From the NCBI RefSeq assembly GCF_042242105.1, contig NC_092030.1:132501-196500 (forward strand): a DNA stretch of 64,000 nucleotides. Reading direction: 5' to 3'. The notes beneath the pieces were generated by a model. The model was not told the DNA's origin. It was given only the letters and a program-made list of their open reading frames with translations, and ran no database searches. The translations under genes and the position numbers were made by a program. The DNA comes from Pempheris klunzingeri. Taxonomy: Eukaryota > Chordata > Actinopteri > Acropomatiformes > Pempheridae. Position 1 is the first letter of the stretch, and each line of letters begins with the position of its first letter. Positions 1 through 64,000 of this stretch are shown here, piece by piece.

Positions 1-570
1 GATGACGACGACGAGGACTTCGGGGACTGGGCTGACCGCATCAGAAAGGAGTATTTTGATAAAAAGCACGCCGAGGCTCAGAGCCTGGCCGCGGCGTCCA
101 GTGGGTGGAGGAGGAGGATGGGCCAACAGGAGAAGGAGCAGCGAGAGCGAAGCGACCGGGATCTGCGTGAGAGGCTGCAGAGGGAACACGAGGAGTACCT
201 CTCACGTGCTGCACGCAAAGACGAAGAGACTCGGCAGGGCAGGAAGCGCAGGTACGAAGAGCGCTGTGCCGCCACTTTTCACGGGGGATCCTCCGCCGGC
301 AGCTCCAAACTGAGCTACGGTGATATCCCCTGGCCGGCGCCGCAGGGCTCCGTGCAGCAGATGGTGGAAGTGATGCTGCATGGCGTGGACCGAAAGGACG
401 CGCAGGCGTTCCGGAAAACGCTCCGGAAGCAGCAGGCGCTGTGGCACCCCGACAAGTTCGCTCAGCGGTGTGAAGCTCGGCTGGAGGAGAAGGACCGGCG
501 GCGGATCCTGGAGACGGTCACGGCGCTGTCGCAGGAGCTCAACAGGCTGGCCCAGGGTCTGAAGACCTGA
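1..570 (+). CDS. nfkbil1: NF-kappa-B inhibitor-like protein 1, C-terminal part
   Basis: Frame 1 is open from the first base to the TGA at 568-570, giving 189 residues of a protein that begins outside the window. It opens with an acidic stretch (DDDEDFGDWADRI), continues as a charged, coiled-coil-like Arg/Glu/Lys region, then YGDIPWP at about residue 107. It ends with a J-domain-like segment holding LWHPDKF and ending ALSQELNRLAQGLK. The YGDIPWP motif, the LWHPD(K/R)F motif and the NRLAQGLK end are characteristic of vertebrate NFKBIL1, an ankyrin-repeat nuclear protein linked to NF-kappa-B inhibition and mRNA processing. The ankyrin repeats would lie upstream. The ATG at 118 is internal, not the start. 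No intron interrupts this terminal exon. Confidence 0.87.
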   Translation, partial: DDDDEDFGDWADRIRKEYFDKKHAEAQSLAAASSGWRRRMGQQEKEQRERSDRDLRERLQREHEEYLSRAARKDEETRQGRKRRYEERCAATFHGGSSAGSSKLSYGDIPWPAPQGSVQQMVEVMLHGVDRKDAQAFRKTLRKQQALWHPDKFAQRCEARLEEKDRRRILETVTALSQELNRLAQGLKT

Positions 571-621
571 CCCCCCCCCCCAGAGTCTGAGGAGACATGT
601 CTCACACACACACACTCTCTC

Positions 622-655
<34 letters not shown>

Positions 656-800
656 CCTCTCTCTCTCTCACACGTTCAATCATTTGTTCATCCACAGTGT
701 TGATATCATTAAAGGCCCAAATTAAACAGAAACGTGCCCCCCATGTGTCCAGACCCCCCCCCCCAAGAACCTGTAAAAAAATAAACCAATGAATCTGTAA
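571..800 (+). promoter_or_regulatory. nfkbil1: nfkbil1 3' UTR with poly(A) signal
   Basis: The short 3' UTR contains a CA/CT/(GTCT)n compound microsatellite at about 603-672. An AATAAA lies at 780-785, followed by a T/G-rich stretch, so the transcript probably ends near 800. Confidence 0.7.
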
Positions 801-1263
801 AGCTGATCTAGTCACAAGTTTGTCCATCGATGAGACGCCTGAGCTTCATCGGTGAGGAAGAGGAGTCACTATCAGGTCACTGAGCTCACTAAACATGAAG
901 AAGAAGAAGAGCTGGTTGCCAGGTTTGTGAGCCGACCCCCTCTTTAAAAAAGCGGACTGTTGACACACTGTGGGTCATGTTCCTCCAGAAAAGAGCCAAA
1001 TGTGAATGAAGGGTTTTCATCAGATTTCAGACATGACATCAAAGGACGATAATCAGTTCGAGGGTAAAGCTGATGGTGAAATGAGGATGATGGAGGGTCA
1101 TTATTTTTATCTTCCAAAAGGTTTAAAGCTTCACTGACTGTGATTCCAGTTAAATAGTTTTGTTTTTGTTCATATGGAGCACGTGGGGGGGTTGATGGAC
1201 CCCCCCGTTCCGAGTACCTGACTCCTTTCCTACAGGAACGCTCGATTATTTCGGAGGATAACA
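801..1263. other. intergenic, nothing recognised
   Basis: This AT-richer spacer separates the nfkbil1 poly(A) site from the CpG-rich promoter of the next gene. The open frame on the - strand (944-1348) has no domain or splice support. Confidence 0.5.
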
Positions 1264-1720
1264 CCGGATGTGGCAACCCGAGGACGCAATCTGTGTCAAA
1301 CACCGGCGACGCAGCGCGCGCGTAGGCCGCAGTCCGTCTGCGGCTCATCTAGAACCCCCCCTCCCTCACCGCCAGCCGGCCCCGTTAGTCAGACCGTTAT
1401 TCTGCCGTTATTCGACCGGTATTGTATCGTTATTCTGCCGGTTTGTCCTCAGTCTGCCGGCGGTGCGTCTCCGCTGAGCCTCCGCGCGCTCCCGGCAGGT
1501 GTTATCAGAGGTATCGGGGTTTTGTTGGAGGTATCACCGGGGGTGTTACGGGTGTTATCGGGGGTGCGGAGCCCCGGGATGATGCCCTCCTCGGTGAGCG
1601 CTGTCTAGAGAAGCAGCATCAGGCCCGTGTGTGTGTGTGTGTGTCCATGTTGGTGGCTCGGTAGGCGGATCTGAGGAGGAGGAGGAGGACAAAGACACCC
1701 GGACCAGGATGAGCCTCGGC
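1264..1720 (+). promoter_or_regulatory. tcirg1: CpG-rich promoter and 5' UTR of the V-ATPase a-subunit gene
   Basis: CpG density rises sharply (for example around 1300-1350 and 1440-1600). This is just upstream of the first coding exon, whose acceptor ends at 1891. Possible 5' UTR donors are present (for example GTGAGC near 1593), but I cannot choose among them. Confidence 0.5.
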
Positions 1721-1898
1721 CCCCCCGTGCAGGCGGTGCCAGACTCTGACTGATCGTCGCCGGGTGCTGAAGCCCGTCTGTGATGTCCTGGTGGGGCCTG
1801 TAGACAGCGGCCACCAGCTCAGTCAGCAGATTAGCAGCAGCAGGAGGAGGAGCAGGAGGAGCAGGAGGAGCAGGAGGAAGGCTGTCTGCAGGATAAAG

Positions 1899-4800
1899 AT
1901 GGAGTTCCGGAGTGAGGAGATGTGTTTGGCCCAGTTGTTCCTGCAGTCTGGCTCCGAGTACGACTGCATCAGTGAGCTGGGGGAGCTGGGCCTGGTGGAG
2001 TTCAGAGACGTAAGTGATCCTGTCTGTCTGTCTGTCTATATCTGTCTGTCTGTCTATCTATCTATATCTGTCTGTCTGTCTGTCTATCTATATCTGTCTG
2101 TCTATATCTGTCTGTCTGTCTATCTGTCTGTCTATATCTGTCTGTCTGTCTGTCTATCTATATCTGTCTGTCTGTCTGTCTATCTATATCTGTCTGTCTG
2201 TCTGTCTATCTATATCTGTCTGTCTGTCTGTCTGTGTCATTGATGATACCAGAGCTGTTCTGGAGCTGTGTAGAGCAGCCATGATGGTGATGAAGATGAT
2301 GGTGATGAAGATGATGACCTGTAGTGCTCTTCTTCCTCTTCCAGCTCAACCCCAGCATCAGCTCGTTCCAGCGGCGCTTCGTCAGTGAGATCAAGAGGTG
2401 TGAGGAGATGGAGAGGATTCTGGGTAAGAGACCACCTGGTGGGGGGAGGGGACTCCCAGGGGGGGGTTAGGTGGGCGGCGTGTAGCTGATAACATCAGCG
2501 TCTCTGTGGACAGGCTTCCTCCTGAGGGAGATCCAGAAGGCCCACATCGCCGTCCCCGAGGAGGACGACAGTCCACTGGCGCCCCCCCCCAGACAGGTGC
2601 TGGAGATCATGGTAAGGTTGTCATGGTTACAGACATGTTTACTGTGGAACGTCTTTTTAAACAGGTAACGTGTTTGTCTTGTGTGATTGGGTATGGATAA
2701 ACGTGGACCGAGTGCAGACCTGTGCTCACGTCTCTGTGGATGTCAGCTGACCTCTGTGAGGGAACATGCCTGGGGGGGGCGCCATGTGATCATCAGAGAA
2801 TATAAACCTGGTCCTGCTGTTATCACCTGGTTTATTCGCGTCCTCTCTGCTACGTCACCTGTCAGACACCTGGACCAGTCCTTCACTCGTGTCCTGGATC
2901 ACAGCTCCGTCTCGCCTCCATCAAGCTCTCACACGGGTCGGGCCTCATCCAGGTGTCTGACAGTACGTCATGTATGGATACAGTCAGCCCCCCCCCCCCC
3001 CCCAATCCTCTGACTAACGCAGAGATGGTGTGTTCAGGTGTGTCAGTGTGGCCCTCAGGTGTGTGGGTCTGGTCCTGAGGTTACCTGGGCAGTGGGTCCT
3101 GATTGGTGCGTTGGTGTGCAGGAGCAGCTCCAGCGGCTGGAGATGGAGCTCAGCGAGGTGGCCAGAAACAAGGAGAAGCTGCAGAGGAACCTGCTGGAGC
3201 TCATCGAGTACACACACATGCTAAGGATCACACGCAGCTTCATGCACAGCCGCTCCAGGGTGAGTGTCCCCCCCCCCACCCACCCACCCGCCCATCTCAC
3301 CCGCCCATCTCACCCTGCTCCACCCCCCCATCTCACCTGAGTGACACCTGCTCCCTCTCTGTTGATCAGCACGAGGCTCTCGGCCCCCAGTATGAAGAGT
3401 TCCCCACCGTGGAGACGGATTTGGTCACCGGCTGCACCGGCATGCAGAGGCTGGGAGCCAAGCTGGGGTGAGCTGCACCACGAGTCACCTAACACAGCAG
3501 GAAGTGGCGATATCACATGACCCTGACCCTGGTCGGCCTCTGCAGGTTTGTGTCCGGGCTCATCCAGCGGGTGAAGGTGGAGGCCTTTGAGCGCATGCTG
3601 TGGAGGGTGTGTAAGGGTTACACCATCCTCAGCTACGCCGAGGTGGACGAGAACCTGGCCGACCTCGACACGGTGAGTTAACCTGTCTGTATCTGACAGC
3701 GTAACGGGCGCCAGGAGGAATGTTTCCTCTGTCTGCGGATGCCAAAAAGGATTGTGAAACCGGTTTTCTCCTCAGTCGGAGCTGTCGGTCAGGTCGCCCG
3801 GTCTGGCTGACACTCTGTGCTGCGTTCAGGCTGACATCACATGATCCCACGCACTAATCAGAGCTCAGACGGCCAGTGGCTGATTCCAGTTCAGTCAGTG
3901 AGGGATCAAAGGGATGAGCCTCATCGTTAGTCAGTATTCAGACGAAAGTCGGCGGTGGGTTACTGACGGTAACGAGCAGTTAGCCAGATGACGCTGTAGT
4001 CGTTCAGGTACGAGGTGAATCCTCCTGGGGTCCAGCAGATGGGCAGGGCCTGCAGTAGATCCATGGAAACGTCCTTCTCTGTCTCTGGTTCAGCATATAA
4101 CAGTGTAAGCGGTCTGTTCTGTTCCAGGGGGAGATCAGTAAAAGCGTTGTGTTCCTCATCTCCTTCTGGGGAGACCAGATCGGACAGAAGGTTCAAAAGA
4201 TCTGCGACTGGTAAGAACGTAGCAGTTACATGACCTCACATGTCCACACCTGTGTGTGTCCTGAATCATGAGCGTCCACGCGTCTATGCTGTCCTTAGCT
4301 ACCACTGCCACCTCTACCCCCACCCCGAGAACGACGAGGAGCGGGCAGACGTGTTGGACAGCCTGCGGACGCGGATCCAGGACCTGAACAACGTAGGACA
4401 GCCGAGCCTGGGACAGGAGCTGTGAACAGGTACGCTCTCAGCGGGCCGTCTGGCAGTAACTGTGCTGTTCCTGCAGGTGCTGCACCGCACCGAGGACTAC
4501 CTGAGGCAGGTGCTGCAGAAGGCTTCCGAATCTGCCTACATCTGGGTGGTGCAGGTGAAGAAGATGAAGGCCATCTACCACATCCTGAACCTGTGCAGCT
4601 TTGACGTTACCAACAAGTGTCTGATAGCCGAGGTGTGGTGTCCTGTAAGTGACCTGGCAAACCTGCGGGGGGCGCTAGAGGAGGGCTCGGTGAGTATCTT
4701 TATCTCCTCCTCTGCTCTCATGGTTCATGTTGGCCTTCATATCTGGTCTGATTTATCATGTCTGCCCCCCGCCTCATATTTTATGGTTCTGTGTTGTCTG

Positions 4801-6417
4801 TGCATCTGTGGAGCGTCACATCGGAGAATAATCTTTTTCCAGGCTCTCGCAGCGATGATGATGAGCTGTGAAGGACTCGTTTCACCTGCTTTAATCCTGA
4901 CGAGCCCCCGTCCTCAACCACACGTCTGTCTTCTGTTTCCCATCATCCTTTGTTGTTTGCATCACTCTGTGTTTTACTCTCCTGTTGGATCGCTAACGTC
5001 AGCTCATGCTGCTACAGGCTGCTCGTTTGTCTCATTTAGCAGAGACGGAGAGATCACAGAACATCACCAGTGTTTTCTGAGTAACTTCCACACTCCTCGT
5101 TGTGTCTTTAACAGAGGAAAGGCGATGCAACCGTCCCGTCCTTTGTGAACCGGATCCCCAGCAACGACACGCCACCCACCCTGCTGAGAACCAACAAGTT
5201 CACGTCTGGCTTCCAGAGCATCGTGGAGGCCTACGGGGTGGGGGACTATCGCGAGGTAAGCCCAGGTAAGAGCTTGCCGTGTCCTCGCCCTGATCAGTGA
5301 CATCTGACGGTCTGCATGTGACGGCCCGCTGAACACCTGTCTGTCATCGGCAGCCCCCTACACCATCGTCACCTTCCCCTTCCTGTTCGCTGTGATGTTC
5401 GGGGACCTTGGCCACGGGGCGGTGATGAGCCTGTTTGCCCTGTGGATGGTGCTGACAGAGAGGAAGCAGAAGAAGCAGCGTTCCAGTAATGAGGTGGGAC
5501 TCCTGCCCTCTGTCACGCACAGCCTTAGACTTAGACTTGGACTTCTTTTATTGATCCCCCATAGGGGGAAATTTACATGTTACAGCAGCAACAATAGCCT
5601 GATCACTGCAGCTCATGCTCAGCTTACACCGCTGTCTCTCTCGCTCTCAGATATGGGCAACGTTCTTCAGTGGGCGGTACATCATCCTGATGATGGGGCT
5701 GTTCTCTGTCTACACCGGCCTCATCTATAACGACTGTTTCTCCAAGTCTCTCAACATGTTCGGCTCCGGCTGGAGCGTCAGGGCCATGTTCAGAAGCCAG
5801 CAGTGGACGTGAGTGTCACGCTCGCACACGTCGTGTCCCAGTGTCTCTGTCCATGTGATGTTTCCCTCCTGATTCGTGTCTTTTTCCAGAAACCAAACCC
5901 TCCAGACCAACGCTCTGCTCACATTGGACCCAAACGTCAGCGGGGTGTTCAGCGGGCCGTACCCCTTCGGCATCGACCCCGTGAGTAAACGCACCCAGAC
6001 GTTACAGTGAGGCAGACTGGGCTCCGTCTCATGTCCCTGACTTGTCCCTGATGTGTCTCTAACATCCATCAGATATGGAACATGGCGGTGAACCGGCTGT
6101 CCTTCCTCAACTCCTACAAGATGAAGATGTCTGTTGTCATCGGGGTCGTCCACATGAGCTTTGGAGTGGTGCTCAGTGTCTTCAATCACCTGTGAGATTT
6201 AAGTCTTTTCTGTTCTCGTTCTGACAGAGAGGCCTCTGACTGTGGGGTGGGGTGTTTGGTGCGTTGTGACAGTCACAAGGCTGTGATTCTGTATTCGTAC
6301 AGCAGCAGCCTGCAGACAGCTGACAGGCTCTGTGGTCTGTTTGGAGTCCCGAGATCAGATGACCCACAGCAGGATTCACTCCTGCTTCAGACGTGTCCTG
6401 AAACCTGCAGCACTCAG

Positions 6418-6463
<46 letters not shown>

Positions 6464-8940
6464 TTGTATGTATGTAGTGCCAATTCATAACAAACGTTAC
6501 CTCAAGACTCTCTCCATAAAGAGCAGCTCAGACCCAAAGGTCTCAGCTCAGGCAGCTGCTTCATGATTCTGTCAGTCAGGTTTTAAAGAGTCGATGGAAC
6601 CACAGACGGAGAGTTAACACGCTGTTCTAAAGAGGACACGACCTCTGACCTCTGTGACCTCTGACAGCTGTGCCCTCTGACCCCTGTGACCTCTGACAGC
6701 TGTGCCCTCTGACCTCTGTGCCCTCTGACCCCTGTGACCTCTGACCCCTGTGACCTCTGACAGCTGTGCCCTCTGACCCCTGTGACCTCTGACAGCTGTG
6801 CCCTCTGACCTCTGTGCCCTCTGACCCCTGTGACCTCTGACCCCTGTGACCTCTGACAGCTGTGCCCTCTGACCTCTGTGCCCTCTGACCCCTGTGACCT
6901 CTGACCCCTGTGACCTCTGACAGCTGTGCCCTCTGACCTCTGTGCCCACTGACCCCTGTGACCTCTGACCTCTGTGCCCTCTGACCTCTGTGACCTCTGA
7001 CAGCTGTGCCCTCTGACCCCTGTGACCTCTGACAGCTGTGCCCTCTGACCTCTGTGACCTCTGACAGCTGTGCCCTCTGACCCCTGTGCCCTCTGACCTC
7101 TGTGACCTCTGACAGCTGTGCCCTCTGACCCCTGTGACCTCTGACAGCTGTGCCCTCTGACCTCTGTGCCCTCTGACCTCTGTGCCCTCTGACCCCTGTG
7201 CCCTCTGACCTCTGTGCCCTCTGACCCCTGTGCCCTCTGACCTCTGTGCCCTCTGACCCCTGTGCCCTCTGACCCCTGTGACCTCTGACCTCTGTGCCCT
7301 CTGACCTCTGTGCCCTCTGACCTCTGTGACCTCTGACCTCTGTGCCCTCTGACCTCTGTGACCTCTGACCTCTGTGACCTCTGACAGCTGTGCCCTCTGA
7401 CCCCTGTGCCCTCTGACCTCTGTGACCTCTGACAGCTGTGCCCTCTGACCTCTGTGCCCTCTGACCTCTGTGACCTCTGACCTCTGTGACCTCTGACAGC
7501 TGTGCCCTCTGACCCCTGTGCCCTCTGACCTCTGTGACCTCTGACCTCTGTGACCTCTGACAGCTGTGCCCTCTGACCCCTGTGCCCTCTGACCTCTGTG
7601 ACCTCTGACAGCTGTGCCCTCTGACCCCTGTGCCCTCTGACCCCTGTGCCCTCTGACCTCTGTGACCTCTGACCTCTGTGCCCTCTGACCTCTGTGCCCT
7701 CTGACAGCTGTGACGTCAGTAACCAGCACAGACACTAACTCACTGTCAGTCGGCTTGAAAGATTCAGACTTCAGGTGTATGAGTCCTTCACTCCTCCTAA
7801 ACCACCTGCCCCCCCCCACAGGCACTTCCAGCAGAAGTTTAACGTCTACCTGCTCTTCATCCCGGAGCTGCTCTTCCTCCTCTGTCTCTTCGGCTACCTG
7901 GTCTTCATGATCTTCTTTAAGTGGTTGGCATTCGGCGCCCAAAACTCCAGCCACGCCCCCAGTATCCTCATCCACTTCATCAACATGTTCGTCATGCAGG
8001 GCACCTCCGCCAGCCCCCTGTACCCCAGACAGGTACGACCCTGGTCCTGGTCCTGATCCTGGTCTTGGTCCCGGTCCCGGTTCTGGTCCCGGTCCCGATC
8101 CCGATCCTGACCCTGATCCTGACCCTGACCCTGATCCTGACCCTGACCCTGATCCTGATCCTGATCCTGATCCTGGTCTTGGTCCCGGTCCCGGTCCTGA
8201 TCCTGACCCTGATCCTGATCCTGATCCTGGTCCTGGTCCTGACCCTGGTCCACGTGTGTTGTATCCACAGATGGGGGTGCAGGTCTTCCTGGTGGTGGTG
8301 GCTCTGCTGTCGGTCCCTGTGCTGCTGCTGGGGAGGCCGGTCTACCTGCTGTGGCTGCACCGGGGGGGCAGAGGCCTGCGCAGACGCCGGGTACGTATGG
8401 ACGTCCAGCACACGTCTGTCTGTCTCTCTCTCTGTCTCTCTGTCTCTCTCTCTCTCTGTCTCTCTGTCTCTCTCTGTCTCTGTCTCTCTCTCTTTCTCTC
8501 TGTCTCTCTCTCTCTCTCTGTCTGTCTCTCTGTCTCTCTCTCTGTCTCTCTGTCTCTCTCTCTTTCTCTCTGTCTCTCTGTCTCTCTGTCTCTCTCTCTC
8601 TCTGTCTCTCTCTCTTTCTCTCTGTCTCTCTCTCTGTCTCTTTCTCTCTCTCTCTCTCTCTACCTGCCTGTCTCTCTCTCTGCCTGCCTGTCTCTCTCTT
8701 CCTGTCACAGCTGTGGTCTCCCCCCCAGGGCTATGAGCGTGTGAGGCGTGTGAGTGAGGACGACGGCTCGGTGACGCCGTCGTATGAAGATGATGAAGAG
8801 GAGGGACTGGACGAAGGCAGAGAGTCGCTCCTTAAAGAGGTCAGAGGTTGTTTCACCTCAAACTGCTGCTGCTCCGGTCACATGGTGTCACATGACGGTG
8901 TGTGTGTGTGTGTCACATCATGTGTGTGTGTGTCTTACAT

Positions 8941-8976
<36 letters not shown>

Positions 8977-8978
8977 AT

Positions 8979-9014
<36 letters not shown>

Positions 9015-11179
9015 TTACATTATGTGTGTGTGTGTGTGTGTGTCCCGTATGACCTCAACGGTCCGTCTCGTTGCAGTTCGACCTTGCTGACGTCGTGCTC
9101 CATCAGACCATCCACACCATCGAGTTCTGCCTCGGCTGCATCTCCAACACGGCGTCCTACCTCCGCCTGTGGGCGCTCAGCCTGGCCCACGCCCGTAAGT
9201 CCAACCAGGAGACGCAGAGAGACACCGGGTCACTCTGTCTCACCATCAACACTCATCCTGCTCTCTCTCTCTGTCTGTGTCTGTGTCTGTGTCTCTCTGT
9301 CTCTGTCTGTCTGTGTCTGTGTCTGTGTCTCTCTGTCTGTGTCTGTGTCTGTGTCTGTCTGTCTGTGTCTGTGTCTGTCTGTGTCTGTGTGTGTGTCTGT
9401 CTCTGTGTCTGTGTGTCTGTGTCTGTGTCTGTCTGTGTCTCTGTCTGTGTCTGTGTCTCTGTGTCAGAGCTGTCCGAGGTGCTGTGGTCCATGGTGATGC
9501 GTCTGGGTCTGAGGGTTACCGCCAGAGTGGGCGTGGTCTTCCTGGTGCCTGTCTTCGCCGTCTTCGCCGTCCTCACCGTGTCCATCCTGCTGGTCATGGA
9601 GGGTCTGTCAGCGTTTCTCCACGCCCTGCGACTTCACTGGTGAGTGTCAGTTACCGAGCAGCGATGGAGAGGCTGTCCTGTCTCTGTGTGTCTGTCTCTG
9701 TGTCCTGTGTCTCTGTGTCTCTGTGTCCCGTGTCTCTGTGTCTCTGTGTCTCTGTGTCCCGTGTCTCTGTGTCTCTGTGTCTCGTGTCTCTGTGTCTCTG
9801 TGTCTCTGTGTCCCGTGTCTCTGTGTCTCTGTGTCCCGTGTCTCTGTGTCTCTGTGTCTCTGTGTCTCTGTGTCTCTGTGTCCCTGTGTCCCTGTGTCTC
9901 TGTGTCTCGTGTCTCTGTGTCCTGTGTCCTGTGTCCCGTGTCCCGTGTCCCGTGTCCCGTGTCTCTGTCTGTGTCCTGTGTCTGTGTCCTGTGTCTGTGT
10001 CTGTGTCTGTGTCCTGTGTCTGTGTCTCTGTGTCCCTGTGTCCCTGTGTCCTGTGTCTATGTGTCCTGTCTCTGTGTCTGTGTCTCTGTGTCTCTGTGTC
10101 TGTGTCCTGTGTCTGTGTCTCTGTGTCCATGTCCTGTGTCCTGTATCCATGTCCTGTCTCTGTGTCTCTGTCCTGTCTCTGTGTGTCTGTCTCTGTGTCC
10201 TGTGTCTCTGTCTCTGTGTCCCATGTCCCTGTGTCCCTGTGTCCCTGTGTCCCGTGTCCCTGTGTCTCTGTGTCCCTGTGTCCCTGTGTCTCTGTCTCTG
10301 TCTCTGTGTCCCGTGTCCCGTGTCTCTGTGTCTGTGTCCTGTGTCCCGTGTGTCTGTGTCCTGTGTCTCTGTGTCTGTGTCTGTGTCTGTGTCTGTGTCT
10401 GTGTCTCTGTGTCCTGTGTCCTGTGTCTCTGTGTCTGTGTCTGTGTCTGTGTCTGTGTCTGTGTCCTGTGTCTGTGTCTCTGTGTCCTGTGTCTCTGTGT
10501 CTGTGTCTGTGTCTGTGTCTGTGTCTGTGTCTGTGTCTGTGTCTGTGTCTGTGTCCTGTGTCTGTGTCTGTGTCTCTGTGTCCCTGTGTCCTGTGTCTAT
10601 GTCTCTGTGTCCCTGTGTCCTGTGTCTATGTGTCCTGTCTCTGTGTCCTGTATCCATGTCCTGTGTCCTGTGTCTCTGTGTCTCTGTGTCTCTGTGTCCT
10701 GTGTCTGTGTCCTGTGTCTGTGTCTGTGTCTGTGTCCTGTGTCTGTGTCTCTGTGTCCCTGTGTCCCTGTGTCCTGTGTCTATGTGTCCTGTCTCTGTGT
10801 CCTGTATCCATGTCCTGTGTCTCTGTGTCTCTGTGTCTCTGTGTCTCTGTGTCCTGTGTCTGTGTCTGTGTCTCTGTGTCTATGTGTCCTGTCTCTGTGT
10901 CCTGTATCCATGTCCTGTGTCTCTGTGTCTCTGTGTCTCTGTGTCTCTGTGTCTCTGTGTCCTGTGTCTGTGTCTGTGTCTGTGTCTCTGTTTTAACGCC
11001 ATCCTAGCAGCTTCATTGACGACTCCTTAAAGCGCCATCTGTGTTTTGCTGACGTGTCCTCGCTACCTGTTTTCAGGGTGGAGTTCCAGAATAAATTCTA
11101 CCACGGGACGGGAGTCAAGTTTGTTCCCTTCGACTTCTCGCTGCTGCCGTCTGTGTTCGAGCAGGACGGCCTGCTGTGA
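1899..11179 (+). CDS. tcirg1: V-type proton ATPase 116 kDa subunit a (a3/TCIRG1-like)
   Basis: Twenty coding exons give 844 residues: 1899-2009, 2345-2423, 2514-2611, 3122-3259, 3370-3467, 3546-3672, 4128-4210, 4299-4392, 4477-4689, 5115-5265, 5354-5493, 5651-5808, 5890-5980, 6073-6191, 7822-8032, 8271-8390, 8729-8839, 9077-9194, 9468-9639, 11077-11179. The product is the large membrane subunit of the V0 sector that carries protons through the vacuolar ATPase. It starts [15 protein letters not shown], has the cytosolic N-terminal half ([24 protein letters not shown]), then about eight membrane helices. [13 protein letters not shown] holds the essential arginine (about residue 744). ILIHFINMF and LYPRQ favour isoform a3, the osteoclast/lysosome form, while several N-terminal stretches look like a2; paralogue assignment is therefore less sure than family. 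Exon 10 ends at the second of two close GT sites (5265) because that restores VSPAPYT. Several introns are swollen by minisatellites. Confidence 0.88.
2020..2237. repeat. (TCTG/TCTA)n microsatellite in an intron
   Basis: Tetranucleotide TCTG with interspersed TCTA/TATC units, about 218 bp, just after the donor of the first coding exon of the V-ATPase gene. The long open frames across it are repeat translation. Confidence 0.95.
5524..5590. mobile_element. possible LINE/SINE 3'-tail fragment
   Basis: An (ACTTAG)-like repeat is followed by TTTTATTGATCCCC and GGGGAAATTTACA. This pattern resembles the 3' tails of common fish retroposons. It sits in a V-ATPase intron, and no coding part is present. 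Confidence 0.4.
6418..6530. mobile_element. (AATC)n plus dispersed repeat tail
   Basis: Twelve or so AATC/ATCA units are followed by a segment (GTGCCAATTCATAACAAACGTTACCTCAAG) that recurs in diverged form at about 57570-57630. It therefore looks like an interspersed fish repeat with a simple-repeat tail. Confidence 0.45.
6637..7710. repeat. minisatellite of TGACCTC/TGCCCTC/TGACAGC units
   Basis: About 1.07 kb of 10-11 bp units of the types CTCTGACCTCTGTG, CTCTGACCCCTGTG and CTCTGACAGCTGTG fills most of the V-ATPase intron between the exons ending 6191 and starting 7822. The 453-residue open frame on the - strand is the repeat read as a peptide and is not a gene. Confidence 0.95.
8039..8255. 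repeat. CCTGAT/CCTGGT/CCCGGT hexamer repeat
   Basis: Imperfect 6-bp repeat filling most of a V-ATPase intron. It directly abuts the donor at 8033 and ends just before the acceptor at 8270. Confidence 0.95.
8414..8705. repeat. (TCTC/TGTC)n pyrimidine-rich repeat
   Basis: Degenerate CT/GTCT repeat occupying the intron between V-ATPase exons 8271-8390 and 8729-8839. Confidence 0.95.
8899..9043. repeat. interrupted (GT)n with TTACATTATG spacers
   Basis: Blocks of GT dinucleotides are separated by repeated TTACATTA(T)G interruptions, so the microsatellite has also been tandemly duplicated as a larger unit. It is intronic. Confidence 0.9.
9261..9465. repeat. (TGTCTG/TGTCTC)n intronic repeat
   Basis: The TGTCTG-type repeat runs straight into the acceptor at 9467 and doubles as its pyrimidine tract. 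Confidence 0.95.
9676..10992. repeat. 1.3-kb (TGTCTC/TGTCCTG/TGTCCC)n array in the last V-ATPase intron
   Basis: About 1.3 kb of 6-7 bp units with higher-order duplications (blocks carrying TATGTGTCC and TATCCATGTCC recur). All six frames appear open across it because the repeat lacks stops. None of these frames is a gene. Confidence 0.95.
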
Positions 11180-11830
11180 GCGCCGGACGAGGCTGCGGGT
11201 CAGTGATGACGACGACGGACCTTCAGCGGACTCGCCGTCACTCTGTAGCAGCAATTTCACCACCAGGACGTCTAAAAGCCGGCCGGCGGCGCTGAGCGCC
11301 TCACCGCTGACCTCTGGACACACAGACGCCCCCCTGTGTGGGCCAGAGATCGCCCCTCTGCTCTGTGCTGTGGAAACAGCTCTGTTTTCTGACGGCGGCC
11401 GGTCCACAGCGCAGCGTAGAGTCCACACAAACCGTCCCGGAACATCATGTGATGCGTCCTGCAGCTCTGCACAGATTCACGTCAGACGGCAGCGGCGTGG
11501 CGAGGCCTCCTGATGGAAACAAGTCGACCTTTTACGGAAATGATTGTACGCTATCAGTGAGGACTGATGATGCCAAATGGAAATAATCTTCATCTGTTGT
11601 CTGTCTGCTTATTTACTGATTATGTTTATTTCAGAGTGCCCCCCCCATAACCGATAGAAGAACGTCAGGTAGATTAGATAGAAACGGTCGGGAAGCTTCG
11701 GCCTCTCTGATCAGACTGCTCGTTACGTTTGTTCATGACACTTAATCCTGTATTTATTTAAATTATTGTCTGTACAGCAGTCCCATATTTTACTGTTCTG
11801 ATGTGTTTAATAAAATGAGACCTTTGTCCT
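11180..11830 (+). promoter_or_regulatory. tcirg1: V-ATPase a-subunit 3' UTR and poly(A) signal
   Basis: About 640 bases of non-coding sequence follow the TGA at 11177-11179. AATAAA at 11809-11814 is the likely poly(A) signal. Confidence 0.7.
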
Positions 11831-12600
11831 TTAATCAGTTTTATTATCAGCTGGGTAAACACAGCGCCCCCTGGTGGCTCAGACCCCACTGTGCAGCTGG
11901 ATCATTAAAGGTCCAGTCTGTAACTTCTACCAAAACACCTCTCAGTGGAATTATCAGAGGAAGAGGAGGAGCTGGAGGCCGTAATAAAGCATGAAGCCGT
12001 CATGGTGCCGTCGTTTACTGTCAGATCTGAATCTCTGAGGCTCTGTCCTCAGGCCTCCAGGTCATCTGATAACAAACCACAAACATCTGCTGGCAAAGAA
12101 AAGATTGAATCACTTTTCAGGTGGTCTGAAGGAAAGGTGTGTGATTATATTCCAGTATCGTCGGCACAATAACAGCACCGTTACATTAAAACTATGTATG
12201 TATGTGTATGACAGGCTAGTATGTGCACAGAGAAGGTCGTTTTTCCAGCAGACCCTGATGTCTCAAAGGAAAAAGGTCCAAACCCTCTGCAGTCATTCAT
12301 CCTTTCACCTGAACTCATGGTGGATATTTAATAAAGTTTATTGTGAAATAGTCTGAGTGGCAAACCGTCTGCTCATGTACAAAAAGGACGTCACATTATT
12401 TGCTTTGTACCTTCCCTGGGGGGTCTGGTGGGGGTGGGGGGCTGTTGCCTCAAACAAAGAGCATCTTTATGGGGATTATTTGCATGTTGCACATCAAACT
12501 GCTGTCTGACTCATCCTGAACTCTGCACTCTCATTGGAGGGTTCATGAGCACGTGAGGCTCTCCAAACCTGCCCCCCCACCCCCACCGAATGAGTGGCAT
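11831..12600. other. intergenic, no gene; possible repeat end at 11903
   Basis: Nothing coding is seen. TTAAAGGTCCAGTCTGTAAC at about 11904 resembles the terminal sequence of fish non-autonomous DNA transposons (compare 36306 and 58130), but I could not find a matching opposite end. Confidence 0.4.
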
Positions 12601-13330
12601 CGCCCTTTAAATCAGCCGGCTCGGCTCGGCTCGGCTCGGCTCGGCTCGGCTGTCAACACGGTGACCGGCTGGCGGAGGTCCGGGGATGCTGTCAGCGCGG
12701 GACTGGTGCTCGTCTGTGAACAAGGTAAAGCCGTCGGGGGTCCCACCGGGACACAGAGTCCGTTAGACCCGTTGGCGGAGGTTCAGGTTAGCCACCGTGA
12801 GAGCTCACACCGACGGGCTGTCCGTAGCTAGCAGGCTAACGGCTAAAGGGTTAGCTTAGCGCTGCTAGCTCCGTTAGCATGACAGCAGCCAGACGCTCGG
12901 TCCGCGGCAGAGGTCACACAGCTGCACCCACCGGACACCGGACAGACTCCGCTCTGTGCCGCCCTGTTAACGACACCGAGCCGGTACCTCGTCCGTGTTC
13001 GTAACGACAGTCCGGCTGTCGGACCGGGAGGGGGGGGCAGCCCTGCGGGGCCGTGTAGCAGGCGGCTATTTAAAGCCAGCGCGGAGAAGAGACACGCAGG
13101 CGGACCGTCGGGCACTCGGGTTCCGGCACAGTCCCGTCCAGCCCTCCGGTGCCCGGGACGGTCCCAACACCCCCGCGTTAGGCTGCGAGACACGGCCGCT
13201 GCGTCCGTCCACAGCTGTCCGTCAGCGGGGGAACCAATCCCCGCTGCTCGCGTCAGGGAGGAGGGCGTACCGCCCCCCCCCCCAGCATGTGCCACTATAC
13301 CGTTACACAACCGGGCCGTCGTGAAAACAG
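12601..13330 (+). promoter_or_regulatory. slc35e4: CpG-rich promoter and 5' UTR region of slc35e4
   Basis: A (CTCGG)n run lies at 12617-12650. It precedes a CpG-rich block and a plausible 5' UTR donor (AAG|GTAAAG at 12724/12725). The coding exon acceptor is at 13443. The window also carries TTAGC-rich sequence typical of fish promoters. Confidence 0.5.
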
Positions 13331-13462
13331 AAGCACGTGGGGGGAGGCTGACGGCGCAGGCCCAGCAGCCGTGTCGCAGGCTGTTTCGGGTCGGTGGTGT
13401 TGTCCAGGTGGAGGCTCGGACTCAGCACGTGTTTTCCTTACAGAGACGACGATGATACGAAC

Positions 13463-14643
13463 ATGATCAGCGCCGATGGCCTCTCTACATGTGAGGCGAC
13501 TCAGCGCGGCTGGAGGAGGAGGCCCCCCGCGGAGATGCTCCACCTGCTGTCGGCCGTCGTGGTGTGGCTGGTGACCGGGACCACCATCTCCAGCCTCAAC
13601 AAATGGATCTTCGCCGTGTACAACTTCAGGTACCCGCTGCTGCTGTCCGCTCTGCACATGCTGACAGCCATCGTGGTGGACTACGGGCTCATCAAGCTGC
13701 GGCTGATCCGCCTCAGGGGGGCCGCGGAGCAGGACCTGACCCCCAGCGCCAAGTGTAAGGTGTTCCTGCTGAGCCTGACCTTCTGCGCCAGCATCGCCTT
13801 CGGGAACATGGGCCTGAACTACGTCCAGCTGTCGTTTGCACAGATGATCTACACCACCACCCCCCTCTTCACCTTGGCCATCTCCACGCTGATCCTGGGA
13901 AAGCAGCACCACATCCTCAAGTACACCGCCATGATGCCCATCTGCCTGGGCGCCTCCTTCAGCATCATGGGAGAGGTCCAGTTCGATCAGACCGGCTGCT
14001 TCTTTGTGTTTGCAGCGACGATGTTGAGGGGGGTCAAGTCCATTCAGCAGAGTAAGTGCCTCCCCTTTTAATTCTTTGCCTCAGACTGTTGGTCCTGTTG
14101 TCACTGCAGAAATAGAAAGTGGAAACTTCCAGTCACTCACAGACCTCAGAGGCTGTTTCAGTGTTTCCTGCTGTAGAGCTCCACTGAGTCAGTCTTTAAA
14201 GGTGGAAAGTCTCCTGGTTTCTCAGGAAACAAGAGGATGGGTGGGAGCGTTCAGGGTCTCCACGTCCTGTGGACACACTGACGTCTGCTGTCCAACTCTT
14301 TGGTTCCGATAAAGTGAAGTGACAGATGTGTTCCCGTTTGCTGACGGTTTATACAGACACACGGGCCTGAAACTGTGCAGAGGAGGACACCAGGCGCTCT
14401 GTTACTGAGTGGATTATCCTGGGGACAGAGACTCGCTGTACAATACAGCGTATGGCTTTAGTTTCAGGGGAACAGACATGTCCCTTTTCTCTAATTTCAG
14501 TCATGAGCTCTGCGTGGATCCTGTGTGTCATTTATCTGATCTGATCTAATCACTGTAGAGACTGGGTTAGTCTCTCTAGTGCCACCAGTCCCCACAGCAT
14601 CAGCTGTCCAAAGAAAACAGAGTGAGGACTTTCTCAGACCTGT

Positions 14644-14684
<41 letters not shown>

Positions 14685-15982
14685 GACGTCCAGCAGACTT
14701 TTATTTTTGATCATGACTTAACGGCTCCAGACCAGCAGGACGATGCTGTCTCAGGTTTCGCTGACCTATTTTCTCCCTCACTAGGTGCTGTTTAACGTGT
14801 GGGTCAGAGGAGCTGCCCCCCCCCCCACGTTCATAAACACATCATACATGTGCTCTGCTTGTCCACACGCCAACAGAGCTCACACATACGCTTCATCATG
14901 AGTTTTGCATTCTTTCCTGCCGTCAGACTGCTTCAGACTGAGCTGGTGAGCAGATCAGAGTCTGTCCTCTTTCTTCTGACCACAAATCCAAATCCTCAGA
15001 GAGTCTGAGGTCAGGACGAGGCCCAGATCTCTTCTGAGCAGGAAAGTAGAAGAAGAAACTATAGTCTTAGTCTGGCCTCATGTCATACATCAGGCATACA
15101 TACATGCGTACATTATTCACGTATGTGATGGGGACGGAGCACATTAATGAACATCAGTGTAAAAATACCAGATGTAGACTTAACATAATTTACATGTGTC
15201 CTGTCCATCTGTAGTCCCTCAGCAGGGACTAAAGCAGGAACATTACAGGTGCCAATGTTAAGATACAGATATACAAACACACAGGAGACACGACACGTGG
15301 GGTTAGGACTGATCTCCACCTGTAAGTGACCGGTTAATAACTCGGGCGTTGTAGTTCGGGGGGGTTGGAGGAATGACCGTGCTGATGCTGCACGTCTGCA
15401 GCCAGAGCCTCATGTGTGTCTGTGTCTGCAGGCATCCTACTGCAGGAGGAGAAGATCAACTCGGTGTTCCTGCTCTACCTGATGTCCATCCCCAGCTTCT
15501 GCATCCTGGCCGTGGCGGCGCTCGCCTTGGAGAACTGGGCCGTGCTGGAGTCGCCCCTGCATTACGACCGCCGCCTGTGGGTCTTCATCCTGCTCAGCTG
15601 CCTGGGCTCGGTCCTGTACAACCTGGCCAGCTGCTGCGTCATCACGCTCACCTCCGCCGTCACGCTGCACATCCTGGGCAACCTGAGCGTGGTGGGAAAC
15701 CTGCTGCTGTCACAGCTGCTGTTCGGCAGCGAGCTGTCGGCCCTCAGCTGTGCCGGCGCCGCACTCACGCTGTCCGGCATGCTCATCTATCAGAACTCGG
15801 AGTTCATCGTCGGCTACCTGGACGCTCGCAGGGCCAGGGCCAAAGAGTCCGGACAGGTGGACTTCCAGTCTACGGGGGGACTGGGACAGAGCCGGAGCAA
15901 TGAGCCAGCAGCAGAGGACGGACAGGAAACAGGAAGACGAGACCGACTGAACGATGAAGGAGACTGTAGGAGACGGATCTGA
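13463..15982 (+). CDS. slc35e4: solute carrier family 35 member E4
   Basis: Two coding exons, 13463-14051 and 15432-15982, join in phase 1 and give 379 residues. The protein belongs to the triose-phosphate/nucleotide-sugar transporter (TPT/EamA) fold with about ten hydrophobic helices, and probably sits in Golgi or other internal membranes; the substrate of SLC35E4 is not established. Recognisable segments are TISSLNKWIF, NFRYPLLLSALHM, FGNMGLNYVQLSFAQMIYTT, ATMLRGVKSIQQ at the exon junction and SAVTLHILGNLSVVGN in the second half. The start is the first ATG after the acceptor at 13443; a later in-frame ATG at 13535 would remove only a short soluble N-terminus. The C-terminus is hydrophilic and Gln/Arg/Glu-rich. 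Placement beside smoothelin and inpp5j matches the human chromosome 22 order and supports the name. Confidence 0.87.
14641..14682. repeat. (GT)n microsatellite in the slc35e4 intron
   Basis: Uninterrupted GT dinucleotides, about 20 units. Confidence 0.95.
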
Positions 15983-17530
15983 GTCACTGTGCCATTCTCT
16001 CCCTCTGGGTACTCATGACAGGGCTGCCTTCAGGGTCGGGTCAGGGTTGGAGGGTTGGGGGGTCAGGGTTTCCTTTATCTTGGCGGTGGCAGTGAATTCT
16101 CTCCTTCCTCCATCTGTAAATCACCCTCCCATCTGCATGCATGAGCACGTGACCTGAATGAGGCGTCCCCCACTGTGAACCTGTTACTGAGGGCTCTAAT
16201 AGATGCTCCGCTGAGGGGGCGGGGCTTAGAGGGCTGATTTGTATTTTCAGTACATATATTACCGGTCTGCTACCTGACGCTCACCTGTCCCATCTCGCTG
16301 GGGGGGGCTTTGGCAGCTTGTTGTTGTGTGAAACCAGAAGCTTGTTAAACTTGGACACTAACGGTGAGGCGGACAGAGCGGACGCCTCATGTCCTCCACT
16401 GAAGCACACGTCTGGCCCCCACGTTGGTCCCAGAGCAGCCTGACGAGTCGTTTCTATAAGTTCAGTCCTATTTTGTCGTCCTCACTGCAGCTCTCCTGGA
16501 TGATAATTAGCTCCTCTCGCTCTCTAAGGAGTGCCACTCAGCTTTAGCTGTTCTCATTCCCTGAGGATGGGAGGATGGAGCTGTCCTCCTCCAATCAAAA
16601 CCTTTTTAATTTGAATTCTTTCCCTGTTGGGGGGCCACTTTTAAAGAGTTGGTAGAAGCTGGACAGAGTCCTGTTCTCTCTTCTGTTCTCCCTTAGTGTC
16701 TGAAAAGCTTTTTATGGTCATGATTTTATTTTGCATTTTATTCTCTTCATGTGTGTTTTCATGGTTGAATGTCCTCATGTGTCCCAGCAGTCTCACACGG
16801 GCGCCCTGTACTGTTAGACACCTGTAATGTGTCCCCTCCCTGGTCAGAAGTCAGTCAGGTCTGCAGGCTGCTGCTCCTGGGACCACCTTCACTGATCTAG
16901 GACGTCTGTCAGGACACTCCTCCTCCTCCTGCCGGCCTAATGTGGACTCTGTCTCGGTTAGTAAAACGTACTGATGGGAGATCAGCTGGGTTTTATGTTG
17001 CACTTTGTTGGTTTTGTTTTGAAGGTGGTCAGACTGGTTCACTGGTTCTAATGACGAATACCTCAGCTGATCCTGGACTGTTACACCCCACCACTCACGG
17101 CTGGACTGAGTTCTCTCCACCAACACACAGACACTGCAGTGGGACGGCGATGATGATGATGATGTACGTGTGGTGCTGGGTGGAGAGGACTGACCTGATC
17201 ACAGATGTCACTGGATTTAAAACACATTGCATGCTGATCAGAGATCAGTTTTTTGGTTTATCTGGGCGCAGAGGTACGAAGATGCTGCACTGACGCCTCG
17301 TGTGCACACGCTGGCTGTAAATAGTTATTTTATTATATTTATGTATTTTCTAGTCCTGGTTTAAACTGTACTGGTTAGAATGAGACTTTGCCTCATGCCT
17401 TATTTGGACACATGGAGATGAGACAGGAGGGGTTTGTTTATGTCGGGGGGGGGGGGGGCAGCCTCACATGCTTCTGCTGGGGACAAAGAGGAGGATGGTG
17501 AATTAAAATTATGGACCGGCACAATAAATA
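15983..17530 (+). other. slc35e4: probable slc35e4 3' UTR, no other gene
   Basis: Long non-coding stretch after the stop. An AATAAA at 17523-17528 is the best poly(A) candidate, which would make a 1.5-kb UTR. I see no coding frame with domain support. Confidence 0.4.
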
Positions 17531-18055
17531 ATATCCAAACCAGCATCGTTACTGAGTCAAACGTCTGTCAGAGCTGCTGCGCCTTAAATCAGCCAGAGTT
17601 TACACTGGAGTCTGGTCCGGGACGCAGCCGACCCCCCTCGTCTGGTCCGGGACGCAGCCGACTCCCCTCGCCTTCTAATTCCATCACTTCATTTCACTCC
17701 TAGTTTGTGGTCGAATGATAAAATACACTTTTTTTTATGGTGTCCTCTGCTGTTATTCAGGAGTTTTGATGATAAAACATTCAGCCTGAACAGACAGAAG
17801 CTTTCCTTTTCGTTTACTGAGCAGAAACAGACTGTCCTCAGAGTCACATGGGGGGCACGTGTTAATGTTTAGACCTTTAATGAACTGATTTAAATCGGAG
17901 GGAACATCAGGAGTGTGGATGTGATGAATGTTTGTGCTTCATGAAATGACTGAAACATCTGATCCAGACTGACTTCCTGTCCGTGCTTCAGCCAGTACAC
18001 CTCTACCATCAGGATGGCTGGGTTCCATTCAGCTGCTCCACTCAGAGCCGTCCAT

Positions 18056-18057
18056 GG

Positions 18058-18095
<38 letters not shown>

Positions 18096-18235
18096 GTAGG
18101 ACCATGTGAGCATCTCCTGCTAATCATAGCTACACCAGAGGAGTGTCACCACACGGTGGCGCTGTAGCCTGGTTCATCAGCTCTGAGTCGGCCTGACGGG
18201 TCACTGCTGAACCGCTGTTTTCCTCAGACTTCTGT

Positions 18236-18282
<47 letters not shown>
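18056..18282. repeat. (GAT)n and (GT)n microsatellites
   Basis: Two simple repeats lie between slc35e4 and smoothelin: (GAT)n at about 18056-18095 and (GT)n at about 18239-18282. Confidence 0.95.
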
Positions 18283-18285
<3 letters not shown>

Positions 18286-18447
18286 TTGTGTAAACAGGCT
18301 CCTTTTGCCTGAATAAGGCAGTGCTCCTCACTCTGCGCCTCCTTAACTCTTTGTGTTCCTCCTCGAGCCTGACAGGAAAAAACTGTTTGGCTCAACGTGA
18401 AGCTTCACATCCAGAAGGCAGCGACAGAACCCCCCCACCCCCACCCC

Positions 18448-18589
18448 ATGTCAGCAGCCTCTCCAAACATGCGTCCTTATGAGGCGCTGGAGACTGAGTC
18501 TCTCCACAGACGCCTAGAGGAGGAGGAAGAAGAGGACGAGGGCTCTGAGAGCTTCTGCTTAGCCACTGGACTTTCATCCTGAGAACAGG
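18448..18589 (+). other. probable 5' UTR exon of smoothelin with an upstream ORF
   Basis: A good donor (AACAG|GTGAGT) lies at 18589/18590. Before it, an ORF of 44 residues runs from the ATG at 18448 and closes eight bases before the donor (stop 18580-18582). The peptide is acidic in its centre (six consecutive Glu). Because it stops before the splice site it cannot be the smoothelin N-terminus. If transcribed, it is an upstream ORF. Confidence 0.35.
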
Positions 18590-18842
18590 TGAGTGCCCCA
18601 GCAGCCTCCTGACAGGTCAGACCCCCCCGTGGTCAGTGGGGAACATGACTATATTTGTCCTGATCACAGCTACTCCGAGGCTGTGGCACCAACAGACCTT
18701 CCTCCTCAGCGTCTGCTCTTCATCACACAGGATCGGGTTCAGGTCTGAATCCTCCTCCTCACACTGACGTGCTGACGCCTCCTGCTGCCTCCACGTCTCC
18801 TCCTCTGAGACCCTCTGATCATATGTGTTCTCTTCCTCAGAC

Positions 18843-22070
<3,228 letters not shown>

Positions 22071-22300
22071 AGGCGTCACCGAGGCGTCACTGCGAACGCA
22101 CACACCGACATCAGAGATCACAGCGGGCACCGTCTGTACTGCTGCCTGTGTGTGTGTGTGAGCACTGACAGGCTGGTGTTGACCTCTGGATGCTGTCAGC
22201 TGGCTCAGGATCAGATTACACATGAGCAGTAATCCAGGGGGTGGGGTGGGGGGGGGGGACTTTTAATAAAGCTCTTCTAATAAACGTCCTTCCATCAACA
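22071..22300 (+). promoter_or_regulatory. smtn: smoothelin 3' UTR with two poly(A) signals
   Basis: AATAAA occurs at 22265-22270 and again at 22279-22284, followed by GT-rich sequence (CAGTGTGTCC). This gives a compact 3' UTR of about 230 bases. Confidence 0.8.
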
Positions 22301-22744
22301 CAGTGTGTCCTCTGACTCTGACTGGGGGGGGGGCAGAGGGACAGAGGGACTTTACTTACCTGAAACATGTTGAACAGCAAGTTTCCAGGTGAGTTTATAT
22401 TTATTTATTTAAGCTGGTGAGCTCCATAACAAGGTGGAATACTCCTTTAACGGTTCAGCTCACCTGGTGACGTCATTCTGATGACAACCACAACATCTAC
22501 CGTCCGGAGAGCAGGGACACTGCGGACGGTGTGAGGACACACACCTCACCTGAATAAAAACACAGGTACACACACACACAGATGCTCATACCCAGAGTGC
22601 ACACACACACACACACTGACAGAGGGGGGGAGGTGCAGTGAGAGCGCGTGCTGCTCTGTCGGAGTCTGATCTGATCTTCACACACATGCGCGCGGGATGA
22701 AACACCGTCAGCGGCGGTGCTGCAGGACGGACGACAGCATGCAG

Positions 22745-22945
22745 GAGTCCGGACACGTCCAACATCACCGACTGCCGTCAGCACCGTGCCCCGTCCTCCC
22801 CGCCTCCTGACCGGACAATCCAACATCACCGACTGCCGTCAGCACCGTGCCCCGTCCTCCCCGCCTCCTGACCGGACAATCCAACATCACCGACTGCCGT
22901 CAGCACCGTGCCCCGTCCTCCCCGCCTCCTGACCGGACACATCCA
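22745..22945. repeat. 61-bp minisatellite
   Basis: About 3.3 copies of a 61-bp CpG-rich unit (TCCAACATCACCGACTGCCG at its start, at 22758, 22819 and 22880) lie in the likely promoter/5' UTR region of inpp5j. A CpG-rich block and GTAGGA donor-like sequence near 23179 are nearby, but no first exon can be fixed. Confidence 0.9.
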
Positions 22946-23018
22946 GCCTCACCGACCGCCGTCCGGACGGACAACCGTCGTCACCGTCTCGGACGGATGT
23001 CTCCCGTCCTGACACTCG

Positions 23019-23054
<36 letters not shown>

Positions 23055-23214
23055 GTCTGTCAGCCTGTCTGCCTCCCTGTGGCTGTGACAGTCCTTCATA
23101 GAGGAGACTGATGCCCCCCCCCCCTCTCCGTGGATCACCTTTACAGTTCACCTTGGAGGTAAAAGACTCAGCAGAGGTAGGACAGAGGCTCCCTGTGGGC
23201 CCCCACACCCTGTC

Positions 23215-25700
23215 TGTTTGTCTGTCTGTCTGTAGTAGTCTGTGTTGGTCTGTGATGGTCTGTGATGGTCTGTAGTGGTCTGTGTTGGTCTGTGATGGTC
23301 TGTAGTAGTCTGTGTTGGTCTGTGATGGTCTGTAGTGGTCTGTGTTGGTATGTGATGGTCTGTGATAGTCTGTAGTGGTCTGTGTTGGTCTGTGATGGTC
23401 TGCAGTGGTCTGTGGTTGTCTTGAGTGGTCAGTGTTGGTCTGTAGTGATCAGTGATGGTCTTTAGTGGTCAGTGTTGGTCTGTAGTGGTCAGTGATGGTC
23501 TGTGATGGTCTTTAGTGGTCAGTGTTGGTCTGTAGTGGTCAGTGATGGTCTGTGATGGTCTTTAGTGGTCAGTGTTGGTCTGTAGTGGTCAGTGATGGTC
23601 TGTGATGGTCTTTAGTGGTCAGTGTTGGTCTGTAGTGGTCAGTGATGGTCTGTGTTGGTCTGTGGTTGTGTTTAGTGGTCAGTGTTGGTCTGTAGTGGTC
23701 AGTGATGGTCTGTGTTGGTCTGTGGTTGTCTTTAGTTGTCAGTGTATGTCTGTAGTGATCAGTGATGGTCAGTGTTGGTCTGTAGTGGTCTGTGTTGGTC
23801 TGTAGTGGTCTGTGATGGTCTGCAGTGGTCTGTGGTTGTCTTTAGTGGTCAGTGTTGGTCTGTAGTGGTCAGTGATGGTCTGTGATGGTCTTTAGTGGTC
23901 AGTGTTGGTCTGTAGTGGTCAGTGATGGTCTGTGTTGGTCTGTGGTTGTCTTTAGTTGTCAGTGTATGTCTGTAGTGATCAGTGATGGTCAGTGTTGGTC
24001 TGTAGTCATCAGTAATGGTCTGTGTTGGTCTGTAGTGATTAGTATTGGTCTGTAGTGGTCAGTGATGGTCTGTGATGGTCTTTAGTGGTCAGTGTTGGTC
24101 TGTAGTGATCAGTGATGGTCTGTGATTGTCTTTAGTGGTCAGTGTTGGTCTGTAGTGATCAGTGTTGGTCTTTAGTGGTCCGTAGTGGTCAGTGATGGTC
24201 AGTGTTGGTCTGTGTTGGTCTGTGATGGTCTGTAGTGGTCTGTGTTGGTCTGTGATGGTCTGCAGTGGTCTGTGTTGGTCTGTGATGGTCTGTAGTAGTC
24301 TGTGTTGGTCTGTGATGGTCTGTAGTGGTCTGTGTTGGTCTGTGATGGTCTGTGATAGTCTGTAGTGGTCTGTGTTGGTCTGTGATGGTCTGCAGTGGTC
24401 TGTGGTTGTCTTGAGTGGTCAGTGTTGGTCTGTAGTGATCAGTGATGGTCTTTAGTGGTCAGTGTTGGTCTGTAGTGGTTAGTGATGGTCTGTGATGGTC
24501 TTTAGTGGTCAGTGTTGGTCTGTAGTGGTCAGTGATGGTCTGTGATGGTCTTTAGTGGTCAGTGATGGTCTGTGTTGGTCTGTGGTTGTGTTTAGTGGTC
24601 AGTGTATGTCTGTAGTGATCAGTGATGGTCAGTGTTGGTCTGTAGTGGTCTGTGTTGGTCTGTAGTGGTCTGTGTTGGTCTGTGATGGTCTGCAGTGGTC
24701 TGTGGTTGTCTTTAGTGGTCAGTGTTGGTCTGTAGTGGTCAGTGACGGTCTGTGATGGTCTTTAGTGGTCAGTGTTGGTCTGTAGTGGTCAGTGATGGTC
24801 TGTGTTGGTCTGTGGTTGTCTTTAGTTGTCAGTGTATGTCTGTAGTGATCAGTGATGGTCAGTGTTGGTCTGTAGTTATCAGTAATGGTCTGTGTTGGTC
24901 TGTAGTGATTAGTATTGGTCTGTAGTGGTCAGTGATGGTCTGTGATGGTCTTTAGTGGTCAGTGTTGGTCTGTAGTGATCAGTGATGGTCTGTGATTGTC
25001 TTTAGTGGTCAGTGTTGGTCTGTAGTGATCAGTGTTGGTCTTTAGTGGTCTGTAGTGGTCAGTGATGGTCAGTGTTGGTCTGTGTTGGTCTGTGATGGTC
25101 TGTGATGGTCTGTGTTGGTCTGTAGTGGTCTGTGTTGGTCTGTGATGGTCTTTAGTGGTCAGTGTATGTCTGTAGTGGTCAGTGTTGGTCTGTAGTGATC
25201 AGTGATGGTCTGTGATGGTCTTTAGTGGTCAGTGTTGGTCTGTAGTGATCAGTGATGGTCAGTGTTGGTCTGTAGTGATCAGTAATGGTCTGTGTTGGTC
25301 TGTAGTGATTAGTGTTGGTCTGTAGTGGTCAGTGATGGTCTGTGATGATCTTTAGTGGTCAGTGTTACACTGTAGTGATCAATGATGGTCTTTAGTGGTC
25401 AGTGTTGGTCTGTAGTGATCAGTGATGGTCAGAGTTGGTCTGTAGTGATCAGTGATGGTCTGTGATGGTCTTTAGTGGTCAGTGTTGGTCTGTAGTGATC
25501 AGTGATGGTCAGTGTTGGTCTGTAGTTATCAGTAATGGTCTGTAGTGATTAGTATTGGTCTGTAGTGGTCAGTGATGGTCTGTGATGGTCTTTAGTGGTT
25601 AGTGTTGGTCTTTAGTGGTCAGTGTTGGTCAGTGATGGTCTGTGTTGGTCTGTAGTGGTCAGTGATGGTCAGTGTTGGTCTGTAGTGGTCAGGGATGGTC
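23215..25700. repeat. 2.5-kb 10-bp minisatellite upstream of inpp5j coding exon 1
   Basis: Very regular 10-bp units of the consensus TGTRNTGGTC (TGTAGTGGTC, TGTGATGGTC, TGTGTTGGTC, AGTGATGGTC) form nearly 250 units. Longer blocks of 50 to about 200 bp recur (for example the TGTGATGGTCTTTAGTGGTC blocks), showing nested amplification. It ends about 110 bp before the first coding exon of inpp5j. Confidence 0.95.
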
Positions 25701-25815
25701 TGTGATGGACTGACGGTTGTTCTGGTCCGGATGAGGCCGGTTCAGGGACACAGACCACCTCTCTGTCTCTCTGTCCCGTTTGTGATGCTACGATGGTGCT
25801 TCCTGTTGCAGGCTG

Positions 25816-28800
25816 ATGGATCACATGCGGCAGAAACCGGTCAGGTTTGACCCCCACGCTCCGGTCAGACCTGGTCCTCCAAAGCTCGCCATCCAGCAGC
25901 CACCGGAGGCGCCTGGGCGGCGCGCCGAGCAGGTCTCCCCCGTGGAAGTATCTGAACAGATGAGGTCCGCTCCAGCGGCGCTGGCGAGCATCAGCCGGCC
26001 GAGGCCGACGGCTCTTGGATCCAAAGCCGCTCCAAAGCCACCCAGAGTCCCGGCGGACGCCGAACTGATCCCGCTTTGTATCCCGGGACCTCAGAGCACT
26101 AGCGTCCTGCCACTTTCCCCCGCCGACTCCCCCGTCTCCCCCCACAGCTCGCAGCCTCACCTGAGCCCCACCCCCCAGCCCTCCAGCCTCAGCCCAACGC
26201 CAAGGACCCCCCCACCCGGGAGCTCAGCGCAGGGTCAGGTGCATTCTGGGAAAGCAGCAGGAGAGAGTGACAACTTCAGGTAAGACCAACACGGACCTCG
26301 TCACTAAAACGCACTGCGTGACCCCCCGTCTCACTCATGGTGGTGGATTCAACCCCAGCGCCAACGCTTAGATTTCTGAGGGTCCTTGAACTTACCACCA
26401 GGCAGAAAGATAGGAGGCCGTTAACAAGTAATCAATCAACCAGTCAGTCAGTCTGTCAATCAATCAATCTGCAATTCACTCACTCAATCACATGACAGCA
26501 GCCACATGTGATTGATTGATTTATTGATCAGTTAATCAAAAGAAGATTAACAGGTAGATCAGTGATCGATCACATGTGCCATCTCTCTGGGTTTGATTTC
26601 AGGAAACCTCAATCCTGACGTTTTATTGATTAAATGGTGAAGTGACTGATTGACCCGATCAATACTCTCTGTCTGTCTCTCTCTCTGGCTGTCTCCCTCT
26701 CTCTCTCTACCTGTGTCCTGCTTTCTCCCTGTCTCTCTCCCTGCCTGTCTGTCTCTCTGACAGGGTCCACATAGTAACGTGGAACGTGGGATCAGCCGTC
26801 CCTCCAGATGACATCAGTTCTCTGTTTGGACAGAAGACTGTGGACATGTTTGTCATTGGGTCAGTGGAGACCACATGACCACCGCTCGCTCACCTGTACC
26901 CCCCCTTTGTACCTGTCATACCTAATGCTGCTGTGCCCCCCCCCCCCCCCAGGCTCCAGGAGGTGAACTCCATGATAAACAAGCGTCTGAAGGACGTGCT
27001 GTTCTCCGACCAGTGGAGCGAGCGCTGCATGGACACCCTCAGCCCATCTGGATACGTCCTGGTCAGTGTGCCCCCCCCCCCCCCCCCCCCCCGTTCTGCA
27101 CGTCAGCACGGCGGGGGGGGGCGTCGTGCTGACGTTCGCGTCTGTCCCGTCCTGTAGGTTGCGTCCCAGCGGATGCAGGGGGTGCTGCTGCTTGTCTTCT
27201 CCAGGTTCGTCCACTTGCCGTTCCTGAGGGGCGTCCAGACGGAGAGCACACGCACCGGCCTGGGGGGGTACTGGGTAGGTCTGCCCCCCCCCACATTCAC
27301 AATGACTGTGTGACTGTGTGTGTGACTGTGTGTGTGACTGTGTGTGTGACTGTGTGACTGTGTGTGTGACTGTGTGTGTGACTGTGTGTGTGACTGTGTG
27401 ACTGTGTGACTGTGACTGTGTGTGTGTGTGTGACCTTCCTGTGTGTATTGATATCAGACCCCCCCCCCTCAGTGCTGCTGCAGTCTCCTTCTCTGAGAGG
27501 TCAGTGCAGCACCTGTCTGTCTCTCTGTCAGGGGAACAAAGGGGGGGTCAGCGTGAGGATGACCGTGTACCTGTCTGTCTCTCTGTCAGGGGAACAAAGG
27601 GGGGGTCAGCGTGAGGATGACCGTGTACCTGTCTGTCTCTCTGTCAGGGGAACAAAGGGGGGGTCAGCGTGAGGATGACCGTGTACCTGTCTGTCTCTCT
27701 GTCAGGGGAACAAAGGGGGGGTCAGCGTGAGGATGACCGTGTTCGGACACCCCGTGTGCTTCCTGAACTGCCACCTGCCGGCCCACATGAGGAACCTGGA
27801 GCAGCGGGTGGAGGACTTTGAGAGCATCCTCCAGCAGCAGCAGTTTGACGGGGGGGCGGCCAGCGGCGTGCTGGACCACGAGTGGGTGACCCCTCCCCCA
27901 CAGACTGTAGATACACACACGCGCGCTGTCATCGTGCGGTGTGTGTGGTCAGTGTGTGTCGTGTGTCCTGACGGTGATGTCTGTCTGTCCCTCCTGTCCT
28001 GTCTATCCCTCCTGACCTGTCTTTCCTGTCCTGTCTGTCTCTCTGCCCCCCCCCAGCGTGGTGTTCTGGTTCGGGGATCTAAACTTCCGTATTGAGGACT
28101 ACGACATCCACGTGGTCAAATGTGCCATCGACAGCAACAAGCTGCCTCTGCTGTGGGAGAGAGACCAGGTGAGACCCCCCCACAGACAGACAGGAGGGAG
28201 GGACAGACAGGAGCGAGAGACAGACATACATATTCTCTCTCCACCTGTCTGTCGGACTGAATACCTGTCTGTCTGTCTGTCGGTCTGGCTGAATACCTGT
28301 CTGTCTGTCTCTCTCTCCACCTGTCTGTCTGAATACTTGTCTCTCTCTCCACCTGTCTCTCTCTCTCCAGCTCAACATGGCTAAAAACACTGAGTCCATC
28401 CTGGACGGCTTCCAGGAGGGGGCGCTCAACTTCCCCCCGACGTACAAGTTTGATGTCGGCACGCACACTTATGACACCAGGTCGGGTCAGCCTCCTTCAC
28501 CTCATCCTCCTCTTCCTCGCCTCATCCTCCTCTTCCTCGCCTCATCCTCCTCTTCCTCGCCTCATCTTCCTCTTCCTCGCCTCATCCTCCTCTTCCTCTC
28601 CTCATCCTCCTCTTCCTCGTCTCTTCCTCCTCTTTCTCTCCTCATCCTCCTCTTCCTCGTCTCTTCCTCCTCTTTCTCTCCTCATCCTCCTCTTCCTCAC
28701 CTCATCCTCCTCTTCCTCGCCTCATCCTCCTCTTCCTCGCCTCATCCTCCTCTTCCTCTCCTCATCCTCCTCTTCCTCGTCTCTTCCTCCTCTTTCTCTC

Positions 28801-30459
28801 CTCATCCTCCTCTTCCTCGTCTCTTCCTCCTCTTTCTCTCCTCATCCTCCTCTTCCTCACCTCATCCTCCTCTTCCTCGCCTCATCCTCCTCTTCCTCGC
28901 CTCATCCTCCTCTTCCTCGCCTCATCTTCCTCTTCCTCTCCTCATCTTCCTCTTCCTCTCCTCATCCTCCTCTTCCTCGCCTCATCCTCCTCTTCCTCTC
29001 CTCATCCTCCTCTTCCTCTCCTCAGCCCTGTTATAAACTCTTGTGCCCCCCCGTCCCTTGTTTTTCCCCTCAGTGCTAAGAAGAGGAAACCTGCCTGGAC
29101 CGATCGCATCCTGTGGCGTCTGCGTCGCACCGGCTCCCCGGTTCCTACCCACAATGCCGCGTTGCAGCGGGGCCTGACGTCGTGGCTGGGAGGGGCGACC
29201 AGAGTCACGCAGCACGTGTACCGAAGTCACATGGGCTTCACCATCAGTGACCACAAGCCCGTCTCTGCCGTGTTTTCCCTGCACGTGAGCCAGACTTTCA
29301 GTCTTGTCCTGAAGCACTGTGGTCACATGACTTATTGGTGGTCACCTGACCGTCTGGGTCTGTGTTGCAGTTCCCGTTCAGGGTAGACGTCCCGCTGGTG
29401 GAGCTGCAGGTGAACACGGAGTGGACCAAAGCCTCCGACTGCGTGGTCAGGTTCACTGTAGCATCAACCTACCAGCGCAGCTCCTGGGACTGGGTGGCCA
29501 TATACAAGGTAACCGCCGCCGCCTCATATTTCCTGTCCGACACCACCTGTGGACATCTGACCTGTCGATGTCTGACGCCACCTGTCTCCTGTGCCCAGGT
29601 TGGATTCAGACATCACAAAGACTACCAGGCGTACATCTGGGCCAAAGGAGAGCACGCAGCAGAGGTGTGTTCCCCACAGGTGTGTCAGAGCGGCGCTGCA
29701 GCCGAGCTCAGCTGATCGTTTCCTGTTCCTGCCTCCGACAGGTGACGTTTCCAGAGGAGGACCTGCCCCATGGCGACGGAGAATACATCCTGGGATACTA
29801 CAGCAATAACATGAACAGCATCGTGGGACTGTCAGCACCTGTCCAGGTAGAAACAGGACCAGACAGAGCGTCACACACACACGCTCTGTCACTGCCCTAA
29901 CCCTAACACCACACGTGTGTCCTCCGTTCAGACCTCTCATGTGTTTATGCCCTCTGGACTCCCCCTCCCTGAACAGATCAGGCTGCCGGTCCACAGCCCC
30001 ACGGCACGGCGCTCCGACGGCTCCGACCCCAGCTCCGAGGACGACAGCACTCTGGTCCTGCTGGCTCCAAACTCCCGCAGCCCGAGCCCCCAGACCGGCA
30101 AACACCACCACCACCACCACCGCCACCGCCGCAGCCGCAGTCCAGCCCTCCCCGCTCTGTCCTCCCACCCCCTCCCCTCCCTGCAGGGCCTCAGCCTCTG
30201 TCCTCGCCCCAAAGACGGCCACAGCTGCAGCCGCTCCCCCGCCTCCGCCGCCAAGAAGGAACGACTGGTCTCCCCCGAGCCCGAGCCGTCCCCCGCCATC
30301 AGCCCCCGCAGCCCCCGCAGCCCTGTGTCTCCAGGCGGAGGGGTGACCGCGCCGGAGGCCCTGATCGCCGCCATCCTCGGAGAACACAGACCAGCTCAGG
30401 CTAGCCAAGGGGGGGGGCTCAGACAGGCGGGGAGGGGCGGCGAAACCGACGGCGTGTAG
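25816..30459 (+). CDS. inpp5j: phosphatidylinositol 4,5-bisphosphate 5-phosphatase A (INPP5J/PIPP)
   Basis: Twelve coding exons (25816-26279, 26764-26859, 26953-27061, 27158-27274, 27706-27881, 28057-28168, 28371-28480, 29074-29284, 29371-29508, 29599-29664, 29742-29846, 29977-30459) give 728 residues. It removes the 5-phosphate from inositol lipids and phosphates at the plasma membrane. Residues 1-154 are a Pro/Ser-rich N-terminus. The catalytic domain (about 155-465) shows VTWNVGS, IGLQEVN, NCHLPAH, FWFGDLNFR (about 324-332), PAWTDRILW and SDHKPV, all the expected active-site motifs. A SKICH domain follows (about 466-568; WDWVAIYK, YILGYYSNN). The tail is Ser/Pro-rich with a His6 run near its middle. 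Mammalian INPP5J is about 1000 residues, so the N-terminus is shorter or has exons I did not find. The start is the first ATG after the acceptor at 25811. Confidence 0.9.
27301..27432. repeat. (GTGTGTGACT)n repeat in an inpp5j intron
   Basis: Decamer-type GT/GACT repeat, about 130 bp, upstream of the duplicated acceptor array. Confidence 0.95.
27513..27742 (+). repeat. inpp5j: four tandem 58-bp copies of a splice acceptor and exon start
   Basis: The unit is a pyrimidine tract, CTCTGTCAG acceptor and the first 34 or so bases of the GNKGGVSVRMTV exon. It occurs four times at an exact 58-bp period. Exon starts are at 27532, 27590, 27648 and 27706, and only the fourth continues into the full exon. 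Units are almost identical; the last diverges after ACCGTGT. Confidence 0.92.
28494..29024. repeat. 18-bp CT-rich minisatellite
   Basis: About 29 copies of an 18-bp unit near CTCATCCTCCTCTTCCTC (variants CTCTTCCTCCTCTTTCTC) fill the inpp5j intron between exons 28371-28480 and 29074-29284. Open frames across it are artefacts. Confidence 0.95.
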
Positions 30460-30708
30460 ACCAGGGAGACACCAGGATCTCCCCCTCAGCTGCCCCGCTG
30501 GTCTCCTCTTGTGCTGTGCTAACAGTCCTCCTCTTGAGCCTCCGTCCTCTCCCAGCCTGAGGGTGTCCGGGGGGCGGGGGACGGGGGACGGGGGGGGGGC
30601 TTTACAGACTCATGCGCTGCATCACACATAAACTACTGAGCTGAATGTGACCAAAGTCACAAAGTCAGACATCAACGGTCTGGAGTCAGCAGAGGGACCC
30701 TGGACCAC

Positions 30709-30804
<96 letters not shown>

Positions 30805-30859
30805 AGTGAGTGTGAGTGTGAGTGCGTGTGCGTGTGCGTGAGTGTGAGCGTGTGCGAGT

Positions 30860-30898
<39 letters not shown>

Positions 30899-30977
30899 TG
30901 TGTGTGCGTGTGCGTGTGTGAGTGTGTGTGAGTGTGAGTGTGAGTGAGTGTGTGTGAGTGTGTGTGTGTGTGAGTGT

Positions 30978-31018
<41 letters not shown>

Positions 31019-31031
31019 TGTGTGTGTGTGT

Positions 31032-31062
<31 letters not shown>

Positions 31063-31231
31063 AGTGTGTGTGTGAGTGTGAGTGTGAGTGTGTGTGTGTG
31101 TGTGTGAGTGTGTGTGAGTGTGTGTGTGTGTGTGAGTGTGAGTGTGTGTGAGTGTGTGTGTGAGTGTGAGTGAGTGTGTGTGAGTGTGTGTGTGTGTGTG
31201 AGTGTGTGTGTGTGTGTGTGTGAGTGTGTGT

Positions 31232-31262
<31 letters not shown>

Positions 31263-31317
31263 AGTGTGTGTGTGTGCGTGAGTGTGAGCGTGTGCGTGTG
31301 CGAGTGTGTGAGTGTGT

Positions 31318-31356
<39 letters not shown>

Positions 31357-31530
31357 TGTGTGTGCGTGTGCGTGAGCGTGTGTGAGTGTGTGTGAGTGTG
31401 TGTGTGTGTGAGTGTGAGTGTGTGTCAGACAGCAGCTGTCCTGTAGAGCTCCTCTGGATGTTCATGTGGTTATTCTGCTTCAAGTTGTGTAACTCTGAGT
31501 GTGTATGTGCAAATAAAAAAGAGCAAACAC
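30460..31530 (+). promoter_or_regulatory. inpp5j: inpp5j 3' UTR including a 0.7-kb (GT)n tract
   Basis: After the TAG at 30457-30459 there is a GC-rich stretch. A (GT)n/(GTGAGT)n compound microsatellite follows (about 30711-31426), then AATAAA at 31512-31517. If that signal is used, the UTR itself carries the repeat. Confidence 0.6.
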
Positions 31531-32440
31531 ACAGTCAACGGATAAAATCAGTTTATTGGACAGACGTGACCTCTGACACTGACAGGAAGTGTGTGTTCAT
31601 GTGTGTATCAGTGTGTGTGTGTGTGTGTATCAGTGTGTGTTCATGTGTGTATCAGTGTGTGTGTGTGTATCAGTGTGTGTGTGTGTGTGTGTATCAGTGT
31701 GCTGGGCTCACAGTGATGATGGAGGTGACCTCTGGGTGGATTAAAACCACAGAGACCCCCTCCAGCTGTGGCCGAGGGTCAGGGGGTCCACCTTCAACGT
31801 CACACAGACGGACCCCCCCTCCACAGCTCACACCTCTTTGGCAGGGCAGCAGGTTTTCAGCAGGTAGAACAGAACAGAACAGAACAGCCTTTATTGTCAT
31901 CAGGGGCACTGCTCCACTTTGGTGCAAGAAAAATTACAACACATATATAATAAAAGGAATATAACAATATACACAGTATATATAAATATATATGTACAAA
32001 ATTCCTCCTGCGGCCCTCCCCTCTCCTCCTGCGGCCCTCCCCTCTCCTCCTCTAGCCCTCCCCTCTCCTCCTGCGGCCCTCCCCTCTCCTCCTCTAGCCC
32101 TCCCCTCTCCTCCTGCGGCCCTCCCCTCTCCTCCTCTAGCCCTCCCCTCTCCTCCTCTAGCCCTCCCCTCTCCTCCTGCGGCCCTCCCCTCTCCTCCTCT
32201 GATGGAGGAAACACCTTCATCCTGCAGACTGAAGGCTCCTCACCAGTGTACCTGAACCAGTGTACCTGAACCAGTGTACCACTCAGTGAGCAGCACAGGT
32301 GAGTGGACACCTGTATCTCCGCAGGCCCCGCCCCTCTGGACCACGTGGTCTGTGCTCCCCCACGCCATTGGCTGCAGGGGGCCGCCGGAGGGTCTGAGGA
32401 GGCTGCTGATCCTGATAAATCCAGCTGTCCGGGGTCCTGA
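31531..32440. other. intergenic repeats between inpp5j and mat2a-like gene
   Basis: This stretch holds a duplicated GT/ATCAGTGTGT microsatellite (31605-31700). A (CAGAA)n CTTTATTGTCATC tail at about 31866-31905 is typical of a fish retroposon 3' end. A 21-bp minisatellite (CCTCCCCTCTCCTCCTGCGGC type) lies at 32004-32200. No supported gene was seen on either strand. Confidence 0.6.
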
Positions 32441-32544
32441 GGGTCCTCCGCCGCCCAGCAGACACCTGTAGCGGGTTGACTCCTCCGGACAGAACCGGCC
32501 GCTCTCCCCCCGGACATCTGTTAGCCTGTTAGCTAACAGTGAAA
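32440..32544 (+). promoter_or_regulatory. CpG-containing promoter/5' UTR of the mat2a-like gene
   Basis: GC-rich sequence immediately upstream of the ATG at 32545, with no intron needed between it and the start codon. No TATA box stands out. Confidence 0.4.
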
Positions 32545-35500
32545 ATGAACGGCCACCTGAACGGTTTCCATAACAACCCCCACATTGATGAAGACTGCTT
32601 CCTCTTCACCTCCGAGTCAGTCGGGGAGGGACACCCCGGTAAGTTTGAATCAGTGTAGGCGGAAGTGTGTGAGCCGCTGCTGCCGTTAATCATAACGATC
32701 ATTAGCCTGTTAGCAGCCGTTCGCCTCAAACAAGGTCATGTGTCTGTCAGTCAGCTGGTCTCTGAGCCCCTCTTCATCCTCCCGGACCTGTCACACGGTG
32801 GCCTCCCCGCCGAGGAGCTGACCAGACTGCGTTCAGCCCGGTGGCCCTCACGGTGGACACCCCGGCAGAACCGCCTGCAGCCGGACTCGCACCGTGTTTG
32901 GGCTTTTAGTGTAGCGTTAGCTGCATGCTAACAGCCCGGCGGCTAGCTGCTGTAGCTAACATCCGGCTGGTGCTGCCCGTCAGTCACGCTGTGGTTTCCC
33001 TCCAGACTTTACAGCATCGGGGGACTCCGCTCATCCTAATGAACACCACCGAGCCGCAAACACGGCTAACGCGTTAGCAAGGTGTTCACTCTCCTTTAGT
33101 GTTAGTCAGCTAGCTGCTAGTAAGTTTGACAGCGGTTAGCAGCTAAGCTAGCTCCGTGTGGTCTGGTTGTTGTCCCTCAGCAGACCCAGAGCCCTCAGAT
33201 CAGCTGTCCTGAAGAAAACGGGGTCAGTACTGGAGTCAGTCAGGTTTACAATGCACGGGGGGGGGGGGGGGCTGTCATAGGCTCTGTTGTTAATAAAGTA
33301 TCTGTAAATGTGTCTGAATGAATGTGGACACACTGAGCAGTGTGTTGGGGGTGAACAGCTAACTGGTCAGCAGGTCTTCAGTGTCACATGGCGGCTCCTC
33401 TGCAGCAGATAATAGGATTACAGGAGGCCTAAATATAGACAGTCACATCTCCACAGGCTCTATAGCTGCAGAGCCTCCAACACACTTTAAACCCATCCAC
33501 ACAGTTTCAGTCTGTGTGGGAGGGGGTACGACCGGCAGTACAGGTAAAGGAAACTACTGTGTGAGCTCCTAAACTATGAGTGCAGGTCAGAGGTCATCAA
33601 ATATTCAGTGAGGTTGAGATCAGCACGTCGATAATCCTCAGACCTGCAGAGGCCTGTGAGACGTTAAAGATCCATAACGGACACGGTCGTCCTCGTGTAA
33701 ACCTGCCTGACTTAAAGGTTTAGACTCCGACAGGAGTGTGTGTGAGAGAGACCCTGAAAATGCAGATCGTGCCAAAAAGAGTCGAACAACGTCGGCTCTA
33801 GTCATTAATGCACCCATGAGAATCAGCCAACGATGTGACTCGGTACTCCGTCTCCTCCTGTGTGCACATTCACCAACAATCAGCAGCACGTTACCTTGGA
33901 GGGTAAGAGGTGCTAAAGTGAGTCCTGTGTTCCTCCACAGATAAGATCTGTGACCAGATCAGTGACGCCGTGCTGGACGCTCACCTCAGACAGGACCCCG
34001 ACGCCAAGGTGGCATGTGGTGAGTATGTAGACAGAAAACCAGGCCGACCTGTGTGCGTGTGCGTGTGCGTGCGCGTGCGCGTGCTCTGTTAGTTCCTGTG
34101 AGGTGCAGCCAAACTGATCCCGGATGTCGGAGCCCCTGAGGTAAACCGGGGGCCTGAATCAGGTGCTCCGAGTGTCCTGTGGGCCCACGGAGAGATGAAC
34201 AGGTGACCGTGTGGTTAGTAGCTCGGCTCAGCAGAGCTGCTGCAGGAGATGAAAGCTGGAAACGGTTCCAGGTTTAGTCTAAACTTCAGTTTGTTCGGAA
34301 GGTCGACCTCCGCCTGCAGCTGTTTACCTTAGTACACCTGTCTGTCACAGTGGGGGTGGGGGCACTGACTGCATCACAGAGGCTCCGCAGCCTCTCGAGG
34401 ACGTGGGATGTGTTTTGTTCTCGTTGGACGTCACACACGCTCTCCCTGAGCTAGATTAAAGGTTATGTTTAATTGCTGTAATGCTGAGGAGGTAGAAATG
34501 CTGTGACTCTTTGACGGTCTGACGGGTAATAAAGTCCAAAAGGAGGATGAGTCCATGTCCTTCATCATCCCTGGAGTTTATACAGCAGCTTGAGATGTTG
34601 GTGAGAGAGCTGCAACAATCAGATGACCCGTTGATCAAAAGAATCAATTTTAATTCATAATTAATCGTTTGAAATGATTTCAAACATAAATGCTGAACCT
34701 TCGACGGTTCCAGATCCTCTAATAGTTTCTGCTCTTTTTGGGTCCACGAGAAGAGGCTGACGACTTTGATAGAGTCCACAGTCCAAAGGAGGCGTCAGCA
34801 GCAGCTGTCTGATGTTCTGTAGAGCGCCTGGTTTATCGACGGTAACAAAGGTCAAATGCTGTTATCCACTGGCCTGCAGGTGTACTCACTCCGTAAACTG
34901 AAGCAGGTTAACCACGGCTCATACACAACTGTTTGAATCGGTGTGACATCCTCTGTGACGTGTCGGAGCCAGTCTTACTCCTCCTCCTCTTCCTCAGAGA
35001 CCGTAGCGAAGACGGGGATGATCCTGCTGGCGGGGGAGATCACCTCTAGGGCCACCGTGGACTACCAGAAGGTCGTCAGGGACGCCATCAAACACATCGG
35101 CTACGACGACTCGTCCAAAGGTAGGTAGCTGGTCAGGGTGGACACTCTGCAGGTAAAACTGCTGTGTGTTCAGAGCTGTTTATCAGTCAGGATGAAGGCT
35201 TACGCACCTGAAACCATCCGAGGACACCGACACCCCCACGCATGGACCACCTGTTGGTTCAGGTGTGACGGAGGCCAGCGGACGGGCCCGTGAGGCGCTC
35301 ACTGAGGCTTGGTGTGTCTCCGCAGGCTTTGACTATAAGACGTGTAACGTGCTGGTGGCGTTGGAGCAGCAGTCCCCGGACATCGCTCAGGGTGTCCACC
35401 TGGACCGCAGAGAAGAAGACGTGGGAGCCGGAGACCAGGTGGGAGGGGTCACTTATTTTTGACTGGAGCCTGAAACGTGGCGCTCCCCAGGTGGGGGGAG

Positions 35501-37557
35501 TGTTTTGACCTGTAACCATGGCGTAATGTTTGTCCGCTCCTCCCACAGGGTCTGATGTTCGGATACGCCACCGACGAGACGGAGGAGTGCATGCCCCTCA
35601 CCATCGTCCTGGCTCACAAGCTCAACGCCAAGATGGCTGAACTACGCCGCAATGGGACACTGCCGTGGCTCCGACCCGATTCCAAGACTCAGGTTAGACA
35701 CGGTGTCTGATCCCCGTCTGCATTATTGTCTCGCTGTTTTTACCTCCTGGAAGATCTGATGCGAACAGTTTGTTTCCATATACAGATTTGATAATGTTTT
35801 CAGATTTCATGTTAATTTATCAGCTACAAGATGTCGGAAAACGGTAAAGTGACGCCTGTCAGAGGGTTTGTTCTGCCTGAGGAGAAATGGTGAATCCTCC
35901 CACTAAGAGGCTCAAACGGTAAATGTTTGCTCTCATATCAGAAACATTAAAGCTGCCCCCCCCCCAGGTGACCGTTCAGTACCGGCAGGATCGCGGCGCC
36001 GTGGTGCCACTGCGTGTCCACACCGTGGTGGTGTCTGTGCAGCACGATGAGGCCGTCGGTCTGGAGGAGATGTGTCGCTGTCTGAAGGAGCAGGTGGTGA
36101 AGGCCGTGGTTCCCAGGGACTACCTGGATGACGACACCATCTACCACCTGCAGCCCAGCGGACGCTTCGTCATCGGAGGACCCCAGGTGAGACGGAGCTG
36201 CTCAGTCACAGCAGGATGGTTGGTGTACGTCCCATTTCAGTGAAAACATGCTTCCTGTGACTGAGGGGGACTTCGTACCAGAAACTTGTCAAAGTAGCTG
36301 CTGTTAAAGGAGCAGTCTGTTGGATTTGGTGCCATCAGGTGGTGAAGCTGCAGACTACAGGGAGTGGTGAGGGGAGGGGGCCTCGGCTGGTTGTAGAGAC
36401 TGTACGGTGGCCCACAAGGATTCACACCTTTTGGATCATTTAACACCAGAAAAGCAGTCTGATCCTCCACCACAGTCTTCCTTCCTTCATTGCTTTGTTC
36501 ACACCACCAAACCCAGCTGCTGCTAAAATGTAATGACAGTGAAGTTCCAGTTTGTCCGCTCTGGGCTCCTGTAGAAACATGGTGGACTGCTCCCTGTATA
36601 CATTTAAAGGCTCAGTTTGAGCTGATTAAAGACAGCTCCATCTCTGCACCCTACAGACTGCTCCTTTTAAATGCCTGGTCGCTGTATTTAACCACTGAAC
36701 TTCACACCCATGTCCCTGCCCACAGGGTGACGCTGGTCTGACTGGCCGTAAGATCATCGTGGATACGTACGGGGGGTGGGGGGCCCATGGCGGTGGAGCG
36801 TTCTCGGGGAAGGACTACACGAAGGTGGACCGCTCTGCCGCCTACGCCGCCCGCTGGGTGGCCAAGTCTCTGGTGAAAGCTGGGCTCTGCAGACGAGTGA
36901 TGGTGCAGGTGAGGGTTCGCCATGTCTCAGGGTTAAAGTGACGCTGTCAGGGTGGGGAGGGGGTTAAAGGTGGTGGTTTCCTCCCAGAGAGCAGCGATGG
37001 TCACCTGTCTGTCACGTGCTGCTCTGATACCGTTTTATCATTCAGGCTTTCTTCAGAGCTGACATCGAGGTGTGTGGAAGGTCTTCAGTGGGTTATTGCA
37101 GGAGAACTGGTCAGCTGTGTGAACTGAGCTCCTACAGCATCAAACCAGCGGCTGCTCTGTTACCACAGTACTGAAGTGCAGCAGTGACTAACCATCAGGT
37201 GGCCTGCTGAGGTCTGTCATGTGTCTGTCTGCTGTAGGTGTCCTACGCTATCGGAGTCGCCCACCCGCTGTCCGTCTCCATCTTCCACTACGGGACATCC
37301 CAGAAGAGCGAGAAGGAGCTGCTGGACATTGTGAAGCAGAACTTTGACCTCCGTCCAGGAGTTATCGTCAGGTTAGAGAGTTAGACAGTTGGGGTGAGGG
37401 ACTGTTGACACCCCCCCCAGGCTCCCGTTAACCCTCCTGTGGTTTCTGTCTCAGGGATCTGGACCTGAAGAAACCCGTCTACCAGAGCACGGCGGCCTAT
37501 GGCCACTTCGGACGGGATGTCTTCACCTGGGAGGTGCCCAAGAAGCTGAAATACTGA
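32545..37557 (+). CDS. mat2a: S-adenosylmethionine synthetase, MAT2A type
   Basis: Nine exons (32545-32638, 33941-34018, 34998-35120, 35326-35438, 35549-35692, 35968-36186, 36726-36908, 37238-37371, 37455-37557) give 396 residues, one more than human MAT2A. The enzyme makes S-adenosylmethionine from methionine and ATP in the cytosol and nucleus. Signature stretches are all present: [20 protein letters not shown] across the first junction, [57 protein letters not shown] and the end WEVPKKLKY. The N-terminus MNGHLNGFH and the C-terminus favour MAT2A over the liver form MAT1A. Some positions are less conserved than in a canonical mat2a ([31 protein letters not shown]), so it may be the fish paralogue mat2al. 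No catalytic motif is missing. Confidence 0.92.
34600..34830. mobile_element. non-autonomous DNA-transposon relic in a mat2a intron
   Basis: GAGAGCTGCAACAATCAGAT, followed by TTAATCGTTTGAAATGATTTC and GGTTCCAGATCCTCTAATAG, matches my memory of a very common fish MITE-like repeat. Related sequence in the opposite orientation is at about 50070-50205. There is no coding capacity, and the ends are not clearly defined. Confidence 0.5.
36306..36667. mobile_element. 362-bp MITE with 15-bp terminal inverted repeats
   Basis: AAAGGAGCAGTCTGT at 36306-36320 is the exact reverse complement of ACAGACTGCTCCTTT at 36653-36667. The interior (GGTGGTGAAGCTGCAGACT, CTCCTGTAGAAACATGGTGG, CATTTAAAGGCTCAG) resembles a widespread teleost non-autonomous DNA transposon. 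It lies in the intron before mat2a exon 36726-36908. No clear target-site duplication was found. Confidence 0.75.
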
Positions 37558-38950
37558 AGGTCCTCTGATCTCCCAGCAGGCCTCAGGTGTACTACAGATG
37601 AACCTGTGTCTGCCCCCCCAGCCTCTGTGATATGGCCACATTACACCCCCCCACCCCCGTTAGTGTTGGACACCTTCTAGAGAGAACAGCAGTGTTTATG
37701 TGTTTCGGCGTCCGTCCTGGTGACAGTGGGACCATTAATGTCAGACCATGTGTTCCTGAGTGTTGGGCCCCTGAGGACCACGGGAGCGTCCAGCAGCAGT
37801 GACTGTGTGTCAGAGGCCTCTAAATTCTGTGTGTGTTTGTTTCAGCTGTGGATGTGATGACTGTCGGCCTAATGGCAGGGCAGCAGCAGCTCTGTTCCCC
37901 CTCAGCCCGCCCGCTCTGTGTTTGACGTTGTGACCACAGACGGGGTCGTAATGAGGTCATCGGGTGACGGCGGGCCTCGTTTATCAGTGACGGGTTCAGT
38001 CTCACCTGCACGTGTGTGGCAGGAGGACGGACGTGTCGTCTCCTCAGCAGGCTCGGTCTGAAAAAATCAGACGGGGTAGTTTGTCTCTGGAGGCGCATGT
38101 TGGTTCTCATAGTGACCAAATGTGGAAAAGGTTCCTGTTTCAGTTGTCTCCATGCTTTCCTTTTTAATGAATGAATTAAGTTGCTTTTAAGGTCATATTC
38201 TTGTCTGACTGGTACACCATCACCAGGTTTGTCAGCGCTGACCCATTCCTCGTTTGGCAGTCTTCATAATCCTAACCGGGGGTGTCTGGAGCTCAGTGGA
38301 GGAACAGGAGAGCGGCGTCTGTGGTCGGGGTGGGGGGAGTAAAGTAAACTTTATTCCAGCAGTCAAAGTGCTGAGAGTCCGTGTGACGTCTGATCCAGCT
38401 CTCGCTTTACTCCCACTCCTGTTTCCCGTGAGGGTGGGAGTAAACCGACCGGTGTGTGTTTGTCAGACTGAATAAACAGTTTGTTCTGGTCTGAGAGGGC
38501 GGGGGGTGACAGGTTTCAGGTCTGAATAGAGAAGCTTTAAGTGCGAGAGGAACCTCTCAGTCGGTGTAGGTGTGTGATCGTGTAGCTAGGTGGCGCTGTG
38601 TGTCCGTGATGTGGCCGTCTGGTACCACCTTGTGGCTCCTGGAGGTTACAGACAGTGCTGTCTGACCATCTGCTGAAATGACCAAACCTCCCAATGTCTT
38701 TATTTATTCACCCCCCCTCCTGTGTCCGCTCCTCAGATGAGACAAATGATGGCTGGTGTTGTACAGAGAAACCAGCCTGTTTACAGTCTCTGAGCTGCTT
38801 TTCCTTCTTCTGTTAACTCATTAATGCTGTATGTCTGTCACTCTGGTCGCTCAATGTGTTAAAGTGCCTTTTTCCTGCCCCCCCCACTGAGGAGTCTATA
38901 TGTTCAGTTTGTCTTTTAAACCCCTCCAATAAACTGCACTCTTGGCTGTG
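37558..38950 (+). promoter_or_regulatory. mat2a: mat2a-like 3' UTR and poly(A) signal
   Basis: About 1.4 kb without coding potential ends at AATAAA (38928-38933), followed by TGTG/T-rich sequence. A METTL16-type hairpin lies near the end (separate entry). Confidence 0.7.
38751..38777 (+). promoter_or_regulatory. mat2a: METTL16-type hairpin (UACAGAGAA) in the 3' UTR
   Basis: GGCTGGT (38751-38757) pairs perfectly with ACCAGCC (38771-38777), leaving a 13-base loop that contains TACAGAGAA at 38762-38770. The methyltransferase METTL16 is known to recognise UACAGARAA in hairpins of vertebrate MAT2A 3' UTRs and so to control splicing of the last intron and mRNA stability according to SAM level. I saw only one clear copy in this UTR, where mammals have several. 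Confidence 0.78.
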
Positions 38951-39245
38951 ATCGGGCTCTAGTGTTCTGGATATCTGTGGCTCCGTGTTGAGGAAACCAA
39001 ACTCGGTACGTCCAAAGACCAAATTCTACAGGAGGAAATAAAAAGTAAAACATAGAGGCAGAAGTAGGTCTGAGGGTGAGGAAACTCTTCCTCAGGCACA
39101 ATGTAGACTAATTCAGAGACCTAAACCCATGAGGAGTTTCTGTTTGTGTGATCAGTGACTCCAGCAGGAGATGTGGCTCAGAAGCTCTGAGGCTAAACTG
39201 ATGTGGCCTGCAGACACTCACACAGGAGGCGGTCAGATCAGATAG

Positions 39246-39251
39246 TTTAAT
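39246..39251 (-). promoter_or_regulatory. poly(A) signal (ATTAAA) of the saposin-like gene
   Basis: On the - strand ATTAAA lies about 330 bases past the stop at 39584-39586. No AATAAA was seen nearer in the right orientation. Confidence 0.4.
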
Positions 39252-39583
39252 GTGGTTGATATGAGGAGAGGATCATGCACACCTCCCTCTACATTCCTCA
39301 CATCATCTCACTGTGATTACAAGAAGCAGGTGAAGCCATCACACGTTAGAGATCAAATAGTCATTTGGTAGAAAAGTGTCATCAGGTCTGCAGAACCCCG
39401 TCAGATACAGGCCCCCCCTCTCAGTGCAGACGGTACGGATAGGACTAATCACTCTGATAGGAAGGCAGGAGTCAGGCCGCTGGGGGGGGGGGGGGGACTC
39501 TGAAGAGAGAGACATGGAGAGATGTCAGACATGTTGGGTTTCTGATTTCTGAAAATGTCATAAACTCCACCCACCTGAACGGC

Positions 39584-39648
39584 TCAGAGCGCGCCGTAGA
39601 CGACCGGTTTCCAGACGAACCTCTGACAGTAGAACACCGTCTGTGTGT

Positions 39649-39679
<31 letters not shown>

Positions 39680-42600
39680 GTGAAATAATGAATCAATGGA
39701 TGTGATGAGTGAGCTACATGATGGTGAGCTGAGAGCCGTCCACTTACTCCACACCTGAGGGCCGTCCTGATGTCTCTGCACCTGAAGGCGTCCTCAGCAC
39801 ACGGCTCTGACGGCACAAACACACGTCATCAGCTGCTGTGAGCCTGAACTGCTTTAAACGCTTGGCTTTGGTAAAGTGAGATTTAATGAGTATGTGACAC
39901 CATCAGACGCTCTTAGAGCAGCGGGGGGGGGCACAGTGGAGCTGCTGGTGGACTAGGCCAGGGTGGAACGGGGCCATCGTTAACTTCAGTGGTCACACCT
40001 GAGCCTCACCTGCTCGGACAGGTGGAACTGAAGGCCTGCACACATCAGCTCAGCCCTGAGCCCCCGACACGCAGAGGGGTCGGACTCTGGTCCAGGTCCA
40101 CATCACCTGTGGGACCCCCCCTGCTGATTGGTTCTGTCAGTGTGAGCTCAGGTGTTTGACTTTATTTCAGCGTGTATAGAGAAAAGTAGCACGTGTGTCG
40201 TCCTGACCTAAAGGTGAGGCAGACCGACCCCCGGGGGGCGCCTCCTGGCCTTTACACAGCTGGACGAGGGCGCAGACTGCCTGGGGGGTGGCGTAGCTCA
40301 GGATGGCGTCCAGCACAGTTTTGCCAAACTTGTCGATGATGGCCTCACACTGAGCGCGGTAGGACGGAGGCAGGATGTGACAGATCTCCTCCAGCAGCTG
40401 GATCACAGCACCCTGCAGGGGAGGGGGAGACATGAGGAGAGAGGAGGAGGAGAGAGGAGGAGCAGCAGCAGCAGCAGCAGCTCTAACATGCTCTGTGTCT
40501 GCTGACTCACCTCAGTTCTCTCCTTCGGCAGCAGGTCCTCCAACGTCTTCACTAGAAATATGCAGAAGGAGCACTGAGTGGTGGGCTGACCCTGACACAC
40601 AGACGGGTACAGAGAGAGAGACAGGTTATACAGACAGACAGGTCTCCACAGAGGGCCGCTGTGATGGTGACGTTTGGGGGGGTGTCTCAGGCTCTCTGGG
40701 GTAAAGCTGCTGGGGACCCTGATCTCTCTCGCAGTTAATGTTTATTGAGGAAAACAGACTGAACTAAAACAGGATGAACACCACCTCCAATCTGAGCCCC
40801 CGCCCGAGATCAGCCTGTTTAACCCCCACCAGGGGGGCCACAGTTACCTGATGTCACTCTACAGGTACCTCAGACGTGCGAGCGGTCTGTCGGCTCTCTG
40901 AAGTCTGAACACTAACCATGACCATCACGTGACCCTGATCACATGACAGCGACGGGCCAGTAACCATAACAGTAACCGTACTCACATCCTCAGGCGTCCC
41001 GGCAGCCTGCAGCGCCTCCTGGACGAAGAGCCGCAGCATCTTGTCCTGCCGGTCACAGGAGCCACACAGCCCCATGGCTTTACAGGCCTCCGCTGGTTTC
41101 TATGGAGACACGGACGCAGCATCAGACACACGGCGTGGACACTTTCCTCCTGGTGTTACCCCGACGACCAGCAGGACACATCCAGCTCACCACAGCAGCA
41201 GTGACGAAGCTGATGGCCGCTGGGAGCATCTTCTCCACCTCCTCCCTGCAGAGCTTGGCCGTCCCGGCTGGTCCAGGCAGGTGGTCGCACAGGCGCTCAA
41301 CGGCGTCCTGGATCCTTTTCTGAAATAGAGGAGTGTGGTGTGTAGAGCCTCGTAACATTTGAACATTACTTTGAACATTATTCCCTCTGACGGACGCTCT
41401 GTGCTGTCAGCAATAACACACAAAGGTAAAGGTGCACTAAAGGTGCTCATCACTACCAGAGCTTGTCAGACCACACTCCTGTAAGCCACCAGACTCCACC
41501 GACAAAAGCAACAGTTTTACCATGCAGAACACAGGGGCTGCTGGTCTACTGCTGTCTGGACCAGTTAGTTTGTTTGTGTTATTATATGACTGGTGTTTTA
41601 AAATGATTACCTCAGATCCAACATAACAACTATGTAACACAGACACACTGACTGATGGAGGCAGCAGCAGAGCAGCAGCTCCTGTGTCCTGTTCTCTAAA
41701 ATCCCTGTTTTAGTGAATGTAGTCTGGTGTGTGTGCTGTTTGTGGTTAAACCAAAAGGATCTTCCAGGTCTCTCTCTGTAGGGATCCTTTCCATGATGCT
41801 GTCACACACTTAGAATAACACTCTGAGCCTGTCAGTGGATCAAACAAGCTCTTTTAGTGGACCTACTGTGATCAGGTGCAGTTGTCCCAAAGGATCACGT
41901 TGCAGCCATTGCAGCCCGTTTGGTGTCTGCTGGCTGAGGTGATCTACTGGACCAGTTCCAACACTTTTACTACCTACCAGTCACTCAGACACCAGGATGT
42001 GGACAGAGAGGACCCTGGGGGAGAAACAGTTACCTAAGACTTACCTATTTAAACATGCACTAAAACTGTTCCACCATTCACTGGTTCCCTCATGTATGTG
42101 TCATGTATGTGTTGAATCAGTCCCAGGTGGTTTTTAACTGTTCACAGGTCATAGTTTCAGTTTTATATGATGATAATGAGAGTTTTTGAGAGTTAACTGC
42201 TGAAATATCATTCAAGCTAGAATAAAGAGTGGTCCACACTGGTTGATGGGTGTCATGTTGTGCTCATGAATATAAATAAAATGGTGCTGACTCTGTCTAA
42301 TCAGCCCCCGGCCACCACAGGTTTCCACCACGCCAGAGCGACGGTGAGCGTTCGGTCATCTTTCTGTAACTATCCGTAGGGCATGCAGGGGCCCCCAGCC
42401 CCCCACAGAGGGAAGAGGAGCTTTGAGGTGAGAAACTAAATCCAGTTGTGAAATTTTAAGCTTTTCTTAGACAGAAAAGAGGAAACGGCCTGCAGAACAG
42501 AGAAGACACACACCTGTTGACAGTGTGTGAGAGTGTGTGTGTGAGAGAGGAATGTGTTCCAGCTGACAGAGTGTTTGTGGTGTGTTTGTTTGATTTAATG

Positions 42601-42816
42601 AAAGAATGGAGCCCTTGAGCTCTCAGTGTGTGTTTTAATCTTGACCTGTGATAGCGGACGCTGACAGTATCGGTAATAGTATCAGTGAGTAAAGTAAATG
42701 TTGTCGTAGCGTGGAGTGTGTTTGCTGACTATTGTGCTCACCTGGAGGTCTGCGCTGGAGAACAGGTCAGCCAGGAGTTCAAATATGTGGGTGCAGTCCT
42801 GGCAGATGTCCCCAGT
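39584..42816 (-). CDS. sftpb: saposin-domain protein, surfactant protein B/prosaposin-like (5' exons not found)
   Basis: Seven exons in transcript order: 42816-42742, 41319-41191, 41099-40986, 40591-40511, 40412-40208, 39806-39748 and 39622-39584 (233 residues seen). The first saposin-B domain has all six cysteines (DICQDC, RLCDH...KLC, ACKAMGLC). The second also has six (QCSFC, EEICHILPPSYRAQC, CALVQLC). A C-terminal saposin-A-like segment follows (EPCAEDAFRCRDIRTALRC, then RFVWKP). Such proteins are secreted or lysosomal, binding lipids and membranes. Placement beside mat2a mirrors human MAT2A-SFTPB; the C-terminal saposin-A piece is prosaposin-like. The signal peptide and N-terminal saposin-A exon should lie above 42816 but I could not find them. 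The 40208 donor (TTTAG|GTCAGG) has an equal-phase alternative at 40229. Confidence 0.72.
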
Positions 42817-43060
42817 CTGAGGGTTAAATCAGAGGCACAAAATCACTGAACGAACCAACACCGTAAAACTCTTCTCGTCACAGTGAGTGTGTGTGAGTGT
42901 GTGTGAGTGTGTGTGAGCAGCTGTCCCTCCTGTACGAGACGCTCTCATGGTGTTTCAGAGTCACTGGTCTTTTATACATCTCACAGATAAATGTTGGACG
43001 TCTCACTGCCCCGCCTGTGTTTGACCCAGTTTACATCAAAAACAGATTAGAAAATGGAGG

Positions 43061-43146
<86 letters not shown>

Positions 43147-44013
43147 CTGTTTTTGGGTGTTTTGAATATAAACTATGATTTTGATAAACTTACTGCTGTG
43201 GGGGCGTCCGGAGCGAGTTGGACACCATCATCATTAAAAGCAGAAGCTGCAGGGAAACATTCATCATTAATAATCCTCACTGAGACGCATCTGATCACCG
43301 TTCACCTCATCCTCATCACCACCTCATCCTCATCCTCATCCTCATCACCACCACCATCATCTTCATCTCACCACAGCAGATGAGCAGCAGCAGAGCGGTC
43401 TGGAGCGAGGTCATCCTGTCCTGTTCGGGCTCGTCGCCGTCCGTCTTCCCCCCCAACGCACTCAGACTGCTGCTTATATTGGACAGACCCACCTGCCACC
43501 TTCAGCCCCCACCAACCAGACTTCAGGTCAACCCGCCTCATGAGAGCGTGATAAGACATCTTTTCAGCACAGAGGAACAGATTCTTTCCGTGTGTCAATA
43601 AGCTAATATTAGTCAGGTTTCATATCCTCACACCAAGGTGCAAAAACTATTTTAAAGACGCAGGTGTGTTTTCACATGTGCTGTCCTCAGTTTCTCTCAG
43701 GCACATTCTTCTCTGCATCCACCGCCTTCTTACCGGTCAGGGTCAGGGGGCCTCGTCGGCTGGGCCCTGTTAGAGTCCAGCCTCTCTCCCAGGTCTATCT
43801 AAAGGATCGAATCAGTGTTTGTGCAGCTCCATGTCCCCACACTGAGGTTAATAATGGTTTTGCAGCACCATGGACGTGTTTCTCGCCTCTCTTTTAGTCT
43901 GAGAAACTGAAGTGAGACAAATGATCCTCCTGTTTCAAACAGCCGACACCTCCTCCAGCCTCACTGACCTGAGTCTGCTGGTTTTGACCTCTCTGTGTGT
44001 ATGTAGATCTTTT

Positions 44014-44098
<85 letters not shown>

Positions 44099-44251
44099 CG
44101 GGGGCGGGGGGGTACACACAAAAAGGATGTGATGTGAAGACAGAACTGGGCCTCAGCTGTAGAAACCATCTCATGCTCAGAAACCAGAGCTGTTCCTCTT
44201 CTGGCTCTCACTACCTTCACTGTGTGTTTGTGAGGTGATCAACAACACTGT

Positions 44252-44289
<38 letters not shown>

Positions 44290-46020
44290 GTGAAGTGCAG
44301 TTTTACATGTAAAAGAGTTCATGTCGTCCACCTGATGATAATGTCATGGTCTGAAGTTCAGACTGCTCATCATAACCAGGCCTGTGGTGACACACAGGCC
44401 TCTCCGGCCCACTCCAGGTCTCTCTGGCCCACTCCAGGTCTCTCTGGCTCGCTCCAGGTCTCTCTGGCCCACTCCAGGTCTCTCCGGCCCACTCCAGGTC
44501 TCTCCGGCCCGCACCAGGTCTCTCTGGCTCGCTCCAGGTCTCTCTGGCTTGCTCCAGGTCTCTCCAGGCCTCTCCGGCCCACTCCAGGTCTCTCTGGCCC
44601 ACTCCAGGTCTCTCTGGCCCGCTCCAGGTCTCTCTGGCTCGCTCCAGGTCTCTGGCTTGCTCCAGGTCTCTCCAGGCCTCTCCGGCCCACTCCAGGCCTC
44701 TCTGGCCCACTCCAGGCCTCTCTGGCCCACTCCAGGTCTCTCCGGCCCACTCCAGGTCTCTCCGGCCCGCACCAGGTCTCTCCAGGTTGCTCCGGCCCGC
44801 TCCAGGTCTCTCCAGGTCTCTCTGGCCCGCTCCAGACCTCCCAGCTCCAGTTTCATGGTGAACTCTGATCTCTTCCGGTCTGTCAGTCTGCTCTCTCTGC
44901 TGCTACATCTCCTCTGTCCTGAAGCTCTTCATTAGCATAGAGAATGAGACCCTGATGTCTGTCAGTGATGGTTTATTCAGGTTTTAATGAAGGCTTTCAC
45001 ATCACACCATGTTGCATCACGTCTTCAGGCCTACGCCCTGGTTCAGCTCTGGTGGATTCTGTCGGGCTGCTCGAACCCAGAGCCTCTCTGGATTAACTCC
45101 TGAGCGTGGCTGAACCATGTGACACCACACCCTGCTGACTCATAATCCAGCGTGTGATGCTTTGTGCCAGAGAAACCACTTTCACCTTCACGGCCCCCTC
45201 CTTCTCGTCTCTGCTCCACCTTTGTGTCCAGGTTTCTTCACTTGCTGTCTGGTCTGTGTTTTCTACGTCCGTTGGACCGGGCTCTCCCTCTGGCCGGGGG
45301 GGTCGTCTCCTCTTCTTTTGGAAAAGCTTTAGTTCATATGACGGGCAGTGTTTGAGGAGCAGGCTAATAAGCGTCTGGTGAGTCTGTTGTCAGTGGTTCT
45401 GGTGCTGTGCCCCCCAACAGCTGCTTCCAATGAGCCGCGCAAGCCGAGAGGGACATTAAATCCATGTGCCAGAGCCAGAAGAACGGGGGAAATCCAGACC
45501 AGGTTCTGTTCTTCTGTTCCCCCGGTTCTGGAGCTGTCCCCTAGTCCTGGAGCTGTCCCTCTGTCCTGGAGCTGTCCCTCGGTCCTGGAGCTGTCCCCTA
45601 GTCCTGGAGCTGTCCCTCTGTCCTGGAGCTGTCCCCTAGTCCTGGAGCTGTCCCTCTGTCCTGGAGCTGTCCCCCTGGAGCTGTCCCTCGGTCCTGGAGC
45701 TGTCCCTCTGTCCTGGAGCTGTCCCCTAGTCCTGGAGCCGTCCCCTAGTCCTGGAGCCGTGCCTTGGTCCTGGAGCTGTCCCCTAGTCCTGGAGCTGTCC
45801 CTCTGTCCTGGAGCTGTCCCCTAGTCCTGGAGCTGTCCCTCTGTCCTGGAGCTGTCCCCTAGTCCTGGAGCTGTCCCCTAGTCCGGGAGCTGTCCCTCGG
45901 TCCTGGAGCTGTCCCCTAGTCCTGGAGCTGTCCCTCGGTCCTGGAGCTGTCCCCTAGTCCTGGAGCTGTCCCCTAGTCCTGGAGCTGTCCCTCCCAGGTT
46001 ATTATCTCAGGTGATTATTT
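42817..46020. other. repeat-rich non-coding stretch with several satellites
   Basis: It contains (GT)n at about 43062-43145 and 44016-44097, and (CA)n at about 44257-44287. A 20-bp minisatellite (CTCTCTGGCCCACTCCAGGT) is at 44396-44835. A 19-bp minisatellite (CCTGGAGCTGTCCCTCTGT/CCCCTAGT) is at 45526-45995. Missing 5' exons of the saposin-like gene may hide here, but no frame shows a signal peptide or a WC..C saposin-A motif. Confidence 0.6.
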
Positions 46021-46461
46021 CAGGCGATTATTTAAGATAAGTTAAAAGATAAGATAAAACTTTACTTGACGTTCACTGTTATAGCAGGTGTGTTCAGTGT
46101 TGACAGGAAGTTGTAGGAATGCTGGCAGCCAACCAGGTGTCATTCTTTCCAGGTCATCTTACTTCCTCGATCGCTGTGTGTCGTGTGTCTAGCTGCTCAG
46201 CCTCCGTCCTCTCACCTGAATCTCAGTGGTCGCAGAGCAGCTTCAGCTCCTGCTGTTAAAGCTGCATGTTTGAGCACACGACCCTTTAAAGTTTGAAATC
46301 TCCCATCCCGCTCCTCAAGGACGAAGGTTTCCATCCTTACAGCCTTAAACTATCAAACTCAAACATGCCTCAGTAAGTGCATTTGAGCGTTAGCATCCCA
46401 AATGTAGCCCTTCCCCATAGTAAGATATTAAGATTAGCATGTTAGCACGTAGCTCACAGTA

Positions 46462-47356
46462 AAGTAAATCAGAGCACACTGGGGTCTATCAGGGCACACG
46501 AGTGTATCAGAGCACACTGGGGTCTATCAGGGCACACTGGGGTCTATCAGAGCACACGGGTGTATCAGAGCACACTGGGGTCTATCAGGGCACACTGGGG
46601 TCTATCAGAGCACACTGGGGTCTATCAGGGCACACTGGGGTGTCTCAGAGCACACTGGGGTGTCTCAGGGCACACTGGGGTGTCTCAGGGCACACTGGGG
46701 TGTCTCAGAGCACACTGGGGTGTATCAGGGCACACTGGGGTGTATCAGGGCACACTGGGGTGTCTCAGGGCACACTGGGGTCTATCAGGGCACACTGGGG
46801 TCTATCAGAGCACACTGGGGTGTCTCAGGGCACACTGGGGTCTATCAGGGCACACTGGGGTGTATCAGGGCACACTGGGGTGTCTCAGGGCACACTGGGG
46901 TGTCTCAGGGCACACTGGGGTCTATCAGGGCACACTGGGGTCTATCAGAGCACACTGGGGTGTCTCAGGGCACACTGGGGTCTATCAGGGCACACTGGGG
47001 TGTATCAGGGCACACTGGGGTCTATCAGGGCACACGGGTGTATCAGAGCACACTGGGGTGTCTCAGGGCACACTGGGGTGTATCAGGGCACACTGGGGTC
47101 TATCAGGGCACACTGGGGTGTCTCAGGGCACACTGGGGTGTATCAGGGCACACTGGGGTGTATCAGAGCACACTGGGGTGTCTCAGAGCACACTGGGGTG
47201 TCTCAGGGCACACTGGGGTGTCTCAGAGCACACTGGGGTGTATCAGGGCACACTGGGGTGTATCAGAGCACACTGGGGTGTCTCAGGGCACACTGGGGTG
47301 TATCAGAGCACACTGGGGTGTCTCAGAGCACACTGGGGTGTCTCAGGGCACACTGG
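46462..47356. repeat. 20-bp minisatellite (GTGTCTCAGGGCACACTGGG)
   Basis: About 44 near-identical 20-bp units vary at two positions (TCTATC/TGTATC/TGTCTC and AGAGCA/AGGGCA). It is open in all three forward frames because a 20-bp unit read three ways has no stop. The resulting 250-308 residue frames are not genes. Confidence 0.95.
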
Positions 47357-47447
47357 GTCCTAGTTATCTGTTATCTGGACGCACAGACTTCCCAGACGTC
47401 CCTCCAGGTTTATCTTTATGACGAGTAGTCCAGTAACCCAGACTCAG

Positions 47448-47482
<35 letters not shown>

Positions 47483-50400
47483 CCACAATAACACTAACCT
47501 CTGAGTCTGTGCGTTTCATTTCATTTTAGCCCCTTTACAACACAGAGTCCTCTTCCTGTTGAGCATATAATGTAATGTCAGAGCAGTGAGGAAAGCGGCC
47601 TGAAACTGAGCCAAAGGGGAAGTGAGAACGACCTGAGGTGCCAACAGACTGACAATAGCAGGTTGTAGCATTGTGCTGCTGACAGGTCCAGTCACCTGGC
47701 GTCACAATACGTGTCTGATAATAATCGTCATCGGGATCTCATGACACCGCTACAACCTGTCTGTCCTCTGTTTCCTCCTGCCCTCTCTTTGTGTCGGTGA
47801 TGCTTGTGAAATCACTTTGGCATCCTGCACATTCGCTGCCTCCTCTGCGCTCACACTTTACCTTTGGGTCGGCTCCAGGTGAATTATGGATGTTTTTCTG
47901 GCCAGATGTGATCCAACTCCAACAAAGAGATGCTGATTCAGACTCAACGGTCATCACAAAATATACCCCGGCATCAAAACTGACATAAAGGACCAAAGGG
48001 AGACGTCCAGATGATGAACAGGCCAGAGGTGAAAAGGTGACCTCAGCGAAACCTTCAGCCAATCACAGTTGGGTTTCAGTTGTCAGTCAGTCACCCGCTG
48101 CAGGGTGCCCCCATGATTAATAAGTATGCCCCACATTTCTGTCTATCAAGGCTTTCGGTATAACCCTCCCTCTTTACAAGATAAAAAACATGTGCAGAGG
48201 AAACAATGGACACCCCCGAACACACCCCTCCAAAACAAAACCTGTTTTATATGTAAACCTACACGGCAAGTACACACACGTGTTTCATGTCCCATAATGC
48301 CGTGTGTGCGTGTGCAGCTCTTATTGTTGACTCAGTCCAGTTTATCAACACAGATCAGAGCGCTCATTAAATAATCAGCTCAGGCAAATATTTTCCTCCT
48401 GATGGATGACACGTCTGAATAACAAATAATAATCATTATTTAACCGGGCATTAATGTTTACCTGTTGGCCGCCCAATCCGGAAACAACAGTCCAATAAAT
48501 CTTCACCCTGAACTCTCACTCAGGTCAACGCAGGGCAGCAGAGTGTGTGTGTGTGTGAGAGATGAGCAGCAGACAGCGTCATCAGGACCTACAGATGCTG
48601 AGGACACAGCGTGCAGATTAGCGATCTAATGAACATACATGTGAACACACAACACGCCTCCAGACTCATTCAGAGTTTCATCTTTGTGTGGAAAAAGGGC
48701 AAATTAACAAAGCGAGATGTTTCATGGGCTCCTCACACTGTTGTTGTGAACTGACCCAGTTGTTGGCGTGTGACTCGGCTCAGGCTGGGTGTTGGCTATT
48801 TAATGGAATAAAAGGTTTTTCTGAGAGTGTCTGTAGACTTGCCAGGTGTCGGCCGGGGTGATGAGCCAGTCGAACAGAGCCGCCAGGTCTCACGACGTGA
48901 GCATGTTTTCTTACAGTCAGTCTGAAATACGTCTGGACTGTTTGGCCGTCGCTGAGGCGAGCCGCAGTCTGACATGACGTCTGTCCGCTCTTCCTACAGT
49001 CCAGGCCGTCATCGTTCAGTGCCACTGCCTCTTCATCCACTCTGTGCTCATGAAGAGCCTGAGACACTAAATGATGTCTGATTAAAATAGTTTAAGAATG
49101 AACTGACGTCTCATCAGTAATAAGTTCAGGTGACATTCCTGCAGGCTGGAAACTCCTGTCAGCGTAAACAGCGTGGGGGAGACGCCTTGGCTTTACTGTC
49201 TCCAGTGCTGCTGCTTCCTTATTGTGTTGTAGGAGGGCAAGGTCTCATTGTACGCCTGTATACTAACTTATTGTTATCTTAAAAGGCAAAAGTGACTCAT
49301 GCATTGTACTGAACAGCTCTGCTTCCTGGACTGTGGGGGAATTATTCCAGTCACCACAGGACTGAGGCTTTGTTGAGGCCTTGAAAACCTGCTGTTGTTC
49401 TTGAGTTCGTTGCTTGATTGTAAAAGTGGAGTTTCCCAACAGCGTGCTCCTGTCAGATGCACAAAAAACCTGCAGCGCGCCAACCAGGCCGCTGGAGAAA
49501 CATGATTGATTGCTAAACTCTGAGGTTGGCTTGCTAACAACGATTGCTGTTAATTTCTGCTTTTTTGACTTTGTTCTTAGAGGAAACTGGACTGGACTGC
49601 TGCAGCTCTGCTGTGGATGGTGCAAGCAGGACGATGTGCTCTGTTAGGCAGCAGGCAGTCTGATCTCTCACTTCTGTCCTCTGCATGAAAACTATCAGTT
49701 CATTTAAATGTTTGAGTCCTGCCACCTTATGAACGGTTATTAAAGACCTCACCGTATGTGAATAACTTTTCTTCCCACTAAAACTTTCTGTGTCTGCCGT
49801 AAACATGAGTACGATGTTCAGCCTATTAATCAACGTTCTCTAAAGTCTTTAAATCATTTCAGAGCACAGACAGAGATTGTGTGCACAGGACAAGACTGAC
49901 TGACTGAGTGCAGCTGGAGGAGTCCTGAACCTGCAGCCTGAGCTGTGTGACGCTGCTGTTTTAATTTTCATTGGTCAGCGTCTGAAGACGGCGTCTTCAG
50001 ACGCCGTCTTCAGACGTCCTGTTCTGTCCACAAACTAAAGATCATCAGTTCACTGTACCAGAGGAGGAAAGACACCAGAAAACCTTCACATTTGGGAGGC
50101 TGGAACCAGAGAATGTGACTTTTAATTGATGATCAGCAGCTGATTAATTTGATAGTGGAACTGATGATGAATTGACTGATGGCTGCAGCTCTGATAGTTC
50201 TGAAGGATTTTTAGGATCTTTAACAGTCATTTGCTGTCGTTCAGGCTGACGGACTTTCTTCACTCGTCTGTTCCTTGTTGTGTTATCAGTGAAAAAGCCT
50301 TTGTACGTCCACGGGCTCCCCAGCCAAACACACACATACACACTCCGGCAAACCCACGTCCAACCGTACATCTGTCTTTCCTTTTCCACGTTATACAGTC

Positions 50401-50560
50401 ACTTATTTACCTGAGCTGACACCCTCAGTTAATATGTCCCTGGTCTGACCTCTGATCCTAAATGTGTGATAAATGGCTTCTGGTTTAATCACAGGCTGAA
50501 GATGCATCAACGCTTTTTCCTTCATTAGGAGGAAGTGTGAATTTCTTCCCCTTTTTCAAA
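47357..50560. other. intergenic, no gene recognised
   Basis: There is a short (GT)n at 47450-47479. A 38-bp perfect inverted repeat is at 49979-50016. A MITE-like relic at about 50070-50205 holds TTGGGAGGCTGGAACCAGAG and GGCTGCAGCTCTGATAG, the reverse orientation of the 34.6-kb repeat. Open frames on the - strand (for example 48780-49067, 49263-49625, 49534-49833) have no recognisable domains or splice partners. Confidence 0.5.
49979..50016. repeat. perfect inverted repeat, 18-bp arms, 2-bp loop
   Basis: CGTCTGAAGACGGCGTCT at 49979-49996 and its exact reverse complement at 49999-50016 flank TC. It would form a strong hairpin or cruciform. Confidence 0.93.
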
Positions 50561-50574
50561 GACTTTCTCAAGTC

Positions 50575-50711
<137 letters not shown>

Positions 50712-50860
50712 CATCAGAAAATCAATTACGTTCAAACTAACTAACTAAGGTAAGCCAGGAAAGACCAGCAGCGTGTGATGTTTCTGACCGCTGGGCTCTG
50801 AGTGAGAACATCAGTCCGTCAATAGCTGATAAGAATGAAGTGTTTCAGTCAGCGCAGCAA

Positions 50861-51016
50861 CAAGGAAGGAGGAAGTGACTGACAGGAGCTTCACCTGAGC
50901 AACCCAGGGAGGGCGAGGCCTCAAGGCCCCCGTCTGAATATAAGGAGGTGCTGCAGTCACACACAGCACCGCAAACTCCTCCTGTCCACGAGCATCCGAA
51001 CGCCTCACAGAGACAG
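50861..51016 (+). promoter_or_regulatory. mpx: promoter and untranslated first exon of the peroxidase gene
   Basis: AATATAAG at about 50937-50944 can serve as a TATA box. About 25-30 bases on begins a plausible 5' UTR exon ending at a GTAACA donor (51016/51017). Just upstream, GGAGGAAGTG near 50868-50877 is a good ETS/PU.1-type site, in keeping with myeloid expression; this last point is inference. Confidence 0.5.
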
Positions 51017-51518
51017 GTAACAGCACTGACACCGTCCGTCTGGATGCTCAGCATGTTTCTATCATGTTCACTGATTCAGAGATTTAATTTAGGTTATCAG
51101 GTTTGGTGTGAACACCTCTGACTCTTGTTTTTTATTTGAGTTTAAAGCTCATGCTCATTCTCAGCTCTGGTCCCCAGTTGGACTTTTACATGCAAAGTGC
51201 AGTTAAAGTATGCAGAAGTCTGCGTCGTCTGAACTGAGAGATGTGGAATTAGAATAACGTACCAACAGTACACCTGCGGTAATGTAGAGCTCATTTAGAT
51301 AAAAGCAGCTTTTAGCCAGAACTGCACCTTTGCTGTGGAGGGTTTAATGTGTGAGGTGATTGTACTTTGTGCTGCTGACGTGCTGCACAGGTGAGCGCTC
51401 TGTGTGGAGGAAGCTGACGGGTATCTTCAGGTTGGAGCTCTGGTGTCTCCCTGTTTCTGTCGGTCTCGCTCTGACTGACTGTAGTTATTCTGCTGACTCT
51501 GGTCCGTCTGTTGCAGAG

Positions 51519-52173
51519 ATGCTTCTGTCCGTCGTCCTCGTGCTGGGCGTCGGCCTGCTGCCCGCTCAATCCAAACCAGCAGGTAGGTGTGAAGGGCCGA
51601 GGGCGCAGCCTGAGTGTGTGTGTGTGTTACATCAGTGCTCAGGTTTAAATGATGAGAGTGTTGTTTGTTTGCAGGAGAATATCTGGGCAGTCCTCTCCTC
51701 CAGCAGTGTTTTGAGGAGGCCAAGAAGATTGTGGATGATGCGTACAGATACTCCAGAGAAGAGTGAGTCCGTCCTCTGGGTTACTTAATGAAACAGTAGA
51801 TGATCTTCCACATCAGCGCAGCTTCTGTGTTCCCTGCTTCATGAACGCAGCACAACACAGCAGCTCACTGCCACAGCTCACTGCCACAGCTCAGTAAAGT
51901 CAAACCTTCCACAGCCGGACTTCACTGTGTGCCATTTTCTCCTCCAGGAGTGTGAGACGAGTCCGCAGGGAGGAGGTGCGTCCTCACGACGCTCTCCGTC
52001 TCATGAAGCAGCCCCGTGGTCTGACGCGCTCGGCCGTGAGGTCTGCAGACTACATGGCACAAACCCTCCGTCTGCTGCATGAAAGGGTGCATCATGTCCA
52101 CAAACGCTCTCTGAATGCAACAGGTTAGACACACACACACACTCACACACACACACACAGAGACACACAGACA

Positions 52174-52208
<35 letters not shown>

Positions 52209-52273
52209 ACACACAGACAGACACACACACACACACACTCACACACACACACACAGAGACACACAGACAGACA

Positions 52274-52308
<35 letters not shown>

Positions 52309-52711
52309 ACACACACACACACACACACAGAGACACACAGACAGACACACACACACACACACTCACACACACACACACAGAGACACACAGACAGACAGAC
52401 ACACACACACACACACACACACAGAGACACACAGACAGACACACACACACACACACACAGACAGACACACACACACACAGAGAGACACACAGACAGACAC
52501 ACACACACACACACACAGACAGACACACACACACACAGAGAGACACACAGACAGACACACACACACACACACAGACAGACACACACACACACACACACAC
52601 ACACAGAGAGACACACAGACAGACACACACACACACACACAGACAGACACACACACACACACACACACAGAGAGACACACAGACAGACACACACACACAC
52701 ACACACAGACA

Positions 52712-52751
<40 letters not shown>

Positions 52752-52943
52752 GACACACACACACACACACACACACAGAGACACACACTCACACACAGAG
52801 AGAGACACACACACACACACTCACACACAGAGACACACACACACACACACACACTCACACACACACACACACTCACACACACAGAGAGACACACACACAC
52901 ACACACTCACACACTCACACACAGAGAGACACACAGACACACA

Positions 52944-52988
<45 letters not shown>

Positions 52989-55900
52989 ACACACACACAC
53001 ACTCACACACAGAGACACACACACACACAGACACACACACACACACACACTCACACACAGAGACACACACAGAGAGACACACAGACACACACACACACAC
53101 AGAGACACACACAGACAGCCTGAGGTGTATTGTTCTGTAATGTCACTGGGGGGTTAATCAGACATAAACACCCATCAGACGTGTCTTTGGTGTTTTTCAG
53201 ATTTGCTCAGTGCAGAGGACCTGAGGAGGCTTGCAGAGATAACTGGGTGTGTTGGTCAGGTCAGACCTCCGCAGTGCCGCACTATACAGAACCTGAACAA
53301 GTACCGCACAGCCTCCAGCGTCTGCAACAACATGTAAGAGTCCTGGTGGCACGATGCTGTATGTGATGTATGTTGACTGTGTCACAGCATCTTGGACATG
53401 GACAGAAGAACACAGATATACGTTTCTATGTTTAATATGTCTCTAACGTCTAGAGAACTAAAGCAGCCTCCCTGCTGTCTGTTTCCCACATGTATGTCAG
53501 AAAAACCTGGTCTTTCCTTCCTCCAGTCAGTGTCTCTGTGAGACGGAGCGGTCACACTTTCACAGGAAACACTTGTGAAATCCACCTAAACATCAGAGGC
53601 CAAACACAGCAGAGGTTGTGTTCACTTCCCAAACGTGTGTCTCTTGTTTGCTGTTAGGAAACATCCTCGCCGCGGAGCCTCTAACACGGCTTTTATCCGC
53701 TGGTTACCTGCCGAATATGACGACGGGATCGCCCAGCCCAAAGGCTGGGACAGGAACCGCACGTTCAACAACTTCCTGCTCCCGCTGGTATGACTGCGAC
53801 CCTAACCCAACACTCACGCTGGCCAGCAGAGGTAAAAGGTAGTTTGAGCTAAAACTGAGCACATCTCCTCCGCTCTCAGGTGCGACAGGTGTCCAACAAC
53901 ATCCTGAGCACGACGGACGCGGGCGTGGTCAACGACACACAGTTCACCCACATGGTGACCTTGTTTGGGCAGTGGAACGACCACGACCTCACCTTCACGC
54001 CGTTCTCCCCCAGCATCGTCTCCTTCAGCAACGGGGTCGACTGTGAGGAGAGCTGTGAGAGGGTCGAGCCCTGCATCCCCATCGAGGTGGGTGTCACGAC
54101 GCTGACGCGTTGTTTCCCCCCCCCCCCCCCCAGATTCTCTCCATGACCTTCAACCTCTGTCTCCCACTAAAACAGATTCCTCCCAACGACCCCCGCCTGC
54201 CCACCGGCCCCGACAGCTGCATTCCCTCCTTCAGGTCCGCCCCCACCTGCGGGACAGGGTACTCGGCCTACAACTTTGGCGGCGAGCCTAACAAGAGAGA
54301 GCAGATCAACGCCCTGACGGCATTCCTGGACCTCGGCCAGGTGTACGGCTCCGACGACAGTCTGGCGCTGCGTCTTCGTGACCTGGAGAACGACGGCGGC
54401 CTGCTGCGCGTCAACACCAACTTCAGAGACAACGGCCGCGAGCTGCTGCCCCCCGATCCCATGCCCACCAACATGTGTGCCACTCGCCGGAAAATCACCA
54501 ACGACACCAACGCCAGGGAGGTGCCCTGCTTCCTCGCAGGTGAGTCTGTCGGGCACCAGAAACCAGCGACCGGTAGTTCGAGTTACCGGATGTGTGATGT
54601 GTGCATGTCCGTCTGTCAGGTGACGTCCGTACAAATGAGAACATCGCTCTGACGTCCATCCACACGCTCTTCATGCGTGAACACAACCGGCTGGCTCGTG
54701 AGCTGAAGAGACTGAACCCCCACTGGGACAGCGAGACGCTCTACCAGGAGGCCCGCAAGATCGCCGGCGCCTACACACAGGTAACAACAGTAAAACCCAC
54801 AGGGGTGCAGAGCGCCCCACAGTGGAGACACACACACATTAAACCCACAGAAGAAGGTGAACCTGAGAGTCACACCTGAGAGTCACCCCCCCCCCCCCCG
54901 TGTGTCTCAGCTGTTTGTCTTCAGGGACTACCTGCCTCACATTCTGGGTCCAGACATTATGAGAAATCTTGGCCGTTACCCCGGCTACGACCCCAACGTC
55001 GACCCCAGCATCTCCAACTGCTTTGCGACAGCAGCCTACCGCTTTGCCCACCTCGCCATCCAGCCGTTCTTGGGCCGCCTGGACGCAAACTACCGGGAGA
55101 GCTCTCAGTTCCCCAGCGTCCCCCTGTTCAAGGCCTTCTTCACCCCCTGGAGGATTGTCTATGAGGGTGAGTTGTGCACTGAGACCCCCCCTCAGTCAGT
55201 GTGTCCCCGGCTGTCGGCCTGACGTGTGTTTTCTCTGTCCAGGCGGCATCGACCCTGTGATCCGCGGTCTGATTGGCCGGCCCGCCAAGCTGAACACTCA
55301 GGACCACATGATGGTGAACGCTCTGAGGGAGCGCCTCTTCCAGTTTGTGCAGCACATGGCGCTGGACCTGGGCTCGCTCAACATGGAGAGGGCCCGAGAC
55401 CACGGCCTGCCCGGTAAGGCCTGGCTCCGTCCTTCCGCCTGCTGACATCTGGTGTCTTTTCTCACCGTCTTTTTATCTTCTAATCGTCTCTGTTCGGCTC
55501 TTTGTTTCAGGCTACAACGCCTGGCGCAAGTTCTGCAAGCTGTCTCAGCCCAAGAACCAGGAGGAGCTCGCTCGTGTGCTCAACAACAGCGACCTGGCCA
55601 GCAGGCTGCTGCAGCTCTACGGCACGCCGGACAACATCGATGTGTGGCTTGGGGGGGTGGCAGAGCCGTTCGTAAGGGGAGGCCGGGTGGGGCCTCTGCT
55701 GGCCTGCCTCATCGCAATGCAGTTCAAGAAGATCCGCCAGGGGGACAGGTCAGTGTGCAGTAATGTGTGATTCCACTGGGGGTGTGGGACTCACCCCTGG
55801 AGGGGTCAAAGTCTACATTTTAGAGATGAAGTCATCTCAGGTCATTTCACCCTTTAACTCCAGATTTAGACCTGTGGGGGGGGCTGTGTTTGCTCACTAA

Positions 55901-57240
55901 CGCAGCTCGTCTCTGTCTCTGCTCCTCCGGTTTAAAACCACCAGGCTGTGGAACGAGAAACCGGGCGTGTTCACTTCACGCCAGAGGACCGCCCTGTCCG
56001 CCGTCACCATATCCACCATCATCTGCGACAACACGGGCATCACGTCGGTCCCCCAGAAGGCCTTCGACATCCTGTCCTCCAGGAACCGACTGGTCAGGTG
56101 CTCCAGCATCCCGCGCCTGAACCTGTCGGCCTGGAGGGAGAAGCCCTGCTCTGAAAACTCAGGTGAAACAGCACTGCAGGGTTTTTTTGACCTGTGGGGG
56201 GCACCCACCCTATTTCTCATTCTGAGTTTAACCTGGTGTGTTTATTTCCCCCTGCTCACCTGAAAATCCCTTTCCTTATGTGGTGTTTGATGTTGCAGGC
56301 CCGGGTGATAGCTGTAATGAAGTCAGTGGAGCAGAGGTCGGTTTTGATTACTAACACGTGGTAGTCACATGTTAAAAACACCACCCGATCTAAAACGTGC
56401 ACATTCAGATCATACATGCTGGTGGTGGTGGTCCTCACTCCTAAACAAGCACTCATGCTTCACTAACACAGGCACTTTTTAAAAGTCCTTTACTTAAAAC
56501 TCCTTCACTTAAAACTCTAACTTCTGTGTCTTCTTCATACACAGAATGTGGACCAGATGGACCTCCAGGACCTGCAGGACCCCCAGGGCCTCCAGGACAA
56601 CGAGGTAGTTAGCGCTGGAGGTGTAAATAACACGTTCTGACTCCACAGTTTTTCTTTATTCTGACGCCGTCTGTGAGAAGGAAACGTCAGAAATGAGTCG
56701 TGGAGCATTCAATCAGAAGGAACCCACTGACCTCAGCAGAGACGCTCAGACACCCAGTGTGACATGTCCCGTCGTGTCTCCGCAGGTCCACTAGGCCCCC
56801 CAGGTCCCCCAGGTCCTAGAGGCCACCCAGGACCAGCAGCAGCCTGGACCAACGTCTCACAGCCACAGTCCGCCTTCTCCGTCCGCCTGGGCAACTACAA
56901 CCCCTCCTCCGAGCGAGTCCTCCGCTTCCGTCAGGTCATCTCCAACCAGCAGAACCACTACAGCACGCAGACAGGCGTCTTCACCTGCGCCGTCCCCGGG
57001 GTCTATCGCTTCAGCTTCCTCTGCACCGCCTTCACCGCCGCCAGGACCGTGGACCTGTGGCACAACAACGAGCGCGTGCAGCGTGGGTTTGTGGTGTACC
57101 AGGGAGGGCGCAACCTGTCGTCAGGGGACGCGGTGCTCCGGCTGGACAGGGGGGACCGAGTGTGGCTGGAGTCCAGCGACGGGACCTCCGGCCTCAGCAC
57201 CTCCAGCTTCTTCATGGGACACCTGCTCTTTGCTGTGTGA
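51519..57240 (+). CDS. mpx: myeloid haem peroxidase fused to collagen-like stalk and C1q domain
   Basis: Fourteen coding exons (51519-51582, 51675-51762, 51948-52123, 53201-53333, 53658-53787, 53880-54086, 54176-54539, 54620-54780, 54911-55166, 55243-55413, 55511-55748, 55945-56162, 56545-56604, 56786-57240) give 906 residues. A signal peptide ([18 protein letters not shown]) leads a propeptide and an animal haem peroxidase of the MPO/EPX/LPO family, which makes hypohalous acids from peroxide in granulocytes. Distal Gln228, Asp231 and His232 ([13 protein letters not shown]), Arg391 and Glu394 (GDVRTNEN), proximal His488 ([11 protein letters not shown]) and RDHGLPGYNAWR are intact. The MPO-specific methionine after Glu394 is Asn395, as expected for an EPX/LPO-like haem linkage. 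After [10 protein letters not shown] the frame continues into 12 Gly-X-Y triplets and a C1q domain. All splice phases agree. Fusion to C1q is inferred from the sequence and needs transcript proof. Confidence 0.85.
52125..53115. repeat. 0.99-kb (CA)n/(CAGA)n compound array in a peroxidase intron
   Basis: CA dinucleotides with recurring CAGAGACACACAGACAGACA blocks begin two bases after the donor at 52124. The 341-residue + frame and 301-residue - frame are repeat translation. Confidence 0.96.
56545..57240 (+). other. mpx: collagen-like and C1q exons of the peroxidase gene
   Basis: Exon 56545-56604 (60 bp, phase 1 at both ends) encodes [20 protein letters not shown]. Exon 56786-57240 completes the Gly, adds [18 protein letters not shown], then a linker and a roughly 125-residue C1q domain ([60 protein letters not shown]). 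C1q domains trimerise through collagen stalks and bind diverse ligands. No start codon with a signal peptide, no TATA box and no poly(A) signal was found between the peroxidase exon end (56162) and 56545, so a separate C1q gene is unlikely. Confidence 0.83.
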
Positions 57241-57560
57241 CACTGAACCGCTGCTGCCGCCGCCACCACCCGGGTCTGTCTGCTCCAGGACCTGTTTCCT
57301 CTGCTCAGCCCCCACTGATCAGGTCACATGTACTTAGAAACCTGTTATTGATTCTCTGTGTCTTCTTCACGGCTGTCAGACCAGACTGACGGCGCCACCG
57401 CCAGCCCGTTTTAAGGTGGAATTTCCTGGTGTTACTATGAATACTGTCTGCACTGATGAAGAACGTCTGTAAACGCTGCACTTCTGTCTGTGAGACTCAT
57501 TTCACTGTCACTGTAACGTCTGTTTTATATTCTCTGAATAAACTAAAGAAAAGAGCAGCA
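57241..57560 (+). promoter_or_regulatory. mpx: peroxidase-C1q 3' UTR and poly(A) signal
   Basis: About 300 bases after the TGA at 57238-57240. AATAAA at 57537-57542 is the first signal downstream of the whole gene, consistent with the C1q exon being its true terminus. Confidence 0.75.
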
Positions 57561-58129
57561 GAGAGTTTGTCAATCAATCTTCATTCACACAGCACCAATT
57601 CACAGCAAACGTCATCTCAGCTCAGACCAGACTTTAAGGGGGGGGGCAGCAAACAACCATATCAAAGACAGTAATCATACTGATGGTAATAGGAACATGA
57701 CTGAGAATGAGCACTCTGTTTTTATTCTCTGTTTTATTCCTCTGTATGATCTGAAGGGCCTTTTCTGGGGGGGGGGGCACACATCATTCAGCCTCATTTA
57801 TAAAACATTTTACTCCTAAAAACATGGAGAAGGTTGTTTTTTAGGGCTGCTGAAAGGATTTCTGATTAATTACAGACTTTCTTCTGTACAAACCTTCGTT
57901 CCCATTCCTGTGTGCAGGTCAGAGCGTATTTAAACATAACGCTTATGTTCATGTCTCCTCTTCATCACTCCTCCTCCTCCTCTGTGTTTTTACCTGCTGA
58001 TGTTTTCTCAGTTGTGTGAGCAGTGAAGCTTCACATCAGTGTTTTTATGTCAGTCGGTGGTGTCAGACTCCTGCAGGTGGAGCCGTCGCTCTTTTTGAAC
58101 ATCATCATCACAGCTCTGATAGCGAGGCC

Positions 58130-58468
58130 TTAAAGGTCCCATGTTCTGCTTTACATCCAGGACTGTCTGAACAACAGAAACAGTCTGTTGCTTCGCTCTT
58201 GCCTTCTCGCCATCTTCGTGTTACAGGAGCTGGAGTTAGTGAGGACAAACCGTCAGTCTGCTGAGGAGCCGGAGGAGGTCACGTGATCAGCAGATCCCGT
58301 TATGACATCATAGAGGGAGTCAAATCTAAACGATGTGTTTTTATACACATTTACTGAAAAATGGAGCAGAAACAGAGAGAGGACGGTCTTTTCTCATCGA
58401 CCGGCCGCCTGTAGGCACACTGGAGACACATTTATGCTGAAAAGTTTTGTATAATATGGGACCTTTAA
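58130..58468. mobile_element. 339-bp MITE with 13-bp terminal inverted repeats
   Basis: TTAAAGGTCCCAT at 58130-58142 is matched by ATGGGACCTTTAA at 58456-58468. Ends of this type (TTAAAGGTCCCAT...ATGGGACCTTTAA) belong to a common fish non-autonomous hAT-like family. There is no coding capacity and no clear target duplication. Confidence 0.72.
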
Positions 58469-58679
58469 AGTTTCCATCTGTGTGACTGAGGCAGCCGCCA
58501 TCTTTCTGTTCAAACTTTTTTCAGCAAACTTAGACATGTTTCCTGTGTTTGTTTGTGACCCTGTTAGAGGCACCGAGCTCCCTCCATGACACTCTGACAC
58601 GTTTACCTGCGGAAGTCGGGAGGGTTCAGGACTCGGAGGCGATGAGTTAAATGGAGACGAGTCTGTGAAGGATGTGTTC

Positions 58680-58882
58680 ATGGACTGTTGGTTGGCCGGT
58701 TACAAAGCTTTACACCTCCTGACAGAATCAGGCTAGCTGTTCCCCTCTGCCTCCAGTATTTATGCTAAGCTAAGCTAAGCTAAGCTAACGGGCTGCTGGC
58801 ATGTGTGAGTATCAGATTTCTCATCGGATTGATTCTCCACCACTGAGCTCATTCCCCCAAAGGTCTGAACTGTTCCTTTAAA
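58680..58882. mobile_element. fragment of a common fish non-autonomous repeat
   Basis: GGCTAGCTGTTCCCCTCTGC, then TATTTATGCTAAGC with (TAAGC)n, then CTGCTGGCATGTG and the end CTGAACTGTTCCTTTAA. This order matches a repeat I know as widespread in teleosts. Only one end is evident. Confidence 0.5.
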
Positions 58883-59236
58883 GGGAGATGAGTTTGTTTG
58901 GTCTTCTGAGAAAAAAGTTCCGGCAGGTTTAAACGTGACTGAAAACTTCCTTTAACTTCACGTGTTCTCATTTTAAGGTGTTTTAGGGGACTGAGGTGTT
59001 CGGCTCACCGTGTCGACGTCTCTCATGAATCTCTGCTGGAGCTGATCACCAACGTTCAGACAGCAGATACATCTCTTCTTCTCTGGTTTAGGCGGAGCAT
59101 CTCCTGCGCCTGTCTGTGGGACAGAAGAAGAACGTCTGCACCGTCAACAATGCTGGGCCGAGTCCCGCTGAAGGGCTCCTCCTCCTCCTCTTCTTCTGGG
59201 CTGCATGGTGCATGTGCAGAGTGCCACGTAGTCCAC

Positions 59237-59317
<81 letters not shown>

Positions 59318-60452
59318 TCAGCAGTAATGGAAAGTCTTTATGAGAGGAGAAAATGTTTGAATTGTCTGTTGATGAGCTGAGGAAGATGAAGGAGAGACGA
59401 AGATGAGTCAGTGTGAGGAGCTGATTAACAGGAGCAGAGATGCTCTGGAACACACACACACACACAGTGGCGTGATGGAGGAGGCCTTTCCTTGGATGTC
59501 GTCAAATGTGTGTGTGTGTGTGTGTGTGTGGTGCACGTTCACTGTGATCCTGTTTAACTCCTGTTTTGTGAAAACACATTTCACGGACGTGTCTATGTGC
59601 CCTAAATCTACGCTCTGTGAGTGTTTAGACATAGAGTTTCAGCCGGCACACCCAGGGGGGGGCAGGCGTTGACTCAGTGGATAATTGGTGTTGGTTTTCT
59701 GGTAAATTTAGAGATGTGTTTTCTTCCTCGGTGACAACTCTCTGCACCACTTTCCCTCCTCACTCTGCAGCTCCGACGTGGATTTATTCAAATTCCTGCA
59801 GCTCCATCGAGTGCCCAGAAAATCAGGAATGGGGTTGGATTCCAGCGACGTGGACAAAAGCAGTTGGCTGATTGGTTGCAGATGTGTGTGTATGAGCTGT
59901 GTGAGGAGCAGGACTCCATGAATTATAGCTGAAACAGTGGGCGGTTCTGCCTGAAGTCCAGCTGCTGTCTGAGGAGGAGCTGCTGGGATGCAGAGCGTCC
60001 GGCTGGATGTCAGTCAGAGAAACACAACCAGGAAAACAGCGTCCACGGCTGTGAGCCGCTGGGAACAAACACACACAGCAGAGGGAAAAAAAGTGTTAAA
60101 GGCCCCTCTGGAGACTAAACAGGAAACTTTAGGAAATAGTCAGTGTGGAGGGACGTCTGATGGGCCTGGAACCTCTAATCCACCCATAAGACCTGATCTA
60201 GATCATCTGGATCTGTGGCCTGTTTCTGATCAGTTGAGCAACTCGATGACGTCTGCAGGGACGACACGTTTCTGGAGCTCATCTAAGCCAGCAGGCTGAG
60301 ATTCAGCTGAGGGAGGAAGAGTGATGAAGACTAACCCTCCGTTATCTAAACAACACAACTGCTCCAACAGCAACGTTTAGTCAGAGCCTCCACCGTCACA
60401 GGGCCGCAGTTAGCTCAGATTAAAGGTCCAGATTAAATGTCTCAGTGAAGTC

Positions 60453-61078
60453 AGGGGGCTGTCTACTTCCTGCAGTCTCAGAGAGGTCGGGGGGCGTCTA
60501 CTTCCTGCAGTCTCAGAGAGGTCGGGGGGTGTCTACTTCCTGCAGTCTCAGAGAGGTCGGGGGGGCGTCTACTTCCTGCAGTCTCAGAGAGGTCAGGGGC
60601 CGTCTACTTCCTGCGGTCTCAGAGAGGTCGGGGGGCGTCTACTTCCTGCAGTCTCAGAGAGGTCGGGGGGCGTCTACTTCCTGCGGTCTCAGAGAGGTCA
60701 GGGGCCGTCTACTTCCTGCAGTCTCAGAGAGGTCGGGGGCGGTTTACTTCTTGCACTCTCTGCGAGGTCAGGGGCCGTCTACTTCCTGCAGTCTCAGAGA
60801 GGTCAGGGGCCATCTACTTCCTGCAGTCTCAGAGGTCAGTTGCCATCTACTTCCTGCAGTCTCAGAGAGGTCAGGGGCCGTCTACTTCCTGCAGTCTCAG
60901 AGAGGTCAGGGGCCATCTACTTCCTGCAGTCTCAGAGGTCAGTTGCCATCTACTTCCTGCAGTCTCAGAGAGGTCAGGGGCCGTCTACTTCCTGCGGTCT
61001 CAGAGAGGTCAGGGGCCGTCTACTTCCTGCAGTCTCAGAGAGGTCAGGGGCCGTCTACTTCCTGCAGTCTCAGAGAGG
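60453..61078. repeat. 36-39 bp minisatellite with CTACTTCCTGCAGTCTCAGAG core
   Basis: About 17 copies of CTACTTCCTGCAGTCTCAGA plus a variable G-rich joint (GGTCAGGGGCCGT or GGTCGGGGGGCGT). Joint length varies by a few bases between copies, plus two shortened units near 60820-60960. Confidence 0.95.
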
Positions 61079-61194
61079 TAATTACGAGGAGCATGAAGAT
61101 AAAAAAGTTCAATTTCTGAGTATAAAAGTACCCAAATCTCCCCCATCATGGTCCCGCAGAGCATGGAGGGCTAGTGTCTCAGGCCTGCCGAGCC

Positions 61195-62145
61195 AGCTAA
61201 CTTCCTGTCAGCCTTCTACTAACTTCCTGTTAGTCTCCTGCTAACTTCTTGTCAGCCTTGTACTAACTTCCTGTCAGCCCTGTACTAACTTCCTGTTAGT
61301 CTCCTGCTAACTTCCTGTTAGCCTTGTACTAACTTCCTGTCAGCCCTGTACTAACTTCCTGTTAGTCTCCTGCTAACTTCCTGTTAGCCTTGTACTAACT
61401 TCCTGTCAGCCCTGTACTAACTTCCTGTTAGTCTCCTGCTAACTTCCTGTCAGCCTTGTACTAACTTCTTGTTAGTCTCCTGCTAACTTCCTGTCAGCCT
61501 TGTACTAACTTCTTGTTAGTCTCCTGCTAACTTCCTGTCAGCCCTGTACTAACTTCTTGTTAGTCTCCTGCTAACTTCCTGTCAGCCCTGTACTAACTTC
61601 TTGTTAGTCTCCTGCTAACTTCCTGTCAGCCTTGTACTAACTTCTTGTTAGTCTCCTGCTAACTTCCTGTCAGCCTTGTACTAACTTCTTGTTAGTCTCC
61701 TGCTAACTTCCTGTCAGCCTTGTACTAACTTCTTGTTAGTCTCCTGCTAACTTCCTGTCAGCCTTGTACTAACTTCTTGTTAGTCTCCTGCTAACTTCCT
61801 GTCAGCCCTGTACTAACTTCCTGTTAGTCTCCTGCTAACTTCCTGTTAGCCTTGTACTAACTTCCTGTCAGCCCTGTACTAACTTCCTGTTAGTCTCCTG
61901 CTAACTTCCTGTCAGCCCTGTACTAACTTCCTGTTAGTCTCCTGCTAACTTCCTGTCAGCCTTGTACTAACTTCCTGTTAGTCTCCTGCTAACTTCCTGT
62001 TAGTCTCCTGCTAACTTCTTGTTAGTCTCCTGTTAACTTCCTGTCAGCCTTGTACTAACTTCTTGTTAGTCTCCTGCTAACTTCCTGTCAGCCTTGTACT
62101 AACTTCTTGTTAGTCTCCTGCTAACTTCCTGTCAGCCTTGTACTT
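61195..62145. repeat. 44-bp minisatellite (TAACTTCCTGTCAGCCTTGTAC type)
   Basis: About 21 copies of a composite unit of two related halves: CTAACTTCCTGTCAGCCTTGTA and CTAACTTCTTGTTAGTCTCCTG. The halves are themselves similar, so a 22-bp ancestor was probably duplicated before amplification. Confidence 0.95.
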
Positions 62146-62587
62146 GAATGTGGCTCTTCAAGACTTTCCAAATGACGTCACCCGTTGGTTTGCGGACGTC
62201 AGTTTTAAGCCGTGAGTTTGGCTTTGGCTGAGTGTTTTTTGGAGCCAGCAGTGACGTTCCACGAAGGTGCCTTCTGATTGGTCAGTGAGCAGGTAGCCCC
62301 GCCCTAAAGCCCCCCCCCCCCTTCCTGGTGTATCTTCCTCTAAATGGACCATCACTGACTACATGAACATCCTGCTGTGCTGAAGAAGACTGTAAACTAG
62401 AGACTGAGAGCAGAAACTGTTCACTGAGCTGATAAATCAGGAGAGAAGTCTCCTCATTTCCTCATTGACTTCCATCCAATCAGACTCCTGTTTGGAGCCA
62501 GTGGAGTCGCCCCCTGCTGGACACTAGAGAGGATGCAGCTTTAAGGCTCTTCAGCATCAGCTTCACTGTTCAGACCCAGAGGACACC

Positions 62588-64000
62588 GACACTTTTTATA
62601 GACTGATACCGACCAATCAGAGGACGCTTCTTTATACAGACTGATACCGACCAATCAGAGGACGCTTCTTTACACAGACTGATACCGACCAATCAGAGGA
62701 CGCTTCTTTATACAGACTGATACCGACCAATCAGAGGACGCTTCTTTATACAGACTGATACCGACCAATCAGAGGACGCTTCTTTATACAGACTGATACC
62801 GACCAATCAGAGGACGCTTCTTTACACAGACTGATACCGACCAATCAGAGGACGCTTCTTTACAGACTGATACCGACCAATCAGAGGACGCTTCTTTATA
62901 CAGACTGATACCGACCAATCAGAGGACGCTTCTTTACACAGACTGATACCGACCAATCAGAGGACGCTTCTTTATACAGACTGATACCGACCAATCAGAG
63001 GACGCTTCTTTACAGACTGATACCGACCAATCAGAGGACGCTTCTTTACACAGACTGATACCGACCAATCAGAGGACGCTTCTTTATAGACTGATACCGA
63101 CCAATCAGAGGACGCTTCTTTACACAGACTGATACTGACCAATCAGAGGACGCTTCTTTATAGACTGATACCGACCAATCAGAGGACGCTTCTTTACACA
63201 GACTGATACCGACCAATCAGAGGACGCTTCTTTATAGACTGATACCGACCAATCAGAGGACGCTTCTTTACACAGACTGATACCGACCAATCAGAGGACG
63301 CTTCTTTATAGACTGATACCGACCAATCAGAGGACGCTTCTTTACACAGACTGATACCGACCAATCAGAGGACGCTTCTTTACACAGACTGATACCGACC
63401 AATCAGAGGACGCTTCTTTACACAGACTGATACCGACCAATCAGAGGACGCTTCTTTACACAGACTGATACCGACCAATCAGAGGACGCTTCTTTACACA
63501 GACTGATACCGACCAATCAGAGGACGCTTCTTTATAGACTGATACCGACCAATCAGAGGACGCTTCTTTACACAGACTGATACCGACCAATCAGAGGACG
63601 CTTCTTTACAGACTGATACCGACCAATCAGAGGACGCTTCTTTACAGACTGATACCGACCAATCAGAGGACGCTTCTTTATAGACTGATACCGACCAATC
63701 AGAGGACGCTTCTTTATACAGACTGATACCGACCAATCAGAGGACGCTTCTTTATAGACTGATACCGACCAATCAGAGGACGCTTCTTTATACAGACTGA
63801 TACCGACCAATCAGAAGACGCTTCTTTATAGACTGATACCGACCAATCAGAGGACGCTTCTTTATACAGACTGATACCGACCAATCAGAGGACGCTTCTT
63901 TATAGACTGATACCGACCAATCAGAGGACGCTTCTTTATACAGACTAATACCGACCAATCAGAGGACGCTTCTTTACAGACTGATACCGACCAATCAGAG
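62588..64000. repeat. 36/38-bp minisatellite with a CCAAT box in every unit
   Basis: Roughly 37 units of GACTGATACCGACCAATCAG plus AGGACGCTTCTTTA and a joint of TACA, CACA, TA or CA, which gives 38- and 36-bp versions. Units are almost free of substitutions. The array continues past the window end, so its size is unknown. Confidence 0.96.

Follow-up and report, generated by a model that had tools for sequence, protein, structure and literature searches.

Our analysis of a 64,000-nucleotide stretch of Pempheris klunzingeri DNA (the window) makes it likely that the stretch carries a teleost myeloid peroxidase gene encoding two proteins that differ only in their C-terminus, the choice between them being made by a 38-nt cassette exon. 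The gene, annotated in teleosts as 'eosinophil peroxidase' or 'myeloid-specific peroxidase', had originally been predicted to encode one protein composed of a peroxidase, a collagen stalk and a C1q domain. That these parts belong to the same gene still stands, but the predicted protein is only one of two products, as P0002, the NCBI protein of P. klunzingeri and the species' one product in the database searched, is an acid-tailed form without C1q.

The predicted chain of 907 codons with agreeing splice phases was recovered as 14 exons on the forward strand (906 aa plus the stop), with consistent phases and GT/AG borders at all exons. Sixteen chains whose borders differ by a few bases remain open, so that the DNA alone leaves some exon borders unfixed; P0002 fixes all borders up to the start of exon 14, as the cassette-included splice of these exons corresponds to it letter for letter. 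Upstream of the gene lies a TATA-like sequence, AATATAAGG (50937..50945), a putative promoter element; a bacterial-type promoter scan of 50900-51100 was uninformative for a fish gene and was discarded. Exon 1 (51519..51582) provides the start codon and, judged by eye, a hydrophobic signal-peptide-like start; the product looks secreted, as had been proposed. Exons 2 (51675..51762) and 3 (51948..52123) encode the propeptide and are followed by exon 4 (53201..53333), exon 5 (peroxidase domain, 53658..53787), exon 6 with the distal haem motif GQWNDHD (53880..54086), exon 7 (54176..54539), exon 8 with the motif RTNEN (54620..54780), exon 9 with the proximal His (RFAH, 54911..55166), exon 10 (55243..55413), exon 11 (55511..55748) and exon 12, where the peroxidase domain ends (55945..56162). 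The remaining two are exon 13 (56545..56604) and exon 14 (56786..57240, stop at 57238-57240), and an AATAAA polyadenylation-type signal was read at 57537..57542. While this fusion chain was correctly predicted, the 38-nt cassette exon (56299..56336, with AG/GT borders), inside intron 56163-56544, had been missed.

The peroxidase part is complete, with a match to An_peroxidase (PF03098) at residues 144-703 (E 3.2e-183) that spans positions 1-530 of the 530 in the profile. Akin to mammalian MPO, EPX and LPO, it aligns together with the propeptide over nearly the full length of solved myeloperoxidases (722-724 bits). Alignment to human MPO (PDB 5mfa) showed that Gln91, Asp94, His95, Arg239, Glu242, Arg333 and His336 (MPO numbering) are kept, a set that includes the catalytic Gln, His and Arg as well as both ester-forming acids, Asp and Glu. 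The Cys aligned with the inter-subunit Cys of MPO is also retained. Two differences from the mammalian enzymes stand out: the window gene has extra C-terminal exons, and the Met243 that in MPO forms the sulfonium link to the haem is replaced by Asn395 (in the RTNEN motif of exon 8), an Asn shared without exception by the 33 fish sequences aligned (of 196 homologues). The protein thus lacks the link that marks a myeloperoxidase proper. The Asn argues for a halide use more like that of EPX/LPO than of MPO. The claim that vertebrate MPO, EPX and LPO end just after the WRE motif holds for mammals; it fails for fish, where 117 of the 129 listed products without C1q have at least 18 residues past the last Trp of this region.

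Beyond the peroxidase, 12 uninterrupted Gly-X-Y triplets were found by eye in the spliced sequence, as predicted, although the Pfam collagen match (738-772, 26.1 bits) falls just below its cut-off of 27.2. The C1q domain proved equally intact: the Pfam C1q match at 785-903 (E 2.1e-25) covers the whole profile and scores 89.8 bits against a cut-off of 23.7. Among solved structures, it matched the single C1q domains of adiponectin, CTRP5 and collagen X at ~1e-16 and a three-copy adiponectin chain at 3.3e-50. The order of a collagen-like stalk and then a C1q domain is that of the C1q/TNF superfamily (adiponectin, collagen X, C1q A/B/C, CTRP5); the window protein differs in having an enzyme in front and a stalk of only 12 triplets. 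An AlphaFold model of the Lates fusion protein (P0003; 33 aligned rows, monomer) had a mean pLDDT of 46 and was confident only in the C1q part (~80-95 from residue 781), and was therefore left unused for the peroxidase part and the stalk.

The two readings of the gene diverge after exon 12. Skipping of the cassette leaves exon 13 in frame A, which encodes Gly-X-Y collagen and continues into exon 14, which supplies the rest of the stalk and the C1q head of the 906-aa product. The cassette length of 38 nt is 2 modulo 3, and its inclusion therefore changes the frame of exon 13 by +1 (frame B): the 60-nt exon now encodes an acidic tail ending in NEVH, and a TAG (56792..56794), its first base being the seventh of exon 14, closes a protein of 770 aa. 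P0002 is exactly this splice of the window, its lack of C1q being due to the included cassette. A read-through of the exon 12 donor, giving a tail with a hydrophobic stretch, had been considered as a membrane anchor and was dropped, as P0002 has the cassette form. RNA structure around the cassette showed nothing unusual (z -0.40).

One exon is thus read in two frames in annotated products, both in P. klunzingeri (fusion frame of the window versus P0002) and in long/short pairs of other teleosts. Long products of Lates, Scatophagus, Myxocyprinus and Cyprinus stand in the same +1 relation to their short counterparts, as do the members of congeneric pairs in Seriola and Anguilla. In 18 of 18 hand-chosen pairs, most of them gene predictions and one (Pempheris) holding by construction because both of its members come from one DNA, a shared run of 10-27 residues could be encoded in both frames at offset +1, compared with runs of 4-6 at offset +2 and a longest run of 6-10 over 200 shuffles for each pair. 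The weakest pairs were two with runs of 10 (longest shuffle 9 and 8) and three with runs of 11 (7, 6 and 7). The run contained the frame-B stop in 10 of the 18 and fell short of it in the other 8, of which five are cross-genus pairs and three come from Myxocyprinus or Cyprinus and may be paralogues. For nine of these pairs a cassette length was inferred at offset +1, and it was 38 nt in six and 32, 23 and 41 nt in the others. Codon usage was also considered: the frame-B motif DNE requires GGA-CAA-CGA in the window, codons that make up 6.7%, 7.1% and 5.7% of the Gly, Gln and Arg codons of the peroxidase part. GGA is found at 5 of 8 positions in the overlap versus 5 of 56 elsewhere (Fisher p 0.0015), a weak indication, as collagen exons may favour GGA anyway, and the preference for GGA, CAA and CGA may reflect such a habit rather than selection on frame B.

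A search for fish proteins with both An_peroxidase and C1q domains, which had been suggested as a check, was scored by Pfam labels: of the 196 homologues listed, drawn from the best 120 of 1,478 and the best 120 of 1,849, 67 carry both, an earlier text pattern having taken in 44 rows. At least four uninterrupted Gly-X-Y triplets are present in 58 of these 67 C1q products, and a stalk of four triplets is absent from nine, including that of Arapaima. This recurrence of both domains and of the stalk makes an assembly error very unlikely, and the architecture is not unique to the window: it is annotated in many teleosts. In particular, the 'eosinophil peroxidase isoform X1' and 'myeloid-specific peroxidase' models of Scatophagus, Plectropomus, Clupea and Ctenopharyngodon, and also of Lates and Anguilla, belong to the same gene family, have the same peroxidase-stalk-C1q order and occur in the same two forms, one long and one short, differing from the window gene in sequence only and in nothing of kind; the database product of P. 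klunzingeri, unlike those fusion models, omits the fusion exons. Stalk and C1q used alone as the query retrieved only 4 proteins among 473 candidates, a small number explained by the requirement of the search for shared exact words. Gene models with both endings extend from eels to carp, and on a tree of 61 rows chosen for clade coverage (58 taken from the 196, plus a piece of P0001, the window and MPO) every main group has C1q products. Presence of C1q changes 14-15 times on this tree, and losses were not counted because C1q labels differ between products of congeners. Among the 117 long tails of C1q-less products, 97 end in N-[EKQLA]-[VIL], with a median net charge of -7 (range -31 to +5); the frame-B motif is common among the listed teleosts. 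Within the matches listed in a survey of titles and abstract openings of the open-access literature, where subscription papers lie mostly outside the scope, we found no description of a peroxidase-C1q protein.

Could the acid-tailed form alone be functional, with the C1q exon a relic in decay, sometimes attached to it by annotation pipelines? The short form is the only product found for P. klunzingeri, and in some percomorphs the tail has lost the capacity to hide a Gly-X-Y frame: the tails of Xiphophorus, Perca and Takifugu have room for at most 2-3 hidden triplets, and frame A therefore seems dispensable there. Stalk and C1q are also less similar to Lates (65% identity) than is the peroxidase part (84%). 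Against decay, however, the C1q of the window is free of stops and frameshifts and keeps 32 of 33 conserved domain columns; over stalk and C1q together it differs at 3 of 40 conserved columns, 2 of them in the stalk (counts that omit 5 of the 67 C1q rows, P0011, P0012, P0114, P0154 and P0155). Fusion models in about a third of the listed relatives, together with an 893-aa fusion ORF in a 2,932-base contig of spliced-mRNA size (P0129), further render this explanation improbable.

The converse explanation, which is the one originally put forward, takes the C1q-headed peroxidase as the sole product and the cassette exon as a prediction artefact. The open, intact fusion frame and the conserved C1q domain agree with it, but the NCBI model for P. 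klunzingeri is itself the cassette reading, and the eel and carp pairs show a 13-residue insert whose inferred length is the same. Moreover, acid-tailed forms occur in four mRNA-sized contigs (P0044, P0090, P0101 and P0190), and a published flounder MPO (PMC9908613), 770 aa long and containing a peroxidase domain, matches the acid-tailed flounder model P0094 in length; the words C1q, collagen and isoform do not appear in the main text of that paper. We consider a fusion-only gene very unlikely. Least credible of all is a wrong joining of neighbouring peroxidase and C1q-like genes, as the in-frame ATG upstream of the C1q exon opens an ORF (56764-57240) that begins inside an intron, mid-stalk and without a signal-peptide-like start, while the exon phases agree and the joint recurs across the listed relatives.

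Our preferred reading is thus a single gene that combines a splice switch with a dual-coding exon, an arrangement that, on the sequences compared, is probably older than the split between eels and perches. Skipping of the cassette would most likely yield an oligomeric C1q-headed peroxidase, and its inclusion a soluble acid-tailed enzyme, the 'MPO' of fish papers. Nonsense-mediated decay spares stops placed at the start of the last exon, and should not act on the frame-B transcript, whose stop lies there. Both forms would be made in P. klunzingeri, although the fusion may be scarce or missing there, the one product found being the short form. By analogy, the C1q heads may form trimers and so keep several peroxidase units assembled on C1q ligands; the trimers, and a binding to microbes or apoptotic cells, are extrapolated from the C1q family only. 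The acid-tailed form would be what fish immunologists call MPO, an enzyme stored in granules.

INK4a/ARF is a dual-coding vertebrate locus, in which, as in the window gene, the upstream exon spliced on sets the frame. GNAS XL-alpha-s/ALEX has been named as another (PMC2329644). Both resemble the window gene in that a single exon read in two frames gives different proteins; they differ in that the frames of the window encode alternative C-termini of the same enzyme and in that its switch is a cassette exon and not an alternative first exon.

We put at about even the chances of the fullest version of this proposal, namely that the 60-nt exon has been under selection in two frames since before the eel-perch split and that through a single splicing choice the main neutrophil peroxidase of fish is made either as a soluble granule enzyme with an acidic tail or as an oligomeric oxidant weapon guided by C1q. 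Neutrophils of fish are routinely marked by MPO/Mpx, the zebrafish marker mpx belongs to this gene family, and the enzyme is studied as one of mammalian type. Should many teleosts be able to equip it with a pattern-recognition head when one exon is skipped, then an antibody, reporter or knock-out may show only one of two proteins. The gene would then also exemplify, over a long span of vertebrate evolution, an exon that provides two useful C-termini by being read in two frames, with a collagen repeat as one of the two, and would lend itself to testing how overlapping coding persists.

In-silico splicing of 51519-57240 joined 14 exons with GT/AG borders and consistent phases into 906 residues plus stop, which bears out the exon chain of the original prediction, a haem peroxidase running in frame through a collagen stalk into a C1q domain. 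Pfam placed a complete An_peroxidase-type animal haem peroxidase domain at residues 144-703 and a complete C1q domain at 785-903, with 12 Gly-X-Y triplets between them whose collagen score lay slightly below the cut-off. The peroxidase part, propeptide included, could be aligned across nearly its full length with solved myeloperoxidases (MPO), and the C1q part matched the solved C1q domains of adiponectin, CTRP5 and collagen X; a structure model of the Lates fusion was good in the C1q part only. The catalytic Gln, His and Arg, the proximal His and both ester-forming acids (roles that we presume from the aligned MPO residues) are conserved, whereas Met243 of MPO is replaced by Asn in the window and, in one alignment, in 33 fish sequences.

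Among the matches listed, the protein closest in identity to the fusion was P0002, a 770-residue P. klunzingeri product without C1q, which ranked second against the fusion query behind a 1,505-residue tandem model. Its tail is encoded by the window: a 38-nt exon (56299-56336) is followed by exon 13 (56545-56604) in a different frame and by a TAG at 56792-56794. Splicing the window with this cassette included reproduced P0002 letter for letter, and thus one 60-nt exon codes for the collagen stalk in frame A and for an acidic tail in frame B, the cassette setting the choice. The prediction had the fusion chain right and had overlooked both the 38-nt exon and the acid-tailed product. As the frame-B stop starts at base 7 of the last exon (56786-57240), and stops in the last exon are spared by the usual rule of nonsense-mediated decay, the acid-tail mRNA should escape decay. 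Set against 56299-57240 of the window, the NCBI protein P0002 omits the C1q coding part, which is intact in the DNA; a fish peroxidase record lacking C1q is therefore no proof of genomic absence.

Relatives were compared as 196 different proteins (best 120 of 1,478 and best 120 of 1,849 matches), and peroxidase and C1q Pfam domains occurred together in 67 of the 196 listed, so that the proteome search proposed with the prediction did find such proteins. Carriers include Lates, Plectropomus, turbot, smelt, milkfish, herring, sardine, carps, characins, eels and Arapaima, and on this sequence evidence the architecture is not peculiar to one genome. At least four uninterrupted Gly-X-Y triplets are present in 58 of the 67 fusions and absent from nine, including Arapaima; other relatives, frequently labelled isoform X2, finish in an acidic tail. 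Among the matches listed (best 120 of 1,478 and best 120 of 1,849) there was neither a zebrafish entry nor a P. klunzingeri fusion product. A 2,932-base contig with an 893-residue fusion ORF, sister in the tree to a Danio aesculapii sequence, has a size that fits a spliced mRNA, and a retrocopy may also be its source; the acid-tailed form lies on four mRNA-sized contigs. In the open-access literature, titles and abstract openings among the matches listed held nothing on a peroxidase-C1q protein or a dual-frame exon.

Whether one DNA can encode both the long-form stalk and the short-form tail was tested on 18 pairs (nine within a single species, six species being represented; three between congeners; six wider), with offset +2 and 200 shuffles per pair as controls. 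At offset +1 all 18 pairs shared between 10 and 27 consecutive residues, the Pempheris pair by construction. Offset +2 gave 4 to 6, and the longest value among the shuffles was 6 to 10; the offset +1 run reached the frame-B stop in 10 of 18. Pempheris aside, the runs were clearest in Lates (27 residues), Scatophagus (24), one Myxocyprinus pair (23), Seriola congeners (23), Anguilla congeners (24) and Conger with Gymnothorax (24). The runs of 16 and 18 in Cyprinus did not reach the stop, and a second Myxocyprinus pair and Astyanax with a contig sequence each gave a run of 10 that was scarcely above shuffles. With offset +1 assumed, cassette length was worked out for 9 of the 18 pairs. Six of these, which span eels to percomorphs, gave 38 nt; the remaining three gave 32, 23 and 41 nt.

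As to retention of frame A, the C1q part of the window has zero stops and zero frameshifts, and it matches 32 of the 33 columns that are conserved across 62 other fusions. In a quick tree of teleost sequences, unresolved at its base, every main group contains C1q products (15/15 rows in one, 20/38 in the window's group, 3/6 in the eel-tarpon group, plus Arapaima), and the fusion is therefore probably about as old as teleosts. The group with 15/15 sampled rows is a second teleost peroxidase paralogue (the clade with Clupea_2, Anguilla_2, Centroberyx_2 and Dicentrarchus_2). As to frame B, in 117 of the 129 C1q-less products listed the tail extends 18 residues or more past the last Trp; 97 of these 117 end in N-[EKQLA]-[VIL], and the net charge of the 97 has its median at -7 and spans -31 to +5. 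NEV or NEI stands near the C-terminus in 74 of the 129. To spell the DNE of this motif in frame B, the window has to use GGA-CAA-CGA in frame A; within the peroxidase part these codons serve for 6.7 per cent of Gly, 7.1 per cent of Gln and 5.7 per cent of Arg. Eel and perch-type tails seem to agree on the motif even though saturation of third positions is to be expected by now, and a preference of collagen exons for such codons may also account for it. Tails of Xiphophorus, Perca and Takifugu have room for at most two or three hidden Gly-X-Y triplets and are still acidic, which suggests that frame B can persist after frame A has gone.

P0014, P0015, P0017, P0024, P0054 and P0055, models from Antarctic notothenioids and their kin, have a stalk region drawn out into repeats that resemble QEPQEPQVPQ in some and RNLKSPRFPRNLKYPS in others, as though the collagen exon had undergone repeat expansion and the frame chosen for it varied from model to model. 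P0001 (Symphorus nematophorus; 1,505 residues), with two peroxidases ahead of one C1q domain, probably merges two adjoining genes. In the window, a CA-type microsatellite of ~1 kb (52125-53110) makes up intron 3, and a long minisatellite with a unit like SIRAHWGLSEHTGV (46502-47428) produces extended open frames without apparent coding value. Neighbouring gene pieces match the V-ATPase 116-kDa subunit (4462-5145), a triose-phosphate-transporter-type carrier (13394-15979, its second piece below cut-off), smoothelin (18825-19526) and a phosphatase-type protein slightly below its cut-off (27727-28092).

With the cassette in, the product would most likely be a secreted or granule peroxidase whose acidic tail is flexible. 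Published flounder MPO is reported to be 770 residues long, with a calculated pI of 9.21, and to consist of a signal peptide and a peroxidase domain; its mRNA peaks in head kidney, and blocking of MPO reduced the antibacterial effect of extracellular traps (PMC9908613). In length it equals the acid-tailed flounder model P0094. With the cassette out, the same enzyme would most likely carry a short stalk and a C1q head. We infer halide choice, oligomers and ligands of the two forms as follows. With Asn at the Met243 position, the enzyme should presumably resemble EPX or LPO and favour bromide or thiocyanate. The C1q-headed form should trimerise, by analogy with the C1q family, and perhaps form larger sets, since the window protein has a Cys at the position of the inter-subunit Cys of MPO; oxidant production would thereby be brought to C1q-type ligands.
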